Origin: Oligoflexia bacterium
GTDB lineage: Bacteria > Bdellovibrionota > UBA1018
Direction: 5' to 3'
Assembly: GCA_014376785.1 (NCBI GenBank)
Contig: JACMQW010000031.1
Coordinates: forward strand, 1-35,889
DNA: 35,889 bases
Below, piece after piece: positions 1-35,889 of the stretch. Each line of letters opens with the position of its first letter. Within the stretch, counting starts at the first letter, position 1. The notes beneath the pieces are model-generated. The model ran no database searches and was not told where the DNA came from. It was given only the letters and a program-made list of their open reading frames with translations. Position numbers and translations under genes: made by a program.

Positions 1-1125
1 CCGTTTCGTTCCCTGTTTTTAAACGGCGTAAAATGCATCATCGCGCCTCTTATTTTCGCATCGATCGTTTGCGGAATTTCCTCTGCTGGGAGTGTTTCAA
101 GCCTCGGGCGTACGGGGCTCCGCGCGATTGTGTGGTTTGAGATTGCGACGACGGCAGCGCTCGCGATCGGTCTCTTTTTTGTGAATGTGCTTCGGCCGGG
201 GGATGGTCTCTCCATCGGTCATGAGATGAGTGAGCAGATTTCGAAGGCGGCCGAAACGAAAATGTCGTTTGGGGGATTCATCGAGCACCTCCTCCCGACG
301 AACTTCGCCGAAGCGATCGTAAAAGGGGATGTGCTCCAAGTCGTGCTCTTCTCGGTGATTTTCGGGCTGGCCGTTTTACTTGCGGGCGAAAAAGGAAAAC
401 CGGTTCTACGCTTTTGTGAGGGATTGAACGAAGTGATGTTCAAGTTCACGAGCATCGTGATGGCCATGGCTCCGATCGGAGTGGGGGCCGCGATGGCCGG
501 CGCAGTGGCCGAGCACGGAGTGAAAGTGCTGCTGCCGATGGCGAAGTTGGTGGGTAGTCTCTACTTAGCCCTCTTTGTTTTTCTAATGCTCGTGATGGTT
601 CCAGCGCTTCTTTACGCGCGTGTAAAGGTGGGTGCGTTTCTCCGGGAACTCCGGCCGACCATCTTGCTTGCATTCGCGACCACCTCGAGCGAATCCGCTT
701 ATCCGGGTGCCCTTCAGTCGTTAGAAAAAATGGGAGTTTCAAAGCGGATTTCAAGCTTCGTGCTCCCGCTCGGTTACAGCTTTAATCTCGATGGGTCCAC
801 GCTTTACCTTGCAGTGGCGGCGATCTTCATCGCCCAAGCCGCGCATGTCGAACTCACGCTGGGAACCCAGCTGACGATGATGCTGACCCTCATGCTGACC
901 ACTAAGGGAGTTGCGGCAGTCCCTCGCGCATCTTTGGTCGTGCTTTCTGGAACGCTGACTGCGTTTGGATTACCACTCGAAGGAATCGCCCTGATCATCG
1001 GCGTCGACGAATTTATGGATATGGCCCGCACGGCGGTGAATCTGTTCGGAAACTGTGTGGCGACCACGGTCGTGTCTAAATGGGAGGGCGAAGCCCTTTC
1101 ACCAGAGTTTCAACACACCGCTTGA
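1..1125 (+). CDS. Dicarboxylate/amino acid:cation symporter (DAACS), 5'-truncated
   Basis: Inner-membrane carrier that imports dicarboxylates or acidic amino acids with Na+ or H+. The frame is open from base 1, so the N-terminus lies outside the window; the ATG at 130 is internal, because the upstream codons already give the family segment APLIFASIVCGISSAGS. Family landmarks follow in order: TTSSESAYPGAL (the serine-rich re-entrant loop), GYSFNLDGSTLYLAVAAIF, TTKGVAAVPRASLVVL, and the substrate-binding helix FMDMARTAVNLFGNCVATTVV. Several hydrophobic segments lie between these. It ends in TGA 4 nt before the convergent exbD stop, with no visible terminator. GltP, GltT and DctA are all possible; the substrate cannot be told from sequence. 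Confidence 0.93.
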   Translation, partial: PFRSLFLNGVKCIIAPLIFASIVCGISSAGSVSSLGRTGLRAIVWFEIATTAALAIGLFFVNVLRPGDGLSIGHEMSEQISKAAETKMSFGGFIEHLLPTNFAEAIVKGDVLQVVLFSVIFGLAVLLAGEKGKPVLRFCEGLNEVMFKFTSIVMAMAPIGVGAAMAGAVAEHGVKVLLPMAKLVGSLYLALFVFLMLVMVPALLYARVKVGAFLRELRPTILLAFATTSSESAYPGALQSLEKMGVSKRISSFVLPLGYSFNLDGSTLYLAVAAIFIAQAAHVELTLGTQLTMMLTLMLTTKGVAAVPRASLVVLSGTLTAFGLPLEGIALIIGVDEFMDMARTAVNLFGNCVATTVVSKWEGEALSPEFQHTA

Positions 1126-1129
1126 GCCG

Positions 1130-1564
1130 CTAGTTTTTCTTCGGCGCCGTGACAGGTTTTGATTCGACGTTAAGGGCGAATCGAACCAGACCGGCCACGC
1201 GAAGAGAATCCATCAGCTGAATGACCGTTCCATGGGGAGTGGATTGGTCGGCGCTGATGATGGCCGTTTCTTCTTTGATTCCTTGACCGAGTGTTTTTAA
1301 TTTCGCAGTGAGGGCTTCGGTGCCCATGAGTTCACCATTCCAGTAGACTTTTCCATCCGCGCTGACGGTGAAATTCAGCGGGCTCTTTTTGCCCACATCT
1401 TCGCCAGAGCGGGCTTTAGGGAGCTGCACTTTAATGGCGGATTGGTAAATGACCGGCGCGGTCATGAGAAAGATGACGAGCAAAACCAGCACGACATCGA
1501 CGAGAGGAGTGACGTTAATTCCGGAAATGACGTCGTCGTCCCCTCCGCCGAAAGTTCCCGCCAT
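1130..1564 (-). CDS. exbD: ExbD/TolR family biopolymer transport protein
   Basis: Partner of the ExbB/TolQ channel. It couples the proton-motive force to outer-membrane transport (TonB) or envelope constriction (TolA). The 144 aa protein has a short cytoplasmic N-terminus, one transmembrane helix (about residues 17-35, GINVTPLVDVVLVLLVIFLM) carrying the conserved proton-relay Asp at residue 23, then a periplasmic domain of about 100 residues. Length and layout are typical. The start codon shares its A with the exbB stop (TAATG), so the two are translationally coupled. No tonB, tolA or tolB is in the window, so a TonB, Tol or gliding role cannot be separated. Confidence 0.9.
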   Translation of the reverse strand: MAGTFGGGDDDVISGINVTPLVDVVLVLLVIFLMTAPVIYQSAIKVQLPKARSGEDVGKKSPLNFTVSADGKVYWNGELMGTEALTAKLKTLGQGIKEETAIISADQSTPHGTVIQLMDSLRVAGLVRFALNVESKPVTAPKKN

Positions 1565-2226
1565 TAGTGGTTCCCTGCCTGACCTGCGATTTTACCGACG
1601 AGGAAACACTTGAGTGCCTCGGCTTGGGAGAGGGCTGCCTTCGTGCGTCTTTGAAACAGGTTAAATCCAACCACTGCCGGGATCGCGACGAGAATTCCGA
1701 CTGCGGTCGCGACTAAGGCGTCGGCGACTCCCGCAGTGACTCCAGAAGCGCCTGCGCCGCCGGCTGCGTTCAGAGACAGGTCATTGAACGCTTTGATGAT
1801 CCCAAGCACCGTGCCGAAGAGGCCGACGAACGGAGCGTTGTTTCCGATGGTTGCCAGAAGGGAGAGAGACCGTTCCCATTTCACGCGCGCACGGACGACG
1901 TGATCTTGAGCGAGCTCATTTAGAATTTCTGGACTTCCTTTTCTCTCCGATAAAAGCGCCACGGCCATTGCGGACTCGAGATCGGGTTTGTCCATTGGCT
2001 GGGAGTGATTTCTAGATTTCGCGATGGTCAGGGCACGGTCCCATTCTCCGGAGCTCACTGCATCTCTGAGATTTTTTCTAAAATCTTCGATTCCCTTGAG
2101 GGCGGAACGATAGAAAAAATTCCGTTCGAAGAGGATGGATACCGAAAACAACGAAAGCAGAACCAAAAGATAAAGCACCCATTCGGCGCCCATCAACGAA
2201 AGACCTAAAAAGAGATTTCCAAGCAT
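1564..2226 (-). CDS. exbB: ExbB/TolQ/MotA-type proton channel
   Basis: Pentameric inner-membrane proton channel subunit that works with ExbD. There is an N-terminal hydrophobic segment (GAEWVLYLLVLLSLFSVSILF), a cytoplasmic loop of about 100 residues, and then the conserved pair of helices, with LLATIGNNAPFVGLFGTVLGII and ALVATAVGILVAIPAVVGF as the family signature. I chose the ATG at 2226 (220 aa) because it places the first hydrophobic helix near the N-terminus. A TTG at 2268 would add 14 polar residues, and neither start has a convincing Shine-Dalgarno. It lies directly upstream of exbD with a 1-nt overlap and is divergent from kamA. Confidence 0.9.
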   Translation of the reverse strand: MLGNLFLGLSLMGAEWVLYLLVLLSLFSVSILFERNFFYRSALKGIEDFRKNLRDAVSSGEWDRALTIAKSRNHSQPMDKPDLESAMAVALLSERKGSPEILNELAQDHVVRARVKWERSLSLLATIGNNAPFVGLFGTVLGIIKAFNDLSLNAAGGAGASGVTAGVADALVATAVGILVAIPAVVGFNLFQRRTKAALSQAEALKCFLVGKIAGQAGNH

Positions 2227-2363
2227 AGTATAGAAAAGGGTAGCACTCCCTTTCGGACATCGATACAAAGACGCATCGCGTAAATGAGGGCATTTACACC
2301 GCCTCGATAATCTGGCAGCCTCAGGGAACCGTCCATCTGTTTTTCATCCAGAGGTATTGCGTT

Positions 2364-3515
2364 ATGGCTTATACGATCGTCACTAAAAACACGGTTCGCG
2401 ACCGCTTTCTTCCTGCCCCTCGGCCCGATGTCTGGAAGGGCGTCGAAGACAAGGATTGGAACAACTGGATCTGGCAGCAGCAGAAGCGAGTGAAGTCGTT
2501 TGAGCAGCTCGAAAAAGTAGTGAATGTGACCGAAGATGAGCGAACCGCGTTCGCAAAATCAAACGAGATGTTTAACATGGGGATCACCCCGTATTACGCG
2601 TCCCTGATGGATCCGAATGATCCGAACTGCCCGATTCGTTTACAGTCCGTTCCTTCAATCGGGGAACTTAGTGTTCGAGACATCGATCTGGAAGACCCAC
2701 TCGGCGAAGAAAAAGACATGCCAGTCCCTGGGATTACCCACCGTTATCCTGACCGCGTGCTCTTTTACACCACTCATAATTGCCCGGTTTTCTGTCGGCA
2801 TTGCACGCGAAAGCGAAAAGTTTCCGATCCTTCCTCGGCGGCCGCGAACAAACAATTAGAAGACGGTTTGAATTACATCGAAACGCACAAAGAAGTGCGG
2901 GATGTGATCATTTCCGGAGGCGATCCGCTTTCAAACTCGGACGATCGGTTAGAGTACATTCTCTCAAGACTCCGCGCGATGGAGCACATCCAAGTCTTTC
3001 GTATAGGAACCCGAAACTTAGTCACGCTCCCTCAGCGGATTACGGATTCTTTTGCGCAGATGCTGACAAAATACCACCCGGTATTTGTGCACACGCACTT
3101 CAATCACCCAAAGGAGTGTACCCAAGAAGCGTTCGATGCGGTCGCGCGACTCGCAAACGCAGGCTGCGTGGTGAATAACCAGATGGTTCTTTTGAAAGGC
3201 GTAAACGACGATCCAAAACTCGTGATGGAGTTAAACCATAAACTCCTCATGATGCGCGTCCGGCCTTATTATATTTTCCAGTGCGATATGGCTCAGGGAA
3301 TTTCCCACTTTCGCACTCCTGTCGAGAAGGGTCTCGAGATTATCGAGAGCCTTCGCGGTTGGACTTCTGGAATGGCCGTTCCTCATTACGTGATCGACGG
3401 TCCCGGGGGGGGCGGGAAGATTCCTCTCATTCCGAACTACGTGAAGAGTCACGAAGGGAAGAAGTGGACGCTTCGAAATTATAAAAACGACACGTTCGTT
3501 TACGAAGAGCCTTAG
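2364..3515 (+). CDS. kamA: Lysine 2,3-aminomutase (radical SAM, PLP)
   Basis: Converts L-alpha-lysine to L-beta-lysine using S-adenosylmethionine, a [4Fe-4S] cluster and PLP. The cluster motif CxxxCxxC is at C140, C144 and C147. The PLP lysine is K352 in GPGGGGK. The aspartates that bind the substrate epsilon-amino group in characterised lysine 2,3-aminomutase match D308 (FQCDMAQG) and D345 (VIDGPGGGG). All these positions are offset by the same 15 residues from the clostridial enzyme numbering I recall, which favours lysine over glutamate as substrate. The start is supported by AGAGGT at 2350-2355, 8 nt upstream. No epmA, efp or ablB gene is nearby, so the use of beta-lysine (EF-P modification, osmolyte or catabolism) is open. 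Confidence 0.93.
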   Translation: MAYTIVTKNTVRDRFLPAPRPDVWKGVEDKDWNNWIWQQQKRVKSFEQLEKVVNVTEDERTAFAKSNEMFNMGITPYYASLMDPNDPNCPIRLQSVPSIGELSVRDIDLEDPLGEEKDMPVPGITHRYPDRVLFYTTHNCPVFCRHCTRKRKVSDPSSAAANKQLEDGLNYIETHKEVRDVIISGGDPLSNSDDRLEYILSRLRAMEHIQVFRIGTRNLVTLPQRITDSFAQMLTKYHPVFVHTHFNHPKECTQEAFDAVARLANAGCVVNNQMVLLKGVNDDPKLVMELNHKLLMMRVRPYYIFQCDMAQGISHFRTPVEKGLEIIESLRGWTSGMAVPHYVIDGPGGGGKIPLIPNYVKSHEGKKWTLRNYKNDTFVYEEP

Positions 3516-3604
3516 GTCGCTCGAGATCCGCACGTCTCTAGAATTATGCGGCTCCCACAATGGTAATGGCTGGCGAAAAGTTTTAAAAAGCTCAGAATGA
3601 GGAA

Positions 3605-4081
3605 ATGCTCTTGTTCGAGATTCGCTTTTATTTTTTTAGAGTGAGATCCATTTTCTGGGTTCTCTCTCTCTTCTTCATATCTAGTTGTGCTTCATTGCCG
3701 GATCCGAAATACACGGCCTTTGAGTTTCCCGAAGATGCCGTGTTCATCGACACCAAGCCCGCGCAGAAATATAAGGTATTGGGTCCCGTGCGCGTGCGGG
3801 TTCGGTACAGTTCTTTGAACGCAGAGAGAGAGGAGCAAGACCTCTGTAAAAACTATTTCAATAAAGGCGCGCGCGACCTTCTGAAGAGAGCCCGTCGAGA
3901 TTTGAAAGCAGATGCCGTCATCAATGTGCGATCGGTCGTTTATTACATGGATGGTAAGTCGAAATCATTCACCACCGCCGAATGTTCGGATGATGGGGGT
4001 GAAGGCCAGATTCTCATGGAAGGAAAGGCGATCCGTTATTTTTCTAAATCGAAGAAATCGTTTTCTCCGTCGGCGCCTTAG
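3605..4081 (+). CDS. Putative lipoprotein, unknown function
   Basis: The N-terminus is a hydrophobic segment (IFWVLSLFFISS) ending in a lipobox with Cys28, so the mature protein should be lipid-anchored and face the periplasm. The remaining roughly 130 residues contain KYKVLGPVRVRVRY and a RARRDLKADAVINVRSVVYY stretch. The latter recalls the small heavy-metal-binding/YbjQ-like or DUF4156-like lipoprotein folds, but I cannot assign it firmly. The first ATG lies only 1-2 nt from a GAGGA motif; TTG at 3611, 7 nt from it, or GTG at 3641 just before the hydrophobic helix may be the true start. Its TAG overlaps the stop of the convergent dehydrogenase pseudogene by 4 nt. Confidence 0.75.
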   Translation: MLLFEIRFYFFRVRSIFWVLSLFFISSCASLPDPKYTAFEFPEDAVFIDTKPAQKYKVLGPVRVRVRYSSLNAEREEQDLCKNYFNKGARDLLKRARRDLKADAVINVRSVVYYMDGKSKSFTTAECSDDGGEGQILMEGKAIRYFSKSKKSFSPSAP

Positions 4082-5058
4082 GGCGTGATCGGTGTGAGTG
4101 GCGCACGTCCTTCAAATACCGCCTGGATATTCTCGGCCGCTAACTCGCCCATCGCATTCCGAGTTTCCAGGGTTGCGCTTCCCATATTCGGAGTGAGAAA
4201 CACGTTTGGAAAGTCGAAGAGGCGACGGTTAAATTCGGGTTCGCGCTCAAAGACGTCGAGTCCTGCACCGAAGAGTCGGCCCGCTTCCAGCGCTTCACTG
4301 AGAGCGCTCTCATCGACTAGACTTCCGCGCGCAACGTTTACGAAAATCGCGCCCTGCTTTAGCAGCGCAAAAGTCTCACGATTCATCATATGTTTCGTTT
4401 CAGGAGTGCCCGGTGCGTGCAATGACAAGACGTCGCAGAGGGGCAGCATGTCCTCGATTTTCGGGTAAAAAACGGCGTCTTTCTCTCATTCGGGCGAGAG
4501 TCGGTGCCGATTTGAATAGAGAATTCGCATCCCGAATGCGCGGGCCCGCTCCGCCACCGCCCGACCGATGTCCCCCATACCGAAAATTCCTAAAGTTTTT
4601 CCGCGTAGATTCACTCCGAGCATCTCACCTTGCCCAAATCTCTTCGGCCAACCTGCCTCCATGATGCCTCAGTACTCCCGTGCGCGACGGCTCACATTCA
4701 AGAGCAATAGGAAGCCTAGGTTTGCGGTGTCTTCCGATAGGACGGAGGGAGTATTCGTCAGTATGATTCCGCGTGCTTTGGCTGAGGGGCGATCGGGGTG
4801 ATCGAATCCAACGGACGATGTCGCTATCACCTTCACTGACGAAGGAAGGGCAGAAATTTTTTCTCCGCCAAGCCGGTGTTCGGTGCTGACCATCAGTCCA
4901 TAAGCCTGGTGCTCAACCGCTAGCTGTAAGATCTCCGCGGTGCTGAGCGATGTCCCGCTCGAATCGATCAGACGAAATTTCTCCTTTAAGTTGCGCAGCA
5001 CCTCCGAGGGAGGGGAGAAGGCAAGGATGACCACCGCTTTAGACTTCGGAATAGACAT
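4078..5058 (-). pseudogene. D-2-hydroxyacid dehydrogenase with two in-frame UGA codons
   Basis: One continuous minus-strand frame encodes a GyaR/SerA-like NAD(P)-dependent 2-hydroxyacid dehydrogenase of about 326 codons, the usual family size. It is interrupted by TGA at 4669-4671 and TGA at 4483-4485 without any frameshift. Family motifs run through both interruptions: KVIATSSVGFDH, then (after the first UGA) [20 protein letters not shown], then (after the second) NVARGSLVDESAL with the catalytic Arg, and GAGLDVFEREPE. The catalytic His of the usual PHxGS motif is Asn here (LTPNMGSAT). Both UGAs are one C-to-T step from CGA (Arg). A decaying gene is the simplest reading; a sequencing error is possible. 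The start at 5058 (ATG) or 5085 is uncertain. Confidence 0.8.
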
Positions 5059-5096
5059 GCTCGGAGCGTCTTCTTTTCCGGGCATACTGAAAAGAG

Positions 5097-5134
5097 GAAA
5101 GCCCCGAAAGGCGCGAACGCATTCCGGGGCTTTC
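5097..5134 (-). terminator. Hairpin, likely intrinsic terminator of the small secreted gene
   Basis: Perfect 10-bp inverted repeat GAAAGCCCCG / CGGGGCTTTC with an 18-nt loop. On the minus strand it is followed by a pyrimidine-rich tail, CTCTTTTC. It lies after the 5295-5582 gene and just before the dehydrogenase pseudogene, so it could end the first transcript or act as a leader hairpin for the second. The tail is not a pure U-run, so the strength is uncertain. Confidence 0.55.
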
Positions 5135-5140
5135 AGAGAG

Positions 5141-5184
5141 CTGATCCATCTTCTGGGATGTGAGTGGGATAGAAGATGAATCAG
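5141..5184 (-). repeat. 14-bp inverted repeat (stem-loop) beside the terminator
   Basis: Arms 5141-5154 (CTGATCCATCTTCT) and 5171-5184 pair over 14 bp around a 16-nt loop. In the minus-strand RNA the single mismatch becomes a G-U wobble, so the stem is continuous there and not on the plus strand. It lies 6 nt from the 5097-5134 hairpin, giving two stem-loops in tandem. The rest of the 5059-5294 stretch holds no gene I can support. It could be a 3' stabilising structure or a mobile repeat. Confidence 0.55.
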
Positions 5185-5294
5185 ATCAACAATGTAAGAT
5201 TCAAATCTTGTGTGGAGTGAATGAATCAAATCAGTAAAGGACGGATTACGCGGAAAGTGAGCGACCAACCTCCCGCGTTTTCAATGGGATAGGA

Positions 5295-5582
5295 TCAATC
5301 CACTTTGTCTTTTAACTTTTCTGCTCCCGCTTTGGTGCTATCCATCGCGTTGTTTGCTCCGTCTTTCATATCTTCCGTGGTGCTGTGGTTGCCCGTCGCA
5401 TCGCGAACTTTCTTCTTACCTTTACGCATGTGCTTCTTAGCCGTCACTTTCGTGTCGCGAGCTTCGGATCCTATTTTTTCGCCCGTTGATTCTTCTGCGA
5501 TTGCAGAGCCAAGGGAGCTCACTGCAAGACCAGCGACGATGATTCCAAGGATTTTCGAAGTCAGTAAATTTTGCTTTTTCAT
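5295..5582 (-). CDS. Small secreted Lys/Ala-rich protein, unknown
   Basis: 95 aa. The N-terminus is a classical signal peptide (MKKQN, then the hydrophobic ILGIIVAGLAVSSLGSAIA, cleavage likely after residue 29). The mature part of about 66 residues is very hydrophilic and rich in Lys, Ala, Asp and Thr, with no Cys and almost no large hydrophobic residues. It contains the blocks KKHMRKGKKKVRDATG and AMDSTKAGAEKLKDKVD. It resembles LEA-like or CsbD/YtxH-like stress proteins in composition only; I do not recognise a family. A near-consensus sigma54 promoter places the predicted transcript start 2-4 nt before the ATG, and there is no Shine-Dalgarno. Expression is therefore probably activator-dependent and the mRNA nearly leaderless. 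Confidence 0.75.
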   Translation of the reverse strand: MKKQNLLTSKILGIIVAGLAVSSLGSAIAEESTGEKIGSEARDTKVTAKKHMRKGKKKVRDATGNHSTTEDMKDGANNAMDSTKAGAEKLKDKVD

Positions 5583-5595
5583 GAGTATTCGTTAG

Positions 5596-5611
5596 AGCAA
5601 TTCTGGTGCCA
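5596..5611 (-). promoter_or_regulatory. Sigma54 (-24/-12) promoter for the small secreted gene
   Basis: The minus strand reads TGGCACCAGAATTGCT. This matches the sigma54 consensus TGGCACG-N4-TTGCW at all key positions except one, with the required 10 nt between GG and GC. The predicted start is near 5585, against an ATG at 5582. Upstream partial inverted repeats at 5639-5655 (GCTGA-N7-TCAGC) and 5666-5676 (AATG-N3-CATT) could be activator sites, but they are short. Confidence 0.72.
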
Positions 5612-5706
5612 GCGATTCAGGGGAATATCGCCACAAATGCTGAGAATGGTTCAGCTTTTTCGGCGAATGCGTCATTTTTTAGCCGATGTCTTTCTTGAAT
5701 TTGAAC

Positions 5707-5742
5707 AAAAAAAGCCCCCAAGGAAAATCCTCGGAGGCTTTT
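5707..5742 (-). terminator. Rho-independent terminator of the ribosomal protein operon
   Basis: In the minus-strand RNA, AAAAGCCUCCGAGGA pairs with UCCUUGGGGGCUUUU across a 3-nt loop: a 15-bp stem with two G-U pairs, followed directly by a run of U. It starts 18 nt after the L32 stop codon, so it ends the six-gene ribosomal operon and separates it from the sigma54-driven gene. Confidence 0.88.
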
Positions 5743-5759
5743 CGTTCTAAAAACGAAGA

Positions 5760-5972
5760 TTACTTCGCGTTATTGGTTGCGGCTTTACGGGCAGCTTTCG
5801 CTGCTGTTCGGGCTTCCACATACTGAGCAACGTTTTCCAACGTAACGGTATGGGTACGCACGAGAGCGCCGTCAAGGCCGGTGGTGTAAGCCACTGGGTC
5901 GATTTGATAGGCGCACGAGTGGCGACGCATGTTGCGGCGGCTGCGGCTGATTTTTTTCTTAGGAACTGCCAT
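5760..5972 (-). CDS. rpmF: Ribosomal protein bL32, zinc-free form
   Basis: Large-subunit protein near the peptidyl-transferase region. The N-terminus, MAVPKKKISRSRRNMRRH, is the bL32 signature. The usual zinc ribbon (two CxxC pairs) is absent: the only Cys is residue 20, and the rest has become an Ala/Lys-rich tail. This fits the C-minus class of bL32 that functions without zinc. At 70 aa it is slightly longer than the typical zinc form. The start is supported by AGGTGA about 7 nt upstream. It is the last gene of the operon, 20 nt after rpsN, and is followed by a strong terminator. Confidence 0.88.
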   Translation of the reverse strand: MAVPKKKISRSRRNMRRHSCAYQIDPVAYTTGLDGALVRTHTVTLENVAQYVEARTAAKAARKAATNNAK

Positions 5973-5992
5973 TTTATTTCACCTACTCCTTA

Positions 5993-6298
5993 TTACCAGG
6001 ACGATTTCGTCACGCCGGGAATCATTCCCGTTAGAGCCAACTCCCGAAATTTAATTCGGCAAAGGCCGAACTTACGGAGGTAAGCGCGTGGGCGACCCGT
6101 CAGGGCGCATCGGTTTCTGTAACGAACTTTAGCTGAATTGCGTGGAAGCTTTTGGAGCTTCTTTTGCGCAGTTTGACGATCTTCTTCCGAAGCGGTCAGG
6201 CTGTAAGCCGTTGCTTTGAGTTCTTCACGCACCTTGCGGTAGCGCTCGGACATCTCTTTTTTCTTGTTGTTCTGATTGACCTTGGAAAGGGTTGCCAT
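5993..6298 (-). CDS. rpsN: Ribosomal protein uS14, long zinc-free form
   Basis: Small-subunit head protein. At 101 aa it matches the long E. coli-like uS14 rather than the 61-aa zinc-binding form. The C-terminal half [27 protein letters not shown] is the S14 signature, and the sequence ends [11 protein letters not shown], as long-form S14s do. The two Cys are isolated, with no CxxC. The start is supported by GAGGAAG about 8 nt upstream. It lies between L31 and L32 genes that also lack zinc ligands, which fits a coordinated zinc-independent set. Confidence 0.95.
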
Positions 6299-6316
6299 AG
6301 TTGATTCTTCCTCGCC

Positions 6317-6556
6317 TTATTTCTTGTAACGGCGGTTGAACTTCTCGATGCGGCCCGCGGTGTCCATGATGCGCTCTTGGCCCGTGTAGAACGGGTGAGA
6401 CTTCGAGGAAACTTCGACCTTCAAGACAGGATACTGTTTTCCTTCGAATTCGATCGTTTCCGTCGGAACTCGGGTGGAGCGAGTCAGGAAAGTGAATCCG
6501 CTCGACATATCCTTGATGGCGATTTCTTTGTACTCGGGATGAATAGCTTGTTTCAT
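6317..6556 (-). CDS. rpmE2: Ribosomal protein bL31, type B (zinc-free)
   Basis: 79 aa and no Cys at all. The starting block [20 protein letters not shown], and the later [30 protein letters not shown], are typical of type B L31 (YkgM/YtiA class). This class replaces the zinc-carrying L31 during zinc limitation and frees zinc. The start has a good ribosome binding site, AAGGAAGGA. In other bacteria rpmE2 is a classic Zur target, and the divergent zur-like gene about 1.4 kb upstream in this same locus supports that here. Confidence 0.95.
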
Positions 6557-6570
6557 GTTCGAGTCCTTCC

Positions 6571-6978
6571 TTATCTCATTGCCGTGTGGCGATCAGAGAT
6601 CGGCAGCAGGGCAAGTTGACGAGCGCGTTTGATTTCGCCTTGAAGCACGCGTTGTTGTTTACGATTTAAACGGTTCACACGTGAAGGAACGATCCGTCCG
6701 CCTTCAGCAATGAAAGGGCGAAGGGTTTCGATGTCCTTGTAGTCGACGATGAGGTCCAAAGGAGGACGCTCACGACGGCGCCAAGATCCGCCGCCTTTAT
6801 CATCACGATCACCACCGCCGCGTCCGCCGCGCTCTTCGCGATCACCACCGCCGCGTCCGCCGCGCTCTTCGCGGTCTCCGCCGTAGTTTCCACCGCCGCC
6901 ACCACCGCTTGCGCGAGGGGCTGCCGTCTTTTTAGGACCCGTATCTTCTTTAGTAGTCAGTTTTCCGATTTTTTCCAT
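6571..6978 (-). CDS. rpsR: Ribosomal protein bS18, zinc-free, with RGG-repeat N-terminus
   Basis: The C-terminal 70 residues (from about 66) are S18: [27 protein letters not shown] and [25 protein letters not shown]. The CPFC-type zinc site found just before this in C-plus S18 is absent, and the whole protein has no Cys. Unusually, residues 20-60 form a Gly/Arg/Asp-rich extension with two exact copies and one diverged copy of an 11-residue unit ([11 protein letters not shown]). This is like the RGG domains of RNA-binding proteins and makes the protein 135 aa, versus about 75-90 in most bacteria. The start is supported by GAGGATA upstream. It lies between rpmB and rpmE2 in the operon. Confidence 0.93.
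6807..6872 (-). repeat. Two exact tandem 33-bp repeats inside rpsR
   Basis: Positions 6807-6839 and 6840-6872 are identical 33-mers, followed by a diverged partial copy on the plus-strand right side. The period is a multiple of 3, so each unit adds 11 residues (the RGG unit) to the S18 extension. Such an array can expand or contract in frame by slippage. Confidence 0.9.
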
Positions 6979-6992
6979 GGGCGTATCCTCGA

Positions 6993-7277
6993 TTACTTCT
7001 TCAACGCTTTGACGAGCTGTTTCTTCAGGTGCAGGAGTTTATCCGAGAGGCCTTCATCCTTTGAGAGGAGAAGAGCGCGGGAGAAACCACCTTGCTTATC
7101 GATCGTTTTGATCGCGTGCGTGGAGAGTTTAGCTGTGATGGTTTGTCCGAGTTCTTGAACCGTATATTTCTTACGTTTCAAGTTCGGAAGCCAACGCGTG
7201 CGGGTTTTAATGTTCGAGTGGCTGACGAGGTTACCCGTCGTCGGGCCTTTTCCAGTCATTTCGCAGTGACGAGACAT
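6993..7277 (-). CDS. rpmB: Ribosomal protein bL28, zinc-free form
   Basis: 94 aa. The start MSRHCEMTGKGPTTGNLVSHSN and the block RTRWLPNLKRKKY are the bL28 signature. The zinc-binding form carries CxxC at the N-terminus (CxxCGK); here only one Cys remains (CEMTGK), as in the E. coli C-minus protein. The C-terminal GFSRALLLSKDEGLSDKLLHLKKQLVKALKK extension is moderately longer than the E. coli protein. The start is supported by AAGGAG upstream. It is the second gene in the operon, 12 nt after rplX. Confidence 0.93.
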   Translation of the reverse strand: MSRHCEMTGKGPTTGNLVSHSNIKTRTRWLPNLKRKKYTVQELGQTITAKLSTHAIKTIDKQGGFSRALLLSKDEGLSDKLLHLKKQLVKALKK

Positions 7278-7289
7278 GACAAGGGCTCC

Positions 7290-7634
7290 TTACTTTGCCG
7301 AAGCAACTTTGGTTTCTTTGATTTCCGTACCGCTATTTTTAGCGATGCGGACCCATCCATCTTTGGTCGATTTTTTTCCGACGCGCGTAGGCTTGCCAGA
7401 TTTTGGATCGACCAGCATCACGTTGGATGCATGGATCGGGAGTTGCTTGGTGATGATTCCACTTTGGGGATTTTGCTGGGAAGCTTTCGCGTGCTTTTTC
7501 ATCACGTTTACGCCTTCCACGACGACTTTATTGTCTTTCAAAACCACTTCCGTGATTTGGCCCTGCTTGCCTTTGTCTTTTCCAGCGATCACTGCGACGA
7601 GATCGCCCTTTTTCAACTTCATTTTCTTAATCAT
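7290..7634 (-). CDS. rplX: Ribosomal protein uL24
   Basis: 114 aa with the KOW motif at about residues 7-34 ([24 protein letters not shown]), then the L24 landmarks [45 protein letters not shown]24 starts assembly of the 50S subunit. It has no zinc form, so its place as first gene of a zinc-free ribosomal set, away from the S10/spc operon, is unexpected. It may be a second copy or the only copy displaced here. The ATG at 7634 has GAAGTGAG 6 nt upstream; a second ATG at codon 5 is less well placed. The operon promoter should lie in 7635-7947. Confidence 0.93.
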
Positions 7635-7947
7635 GCTTTGCTCACTTCGGGTCTATTTTCGCGGTTATTCGCTTTCGCGAGGCCACTCTATTTCGACCTC
7701 TTCTACCAAAGCTCCCCGGCATCCACTCAAGCGGACCCAGCACACAGAGGTATTCATACGGTTAGAAACGGAGAATTAAGCTTCTAACGCAAAGCCTAGG
7801 AAACCAAAAGTGCAAAGCGGGGGGGAGGGGAGGGAATTTTCTCTCAAATACCGACTTTTTAGGTAAAGATTTATCGTGCGATGCGTCTTAGGCCCGGGCC
7901 GGAACTTTTTTCCGACAGGATGCTAAACCGGTCTATACCTGGATGGA
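7635..7947. promoter_or_regulatory. Divergent promoter region between rplX and zur
   Basis: 313 nt with no gene I can support. It must hold the minus-strand promoter of the ribosomal operon and the plus-strand promoter of zur. Visible elements: an inverted repeat at 7761-7788, a G-rich tract at 7819-7834, and a possible zur promoter CCGACA (7912-7917) - 16 nt - TATACC (7934-7939). The last would put the start of transcription at or next to the zur ATG. I found no match to the enterobacterial or Bacillus Zur box. Confidence 0.5.
7761..7788. promoter_or_regulatory. Inverted repeat, candidate Zur operator
   Basis: GTTAGAA (7761-7767) and TTCTAAC (7782-7788) are perfect 7-bp inverted arms separated by 14 nt. 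It lies about 130 nt upstream of the rplX start, where a repressor would act on the ribosomal operon. The spacing is wider than in known Fur-family boxes, so this is only a candidate. Confidence 0.3.
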
Positions 7948-8436
7948 ATGCGCGCCCTCTCCCTAATCACCGAACCCGAAGAAGTGGCTGCCGCCTGGGA
8001 CCGACTGAAAGCAAAAGGCTTTCGGCGGACAAAGCCCCGGGCCGCCGTACTCCAAGCTCTCGCCTCGGGGCATGGCCCCTTTAGCGCGGAGGATATTTTT
8101 CGCGTCCTTTCGAAAAAAAAGAGCGCTCCGATCGACCTGGTCACGGTTTATAGAAATCTTCAGGGGTTCCAGGAGGCGGGCATTGCCCGAGTCATCGACC
8201 TCGGTGATCAAATTGCCCGTTATGAGCTTTCACTCGATCCCGGGCATCACCATCACCATGTCACCTGCCGGAGTTGTCGGAAGACACTCCCGTTGGATGA
8301 CTGTTTCCTAGAAGAGATCGAAGGACGGATCGCGAGAGTGGTCGCGGCGAAAGGTTTTTCCGAAGTCGAACATCGGCTGGAATTCCTCGGAATCTGTGAC
8401 GCTTGTTCAAGGTCTCGCCCTAAATCGCGGGTTTGA
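7948..8436 (+). CDS. zur: Fur-family repressor, probable zinc uptake regulator Zur
   Basis: 162 aa with the Fur-family layout: a winged helix (residues about 15-85, with RTKPRAAVLQAL and the recognition helix DLVTVYRNL), then a metal-binding dimerisation domain. The structural zinc site is C107-x2-C110 plus C150-x2-C153, and the regulatory region holds a His cluster (H100-H104) and H142. Any Fur-family sensor would show these, but the divergent gene set (zinc-free L31, S14, L32, L28, S18) strongly suggests zinc as the signal. Repression of that operon in zinc-replete cells is inferred. No clear Shine-Dalgarno is present, and a TATACC box 9 nt before the ATG suggests a leaderless mRNA. Confidence 0.85.
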   Translation: MRALSLITEPEEVAAAWDRLKAKGFRRTKPRAAVLQALASGHGPFSAEDIFRVLSKKKSAPIDLVTVYRNLQGFQEAGIARVIDLGDQIARYELSLDPGHHHHHVTCRSCRKTLPLDDCFLEEIEGRIARVVAAKGFSEVEHRLEFLGICDACSRSRPKSRV

Positions 8437-8536
8437 GATCGAATTTAGGGGGAGTTGGCTGAAAACACCGTCAATTCCTTGGCCAGATTTGTAAAAAGAG
8501 TGAGCGATTCTGAATGAGGTAAAAGTTTCGACTCAT

Positions 8537-9553
8537 GTGTCCGATGAGACCTTGAAGGGAAATTTATCCACGATGGCTCATCCGCTGAAACACACTTCCG
8601 CCGGCGCAGACGACTTACTGAAAAGTAATGCATTCGATGCGGTTTCGGAACTCAGCGTGAAGACAGCCGCAGAGTATCAGGACCTTCTGACGAAATTGCA
8701 GGATATGCCGACCCTGCCCGTGATTGCGATGAAAGTGAATGAACTCATCGCAGATCCGAACGCCACCAGCGGAGATATCGCGGCCATCTTGAAACAAGAC
8801 CAAGTTCTTACAGCAAAAATTTTGCGACTCGTAAATAGTTCCTATTACGCGGTTCCGGGTGGAGTCAGTGATGTTCAGAAGGCTCTCGCCTTTCTAGGGT
8901 TTAACACTGTCGCCCAACTCGTTCTCTCGCTCTCCGTCTTTTCGATGTTCTCTAAATTCGGGGATGACTCGCTGACCATGAAAGATTTCTGGATGCACGC
9001 GCTGGCGGTTGCCGTTTGCAGCGAAGGCATTTCCAAGCGGTGGAATATCGGTAAGCCCGAAGAAGTTTTCACCTGCGGTCTACTTCACGATATCGGCAAA
9101 CTCGTGATCTACGAAGTGGATCGTGACCGTCTCACCTTTATTCTCAAGCGAGCGCGCGAAGGAAAAAAAGGATTTATCGAAATCGAACGAGAACATGATC
9201 TGCTGACCCACGCTTACATCGGAGACATGATGGCAACGCGCTGGGGACTGCCGCAGGTCGTGCGCCAAGCCATTCGTTACCACCATACTGAAGTTTCGAA
9301 GATGGCATCTCTGCTCGCTTCCGCAAAGAAAGTGATCCAAGTCGTCAGACTTGCAAACACCATCGTCGTCAAAAAAGCGAATGAAGAGGGCGGCAGCGAA
9401 ATTTACGGAAAGTCCGGCGATTACTCGAAAGGGGTTGTCGTTGCAGAAATGCTCGAGGATCTCGGACTGGGCATTGATGATTTAACCACCATTGAAAAAG
9501 ATTTGGCGAAGGCGATGGAAAAAGCGGGGGCATTTCTAAATGCAAACGCGTAA
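8537..9553 (+). CDS. HDOD domain signalling protein
   Basis: 338 aa. The HDOD domain covers about residues 50-255: DMPTLPVIAMKVNELIADPNA, the DQVLTAKILRLVNSSYY helix, GFNTVAQLVLSLSVFSMF, and a CGLLHDIGKLVIYEV HD dyad. HDOD proteins are scaffolds in signalling and c-di-GMP output, and usually lack phosphodiesterase activity. The start is GTG at 8537; an ATG at 8573, 12 nt after AAGGGA, is an alternative that would remove 12 polar residues. The stop overlaps the histidine kinase start by 14 nt, so the two are coupled; this places it as an accessory or upstream input of that two-component system. Confidence 0.9.
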   Translation: MSDETLKGNLSTMAHPLKHTSAGADDLLKSNAFDAVSELSVKTAAEYQDLLTKLQDMPTLPVIAMKVNELIADPNATSGDIAAILKQDQVLTAKILRLVNSSYYAVPGGVSDVQKALAFLGFNTVAQLVLSLSVFSMFSKFGDDSLTMKDFWMHALAVAVCSEGISKRWNIGKPEEVFTCGLLHDIGKLVIYEVDRDRLTFILKRAREGKKGFIEIEREHDLLTHAYIGDMMATRWGLPQVVRQAIRYHHTEVSKMASLLASAKKVIQVVRLANTIVVKKANEEGGSEIYGKSGDYSKGVVVAEMLEDLGLGIDDLTTIEKDLAKAMEKAGAFLNANA

Positions 9554-10799
9554 ATTACACCCTCTGCGAGCCGTGAGAAGTGATCACGACGGAGAAGCGA
9601 AGTTTAAGGCCGTCTTCGAATGTGTGTCGGATGCACTCATTACTTTAGACAGTGATGGACGAATCGAACTCGTTAACCCAGCTGCAGAAGAGATGACGGG
9701 ATTTCTAAAATCCGAATTAGTGGGTCAGCCCCTCTCGAGCCTCAGTCCGAAGGCAAAACTTCCTTCACGCACTCGTGCGCTTGCGCCAGAAATATTTAGT
9801 AGCGAAGGAACCTACGAAGACATCGCCATCGAACGGAAAGATGGTTACCCGCGAGTCGTGGATCTTTCGGTTCGTCTGATGCCCGGCGAAAATGCAGAAG
9901 GATCCATTTCAGTCGTGCTCTTCCGGGATGTCACAGAAAAAAAACGAATGGAGAGAGAGCTCATTACGAAACACTCTGAGCTTCGAAATGCATTCGTCGA
10001 GCTTGAAAAAATGAACTCGGCCCTCAAAGCGACCCAAGACACGCTCGTGCAAGCCGGAAAAATGGCCGCCCTCGGCGAATTGGCTGCGGGTATTGCGCAT
10101 GAATTAAACCAGCCGCTCATGTCGATTCGCGGCTACGCTCAGGAGCTTGAATACGGGTTATCCTCCGTGATTAAAGGCACTCCAGTCGAAGGCGAAGCTT
10201 CCGTCGGGTTTCGAGAAATTATTTCTGGCGCGGACAAAATGGCGAAGATCATCTCGCATCTGCGCACGTTTACTCGCAAGTCGACCGAAGATTTTGAATG
10301 GGTGGACGTTCGCACCACCGTCGAAGAAGCGCTGAAGATGGTTTCACGGCAGTTGACGTCGCGAGGGATCGAAGTCGTCAGAGATTATGAACCGATGTCG
10401 GATTCGGCATCTGCCGATGCCGGTAAAGATTCGCCGTGCGTGTATGGAAATCCCCTCCAGCTCGAACAAGTTTTCATCAACCTGACGACGAACGCCCGCG
10501 ATGCCATCGAGGCCACCGGAAGAGGGAGTGGAAAGATCACGATTTCCGCGCGTGTCGAAGGACTGTTTGTCGAAGTTCGGTTCAGAGATGACGGCATCGG
10601 GATGGGCGAAAAAACAAAAGCGAAAGCGTTCAATCCGTTCTTCACCACGAAAGAAGTGGGTAAGGGAATGGGTCTCGGCCTGAGCTTAAGTTACGGAATT
10701 TTGTCAAAAATTCACGGCAGTATTCAGATTCAGAGCGAAGAGGGAAAGGGAACGGAATTTGTCGTTCGCCTTCCAAAAGATTTCAGAGAACTTGGTTAA
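9540..10799 (+). CDS. PAS-domain sensor histidine kinase (NtrB-like)
   Basis: 419 aa soluble kinase: an N-terminal PAS domain (about 20-135; [30 protein letters not shown]), a coiled linker, DHp H-box with phospho-acceptor H187 ([21 protein letters not shown]), then HATPase with N-box ([18 protein letters not shown]), G1 (RDDGIGMG), F-box ([24 protein letters not shown]) and a final GTEFVVRLP. No transmembrane helix is seen, so the signal is cytoplasmic. Its ATG lies inside the end of the HDOD gene, with no Shine-Dalgarno, so it relies on coupling. The sigma54 activator follows after 16 nt and is the obvious phosphotransfer partner. Confidence 0.95.
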
Positions 10800-10815
10800 T
10801 CAGAGGAGCATGCAT

Positions 10816-12405
10816 ATGAATAAAGCGAGAGTGTTAATCGTAGATGATGAAGAGTCGATCCGGAGATTACTAAAGTCCCGAATGGAACGTGAAGGTTACG
10901 ACACACTCGTGGCAGCCGATGCGAACGAAGCAGAAAAACTTTTCGGAAGCACCGGAAACGGAATCGGAACGGTAGTCACCGATTTGAAGATGCCGGGCCG
11001 AGATGGTTTTCAGCTGATGAAGTCTTTGAAGGAAAAGAATATTCACACGAAGTACGTCGTGATTACGGGCCATGGTGAAAAAGAAGCGGCGATCCAGTCT
11101 GTAAAATACGGCGCGACGGACTACCTGGAAAAACCTTTCGACCTCGAGGCATTCGTTCACACCGTCCAACGTTGCCAAAAAGAATATGCCCTCCAAGTAG
11201 AAAATTTAGACTTGGTTGCTCGCTTAGAAGCCCGCATCGAACGCGTCGAGGGAAAAGCGGAAGCTTCAAGTTGGTACATCTCGAAATCGGAAGCGATGAC
11301 GAAGACGAACGAATGGCTCTCTGTTTTGAAACGCGAATCGACTCGAGTCGAAGCGGAAGAACCAAGCGTCCTTATCTTGGGCGAAAGCGGAACGGGAAAA
11401 GAAGGCATTGCTCGCCAAGTCCAAGCCTCTTCCCGCCGCACCAAGGGTCCTTGGGTGGCCGTGAACTGCGCGAATTTCAATGAGACTTTACTTGAGAGCG
11501 AACTTTTCGGTCACGAAAAAGGAGCTTTTACGGGCGCAAATAGTTTGAAGCGCGGTTTGTTTGAGATCGCGCGCGGAGGCACGCTATTTCTCGATGAGAT
11601 CGGCGAGATGGATGTGAAACTCCAAGCGAAGTTACTACGAGTTCTCCAAGAAAAGGTGCTACGCCGCGTGGGTGGAACGGGCGACATCGAAACCGATGTT
11701 CGAGTGGTCGCAGCGACGAACGTGAATTTGGGCGAGAAAGTCGCGTCGGGTGCGTTTCGCGAAGACCTTTATCACCGCTTATCTCGAGTGGTGATCGAAG
11801 TTCCTGCGCTGCGCACTCGTTCGGAAGACATCGTCCCGATGGCGAAGCAATTCGCACACAGTGCGTTTGAGTCCCGCGGGAAGCATTTTTCCGGATTTAC
11901 TCCGGATGCGGAAACCGCGATTCAGGGCTATTCCTGGCCAGGTAACGTCCGTGAGATGCTGAACGTGATCGAGCGGGTGGCACTAGTGCACGTCGGAAAC
12001 TCTCCGATCACTCCCTCGAACCTCACCATTCCTACGGGCAAAGCCGGACAAGTGATTGGATTTCCGGGCGCTCGTGCGAATCTTTCGGTGGTTCCGAATG
12101 GCGGGGGATCGCCATCCAAGGCGACTGCTTCAGCAGGCGGAACGACTCCTACTAATACCAATCCGGCGACCAACGGGACGACGGAAACCGGTAGCTACAT
12201 GGAAATGAAGAAGCAATGGGTGGATGCGTTTGAGAAAGAATACCTCGTGAATACCCTCACTCGGCACGATGGCAACGTCTCGGCCGCGGCTCGCGAAGCG
12301 ATGCTGGATCGATCGAACTTTTTGCGCCTGCTTCGGAGGCATGCGGTGAAAGCCGCGGATTTCCGTCAAGTCGGGGCCGAGGACGATACGGCACAGGCAG
12401 CTTAA
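10816..12405 (+). CDS. Sigma54-dependent response regulator (NtrC family)
   Basis: 529 aa. Receiver domain with phospho-Asp D56 ([11 protein letters not shown]) and KPFD; AAA+ domain with Walker A GESGTGKE (residues 189-196), GAFTGA sigma54-contact loop at 236-241, and Walker [14 protein letters not shown]; Fis-type HTH at the C-terminus ([21 protein letters not shown], from residue 486). The intact GAFTGA implies real activation of sigma54-RNA polymerase. The ATG at 10816 has AGAGGAG at 10802-10808 (7-nt spacing). The in-frame ATG at 10810 is too close. Residues about 425-460 form a Gly/Ser/Thr/Asn linker. Targets are unknown; sigma54 promoters occur at 5596-5611 and 35529-35544. Confidence 0.96.
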
Positions 12406-12441
12406 TTCAGAGAATTATTATTACTCCAAAGATTAGGGAGA

Positions 12442-12472
12442 GCTCTCAGGTTTTGCCTGAGAGCCCTTTTTT
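12442..12472 (+). terminator. Rho-independent terminator after the HDOD-kinase-regulator operon
   Basis: GCTCTCAGG (12442-12450) pairs perfectly with CCTGAGAGC (12456-12464) around a TTTTG loop, followed by CCTTTTTT. It ends the 8.5-12.4 kb operon and lies directly against the stop codon of the convergent outer-membrane protein gene. Confidence 0.92.
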
Positions 12473-13093
12473 CTAGCGAGTATTGAAATTCAGATTCACA
12501 CCGAGCGTCGTCGTGTACTCATTCTGATTGAGATCTTTCGTATCCTTCACGGTCGCAATCACACTGGCATTCAAGCTCAGTTGCATTCCGATTTTTAAAG
12601 AAACCCCCGTTCCAACGTAGGGATAAACCTTCGAGGGTGAGTCGTTTTCGGTGATGACTCCGGAAACCGTGGTAGTCGTGTGCCGTTTCTGATTTTCCGC
12701 TCCGCCGCGAAGGTACCAATCGATGACTGAGCCGAGAGAGTAGGTCGAGCGGAGACCTATCCGCGCTGTTTGGCGTTTTTCTTCGATTTGGGTTGATGAG
12801 CTCGCAAAGGTCTCGTTGCTGTTCCCGAGCGTGTATTCCCCCTCGGCGGAGAGTATTTTATATCCCGCGATGATTCTGCCGCCATAGGTAAAGACTCGAA
12901 CCCGGCGAGATGGATTTTCTTTCTTTTGAAATTCATATCCCACGATGGGTTCGAGCGAGTAGGTGAGGTCACTCGGCAGAGCTGCGGACGCATTTACGGA
13001 AATGAAACTCGCCGTAAACAGCACTGTCATCAGCGAAAGAGTAAGGCGGGAATTTGATTTGCACCGAGAAGTTTTGCGATTGGAAAAAGCCAT
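12473..13093 (-). CDS. Putative outer-membrane beta-barrel protein
   Basis: 206 aa. An N-terminal signal sequence (basic MAFSNRKTSRCKSNSR, then LTLSLMTVLFTASFISVNASA, cleavage likely near residue 38) is followed by alternating polar/apolar strands separated by short charged turns (SLEPIVGYEF, VFTYGGRIIAGYKILSAEGEYTLG, IGLRSTYSLGSVIDWYLRGGAE, VSLKIGMQLSLNASVIATVK, TTTLGVNLNFNTR). This pattern fits a small 8-10-strand barrel like other outer-membrane protein beta-barrel families. The last residue is Arg rather than Phe, with Phe two residues before. No enzymatic motif is visible and the function is unknown. It follows the Cys-rich lipoprotein gene on the same strand by about 90 nt. Confidence 0.75.
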   Translation of the reverse strand: MAFSNRKTSRCKSNSRLTLSLMTVLFTASFISVNASAALPSDLTYSLEPIVGYEFQKKENPSRRVRVFTYGGRIIAGYKILSAEGEYTLGNSNETFASSSTQIEEKRQTARIGLRSTYSLGSVIDWYLRGGAENQKRHTTTTVSGVITENDSPSKVYPYVGTGVSLKIGMQLSLNASVIATVKDTKDLNQNEYTTTLGVNLNFNTR

Positions 13094-13184
13094 TTCTAAA
13101 GTCTCTGCGAACGATGGGATGAGGGGTAGAGGCTATTTTTTCCCCTCCTGAGACGTGTCAGAAATTAAACGCCGGCCGAATTCT

Positions 13185-14573
13185 CTATTTTGACAAAGAT
13201 TTCGCGTATCCCTCACATCCCAAAGTCGAAGAAGCGAGGCAAGCGCGTTTCAGCAAGTCCAGGGCTTCTGCGTTGTCGTATTTGTCGGGGGCCGTCTCCG
13301 CGCGGCGTGTGCCTTCGAATGCACAGGCTTCCGCATCTCCTGATCCGCACACGGGTTGGGTCACTGTGCCTGTGGTGGGCGAAGCGACGGAAACAGAAAG
13401 CCCGCCAATCGTATCCGCAGGTTCACAAGCTTTTTTAAGGCCTAATCGGCATGCTTGTTCCCGGTACTTTGCCTTCTCGGAAATCGTGGGACCATCGGAC
13501 TCCGACGCGAGCAAGCAGCTCCATGCTTCATTTTTATCGCAAGCTCCCCGCCAACTGGAAAGGGCTTCTGCGGGGTGACCCTGCTCTGCGAAGTTCACAC
13601 CTCGAGCATAACAAGCGGCCAATATTCCATCGGTACAAAACTTCAAGAGTTCCGTATTCATTTGGGTAAGCGGGCGAAGGCCATTCACTTCTAAAAATTC
13701 TTCCCAGCAACTCATGGAGTGTCCTGCGCCACAGTTTTGTTTCCATCGGTAGAGCGCAAGGGTGCGTCCGCCTGGACGAAGGAACTGTAAAACAGTCGAG
13801 TCATAACACGCTTCTAAGGAATGATTCTTTCGACAATCAGATTCCAGGGTCTTTTCAAGCGCCGAGTTCTTCGACTTGTCGAGGAGGAGCGGCAGCCATC
13901 GACAGGCACGCATCGATCGATGCTCACAGTCGGCTGCGAATTTTTCGAGCGCTCCTTCAGATTTCCCACTGAGCATGAGACTGATGCCCGCTTCGGTGCA
14001 GGAGCCGAGAACCCCTGCCGTGCAAGCTCGCGTGAGAGGCGGGAGTGATTCAGAGATTCGATTCGCCAACCGGTGCGTTTTTCCGACGTAGTAGCAGGAA
14101 GCGACGTTTCCAAGTTGGCAGCCTCGTTTCCAAAGCCGGAGAGATCCCGCGCGATCATCGGATAGGAGCGCCGCCTCGCCGGCGCCCGTGCACGCGATCC
14201 CGTCTTTTTGCGAGGCCGATTCGCAGGCTCCAGTTAATAGTCGTGAAGCTTCGGGAATTTTACCCTGTGCAAGGAGAATTTCGCCAGCAAGTGAGCAGGC
14301 AGAATTTTTCCCAGCTTGGCAGGCTTTGGATGCGACTGCTTCGGCTTCCAGAGGTTTTCCATTTTCTAGTAAAACGCGAGCCTGCTTTTCACAAAACTCC
14401 ACTCCGGCTTTCGCGCAGAGAGTTTCGAGCGCTGCTTCAATGCGCGATTCGTTTCGATTTGCGTCTGCCGCACGGAGCGGAAATTTCGCAGGGTCCAGAG
14501 CCGCACTCGTGCAGGCCGAAAGGCTAAAGCAGACCAAGAGAAGAGCAAGGAAACGTGAGGTGAGAGAATTCAT
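13185..14573 (-). CDS. Cys-rich Sel1/Hcp-like repeat lipoprotein
   Basis: 462 aa. The signal peptide ends with lipobox LSAC (Cys21), so it is a lipid-anchored periplasmic or surface protein. The body is a series of roughly 35-residue helix-turn-helix repeats, each with paired Cys and a Gly/Ala pattern (for example EAVASKACQAGKNSACSLAGEI, RLWKRGCQLGNVASCYYVGK, PLTRACTAGVLGSCTEAGIS). This matches Sel1-like repeats of the Helicobacter cysteine-rich (Hcp) type, where each repeat is closed by a disulfide. Such proteins usually mediate protein-protein contacts. Disulfide formation would fit with the VKOR-DsbA oxidase encoded at 25.8-27 kb. Partner and role are unknown. Confidence 0.82.
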   Translation of the reverse strand: MNSLTSRFLALLLVCFSLSACTSAALDPAKFPLRAADANRNESRIEAALETLCAKAGVEFCEKQARVLLENGKPLEAEAVASKACQAGKNSACSLAGEILLAQGKIPEASRLLTGACESASQKDGIACTGAGEAALLSDDRAGSLRLWKRGCQLGNVASCYYVGKTHRLANRISESLPPLTRACTAGVLGSCTEAGISLMLSGKSEGALEKFAADCEHRSMRACRWLPLLLDKSKNSALEKTLESDCRKNHSLEACYDSTVLQFLRPGGRTLALYRWKQNCGAGHSMSCWEEFLEVNGLRPLTQMNTELLKFCTDGILAACYARGVNFAEQGHPAEALSSWRGACDKNEAWSCLLASESDGPTISEKAKYREQACRLGLKKACEPADTIGGLSVSVASPTTGTVTQPVCGSGDAEACAFEGTRRAETAPDKYDNAEALDLLKRACLASSTLGCEGYAKSLSK

Positions 14574-14684
14574 TTCTCTAGTCTGCCTGGAAATCGGGAC
14601 TTTTCCACCTCATGTGTCGATTCTTACCCTCGGTCTCTGCCGATTTTGCTGTCGGTAAGTGCCTGATATCACGCAATTCCAAAT

Positions 14685-14700
14685 TGGCATCCGGCACGCA
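14685..14700 (+). promoter_or_regulatory. Weak candidate sigma54 promoter for the diguanylate cyclase
   Basis: TGGCATCCGGCACGCA has GG and GC separated by the required 10 nt and a good -24 half (TGGCA). The -12 half is ACGCA instead of TTGCA. The predicted start is near 14711, about 94 nt before the ATG. The spacing is right but the -12 element is poor. Confidence 0.3.
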
Positions 14701-14804
14701 TTACTAGAAGGCATGAGACGACGATGGACCGGGAGCGTAGGGCTCACGGTCTCTGACATCGGAATCTCAAGGACGATCAGAACCACAAGCAAACCGGAGG
14801 ACCT

Positions 14805-15434
14805 ATGGACCAGGGGCAATTGGACGCAAATCTCAAGGGCATTCGCCAACTCCTCTCACATCTCCACGGCGAAGTAACCGCACTCGAGACGAGCTACAGC
14901 CAGGTGCTCCAGGTCCTCCGGAAGCTTGAAGGAGACGCATCGACAGACGATCTTTCCGGACTTTACCGCCGCCGAACCTTCTTCGACATGTGGGATTCCA
15001 TGTTGAAGGAGTGTGAAAAAATGAACGAAAATTGCGGAATGCTTTTGATTGATATCGATCACTTCAAGATCATCAACGATACGCACGGACATCAAACGGG
15101 CGATGAAGTAATCCAACGCGTAGCTGGGCTCGTGAAGCAATTTGAAACCCCCCGATGCTTCACGGGTCGCTACGGCGGAGAAGAGTTCGCTGTCGCCGTA
15201 AAAGGAACGGACGCCGAGATTCTCGGTCTAGCCGAAATGATGAGGCGCGGAGTTGAGAGGCTTTACGGTGCTGTCGCTGGAACCGACGGCAAGGTGCAAT
15301 GGAAATGCACGATCAGCATCGGAATGTCCTCAGCGGCCAAGGATGGCTTCGACAGCGAAAAACTGATTAAGGCTGCAGACGAGGCTCTCTACGAAGCAAA
15401 ACGTCGCGGTAGAAACCAGGTCCGTGCTGCTTAG
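14805..15434 (+). CDS. Diguanylate cyclase (GGDEF domain)
   Basis: Makes the second messenger c-di-GMP from two GTP. The 209 aa protein has a helical N-terminus of about 45 residues (probably coiled, for dimerisation), then a complete GGDEF domain: TDDLSGLYRRRTFFD, LLIDIDHFKIINDTHGHQTGDEV, and the active site GGEEF at residues 124-128, ending with DEALYEAKRRGRNQV. The inhibitory RxxD site that normally precedes the GGDEF loop is absent (TPRC there), so product feedback may be missing. There is no sensory domain or membrane segment. The start has CGGAGG 4 nt upstream. It lies divergent from the Cys-rich lipoprotein gene. Confidence 0.95.
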   Translation: MDQGQLDANLKGIRQLLSHLHGEVTALETSYSQVLQVLRKLEGDASTDDLSGLYRRRTFFDMWDSMLKECEKMNENCGMLLIDIDHFKIINDTHGHQTGDEVIQRVAGLVKQFETPRCFTGRYGGEEFAVAVKGTDAEILGLAEMMRRGVERLYGAVAGTDGKVQWKCTISIGMSSAAKDGFDSEKLIKAADEALYEAKRRGRNQVRAA

Positions 15435-15491
15435 CGGCTCGGAAATTTATTCCACGCGGTCAAAAGGAGGTCCGCAACTCTTTGCCGAGCT

Positions 15492-15569
15492 GCCTGCACC
15501 GAGAGTGACTCCTCTCTCTCATATCGACACCCCACACACAAAACACACACACCCACTGTCGGTGCAGGC
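15492..15569 (+). repeat. Long inverted repeat with CA-rich loop
   Basis: Left arm 15492-15507 (GCCTGCACCGAGAGTG) pairs with right arm 15554-15569 over 16 bp with one mismatch. The 46-nt loop is first pyrimidine-rich (CT repeats) and then almost only C and A (ACACACA runs), so it cannot fold on itself. It lies in the 198-nt gap between the diguanylate cyclase and the lipoprotein gene. There is no U-run after the stem, so it is not a normal terminator. It could be a small RNA, a leader structure of the downstream gene, or a remnant element. Confidence 0.65.
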
Positions 15570-15632
15570 GTTCGGAAAAAATGGGTAAATAAGTACCATT
15601 TCAAAATTCTCACTCCAATTCATCCTTAACTC

Positions 15633-17120
15633 ATGAAGTTGAAAATCGAAATTGTCGGTTGCCTGGCTCTGATAGCAGTTCTCGTCGGATGTGGAAAATC
15701 ATCCGGCCAAAGCGAAAGGATCGCGCAAGCGATCGTTGAAAAACCAAATTGCGATTCTTTAAGAGATCGCGTGTGGTCTGAGCTTTATCGTCAAATAGAA
15801 ATTTATGGCGCTCTCCCTGAGGCGGAATCTGTTTCTAAAGACCTTAGAGCTTCCGCACTCACCGGTCCTCAAGGTGACGCATTCGCCACACTCTACTCAG
15901 AGGTTGCAGATTCCGTGCGCGGATTAGACAGAGAAAATGCCCTACGGGTTCTTGCCGAAACGGAGTTGGGTGATCGCACCGATGACTTGCGCGGAAATCG
16001 TCAAAATCGAATTGAAAATGCGCTGACGAACGTTAAGTCAGAATCCGTAGCAGTAGCCGGACAGTGCGAAAGTAAAGATGTCGTCATGCCGATGGGCGAA
16101 CAAATCGATCCAGTACCGATGTTTGAAAACTGGCGGCAGCGAGTCGGCTCTATTCTTTACGGTGCCTACAAAACAATCTCCGTCGGATACCAGAGCTGCA
16201 GCGCGCTCGCCGCATCCCAAATTAAAACCGCAACGGCCGCAGTCAGTGGGATCGGTGTAATCGGCACTCATAGTAATGGTGTCGGTTCTGTTCGTACGGT
16301 TTTAAATGCATCGCAAATCTATGCAACTAATCCGTACTATGCTTCCCGCGTTTCCCCGCCTAGTGGCTGTTTTACCGCCACGAAATCACCGATCATTTAT
16401 GATTACGGCGGCAAGCCTTACGCCGCATCGACGCTCGGAGTTCTCGATCTAACGAAGAATGCGGGCTCTGGTGGACCTTCGCTCGGAATTGATTGTTCAG
16501 GTTTCGTTACCAGCGCAGTGATGGCCGGAGGTCTTCGTTTGAAGGCGGGGGTGAGCAGCAAGCCTGCACAAGTCGATGGAGTGAGCGCCTCGATGCTCGC
16601 AAGTCCGGTATCGAATGGCCTTTCCTGTTTTTCTCCACTGACGAGCACCAAGACAGAAGACCTTAAGTCGGGTGACATTGTGGCAAACAACGGGCACGTT
16701 TTTATCATCGACCAGGTAGGAATGGATCCGTTCGGAATCAGAAATGCGAAAACATCTGCAGCTTGCGATGCCATTAGTGCGGCACAGTTCGATTTCTCGA
16801 TCATTCAGAGTAGTGCAAGCAAAGGAGGGATCGGGATGAACCGATTCCGAGGTGCAGATTACCTAGCCAGTACGAGTTCATTTCGAAATGGAATGCTCGC
16901 CTATGCAAAGTCATTCTGTAAGGTTCGGCTAGGATTGAGCGCGGCGGTTACTCTGGCAAATAAAACTTTGGCGGTGATCATTCGGCATAAAGGAACACCG
17001 ACTTGTTTGAACCCAGAACCGATTCCGCTGGTCGGTCAGAGTTGCTTAAAAAGTTGCGGGCCCGTCACCGCTTCCGGCCTTGCAATGAGTCGATCAGAAG
17101 CAGCGGAGTTCAACCTTTAA
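15633..17120 (+). CDS. Lipoprotein with NlpC/P60-like cysteine peptidase domain
   Basis: 495 aa. The signal peptide (MKLKIEIVGCLALIAVLVG) ends in a lipobox with Cys20. The C-terminal half contains an NlpC/P60-like papain-fold core: the nucleophile in GIDCSGFVTSAV (Cys288) and, about 65 residues later, DLKSGDIVANNGHVFIIDQVG with His355. This order and spacing match the catalytic Cys-His pair of cell-wall endopeptidases and amidases that cut peptidoglycan stem peptides. The N-terminal 200 residues are helical and unassigned. No Shine-Dalgarno precedes the ATG. The gene follows the long inverted repeat and ends convergent with add (4-nt overlap). The peptidoglycan role is inferred from the fold. 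Confidence 0.8.
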   Translation: MKLKIEIVGCLALIAVLVGCGKSSGQSERIAQAIVEKPNCDSLRDRVWSELYRQIEIYGALPEAESVSKDLRASALTGPQGDAFATLYSEVADSVRGLDRENALRVLAETELGDRTDDLRGNRQNRIENALTNVKSESVAVAGQCESKDVVMPMGEQIDPVPMFENWRQRVGSILYGAYKTISVGYQSCSALAASQIKTATAAVSGIGVIGTHSNGVGSVRTVLNASQIYATNPYYASRVSPPSGCFTATKSPIIYDYGGKPYAASTLGVLDLTKNAGSGGPSLGIDCSGFVTSAVMAGGLRLKAGVSSKPAQVDGVSASMLASPVSNGLSCFSPLTSTKTEDLKSGDIVANNGHVFIIDQVGMDPFGIRNAKTSAACDAISAAQFDFSIIQSSASKGGIGMNRFRGADYLASTSSFRNGMLAYAKSFCKVRLGLSAAVTLANKTLAVIIRHKGTPTCLNPEPIPLVGQSCLKSCGPVTASGLAMSRSEAAEFNL

Positions 17121-18094
17121 TTTCCGTATTCATCAACAGTCAGACCTTTTAAAAAGGAATGTTTGCGCGCGAGGTGAAAACTTTTCCGAATGTTCGCATC
17201 GGAAACTCCCATTACTTCGCGTGCAATGCCGATTTCATCATTTAAAGTATTTCCAAAAATTCCCGGATCGTCCGTATTTAGACTGACTGGGATTCCGAAA
17301 TCGAGAAAAGTCTTGAACGGATGTGTCGCGTAATCAAGCCAAGCGCTCGTCACGCGATTAGAGATCGGACAGTTTTCTAGAAAGATCTGCCGGTCCCTCA
17401 GCACGGTTAAGAGCTGCGAGTCTTCAATCGACCGAATGCCATGGCCAATGCGAGTGGCACCGAGGTATTCGATCGCCGCCCATACGGAGTCCGGTCCAGA
17501 TGCTTCCCCTGCGTGGATTGTGATGGACGCCCCCGCTTGCACCACGGGCTTCATGATTTCGCCGTAGAGTCGGTTTGGATATTCTGCCTCATCTCCCGCG
17601 AGATCCATTCCGATAAACCGCGTTTGGTGTTTCAAGAAGAAGTCCACGCTCTCTGCAATCGAATCGATGCCTAAGTCGCGGGAGCCGATGCAAATGAGTC
17701 CCACGGACAAATCGGGATAGAGGCCTTTCGCGCGCAAAAGGCCTGCTTCGAAAGCATCGAGCGTATCGATCCACGGCAGTTTAGAATGGGAGGTGACAAA
17801 TCCCGGAGAATATCGAAACTCAAGGGTTCTCGTCCCCTCCTGGTAGGCATCTTCACAAGCCTCGAAAGCGGCTCTCTCTAAAACTTCTGGCCGGTCGAGC
17901 ACTTGCGGAAAGAGCGAAAAATTCGCCAAGACCGTTGCAAGGTCTCGCATGGGCTCGTTCAAGATAAATTTCTGCCGAAATTCAGGCAGAGAATCACTGA
18001 GCGGAACTAACCCTCGTTCCTGCGCAAGTTCGAGGAGCGTTGAGAGGCGAACAGACACATCGAGGTGGCGGTGCAGTTCTGTAAACCCAGTCAT
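17117..18094 (-). CDS. add: Adenosine deaminase family protein
   Basis: Zinc amidohydrolase converting adenosine to inosine (purine salvage). 325 aa, a normal length. It shows the metal and catalytic motifs in order: N-terminal HRHLD (H8, H10), HAGE (zinc His plus catalytic Glu), RIGHG, CPISN, and SLNTDDPGIF (two Asp). The start LHRHLDVSVRLSTLLELA resembles bacterial Add. An aminodeoxyfutalosine or adenine deaminase activity cannot be excluded from motifs alone. It is the last gene of a minus-strand cluster, 25 nt after fabI, and overlaps the convergent lipoprotein gene stop by 4 nt. Confidence 0.9.
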   Translation of the reverse strand: MTGFTELHRHLDVSVRLSTLLELAQERGLVPLSDSLPEFRQKFILNEPMRDLATVLANFSLFPQVLDRPEVLERAAFEACEDAYQEGTRTLEFRYSPGFVTSHSKLPWIDTLDAFEAGLLRAKGLYPDLSVGLICIGSRDLGIDSIAESVDFFLKHQTRFIGMDLAGDEAEYPNRLYGEIMKPVVQAGASITIHAGEASGPDSVWAAIEYLGATRIGHGIRSIEDSQLLTVLRDRQIFLENCPISNRVTSAWLDYATHPFKTFLDFGIPVSLNTDDPGIFGNTLNDEIGIAREVMGVSDANIRKSFHLARKHSFLKGLTVDEYGN

Positions 18095-18119
18095 CGATCA
18101 AACCTCGCGGGTCAAAGAG

Positions 18120-18920
18120 TTACATTCCCATCATGTGGGTACCGCTATCGACCATCATCGTCGTTCCGGTGATGTGCTTTCCACCTGGGCCACAGAGGAA
18201 AGCAGCGAGTGCGCCCACATCGGCTTGGTCGATGTTTTCGCGAAGGGGGGTTTTCTCTTCCGACTTGGAAAGCATTTCTCGGAAATTGCGGATTCCCGCA
18301 GCGGCCAACGTTTTCACGGGTCCGGCCGAGATGGCGTTTACACGGATCTTTTTCGGACCCAGATCATTTGCGAGGTACCGCACGGTGGCTTCGAGAGCCG
18401 CCTTCGCGACGCCCATGACGTTGTAATTCTGAACCACGCGGGTAGCGCCAATGTAAGAAAGAGTGACGATGGCTCCGCCTTCGCGAACCCCCTCGATTCG
18501 TTCCATCAACGGTTCTGCCCTCTTTGCGAGGGCCACGAGTGAATAAGCGCTTACGTCCATCGCAAGCAGGAATCCTTCGCGAGACGTGTCCACGAAGCGT
18601 CCTTCCAGGTCTTCGCGGTTTGCGAAGGCTACCGAGTGAATGAGAAAGTCCAGTCCACCGAAAGTATCCTTGATAGAGCGAAAGGCTTGATCCATTTCTG
18701 CTTCGCTTTGAACGTTCATCGGCAGGATTAGTTTTGCTCCGATGCTTTCGGCAAGCGGTCGAACCCGGCGTTCGAGCGATTCGCCGACGTAAGTGAAAGC
18801 AAGCTCACAACCGGCGGCATGCAGATGCTGAGCGATCGCCCAAGCGAGACTCCGCTCATTTGCGACACCGACGATCAAGGCCTTTTTTCCCGCTAACACT
18901 TTTTGAGAGTCCATGCCCAT
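18120..18920 (-). CDS. fabI: Enoyl-ACP reductase (NADH), FabI
   Basis: Last reductive step of fatty-acid elongation: reduces trans-2-enoyl-ACP with NADH. The 266 aa SDR fold has the divergent FabI nucleotide motif (KKALIVGVANERSLAWAIA), VAFANRED after strand 4, and the active site Y156, Y166-x6-K173 (YIGATRVVQNYNVMGVAK). These correspond to E. coli Y146, Y156 and K163 with a constant 10-residue shift. It ends GGKHITGTTMMVDSGTHMMGM. ATG at 18920 or two codons later at 18914; no clear ribosome binding site favours either. It lies 45 nt after the protease-barrel gene on the same strand. Triclosan-type inhibitors act on this family. Confidence 0.96.
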   Translation of the reverse strand: MGMDSQKVLAGKKALIVGVANERSLAWAIAQHLHAAGCELAFTYVGESLERRVRPLAESIGAKLILPMNVQSEAEMDQAFRSIKDTFGGLDFLIHSVAFANREDLEGRFVDTSREGFLLAMDVSAYSLVALAKRAEPLMERIEGVREGGAIVTLSYIGATRVVQNYNVMGVAKAALEATVRYLANDLGPKKIRVNAISAGPVKTLAAAGIRNFREMLSKSEEKTPLRENIDQADVGALAAFLCGPGGKHITGTTMMVDSGTHMMGM

Positions 18921-18965
18921 TTTCTGCCATAGACTGCTCGATAACGAAAGTCCAAGCCGCTTTCC

Positions 18966-21932
18966 TTAAAAGGGGAGGACAGAGGAAGTCGTCACGGAGA
19001 AGAAAACCTCTCCTTCTCCGAAGGCATTCGTGTTGAACCCCTTTTGGTAATCGACGCCGAAAGTCAGAGGGACATAAAGCAGCGCGTCCACATTCAGCCG
19101 AAGTCCCGCTCCCGCCGAAGGGAGGTGTTGGAACTTTGGAATCGAGTTCGGTCGGTAGGTGTCCTCGGCGAACACTTGCATGTAAAGTTGGTTTAGGAAG
19201 AACGGATTGGTTCCCCATCCCCTGAAAATTTGCGAGATCGGAAATCTCAAGTCGGTGGAGAGTGTGACTGCTTCGCGCGAAGAAAATGAAACGGATGGAT
19301 ATCCCCTGATGCCGAATTCGTCATACTGGTCCGAGTAGAGGGAGTTAATCATCCGGTTCCGTCTTCCGCGTGAAAGAGAGCTTGCTTCAAGGTAGGAAAA
19401 ATCGCGGTAGTTCACCTTCATCGCTTTGATCGTCGGAAATAAAACCGTGTGCCCTCCGAGTTGGAAATACTGGGTGTGCTTGAAAATTCCTTTGTAGATT
19501 TCTTTCGCGTTCGCGCCTAGGTCGTATTGCCTTACGCCTAGGATCGTTTCGCCGCCGCGTTCAGGCGCAACCGAGAGTCGCGACGATCGGGCGTTCGAAT
19601 AGCTCAGCGTGAAATCGGCCTGAGGAATGCGTCGATCCCTTCCGAGGAGTCGCGAAGATCCACCCGGCATGTCGTAATAAGCAGCCTGCTCAATCTTATA
19701 TCCCAAGGTCGGCGTAAAAACGTCGGTCGTGCCTTGAAAAGGAAAACTGAGGGTTCCTCCGATTTCGCGGTCTCGGGTAAAAAAGGCACGACCACCGGCG
19801 GAATTCTTTGCGCTGATCACGTCTTTCGTCAGGTTCGAGGCGTAGAGGGCAAGCGTCGGTCCGAAGCTCCGATTTTCGTATTGGACGGAATAATCGGTTG
19901 TTTTCGCTGTCGAGTCGAAAGCACCTAGGGCGAAATACTGATGCCTGAGTGTGTTGTCATAGCCAAACACCTGGGCACCCAAATAAGTCGTGTTCGAATC
20001 AGAGAGAAAGAACGGAGCCCACTGTCTCGGCCAAAGTGTGGGGAGGATGGAGTAGTTTTTCACTTCGATGGGTAAGGCGTCTGCTTCGGTTTTTTCTTTT
20101 TCATCGGGTGAAAAAGCAGGAGCGTCTTCGCCTACCGCGACACGCACTCGTTCGGGATCGATTCCGTTCGGGAAGGATTCAATTTTGGCGAGTGAGAAGC
20201 CTTCTTTCTTCAATACCGAACCAAAGAGTTCATCTCCTCGGAAAGTCGGCAATGCAATGGCTCCCGTCGTGTTCGTGATGAGGGTTGCCTTGCCAGATTT
20301 TTCGTAGCGGTAAACGTTATCCACTCCCGATCGATCCGAAACGAAGTAGAGAGTTCCGCGTCTATCGAACGTCGGGAAACGATTCCGGTAGGCATCACCC
20401 ATGAGAACGGAGAGGGTGTTTTTTTCAATGTTGTAGTAGTAGAGACCGTCGCTTACTTGGCCTCTTTTTTTCCACGAAAATACAATTCCTTTACCATTCG
20501 GAGTGAATTTTGGATTGGCGACCCTTTCGAATGTTGGGACATTGAAAAGTTTTCTTCGCTCTTCAAGCTGTATCCGTCCGCGGCGCTCGGTAATTTTCGA
20601 GAGAGCGAGATTCGTCGCCGATCCCGAGGCTTCGGTGTAGACGATCCACTTTCCGTCTCGTGAAACATCGGGATCGCGGGCCCGAGCCCCACTCGTGAGC
20701 CAATAGGTGTTTCCAGATCTCGGTTCGAACACTCGGAGATCGCTATAGAAAGTGTAGTGCGCCATGGGCGTGTGCAAAGAAGAATACAACACTCTCTGCC
20801 CATCCGGGGTGAACGAGATGCCGGATCCGGAGAACTTATCTTCGATCGTTGTCGGTTCCGACCCGCTTTTCCATGCGCGGAACCTCAGCGTTTGCCATTC
20901 ATCTTCAGAAACCGTCGAGTAAGCGACGAAATTTCCGTCTGGAGAAAAAGCCATCCCATACGAGTCATCGTGAGTGCCATCGAACGGTTCTATTTTCGAA
21001 ATGGGCTGAGATCGAATCTTCGCGAGCTGCGACTCCATTTTCAGATTCGTCCCGGCGACCCAGTCATCCCACAGAGCATACCAATCTTTTCCCGTCGCTT
21101 TCTCCACATTCCCATTAATGAAGTAAGGAACGCGTTCGCTCCCGCGCTCGGTCATGTCGGAGAGAGCACCTGGCTTGGTTCGTTCCGCCGTGTTCATCAG
21201 TGAATACCCAAAAAGGTAAGCCACTTCTCCCGCAGGAAACCGCGGTCGCTTGCCATTTATTTCATCCAGCGACAGATAATCGGGGCGACCCAGTGCTTTT
21301 TCTTCCACAATCGTGCGAAGCAATCCTTCCCAAAACGGAGATCTTCCGCGCCCTCCGCGCGTGAACTTCGTCTCATTGTAAACTGCGTAACCCTCTAACA
21401 TCCAAGATGGCCAAGTCGAGTTCGGGAGCAACACGTCCCCGAAGATGTAGCGGGCAGCGGAGTAAAATCCCCGTGTTGCGTCCATATTTAAAAAGTGGGT
21501 GTACTCGTGGAATACCAAAAGCTTCAACCAGTCTTCGTAATAATCCGTACTGAAGTAGGGATCGGGAGGCGTCAGATAAAGGAGCATTCCGAATCGTGAA
21601 ATCGGCGTAGTGAGTCCATTCGCTGCGTCCGTGTTATCGATCAGGAGAACGTTCACTCGCGTTCTGGGTTCCCAACGCATGTCGGCCTTCATGGCGCTAT
21701 TTGCTTCTTCGTAGAGTCGGGCAACCGTTTCGGCTTGGGCGGTGATTTCTGCTGGGAAGACGAGGTGGAAATGTTCGGTTTTAATCTCTTTCCAGTTCCA
21801 AAATGGTGAAAGTCCGAGCGCATCTCCCGCACCTGCTCGAGCATCGAGCGGGCTAGCGACGCAGATCGTGGTGAGAAGCGAAATAGTTAAAAAAAAGTTC
21901 CTCGTGATTCGAAACCCTCGGAGCTCATTCAT
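18966..21932 (-). CDS. Outer-membrane protein: gluzincin metalloprotease, beta-propeller and beta-barrel
   Basis: 988 aa. A signal peptide (to about residue 33) is followed by a peptidase domain with zinc motif HEYTH (142-146) and a downstream Glu in WMLEGYAVYNE (E180), the gluzincin arrangement (peptidase MA-like). Next come TolB/WD40-like PD40 repeats at about 320-620 (YGMAFSPDGNFVAYST, GISFTPDGQRVLYSS, DPDVSRDGKWIVYTE, PKFTPNGKGIVFSW). The C-terminal 350 residues look like a surface-antigen/Omp85-type beta-barrel with transmembrane-strand patterns and a terminal Phe (TSSVLPF). I infer a barrel-anchored protease with a propeller docking module, periplasmic or surface-facing. It overlaps ygfZ by 8 nt upstream. 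Substrate is unknown. The architecture is stated from motifs; domain edges are approximate. Confidence 0.82.
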   Translation of the reverse strand: MNELRGFRITRNFFLTISLLTTICVASPLDARAGAGDALGLSPFWNWKEIKTEHFHLVFPAEITAQAETVARLYEEANSAMKADMRWEPRTRVNVLLIDNTDAANGLTTPISRFGMLLYLTPPDPYFSTDYYEDWLKLLVFHEYTHFLNMDATRGFYSAARYIFGDVLLPNSTWPSWMLEGYAVYNETKFTRGGRGRSPFWEGLLRTIVEEKALGRPDYLSLDEINGKRPRFPAGEVAYLFGYSLMNTAERTKPGALSDMTERGSERVPYFINGNVEKATGKDWYALWDDWVAGTNLKMESQLAKIRSQPISKIEPFDGTHDDSYGMAFSPDGNFVAYSTVSEDEWQTLRFRAWKSGSEPTTIEDKFSGSGISFTPDGQRVLYSSLHTPMAHYTFYSDLRVFEPRSGNTYWLTSGARARDPDVSRDGKWIVYTEASGSATNLALSKITERRGRIQLEERRKLFNVPTFERVANPKFTPNGKGIVFSWKKRGQVSDGLYYYNIEKNTLSVLMGDAYRNRFPTFDRRGTLYFVSDRSGVDNVYRYEKSGKATLITNTTGAIALPTFRGDELFGSVLKKEGFSLAKIESFPNGIDPERVRVAVGEDAPAFSPDEKEKTEADALPIEVKNYSILPTLWPRQWAPFFLSDSNTTYLGAQVFGYDNTLRHQYFALGAFDSTAKTTDYSVQYENRSFGPTLALYASNLTKDVISAKNSAGGRAFFTRDREIGGTLSFPFQGTTDVFTPTLGYKIEQAAYYDMPGGSSRLLGRDRRIPQADFTLSYSNARSSRLSVAPERGGETILGVRQYDLGANAKEIYKGIFKHTQYFQLGGHTVLFPTIKAMKVNYRDFSYLEASSLSRGRRNRMINSLYSDQYDEFGIRGYPSVSFSSREAVTLSTDLRFPISQIFRGWGTNPFFLNQLYMQVFAEDTYRPNSIPKFQHLPSAGAGLRLNVDALLYVPLTFGVDYQKGFNTNAFGEGEVFFSVTTSSVLPF

Positions 21933-22830
21933 AATCGGCGATCCTCTCGATCAAAGCATTCAGCTGCGGTTGATTAGATTGATCGATCTTCAACTCTTTG
22001 CCCACTTGAAGGACATTCTTTCTCAACAGTGTCAGCGCGGAGAAGCCTCCGTTCGGTGATGAGATGACGCTCGAGAGCACTCCGACCTCGATTCCCTCCG
22101 GGGAAAGAACTTTCGCTCCGGGTTCGGGAATCGCACCTTTTTCTCCGTACAAAAGGGTGAGCCTCTTCGCGGGTGATCCAAGAGAGATGATTTTCTCGAT
22201 GACTTCTTGCCCGGGGTAGCAGCCTTTGTTGTCGGCAATTCCCTTCCTCATTCCAATTTCCAAGGGATTGGAGTCGAATAATAATTCACAGTTCACTTTA
22301 GGCGTCAGGTTCAGAATGCGATCTCTTTCGAGCTCTTCGGGCAGTGAGTTTTCAGCGTGAGAAGTTCGGATAAATTTTTCTAAGTCGACATCTGTTCCCC
22401 ACGCACTTAACCAGGGTTTGCCGTAAGAGGACTTTTCACCGGAGAAGAGTAGCACGTTTTCTCGCTCGACGAAGTGGTTTTCGGGAACGATGTCCAAACC
22501 GAAAATCCATACATTCTTCAAATCCGATTTCGCGTTCAGCTCTACTTTTTCTGAAAACGTCATTTCGTCGAGTACGCGTACAAATTCGTCTCTCCATTTG
22601 GATTCCGAACCTCCGTCGATTTCGATCCAAAAGGAGTCTTCCGATACACAGGCGAGTCGAAACGACGCCCGAATTTTCCCCTGCGCGGAAAGCAAAAAGC
22701 CGGGTTTGAAGTCACCTGGGTCCATGTTCCGAACATCCAGAGTGGCGATGCGGTGGAGGAGGTCTCGCGCGTCGCGGCCACGAAATTCGAAAATAAAAGT
22801 ACTCAGGGCGAAAGTCACGCTAGGGGTCAT
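21925..22830 (-). CDS. ygfZ: YgfZ/GcvT-like folate-binding protein (Fe-S cluster factor)
   Basis: Tetrahydrofolate-dependent protein that helps assemble or repair some [4Fe-4S] enzymes (such as MiaB). It carries the diagnostic KGCYPGQEV motif with Cys204, in a GcvT-like fold (FRGRDARDLLHRIATLDVRN, LLSAQGKIRASFRL). I set the start at ATG 22830 (301 aa), which has AAGGA 8 nt upstream; a TTG at 22875 would add 15 residues unlike the family. Two radical-SAM or Fe-S enzymes elsewhere, such as KamA, might benefit, but this is only inference. First gene of the ygfZ-protease-fabI-add cluster, divergent from the yhaM-like gene. Confidence 0.92.
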   Translation of the reverse strand: MTPSVTFALSTFIFEFRGRDARDLLHRIATLDVRNMDPGDFKPGFLLSAQGKIRASFRLACVSEDSFWIEIDGGSESKWRDEFVRVLDEMTFSEKVELNAKSDLKNVWIFGLDIVPENHFVERENVLLFSGEKSSYGKPWLSAWGTDVDLEKFIRTSHAENSLPEELERDRILNLTPKVNCELLFDSNPLEIGMRKGIADNKGCYPGQEVIEKIISLGSPAKRLTLLYGEKGAIPEPGAKVLSPEGIEVGVLSSVISSPNGGFSALTLLRKNVLQVGKELKIDQSNQPQLNALIERIADYE

Positions 22831-22947
22831 GGGAGAGGTCCTTCCATAAAAATCTATATCAGGCGGACGTTCCAAGAAAGCGATGTTCCGAAGGAACGGC
22901 CATCGATAGTCGCGCTTTCCGGATCATTTTCGTGATAGTTTGAACCC

Positions 22948-23958
22948 ATGTTTGTGACTAAATCGCAGTTCATTCGGGATTTGAAAGATAAAGAAACCGT
23001 TTCTTCCCCTTTCTTGGTGAAGTTTTCCGCCGTGGGAGCGGATAAAAACGGAAAATCTTTTATGAACGTTATTCTCATGGACCGGACCGGCGAAATTGAA
23101 GCCCGAATTTGGGAAGACGTTCCGCGTTATATTGGTGCCGTGGTTCGCGATAATTTCATTCATGTCGAAGGGAAAGTTCAAACCTACCAGGGACGAAAAC
23201 AGTTGGTCATGAATCGCGTGCAACCCCTCCGGGAAGACGAAGTCGAAGTGAAGGATTTCGTTACCGAAGGAACCCTCGATGTGGAGTCGTTGTACTCTGA
23301 GCTCCTCGGTTTCGTCGCGAGCATGTCAGATCCTTATTACAAGGCCCTTTGCGAAGCGACCCTCCGGGATGATCCGGAAATCACAGATAAAGTAAAAAGG
23401 GCACCGGCCGCGAAATCCGTCCACCACGCGTATAAGGGTGGTTTACTCGAGCACGTGATTTCCATATCGAAGATCCTCGACGGATTAGCGAAGCATTACG
23501 GCCACATTGTTGATCGCGATCTGCTGCTATTCGGCGGATTTTTTCACGACATCGGTAAAATTTGGGAACTCAGTTTTGATCGGACCACGGACTACACGAC
23601 CGAAGGAAAACTCATCGGTCACCTCGTCATGGGAACTGAACTCATCGATCGGAAAATCGCCGAGCTCGAATCCGTGCCAGGCCGCATCCCGGGTAAGTTT
23701 CCGACCGAAAAGCGACTTCTCGCAAAGCATGTTGTCCTCTCTCATCATGGACTTTTAGAATACGGATCGCCGAAGCGTCCGAAATGCCTGGAGGCGTTGA
23801 TCGTTCACTACGTGGATGACTTGGATTCGAAAGTGAACGCGATTTCGCGATTTATCGAAGCAGATCAAGCACCGGGCGAATGGACCCAAATGAATAAGAT
23901 GTATGAGCGATTCTTCTTTAAACCGGAATGGGCAAGGAATCAGCCCTCTCAAATCTAA
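22948..23958 (+). CDS. yhaM: OB-fold/HD-domain 3'-5' exoribonuclease, YhaM-like
   Basis: 336 aa. An N-terminal OB-fold nucleic-acid-binding domain (about residues 20-100: FLVKFSAVGADKNGKSFMNVILMDRTGEIEARIWED, FIHVEGKVQTYQGRKQLVMNRV) is followed by an HD metal-dependent hydrolase domain with HHAYKGGLLEHV, FFHDIGKIWE (H200 D201), HLVMGTELI and HHGLLEYGSP. This is the full architecture of the YhaM/CBF1 family, Mn2+-dependent 3'-5' RNA/ssDNA exonucleases. It has a divergent promoter region with ygfZ (117 nt). The unknown anchored-protein gene follows after 25 nt, so they may share a transcript. Confidence 0.9.
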   Translation: MFVTKSQFIRDLKDKETVSSPFLVKFSAVGADKNGKSFMNVILMDRTGEIEARIWEDVPRYIGAVVRDNFIHVEGKVQTYQGRKQLVMNRVQPLREDEVEVKDFVTEGTLDVESLYSELLGFVASMSDPYYKALCEATLRDDPEITDKVKRAPAAKSVHHAYKGGLLEHVISISKILDGLAKHYGHIVDRDLLLFGGFFHDIGKIWELSFDRTTDYTTEGKLIGHLVMGTELIDRKIAELESVPGRIPGKFPTEKRLLAKHVVLSHHGLLEYGSPKRPKCLEALIVHYVDDLDSKVNAISRFIEADQAPGEWTQMNKMYERFFFKPEWARNQPSQI

Positions 23959-23983
23959 TCCGAGTTCAGTGAGGGAGTAGGGG

Positions 23984-25045
23984 ATGCAGAGAGAGACAGC
24001 GGTCGCACTCGCCACGCTGATCATTCTTGTTTCGTTTGTTTTCGTCTATCGAGCAAATCGGGTTCCCCAGGCAAGCTTCGAAAAAATCAGATCTTCACCG
24101 TCGCTCACAAAGCGAAGAACGGGACCGCGATCTCTGTTGTTGTCAGAGGCGTCCAAGACCGAATTTCCGAGTCCACGCGTTAACCCGTCTTCCGCGTCTA
24201 GTGCTTTCCTGAGAAATGAGCGCAGTGGTAGACTTCGCTCACGCGGAGAGTCTCCTTACCCTGGGGACTCGATTTGCGACCTCATTTGGACCGCAAATCA
24301 GGAATCGGAGCAGCCAGGCGCGGCGGAGTCGCTCATGAATGCGCTCGATCCAGCCGGGAACTCAGAGGACGTTGCGCTATTCCGGATGCTGCTTCAGTCG
24401 GGAGGAGAGAAAGTGAGAGACGCGGACCGCGAACTTCGCTCCGAGTCCGCGCGGGAGATTTCTCTCCTGGCCCGGTTGGGTGTCGTGGGTTTCGCCACCC
24501 CAAACGTTGCGGGACCCCAGACTTCGATCGATCCGTCAGATTTTAGCCGAGTCGAAAAAATGTCTGAGTTGGATCCTTCGAATGCCTTTTGGCCACTCCT
24601 GAAATATCGACTGCTTAGGGATCAAGGAGTTCCCGAAGCAGTGCGAACGGACTGGCTGCTAGAAGCCGCGCAGTCGCGTGAATACCGGGATCCACTCCAG
24701 TCCTTTTATCAGGCGTTACAATCCCAGACTCTGGATGATCCCCGGAAATTTGCGGCTTACTCCCTGTTGGCGACCCAGACTCCTGCCCTTTCAAAGGATC
24801 CGATATTCGACCTGCACATTCCGGTTTCACAGGATTCCCGAGTTAATTCGGCGGTCAACGAACTTCGCGGAAAAATTAAAATCACCCAGAATCGGGCGCA
24901 AGATAACGCGCTTTTCACGGAAGCGTCCGACCCTTCCGCATGCGACGAAGAGCGAGTCCTTCAGTTTTATCAGACCAAAGTTAAGGAAGCCGAAACAGGC
25001 GTTTCGAATTCGCAGTCGTCACCTTCGCCACTTCCTCGAAACTGA
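23984..25045 (+). CDS. Membrane-anchored protein of unknown function
   Basis: 353 aa. One N-terminal hydrophobic helix (VALATLIILVSFVFVYRA, residues about 5-22) with a short cytoplasmic tail predicts a periplasmic protein anchored in the inner membrane. After it comes an Arg/Ser-rich low-complexity stretch (about 30-90), then mostly helical sequence with possible TPR-like character (SNAFWPLLKYRLLRDQGVPEAVRTDWLLEAAQ, PLQSFYQALQSQTLDDPRKFAAYSLLA). I recognise no family. The start has GGGAG upstream. The end overlaps convergent tatD by 65 nt. The frame is open throughout and has normal codon use, so I consider it real. Confidence 0.7.
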   Translation: MQRETAVALATLIILVSFVFVYRANRVPQASFEKIRSSPSLTKRRTGPRSLLLSEASKTEFPSPRVNPSSASSAFLRNERSGRLRSRGESPYPGDSICDLIWTANQESEQPGAAESLMNALDPAGNSEDVALFRMLLQSGGEKVRDADRELRSESAREISLLARLGVVGFATPNVAGPQTSIDPSDFSRVEKMSELDPSNAFWPLLKYRLLRDQGVPEAVRTDWLLEAAQSREYRDPLQSFYQALQSQTLDDPRKFAAYSLLATQTPALSKDPIFDLHIPVSQDSRVNSAVNELRGKIKITQNRAQDNALFTEASDPSACDEERVLQFYQTKVKEAETGVSNSQSSPSPLPRN

Positions 25046-25775
25046 GTCCTTTTACTTCCGCGAGTTTTTTAGCGGTTTCAAAAACCATCCGAGGTTCGCC
25101 TTTTTTTCCGCGGTAAGGGATGGGCGCGAGAAAAGGCGAGTCGGTTTCCACTAAAATTCGCTCGAGGGGATAAGCCCTTGCGGCATCGCGAAGGTCTTCC
25201 GCGTTCTTGAAAGTGAGGATGCCTGAGAAAGAAATGTAAAATCCGAGATCCAAGCAAGCCTGCCCGAAAGCTTTGGTGCCCGTGAAGCAGTGAATGACTC
25301 CGACTGGATTTCCGGCTTTCACACTCTGAGCATAGCGGGTGAGTTCGGGAAGGAGGTCATCCTCGGCTTCTCGCGAATGAACGACGATGGGTTGCTCGAG
25401 CTCGATGGCTAAATCTAGTTGGGCGCGCAGGGCCGCGAGCTGCTGGTGTCTTGGAGAGCTTTCATAATGATAGTCGAGCCCGAGTTCACCGATGCCGCGA
25501 CATTTCGGATGCCGTGCAGCCTGGCGGATGTAGTCCGCATCGGATGCTTTCCAATGCATTCCCTCGTGCGGATGAAGGCCTACGGTGTGGAAAACGTTCG
25601 CGAATTTTTCTGAAATCGCGACCACCTCTCCATGAGACTCGATTTCTACGGAGATCGCGACCAACGCCGAGACGCCCGCCGCTCCCGCCTCTGACACGAG
25701 TTCTCCTGCAGACTTTCCGTCATAATCGTAATTCAGGTGACAGTGGCTATCGATGAGTTCGAATGGAGACGACAT
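24981..25775 (-). CDS. tatD: TatD family metal-dependent DNase
   Basis: 264 aa from the ATG at 25775. It has the TIM-barrel metal hydrolase motifs: IDSHCHLN at the start (HxH), GLHPHEG, GIGELGLDYHY, VVHSREAEDDLL, VIHCFTGT and LVETDSPFLAP. TatD enzymes are Mg2+-dependent 3'-5' exonucleases acting in DNA repair and oxidative stress. The in-frame start upstream at 25826 lies inside the VKOR-DsbA gene and would add a segment unlike the family, so I chose 25775, 14 nt after that gene's stop, with AAGAAG about 9 nt before. The 3' end overlaps the opposite-strand unknown gene by 65 nt. Confidence 0.95.
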   Translation of the reverse strand: MSSPFELIDSHCHLNYDYDGKSAGELVSEAGAAGVSALVAISVEIESHGEVVAISEKFANVFHTVGLHPHEGMHWKASDADYIRQAARHPKCRGIGELGLDYHYESSPRHQQLAALRAQLDLAIELEQPIVVHSREAEDDLLPELTRYAQSVKAGNPVGVIHCFTGTKAFGQACLDLGFYISFSGILTFKNAEDLRDAARAYPLERILVETDSPFLAPIPYRGKKGEPRMVFETAKKLAEVKGLSFEEVAKVTTANSKRLFRLP

Positions 25776-25789
25776 GGTTCGATCTTCTT

Positions 25790-26956
25790 TTACTGCTTCG
25801 AAATGCGCGTCAACAAAAGTTCCCAAGCTTCCATCGGAATGGGGTTAGCAACTTTCTTCCCATTCACGAAATAAGTCGGAGTTCCCTCGACTTTTTGCGC
25901 AATTCCTTCTTCGATAGATTGGTCTAATGCTTTTTTCGTCGCATCCGCATTCACGCAGGATTTCCATCCCGTCTCCGTCATGCCATTCGCGAGAGCGATG
26001 TCTTTCGCGGAATTCTTATTTAAGTTATCCTGCTCCTCGAAGATCTTTTCGTAAACACCCACGAATTTTCCTTCGGCACTGCCGCAGAAAGCAGTGCGTG
26101 CAAGTTCACAAGCGTAAGGATGCATCGGATTCGGAATGAGGCGATTGCATGCGGAGTCTAGGGGAAACGGCATGAACACAACTCGAATGCCGCCTTCGTG
26201 CCGACTGAGCAGTTGGTGCATCATGAGCGCCCCAAGTTTACAGTGGGGGCACTGGAAATCAGAAAATTCATAGATCGTGACGGGTGCCGCCTCAGATCCG
26301 AGCGTCGGGGCGGTGGCCGGTGCGTTCACTTTCACCGTGGGTGTTGCGAGAATTTCGGAAACCAAAGTCTCGATCTCATCCGAAGTGGGTTCATGGCGTT
26401 CATTTTCTCCCGCAGGGCGAAGGATGACTACCATGACAAACACGCAGGCCGCGATCAGCAATCCATGTGACTGAAGTTTCCCGGACCGAGCGCCGGAGAA
26501 CCAAGGTCGGTTCAGTAAAGTGAAGAAAAGCCCAAAAAGCGTGAAGTTCACGGCGTCGATTACCAGACAGAAAAGGCAAAACTTATGCAGAACGAAACTC
26601 ATCACAATCAGAAGGCCGATCGAATAAAGCGAGGCAAATCCGCTCATGATCGTCCCGGTGAGGATCGCTTCCCGGCGCCAGTCCTTCACGCGTGCGAGGA
26701 GTCCGATGATCAAAAGCGCGAAAAACCAACCGGCAACAAAACTAGCGAGGGGGAGTCCTCGGTAAAGTTCTGCAAATTTCGAAGAGGTTACGGCGTCGCA
26801 GTTTAAGGTCGAACTGATATTGCAGATGGACCCGAATCCACCGGTGCCGGCCCGAAGGTCGTAATAATGTTTTGAGAGGTAAATGGCGGCGGCTGAACCG
26901 ACCGCAGAGAGCAAGGGAATGAGCGCGAGTCGAACTTGGCCATTTTTTTCATTCAT
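25790..26956 (-). CDS. VKOR-DsbA fusion, periplasmic disulfide oxidase
   Basis: 388 aa from ATG 26956 (a GTG at 26971 is a less likely alternative). The N-terminal half is a vitamin K epoxide reductase domain: four or five transmembrane helices, loop cysteines C45/C53 (SICNISSTLNCDAVTSSKF) and the active C127-x2-C130 (KFCLFCLVID). After another helix comes a DsbA-type thioredoxin domain with CPHC at 236-239 (EFSDFQCPHCKLGALMM) and cis-Pro region VEGTPTYFVNGK. In one chain this covers both DsbB-like quinone reoxidation and DsbA-like thiol oxidation. The two domains fused and complete suggest a self-contained pathway. It is followed by tatD 14 nt downstream. Confidence 0.93.
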   Translation of the reverse strand: MNEKNGQVRLALIPLLSAVGSAAAIYLSKHYYDLRAGTGGFGSICNISSTLNCDAVTSSKFAELYRGLPLASFVAGWFFALLIIGLLARVKDWRREAILTGTIMSGFASLYSIGLLIVMSFVLHKFCLFCLVIDAVNFTLFGLFFTLLNRPWFSGARSGKLQSHGLLIAACVFVMVVILRPAGENERHEPTSDEIETLVSEILATPTVKVNAPATAPTLGSEAAPVTIYEFSDFQCPHCKLGALMMHQLLSRHEGGIRVVFMPFPLDSACNRLIPNPMHPYACELARTAFCGSAEGKFVGVYEKIFEEQDNLNKNSAKDIALANGMTETGWKSCVNADATKKALDQSIEEGIAQKVEGTPTYFVNGKKVANPIPMEAWELLLTRISKQ

Positions 26957-27017
26957 GCTCCCATCATGCACTCAGCGGAGCATTTCTTTCAACCGTCTGA
27001 AGAGATATCGTCGTATT

Positions 27018-28568
27018 ATGATTCATCGCTTCCTTGCCTGCGCGAGCGCCCTCCTGCTCTTCATCATCGTGACGGCATGTCACCGTGCTCCATCCGCTTC
27101 CACCCTGGAGGCGCAGTCTCACCCTCATCGACTCACGTTGCACATCAGCGCGGAACCGGTTTCGCTGGATCCGACCCAAGCCGAAGATGGCATTGCTGTT
27201 CGACTCCTTGCGAATCTCATGGACGGACTAACTGCGTTTGATCAATCCGGGCATCTCGGTTTGCGTGCAGCGGAGAGCGTGAAAATTTCGTCTGATCTTA
27301 AAACCTACGAGTATGTCTTAAAGCCGGGGCTGGTCTGGAGCGATGGGTTAGCGGTCGAAGCTGAACAATTTCGAATTGGGATCGAGCGGGCGTTGAAACC
27401 AGGGAGCGGATCGAAATTTGCGGGCCTCCTAAAATGGATTGATGGAGCGGATGATTTTTCCAAGGGGGTTACTGCACGCGTGCGGGGAATCGAAATTTCC
27501 GGGCGAACGATAAAATTTCATCTCGTGAAACCGATCTCTTTTTTCGCTGAAGTCTTGGCGCTGCCCCTCGCGTACCCCCTTCGTTCGGACATTCTGCATG
27601 CGAATGGTGGGAGATGGGATCCACTGCGCGGAAAAAAAGTTCCGACGAATGGGAGCTACCGCATTCGTTCGGCTACTCCTGATCTCGAAATTCTATTGGA
27701 AGCAAATCGCCCAATTTCACCATCCGCTCCCTCCGAGGTCAGAATTCGAATCGTGAGTGACGACTCAACCGCCACTAATCTTTTCGAGGAAGGTTCACTC
27801 GATGTGCTCACTCGAGTTCCAGCTCTCGATCAGGCAAGGCTCTCAAAGAAAGGATGGGTGCGAACCGTTCCCTTTTTAGCGACCTATTTCTTAGGCTTTA
27901 ATCTAGGTAAAAAGCCCTTCAATCGAGTCGAGAATCGGCGGGCGTTTGTGAATGGACTGAACCGAGAAGAAATCGTGCGAGCGCTGGGGACGGGCGAAAA
28001 ACCGGCGAGCTCATGGGTGCCGGAAGGGGTGGAGGGCTTTTTTCCCTATGCTCCTTCCGCTCAGGCGAAAGGTGTGATTTTTTCGAAACTCGGAGAGATC
28101 ACGATTGGCTATGATGCGGGCGCCAGAAATTCGCTGGTGATGGAAAAAGTCCAAGCGGATTTGAAAGATCACCTCGGAGTGAAGGTGAGGCTGAAGGGTT
28201 CGGATTGGAAGCCTTTCGTGCATTCGATTTATGCCGATCCCGAAATGGTTTATCGGTTTGGATGGTCGACGCCCCTCCGCGATCCCACACATTTCCTTTT
28301 ACCCTTCACGACGAAAGACCCGTACAGTTTTTCCCATTACTCAAACGCGAAGTACGACCGCTTAGTAGAGGAAATCGTCGGGATGATGCCATCAAAAGAA
28401 AGGGAGGCGAAAATCATCGCTGCCCAAAAAATTATTTTAGAGGATGACGTTGTCGTGGTTCCGCTTTTTCATTACGTGTCGACTTACGCAGTCAGTGATC
28501 GAGTAAAGAAATTTGAGATGAGTCCCCTGGTGGGCGTCACGTTATTCGAAGAGGTGCGTTTGCGGTAG
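27018..28568 (+). CDS. Oligopeptide-binding lipoprotein (SBP family 5, OppA/DppA-like)
   Basis: 516 aa. Signal peptide MIHRFLACASALLLFIIVTA ending in lipobox Cys21, then the family 5 extracellular solute-binding fold: LHISAEPVSLDPTQAEDGIAVRLLANLMDGLTAFD, YEYVLKPGLVWSDGLAVEAEQFRIGIERALKP, and SHYSNAKYDRLVEEIVGM near the end. I set the start at ATG 27018 because it puts the hydrophobic helix at the N-terminus; the 45 upstream codons look like leader and have poor coding character. The ribosome binding site is weak. No permease or ATPase gene is next to it, so it is an orphan binding protein. It is convergent with LysR at 28580. Confidence 0.9.
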   Translation: MIHRFLACASALLLFIIVTACHRAPSASTLEAQSHPHRLTLHISAEPVSLDPTQAEDGIAVRLLANLMDGLTAFDQSGHLGLRAAESVKISSDLKTYEYVLKPGLVWSDGLAVEAEQFRIGIERALKPGSGSKFAGLLKWIDGADDFSKGVTARVRGIEISGRTIKFHLVKPISFFAEVLALPLAYPLRSDILHANGGRWDPLRGKKVPTNGSYRIRSATPDLEILLEANRPISPSAPSEVRIRIVSDDSTATNLFEEGSLDVLTRVPALDQARLSKKGWVRTVPFLATYFLGFNLGKKPFNRVENRRAFVNGLNREEIVRALGTGEKPASSWVPEGVEGFFPYAPSAQAKGVIFSKLGEITIGYDAGARNSLVMEKVQADLKDHLGVKVRLKGSDWKPFVHSIYADPEMVYRFGWSTPLRDPTHFLLPFTTKDPYSFSHYSNAKYDRLVEEIVGMMPSKEREAKIIAAQKIILEDDVVVVPLFHYVSTYAVSDRVKKFEMSPLVGVTLFEEVRLR

Positions 28569-28579
28569 CGGTTCGCTTA

Positions 28580-29449
28580 CTAAAATAACTGGCTTAACCA
28601 AGTCAGCTCGTGCGGATTTTTTGCGACGAGTTTTACCTTTTGGAGACAAGTGTAAGGACATCCAGAAACCTTTAACGCGATGAGGGATGTGTTCTCACAG
28701 AGCGTATCCGGCAGGTAGGCGATCGCTTTTCCAGTGGTAACGAACTCTTCCATTAATCGAAGGCTTGAGGTGAGGTATTCGATTTTTCTAGGGAATCGAT
28801 CGTCCCGCCAACCATCGAGCGACTGATGAGGCCCGACCTTCCCGAGTAGTGGATGGCATGGGCTTACGAATCCATATTTTAAGACGGTTTCTACCGGAAC
28901 GATTTTTCGAGCCTTCGCGGCAGGGTAGAGGGGGTGACCCGCACCGACGACGGTCTGGAATTCAGTTTCTGACATCACTTTTGAAACGATCCCTCCGTAG
29001 TGGGAAACTTCAGCCGTTGTGAGAGCAAGATGAGCTTCACCTCGTTTCACCTGTCCCACGGCTTCTTCGTCGCCGACAGCGTGGAATTCGAATTGAGCCC
29101 CCGGGTATTTCTTTTTGATGATCTGAGAAACCGCCATTCCCGTTTTAGAAAGAAGAACTTCCGCGCCGGCCATCACCACCCGGAGTACGCTTGTACCGCC
29201 GCCTATTTCTAGCCGCGTATCCTCTTCTAATCGGACAATTTCGGCGGCTCGCTTTTGGAGGGCTCTCCCTTGGACAGTCAGGCGAATGTTTCGCCCTTCT
29301 CTCGAAAAAAGCTTGGTTTCCAATTCTGATTCAAGTCGGCTGATCGCCTTGCTCAATGAGGCGGGGGATGCGTTTAGCTTTTCGGACGCACGGTGAATGT
29401 TTTCGAAGCGAGCAACCGCTAAAAAATACCGAATTTCAAACATTTCCAT
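28580..29449 (-). CDS. LysR-family transcriptional regulator
   Basis: 289 aa. N-terminal winged helix (residues 1-62: EIRYFLAVARFENIHRASEKLNASPASLSKAISRLESELETKLFSREGRNIRLTVQGR) and a C-terminal periplasmic-binding-like effector domain (VLRVVMAGAEVLLSKTGMAVSQII to the end). The effector is unknown. The start is ATG 29449 or the in-frame ATG 6 nt later; no ribosome binding site decides it. It lies next to the convergent oligopeptide-binding lipoprotein and after the 29514-30835 cluster on the same strand, either of which could be its target. Confidence 0.95.
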   Translation of the reverse strand: MEMFEIRYFLAVARFENIHRASEKLNASPASLSKAISRLESELETKLFSREGRNIRLTVQGRALQKRAAEIVRLEEDTRLEIGGGTSVLRVVMAGAEVLLSKTGMAVSQIIKKKYPGAQFEFHAVGDEEAVGQVKRGEAHLALTTAEVSHYGGIVSKVMSETEFQTVVGAGHPLYPAAKARKIVPVETVLKYGFVSPCHPLLGKVGPHQSLDGWRDDRFPRKIEYLTSSLRLMEEFVTTGKAIAYLPDTLCENTSLIALKVSGCPYTCLQKVKLVAKNPHELTWLSQLF

Positions 29450-29486
29450 AATCGAAATAGTGGCATCATTATTGTTTCTTTAAAAA

Positions 29487-29523
29487 TATTTTCGGCGCTT
29501 AGACTTGTTCCGCTTAAGCCGAA
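29487..29523 (-). terminator. Candidate terminator after the 29514-30515 gene
   Basis: On the minus strand TTCGGCTTA pairs with TAA-GCGCCGAA (a 9-bp stem with a 2-nt bulge), followed by AATATTTTTAAA. The first arm includes the stop codon of the upstream gene. The stem is imperfect and the tail is A/U-mixed. Confidence 0.45.
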
Positions 29524-30515
29524 AGGGGAGTAGAAAGGAGTTTCAATTCTTGTACGAGTTCCGCGCAGAGAGATGCTGCCCTTGGCTTGATGTTTACAGC
29601 GGTACTCTCTCTTGCGAGAAGAATGAGCTTCTCATACGCATTCGGAAACTTGGTTAAGAAGCGAGACTGGCGGGGATCGGTTAATTTCAAGTCGATCGCA
29701 TTCAGAACGATTTCTAGGACTTCCTGCCTGGCAGATGCCTCATAATTTCCGGGCTGAGCAAGATCATCCAAGAGCAGTCCGGCTGCATAGGGTAGGACGA
29801 GCGAATAAATCGGCGGTTGTTGGATGTTGCTGAAGTAGGCATTCAGTCGAGAATGAACGCTCCGGGCAAGGACTTGGAGCCTAGTGAGTGATTCAGAATT
29901 TAATCCTGCGATGTGCGCGACGAAGTCATGAGTGCCGAGAAAGGCGATTTTCCGCGTCTCGATAAGTTTCGTGTACCGAAGGGAATCGTTCTGGATGAGT
30001 TCCCAAGGATTCGCCTCATAATAACGTTTGGTTCGATCAAACCCGCCAAACACCGTATTCAAAGCCCATTCGCGGACAATGACGAGTTCTGCACCAGCAA
30101 GTTTCGCTATTTTCGCGATGGACTCCGGAAAAAAGACGAGTTCTGAGAGAGACCCGTCTCGCGAGAAAGAAAGCTTAGGATGAAGCAGTTCCCTAGCTCC
30201 GCGAAGCCGAAGGTCTAGGTGAGCGCAGGCTTCCGACCAAATTCGAACCCCGGTGTGTCCATGATACTCGATCATTTCAGCTCGAATCGATTTTCGATTA
30301 ACCCTTTCTTTCGTTTTGGAATCGTAAAGGTAATCGGCGAGTTGGTCGTTGAGCGTTCCCACTTCTTGAAATATTCCGAGCGCGGAGATTTGCGCGCCGA
30401 AGTGGGGGTCCTCATCGAAGCTCCTGGTTTCCGGACCCTGGAGCACTTGTCGGCGGAGAACAGCGATGTCCTCCGCCGACAGTTCCACCCTTTTATAGTT
30501 GAGAGGGTTAATCAT
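29514..30515 (-). CDS. Conserved-looking protein of unknown function
   Basis: 333 aa, no signal peptide and no transmembrane helix, so probably cytoplasmic. Blocks that look conserved: YKRVELSAEDIAVLRRQVLQG, MIEYHGHTGVRIWSEACAHLDLRLRGARELLHPKLSF, ELVIVREWALNTVFGGFDRTKRYYEANPWELIQNDSLRY, and PPIYSLVLPYAAGLLLDDLA. I do not recognise the family and assign no function. It starts 8 nt after the small secreted gene 30524-30835, so the two are probably co-transcribed. The Shine-Dalgarno is poor (GAGGTC about 14 nt upstream). Confidence 0.7.
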   Translation of the reverse strand: MINPLNYKRVELSAEDIAVLRRQVLQGPETRSFDEDPHFGAQISALGIFQEVGTLNDQLADYLYDSKTKERVNRKSIRAEMIEYHGHTGVRIWSEACAHLDLRLRGARELLHPKLSFSRDGSLSELVFFPESIAKIAKLAGAELVIVREWALNTVFGGFDRTKRYYEANPWELIQNDSLRYTKLIETRKIAFLGTHDFVAHIAGLNSESLTRLQVLARSVHSRLNAYFSNIQQPPIYSLVLPYAAGLLLDDLAQPGNYEASARQEVLEIVLNAIDLKLTDPRQSRFLTKFPNAYEKLILLARESTAVNIKPRAASLCAELVQELKLLSTPLSA

Positions 30516-30523
30516 TGGAGAAA

Positions 30524-30835
30524 TTAGACCTCGAGGTGGATTTGTTGAATGGCTGCTGGCATGCGCTCGAATGGAACTTCCACCGCTTCAAAAGACGCGT
30601 GATCAATTTTGCAGGTTTGGGAAACTTTTACAAATGAGACCTCAAATTCCCGAGATGCGCTTTCTAGAGTTTTGAATGCTTGCTTACCCGATGCATTTTC
30701 GAATGTTTCGGACGCGGGGATGCCGCCTTCCGACTGAGCTGCTGAGACCCCGCTGCTTCCGATGAGTACAACGCTTGCGAGCACGCCGCCTAAAATTTTT
30801 CGATTTTTTACTACTGGACTCATTTTTCGATTCAT
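30524..30835 (-). CDS. Small secreted protein of unknown function
   Basis: 103 aa from ATG 30835, which has GAAGGGA 6 nt upstream. A longer frame from 30904 lacks such a site. The N-terminus is basic (MNRKMSPVVKNRK), then ILGGVLASVVLIGSSGVSAA, a signal peptide with cleavage near residue 33. The mature part is about 70 residues (EGGIPASETFENASGKQ..., one Cys in SQTCKIDHASFEAVEV). No family recognised. It sits just upstream of the unknown 333 aa gene, and follows the pgeF gene by 126 nt. Confidence 0.68.
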   Translation of the reverse strand: MNRKMSPVVKNRKILGGVLASVVLIGSSGVSAAQSEGGIPASETFENASGKQAFKTLESASREFEVSFVKVSQTCKIDHASFEAVEVPFERMPAAIQQIHLEV

Positions 30836-30961
30836 TTTTATTCCCTTCAGTTTTGTTTGCATGAAAGGAACATGCCCCAGAGTTTTCTGGGTAAACAGAA
30901 TCATTTTGGATGCAGTTGTTTCGAAAAAAGAAACGGTCTAGAAGTGCGGGGAGGTTAATAC

Positions 30962-31636
30962 TTAGAAAATTTGTTTATGCGCGATCATCGACCATTGCCG
31001 GGTTCCAGAACCTTCTCGACGATAAGAGTGAAGTACGGCGCCTTTTTTCGGATCGATCGTGCAGTAGGTGCAAATGTCGAGCATGTCGACGGCTCCGAAT
31101 CCCAGCCGATGAAGTTCATGGGCATTTACGGCCGCAAGGTCGAGCTTTCGGAAAGCCGGAGAAATGAGATCCGGCTCAATTTCTGGGAAAGTTTTGATAA
31201 AATCTTCAATGAGGGCTTCGCTGACTTCGTAGCAGCACTTGCCGATGGAAGGACCAATCGCGGCCACCCAATCTTTTAAATTTTCGCCTTGAGCGGTGAG
31301 GTTTTCCGCAAGTTTTTCGACGATCTTTGCTTTCGTTCCCCGCCATCCCGCGTGAACCGCCGCGACCATTGCTCCGTCTTTTCGAGCAAAAAGGATCGGG
31401 ACGCAGTCAGCGGTTACCACCGCAATCGGGTTGGTGGTTTTGGTGGTAAGGGCATCGACGTCCCCGCAGAGCTGGCTCTTTCGGACAACATTTGCGATTC
31501 CGACGCCATGGACTTGATTCCAGGTCGGTCTACCATCCACCCAGACTTTCAAAAATTGGTTCGGCACAGGGTCGAGCTTCGTACCGAATCCATGGTTTAT
31601 TTCTGGAATTTTCGAAAGAAGGGAACTCTGAAACAT
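30962..31636 (-). CDS. pgeF: PgeF/YfiH, laccase-domain purine nucleosidase/peptidoglycan editing factor
   Basis: 224 aa. The DUF152/Cu-oxidase-4 signatures are all present: QVHG (H43), TADCVPILF (C78), VHAGWRGT (H95) and GPSIGKCCYEV (128-138). The zinc site of this family is built from H43, C78 and H95. In E. coli PgeF corrects UDP-MurNAc-L-Ser errors; the family also has adenosine phosphorylase/deaminase activity. It starts 8 nt after rluD and is the fourth gene of the MinD-J/HTH-RluD-PgeF run. The rluD-pgeF pair is common in bacteria. Confidence 0.92.
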   Translation of the reverse strand: MFQSSLLSKIPEINHGFGTKLDPVPNQFLKVWVDGRPTWNQVHGVGIANVVRKSQLCGDVDALTTKTTNPIAVVTADCVPILFARKDGAMVAAVHAGWRGTKAKIVEKLAENLTAQGENLKDWVAAIGPSIGKCCYEVSEALIEDFIKTFPEIEPDLISPAFRKLDLAAVNAHELHRLGFGAVDMLDICTYCTIDPKKGAVLHSYRREGSGTRQWSMIAHKQIF

Positions 31637-31644
31637 GGCTTAGT

Positions 31645-32667
31645 TTAAGCGTGTTCCCGGAGCCTGTCGAGGAGTTGCTGGTAGACGGGAGGATAGGCGG
31701 CTTCAAATCTCAATGCCTCGCCAGTCACCGGATGCTTGAATCCCAGAACCCGTGCGTGGAGAGCTTGCCCGGGGAGTGCTTCCACACACTCTTGCACGGA
31801 AGTCGGCAAATTCTTCCACTTCGGCTGATTTGCCGTCGGCGTTCCATACAACGGATCTCCGAGCAACGAATGGTTCAGACCCGTCAGATGCACACGGACC
31901 TGGTGGGTTCTTCCGGTTTCCAGTTTCGCCTCGATGAGCGACGCAAAAGGAGCGCGGTCCAAGTGACCATAACGTTCCAAGCACCGAAATCGAGTGAGTG
32001 CCCGCTTGCCCGTTTTTACTGCGGTCGTCATTCGAATCCGGTCCTGAGGATTTCGCCCGATGAGGGTTTCACACCGGTAATCTGAATCGCCCCACGCGGG
32101 TGCCCCATAGACGAGCGCGGAGTAAGACCTTTCGATCTCGTGTTTTGCAAACACACTCGCTAGCGCCAGGTGAGCTTCATCATTTTTAGTGATGACGAGG
32201 GCGCCGGAAGTGTCCTTGTCTATTCGGTGCACAATTCCCGGTCTGAGTTTTCCACCGATACCGGATAAATCTCGGACGTGAAAAAGCAGAGCATGGACGA
32301 GCGTGCCGGTTCTTTGGGTAGACGAAGGATGGACGGTAAGGCCTGGCTGTTTGTTCACGACGATGATCGAGGAATCCTCGTAAAGAATATCGAGCGGGAT
32401 GTTTTCAGGAATGAGCTCAAGCGGCTCTGAGTCGGGAAGTCTGATTTGGATAGAAGACCCGAGCGCTAATTTCCCCGCGCGAGCGAGCGGGAGTCCATTG
32501 GCGAGGACGTTTCCTTTTTCAATGAGTTTTTGGAGCTGGCTGCGGGTGACCGGACGCGATTCCCCATCCCATTCTCCTTCTTCTGCATCCAGTGCGTCCG
32601 CGATGGCTTTGTCTGCGCGTGCGGAAAGACCCGATTCCGAAACCACCCATGTCCAAAGCGCGGTCAA
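31645..32667 (-). CDS. rluD: RluA-family pseudouridine synthase (RluD-like)
   Basis: 340 aa. S4 RNA-binding domain (about 42-90: VTRSQLQKLIEKGNVLANGLPLARAGKL), then the PsuS catalytic domain with the motif HRIDKDTSGALV; the catalytic Asp is D150. Isomerises uridines in 23S rRNA (RluD class targets are inferred). I chose a TTG start at 32667: GGAGG lies 5 nt upstream and the upstream TAA (32671-32669) is 1 nt before it, so the start is coupled to the J/HTH gene. An in-frame ATG at 32715 would force an overlap of about 45 nt and add 16 residues unlike the family. The end includes VHLTGLNHSLLGDPLYG. Confidence 0.92.
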   Translation of the reverse strand: MTALWTWVVSESGLSARADKAIADALDAEEGEWDGESRPVTRSQLQKLIEKGNVLANGLPLARAGKLALGSSIQIRLPDSEPLELIPENIPLDILYEDSSIIVVNKQPGLTVHPSSTQRTGTLVHALLFHVRDLSGIGGKLRPGIVHRIDKDTSGALVITKNDEAHLALASVFAKHEIERSYSALVYGAPAWGDSDYRCETLIGRNPQDRIRMTTAVKTGKRALTRFRCLERYGHLDRAPFASLIEAKLETGRTHQVRVHLTGLNHSLLGDPLYGTPTANQPKWKNLPTSVQECVEALPGQALHARVLGFKHPVTGEALRFEAAYPPVYQQLLDRLREHA

Positions 32668-32668
32668 A

Positions 32669-33526
32669 TTAACCTCCCGCGCGGTTTTGAAAACGTTGCA
32701 TGTAGGCAACCGCAACGGGTTCGGCTGGAATTTTCATTGCCCGAGCGAATTGGAGTAAAAAGCCGCGAACAAAAACGGGCGCAGGCAATTTCCCGAACGC
32801 TTCCTCTTCGATTGCATGGAGGTAGGTTTTCGAAATCTTCGTGATCTGGGCAATGTCGTCGAGAGAGTATCGCCTGAGTTCACGGATTCGGCGTAGGGTC
32901 GCTCCACGCCACTCTGTTTCGTTTGCGATTTCGGTGAGGACCAAATCTCCAGAGGTGGCGGTTTGGGCTCCGGGGCCTCGGTCCGTATCGCGCCTTCCGA
33001 ACGTTTGTCGATGATCGACAAAATTCGATTCGTTTCGAGAAGCCGGAGAGGGCATCGCAGGTTCGGGCCTGGATTTCGGAAGGTGATTGAAAAAGGGATT
33101 TTCTTCAGCCGCAGGAGCGGTATGGGTGGGCAGGCTGAAACCGTGGCGGCCGACCGTGGCGTTTTCTCCTCGTGCCGTCATGCCTTCAAAATCCGTCGAC
33201 GGAACGGAAAAAAGATCGTCCTCGCCAGACTCTTCCATAGGTGCTTCGCTGCTAATCGAAAAAATTTTGCGATCAATATTTTCGACGTGGCCGGCGCGGT
33301 CATCGTATTCTTTCCGACCGTCCGGATCAGAAAGAATTTGGAAGGCCTCTTCAATCTTAGCGAGCATGTCGTCGGTTTCGGACGGATCTAGCACAGAGTA
33401 AAGCGCGGGATTGTCTTTCCGGTAGGAGGCCTTCAGCCGGAGGTACGCATTTCGAATGTCCTGTGCGGAGGAGTCCGGACGAATCTCGAGAATTTCGTAA
33501 TAATTCGCATCGTTCTGAAAAATCAT
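32669..33526 (-). CDS. J-domain / RodZ-like HTH fusion protein
   Basis: 285 aa. Residues about 8-75 form a J-like domain (NYYEILEIRPDSSAQDIRNAYLRLKASYRKDN, then AKIEEAFQILSDPDGRKEYDD). The HPD tripeptide needed to stimulate DnaK is replaced by KDN. A Pro/Ala/Asn-rich linker follows (about 80-195), then a RodZ/HTH_25-type helix-turn-helix domain (about 208-275: GATLRRIRELRRYSLDDIAQITKISKTYLHAIEEEAFGKLP, PVFVRGFLLQFARAM). No transmembrane helix is present, unlike RodZ. The start overlaps the MinD-like stop by 4 nt (33523-33526). I infer a cytoplasmic adaptor or regulator that acts with that ATPase. Confidence 0.88.
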   Translation of the reverse strand: MIFQNDANYYEILEIRPDSSAQDIRNAYLRLKASYRKDNPALYSVLDPSETDDMLAKIEEAFQILSDPDGRKEYDDRAGHVENIDRKIFSISSEAPMEESGEDDLFSVPSTDFEGMTARGENATVGRHGFSLPTHTAPAAEENPFFNHLPKSRPEPAMPSPASRNESNFVDHRQTFGRRDTDRGPGAQTATSGDLVLTEIANETEWRGATLRRIRELRRYSLDDIAQITKISKTYLHAIEEEAFGKLPAPVFVRGFLLQFARAMKIPAEPVAVAYMQRFQNRAGG

Positions 33527-34491
33527 AAAATGCTGCTACGTTGGTCCGCGTGCTTTTTTAAGAGGTAATCCACCAGCCGATCGATGCTGGTGACGAGTTT
33601 TGAATTGGGGAATTCGAGCATCACCGGGCGCTTCCGCCGGATGGCTTGCCAGACGGCGCTGTCGTAGTCGAGATATCCGAGGTAATCGAGTTCGATACCG
33701 AAGTATTTTTTGCACACCGTTTTAACCGAAAAACCGATTTCAATATCGGAGTGGGTCCGCACTTGATTCAGAATCAGTTTGGGTCGGAAACGTTCGATTT
33801 CACTTTTCAATGCGGCCGCGAGTTCCGGACTCTCGCGCGTTGCGACCCGAAATAAATCCGAGGGTGAGCGGATGCCTTCATTGTTTTTCGCATCCATCGC
33901 TATTTCGATCCATTTGCGCGCATCATGAAGTTTTGGGCTGAGCCAAAGTCGACGAAAGTAAGCACTCTTCAGAAATCGGTAGCCGTTCTCGATCGAAGTC
34001 GGTTCAGGAAGCAGAGTTACGATGTTGATGTCCGCGGCGAGAAAAAAATCGAGCGTGTGGGCAGAGGTTCCTGCTCCGAGATCAAACACCACGTAATCCG
34101 CATCGACATCCCGGATCGCGTTCATAAATCGTGTCTTCTGAGTCTCAGGAACGTTTGCGATGCTGACTGAATCTTGAGCACCACTGATGAATTCCAAATT
34201 GGGTATGCTCGTCGGAGAGATGCAAGCGGAGATCTGACTCACGCGCTCCGAAAAAAAATCGTTCAATGTCTGTCTGGGGAGTTCCACGCCGAGGGTGGTG
34301 TGCAAATTTGCACCGCCGAGATCCAAATCCACCGCGAGGACCTTATGGCCAGTTCGCGAGAGGGAAATAGCGAGGCTGGAGGAGAGTAGGCTTTTTCCCA
34401 CGCCTCCTTTGCCGCCACCGATGGCCCAGATTTGTTTGACACGACGTTGTGGCTTTCGAGTCTCGCTAACGAGAGACGTTTGTCCATCCAT
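33523..34491 (-). CDS. MinD/FlhG-like P-loop ATPase
   Basis: 322 aa. Deviant Walker A GGGKGGVGKS (25-34), Walker A' DLDLGGANLHTTLG, and Walker B-like YVVFDLGAGTSAHTLDFFLAAD. This places it among the MinD/ParA/FlhG ATPases, nearest to the FlhG/YlxH group by the GGANLHTTLG block. Such proteins place cell-pole or division structures, or regulate flagella number, but no flagellar gene is in the window. It has no C-terminal amphipathic helix I can point out. Ribosome binding site GAGGA about 9 nt before ATG. First gene of the operon that includes the J/HTH protein, RluD and PgeF. Confidence 0.9.
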   Translation of the reverse strand: MDGQTSLVSETRKPQRRVKQIWAIGGGKGGVGKSLLSSSLAISLSRTGHKVLAVDLDLGGANLHTTLGVELPRQTLNDFFSERVSQISACISPTSIPNLEFISGAQDSVSIANVPETQKTRFMNAIRDVDADYVVFDLGAGTSAHTLDFFLAADINIVTLLPEPTSIENGYRFLKSAYFRRLWLSPKLHDARKWIEIAMDAKNNEGIRSPSDLFRVATRESPELAAALKSEIERFRPKLILNQVRTHSDIEIGFSVKTVCKKYFGIELDYLGYLDYDSAVWQAIRRKRPVMLEFPNSKLVTSIDRLVDYLLKKHADQRSSIL

Positions 34492-34687
34492 GGAGATGAG
34501 TTCCTCAAATCTTAGAATGACGGAGGAACGGAATAAATTCGAAGAAAATCTTTAGTTTAGCTTCCACTTTAGAGAATAAGTGAAAACTGTTGTGCTGCGC
34601 TGCGCATAAAAATACACTTTCCCTAACGCGCATCCACCGGCAAAATAGGAAGACAAACGACATTTTGCGTCATACTGAGGAGATCAA

Positions 34688-35395
34688 ATGCGTGATCGTA
34701 ATGGCAGTTCACCCAGCAGCGTCGTATCCCGAATGATGTCGCTCCATGTGCGTTCGGACTTACATCTGGCGCGTAAGGCTTGGCATACCCTGATGGGGCT
34801 TTTCATCGTTGCCGTCTACATGGCCGGGCTCACGCGTTCTCAGGGAGTGCTCGTCTTGGGCGGATTTCTCGCTTTCACGCTTGCCGCGGAAGGTGCTCGA
34901 CTTCGCATCCCGGCAATCAATGAAATCTTCATGCGCGTTTGGGGACCGCTCATGCGCTCGTGCGAAGTGAATCGTTTCAGCGGAACCCCTTATTACATCG
35001 CGTCTGCGCTGATCGCGGTCGGAATTTTTCCGAAGCCCATTGCTGCCCTCTCGATTGCCTTTCTGGCCGTCGGCGATCCGATTGCTTCACTCTTTGGGAT
35101 TCTCTACGGAGATCGGTCGATTCGCTTCTCAAATGGGAAATCTTTGATCGGAACTGCGGCTGGAATGCTGGCTTGCGGGCTGGTTGCCTTCCTGTTTTTG
35201 CAGGTGATGAACCAGTCTCAGTTTCTCGAGCTCCGAATGGACCACTTGGTCCTTCTCTCGGTGGTAGGGGCCTTTGCAGGCGGGGGGGCGGAGCTCTTGC
35301 CGATGGAAGTGGATGACAACTTTGCGATTCCGGTCGTTTCGGGCTTTGTGCTCTGGCTTGCCTTTATCGTCATGGGCGTCACCACAGTGTCCTGA
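34688..35395 (+). CDS. Integral-membrane polyprenol/diacylglycerol kinase-like protein
   Basis: 235 aa with six or seven hydrophobic helices (for example HTLMGLFIVAVYMAGL, GVLVLGGFLAFTLAAEG, YIASALIAVGIF, MLACGLVAFLFL, FVLWLAFIVMGV). Family landmarks AVGDPIASLFGILYGDRS, SNGKSLIGTAAGM and AELLPMEVDDNFAIPVVSG match the CTP-dependent dolichol kinase/phytol kinase-like/DGK1 superfamily (related to phosphatidate cytidylyltransferase). The likely reaction is phosphorylation of a lipid alcohol with CTP; the substrate is not determined. The ATG has GAGGAG 6 nt upstream. It lies divergent from the MinD-like gene with a 196-nt gap that contains no other gene. Confidence 0.82.
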   Translation: MRDRNGSSPSSVVSRMMSLHVRSDLHLARKAWHTLMGLFIVAVYMAGLTRSQGVLVLGGFLAFTLAAEGARLRIPAINEIFMRVWGPLMRSCEVNRFSGTPYYIASALIAVGIFPKPIAALSIAFLAVGDPIASLFGILYGDRSIRFSNGKSLIGTAAGMLACGLVAFLFLQVMNQSQFLELRMDHLVLLSVVGAFAGGGAELLPMEVDDNFAIPVVSGFVLWLAFIVMGVTTVS

Positions 35396-35417
35396 GTTTA
35401 GGGGTCTAAAGTGACGC

Positions 35418-35430
35418 ATAATGGCATTAT
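35418..35430. promoter_or_regulatory. 13-bp palindrome, candidate activator site
   Basis: ATAATGGCATTAT is a perfect palindrome about the central G. It lies about 130 nt upstream of the predicted sigma54 start at 35555. That is the usual distance for enhancer sites of NtrC-type activators. Confidence 0.4.
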
Positions 35431-35528
35431 TTTGATGCACCCTGTATAAATTACCGTCAATTGCTCACTTCTTAGGCGCACCTCGCGTTTAAATCCCTAG
35501 ATTCATTGGGTTTGGCAGTTTCAACCTC

Positions 35529-35544
35529 TGGCACATGCGTTGCT
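35529..35544 (+). promoter_or_regulatory. Sigma54 (-24/-12) promoter
   Basis: TGGCACATGCGTTGCT matches the sigma54 consensus TGGCACG-N4-TTGCW with the exact 10-nt gap between GG and GC; only the last base of the -24 element differs. The predicted transcript starts near 35555, 14 nt before the GTG start of the next gene and directly ahead of its AGGGGG ribosome binding site. Confidence 0.8.
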
Positions 35545-35568
35545 TTATAGAGCACAGGGGGCCTGATC

Positions 35569-35889
35569 GTGAAAACTGTTCCATTTCAGTACTGCGCATT
35601 AGCAGCAATGAGTCTACTGGTTTGCGCCACCACAATCGAGGTCAGCCCCTCATTATCCGCACTGGCTTCTCCTTCGCCCCCAGAGTCAGCGGTTGCAACG
35701 TCGGTTGAAACGGCTCCCATGATCCCACTGGAGAAAAATTTTAATTTCGAATCTCTACCGTTGGTTTCGACCCGAGCCGTGTCTCGTGCAAGTCGTAAAA
35801 CGGTTCGTATCCGAACCCTTCCGAGTCGAGTGGTCGCAGCTTTTTCTCCATCTTGGACGAATTCTGCCCACACCCAAACTCACGCAAAC
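35569..35889 (+). CDS. Putative secreted protein, 3'-truncated by window end
   Basis: Starts with GTG, which has a strong AGGGGG at 35556-35561, 7 nt away. The 107 codons in the window are open to the last base, so the gene continues outside. The N-terminus looks like a signal peptide (MKTVPFQYCALAAMSLLVCATT, then ALASPSP). The rest in view is Ser/Thr/Ala-rich with Arg-rich patches (STRAVSRASRKTVRIRTLPSR). No family is recognised from the first 107 residues. It is driven by a strong sigma54 promoter immediately upstream. The opposite-strand reading frame here lacks a start region or family match and is taken as a shadow. Confidence 0.72.
   Translation, partial: MKTVPFQYCALAAMSLLVCATTIEVSPSLSALASPSPPESAVATSVETAPMIPLEKNFNFESLPLVSTRAVSRASRKTVRIRTLPSRVVAAFSPSWTNSAHTQTHAN

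Follow-up and report, generated by a model that had tools for sequence, protein, structure and literature searches.

Fusions of a TolB-like propeller with an Omp85 barrel were named WD40-Omp85 by Heinz and Lithgow in 2014, and were likened to a fusion of BamA and BamB (PMC4104836). In the main text of that paper a gluzincin domain is absent and the word 'peptidase' gives 0 matches; the Omp85 'Metallo' subfamily presented there, called metalloprotease-Omp85, carries PF00149 (PMC4104836). POTRA domains are usual in the Omp85 superfamily but are not universal, as the noNterm and WD40 types are without them, and the fusion protein described here is also without them. PF00149 is the calcineurin-like metallophosphoesterase family and not a gluzincin family. 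Two further systems place a hydrolase at an Omp85 barrel. The patatin domain of PlpD was shown to be periplasmic, contrary to an earlier secretion model (PMC11116518), and BepA of E. coli, a zinc peptidase of the periplasm, acts at BAM on LptD, which it either promotes or degrades (PMC8423444).

The window, i.e. the whole stretch of 35,889 nucleotides that was analysed, belongs to contig JACMQW010000031.1 of an Oligoflexia bacterium of the phylum Bdellovibrionota. It carries a gene with an ATG start codon whose product, as judged by alignment and structure prediction, joins a gluzincin peptidase, a TolB-like propeller and an Omp85 barrel in this order, with an intact active-site signature, the Omp85 loop-6 motif and conservation among relatives (Table 1). 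The original prediction, made from the window alone, had described a barrel-tethered protease with its own propeller, and had proposed structure prediction and a search of other genomes as checks. Both supported it as an architecture. The full-length AlphaFold2 (AF2) model, built without ligand on an alignment of 27 sequences (pLDDT 85, pTM 0.85), contained the gluzincin domain, the propeller and the barrel in one chain, and the three-part order was recovered across several phyla. The HEYTH motif from residue 142, the PD40 repeats and the terminal Phe listed in the prediction were all borne out by the sequence and by profile search, and its 8-nt overlap with ygfZ was present as ATGAATGA. Phe is also the terminal residue in 14 of 27 close relatives.

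Table 1. Features of the fusion gene and its neighbours (positions refer to the window, residues to the fusion protein).
Feature	Position	Strand	Basis and remarks
Fusion gene: gluzincin peptidase, TolB-like propeller, Omp85 barrel	18966..21932	-	988 aa; ORF list, homologue alignment and AF2
N-terminal export signal, residues 1-33	21834..21932	-	Hydrophobic; low confidence in AF2 model
Gluzincin-fold metallopeptidase domain, residues 34-310	21003..21833	-	AF2 of domain alone: pLDDT 82, pTM 0.83
HEYTH zinc-binding/catalytic motif, H142-H146	21495..21509	-	H, E, H invariant: 27/27 close, 28/28 distant (biased, see text)
E180, third zinc ligand candidate in WPSWMLEG	21393..21395	-	38 residues after H142; invariant: 27/27 close, 28/28 distant
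TolB/PD40-type beta-propeller, residues 314-600	20133..20993	-	TIGR02800, E=1.1e-15; AF2
Outer-membrane barrel of Omp85 type with 16 strands, residues 635-988, not preceded by POTRA	18969..20030	-	AF2, fold matches, Pfam in homologues
Loop 6, residues 841-886, with Omp85 motif IRGYP	19275..19412	-	Between strands 11 and 12; model and alignments
R876-G877-Y878, Omp85 loop-6 RGY	19299..19307	-	R: 26/27 close, 28/28 distant; G: 27/27 close, 27/28 distant
ygfZ-like gene	21925..22875	-	Overlaps start of fusion gene by 8 nt; neighbour in close relatives only
fabI	18120..18920	-	45 bp downstream of fusion gene, same strand; neighbour in a minority of relatives

The 50 best PDB fold matches of the peptidase domain were all gluzincins, from the families M1 (aminopeptidases), M61 and M9 (collagenases), and their TM-scores were approximately 0.5. 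On the evidence of the model, this resemblance is one of fold and not of family. No Pfam metallopeptidase model matched the window protein at E<=1, and it matched none of the family sequence models M1, M61, M9 and M48. Among the homologues, weak Pfam matches to M9 were obtained in 4 of 27 close sequences, and Peptidase_MA_2 and M61 were matched, also weakly, by 2 and 1, respectively, of the 28 members of the distant set. H142, E143, H146 and E180 did not vary in the alignment of the 27 full-length close sequences, nor among the 28 distant-set members, for which the conservation of HExxH is biased because the locus search behind this set used that motif. From the invariant HExxH and the Glu 38 residues further on, the peptidase part is predicted to be probably active, with zinc as its putative ligand. 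A GRGRS motif (residues 194-198; window 21339-21353, minus strand) follows just past the catalytic Glu. It was invariant in the group to which the window protein belongs, its R195 was invariant even among distant homologues, and it is a possible candidate for a substrate-binding element.

For the propeller, TolB structures were recovered in both profile and fold searches, and the TolB model was matched by the propeller in 27 of the 28 distant-set members. The window protein scored 57.5 bits against a TolB equivalog cut-off of 343, which was therefore not reached, and it shared low identity with E. coli TolB over the part that was aligned. A true TolB is encoded on another contig of the same genome. 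Replacement of TolB by the propeller was ruled out because a separate TolB gene was present in nearly all of the relatives searched.

In the AF2 model the barrel comprised 16 strands spanning residues 635-982, and residues 600-635 formed a short linker with one helix, without a POTRA domain. A fold search of the PDB with the whole model placed TamA and BamA structures among its 50 best matches. R876-G877-Y878, in the long loop 6, agrees with the superfamily pattern (V/I)RG(F/Y). Position 923, in an FxDxG-like strand motif, was acidic (D or E) in all 28 members of the distant set and in 26 of 27 close members; R876 and this acid are the loop-6 arginine and acidic partner known from BamA and FhaC. 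Aligned distant homologues displayed the motif series LRGYP, LEYRFPL and FxDxG. Pfam Omp85 (PF01103) matched 7 of the 28 distant-set homologues (best E-value 1.8e-10), the cut-off of this model was exceeded at the C-terminus of one homologue (L074), and NCBIfam BamA/Omp85 models matched some distant-set homologues. The window protein itself gave no Pfam Omp85 match at E<=1. With hhalign, the family barrel matched BamA from the same order weakly (E 6e-4, probability 28%) and in a plausible register, and matched a sister family with an E-value of 5e-5 and with RGY kept in register. An earlier profile comparison with a poor and incomplete BamA set had found nothing. A further sister family (L141-L144) contains the same three parts, i.e. 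a peptidase with HEMVH or HEMIH, a propeller and an Omp85 barrel, with RYLYL at its end, and it is recognised by Pfam Omp85 more readily than the window protein is.

Sequence motifs and the model together assign the barrel to the Omp85 superfamily, without POTRA. A barrel had been guessed in the original prediction, in which a C-terminal part of another kind was named as grounds for refutation; the 16 strands were found, and the barrel could be typed as Omp85 by these strands, the loop-6 motif, the fold matches and the Pfam matches of homologues. The Omp85 identity, which the original prediction had not noted, is the point most important for the mechanism.

The three-part order was observed in Bdellovibrionota, in Spirochaetota including Leptospiraceae, in the unclassified UASB270, and in a Myxococcota MAG and a Halanaerobiaceae MAG, and homologues from Saganbacteria and WOR-3 were matched across nearly their whole length; several of these taxon labels derive from metagenome bins. 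The homologues from the Myxococcota and Halanaerobiaceae MAGs had no RGY at the usual place. In a search of the phylum, approximately 150 of 291 genomes (hand count) gave E-values below 1e-40, although TolB is mixed into this result and the weaker matches were for the most part judged to be TolB or fragments. The fusion protein was kept at full length across the order of the window organism, and the family is widely conserved.

Linkage to ygfZ was observed in 38 loci, all from close relatives, and in 0 distant loci. In a FastTree tree, a fully supported branch separated all 32 ygfZ-linked proteins, the window protein included, from the pal-linked ones. The house-keeping co-expression with ygfZ and fabI that was originally suggested comes down to a gene order of the lineage of the window alone. 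The order is absent from distant loci, and for this reason a functional link to these two genes was dropped. Outside the group of the window, a paralogue adjoins pal in 17 loci, divergent in nearly all of them (L072, L073, L078, L081, L092, L094, L100, L106, L107, L109, L182-L185 and L188-L190). A small DUF4398-type lipoprotein gene and a cpoB-like TPR gene come next in these loci, and tsaD and rsmA genes are also present. The adjacency to pal and cpoB hints at outer-membrane or Tol-Pal work for the paralogous group. The genome of the window keeps the pal cluster without a paralogue between ssb and pal (L181, G000:C42, 3001-4130), and two genomes of the same genus (L182, L184) retain it there. 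A third, divergent paralogue from the same genus (L187, G001:C15) kept HExxH and had no RGY near its C-terminus. Downstream of the fusion gene, a gene for approximately 500 aa recurs in 12 Spirochaetota loci (L074, L077, L079, L083, L085, L088, L091, L095, L096, L099, L102 and L105). Near the locus in the window, a putative lipoprotein of 495 aa is encoded at 15633-17120 on the plus strand, with a weak match to NlpC/P60 (E 0.14).

Taken as a whole, these observations are best explained by a POTRA-less Omp85 protein whose anchored metallopeptidase faces the periplasm and whose propeller serves as a dock for clients or partners, a reading which we hold to be rather probable. The protein would be exported by Sec and its barrel would be inserted by BAM. 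An even number of barrel strands implies a periplasmic N-terminus, so the N-terminal domains would be left in the periplasm. A lipobox replaces the ordinary export signal in a few relatives, convincingly so at the N-terminus of 4 named relatives, and fits such a topology. Because of the even strand number, the PlpD precedent and the lipobox relatives, the peptidase may be placed at the inner face of the outer membrane. Clients or envelope partners would dock on the propeller in the periplasm, and the zinc peptidase would cleave the docked clients, and might in this way control the quality of outer-membrane proteins or lipoproteins or bring about their maturation; this choice of substrate is conjectural. 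Against this explanation, the window protein has no Pfam Omp85 or metallopeptidase match, the profile match of the family barrel to BamA is weak, and the linkage to pal is that of the paralogous group and not of the window's own group.

Several other readings were weighed. A pseudo-enzyme or a misassembled ORF, with parts joined by chance or a dead peptidase, has in its favour only that the window protein scores weakly in Pfam. Such an origin is barely credible, given the invariant active-site signature and a whole-genome search, the unbiased support for conservation, in which 55 of 58 relatives gave a match, mostly at full length in one open frame. As these relatives match and the catalytic residues never vary, the fusion is a real conserved gene, and chance fusion or a frameshift artefact was ruled out by this conservation. 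Alternatively, the Omp85 barrel could carry the propeller and the peptidase out to the cell surface for a proteolytic attack on external substrates. Omp85/TpsB relatives such as FhaC do translocate proteins, this was the initial idea for PlpD, and the window comes from a phylum that includes predators. Secretion is nevertheless distinctly improbable, as the PlpD enzyme domain was later located in the periplasm, some relatives bear a lipobox, and the distribution of the homologues, in Spirochaetota (with Leptospiraceae), WOR-3, Saganbacteria and others, does not track predation. On that distribution a predation-specific role was ruled out, and the predatory or surface-active role considered in the original prediction found no support.

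The matches of the propeller to TolB in nearly all of the distant set, together with the paralogues beside pal and their DUF4398-type and cpoB-like neighbours, might point to an accessory of Tol-Pal, in which the propeller would bind Pal or a Pal-like lipoprotein and the peptidase would act at contacts between the outer membrane and peptidoglycan, for example during constriction. This is unlikely, as the group of the window protein is linked to ygfZ and not to pal, its genome encodes canonical TolB as a separate gene elsewhere, and its identity to E. coli TolB is low over the aligned stretch. An outer-membrane insertase, assembling other barrels as BamA does and using the peptidase as a proofreading part, would agree with the strict conservation of the loop-6 RGY and its partner acid and with the resemblance of the propeller-barrel fusion to BamA plus BamB, as noted for WD40-Omp85. 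We consider this improbable, as the barrel is without a POTRA domain and the same genome separately encodes BamA and another POTRA-type Omp85 protein. We give equally little weight to a single-chain assembly and quality-control machine, in which an active insertase-type barrel, a BamB/TolB-like dock and a BepA-like protease would be combined in two paralogous lines, one of them tied to pal.

The anchored periplasmic peptidase that we prefer may be compared with the described systems. Like PlpD, in which the hydrolase domain is periplasmic, the fusion protein carries a hydrolase domain on an Omp85 barrel, but PlpD has a patatin lipase and POTRA where the fusion protein has a metallopeptidase and a propeller; a patatin domain and POTRA were both absent from the window protein in Pfam and AF2 analyses. 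As with BepA and BamA/BamB, a predicted zinc peptidase of the gluzincin class is found at an Omp85 barrel having a propeller partner. E. coli uses separate chains, and BepA consists of M48 and TPR parts, whereas the fold of the fusion peptidase is nearest to M1, M61 and M9; the BepA parallel is an analogy in function, and M48 membership is not claimed. TolB shares the propeller type and paralogues of the fusion adjoin pal, but the genome has a TolB gene of its own at another place.

The propeller, most similar to that of TolB, lies directly before the Omp85 barrel, as in WD40-Omp85 proteins. Compared with the main text of the 2014 paper, the present family is likely to be a member of WD40-Omp85 that bears an additional enzyme domain, one that seems not to have been reported. 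The original statement that the parts usually occur separately was only partly right: propeller-Omp85 fusions had been described in 2014 (PMC4104836), and the three-part order spans several phyla. The architecture is striking, but probably lies inside a subfamily already named. A characterised homologue of the same order, named in the original prediction as grounds for refutation, was looked for in the open-access literature, and no such homologue, no experiment on any member and no report of the combination was found there.

Omp85 proteins assemble the outer membrane and maintain it, and the family is a natural single-chain test of the coupling between proteolysis and assembly. It adds an apparently active enzyme to a subfamily which had been presented only as a fusion resembling BamA-BamB. 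Knowledge of envelope maintenance is scant in Bdellovibrionota and Spirochaetota, and the fusion may account for part of this process there.
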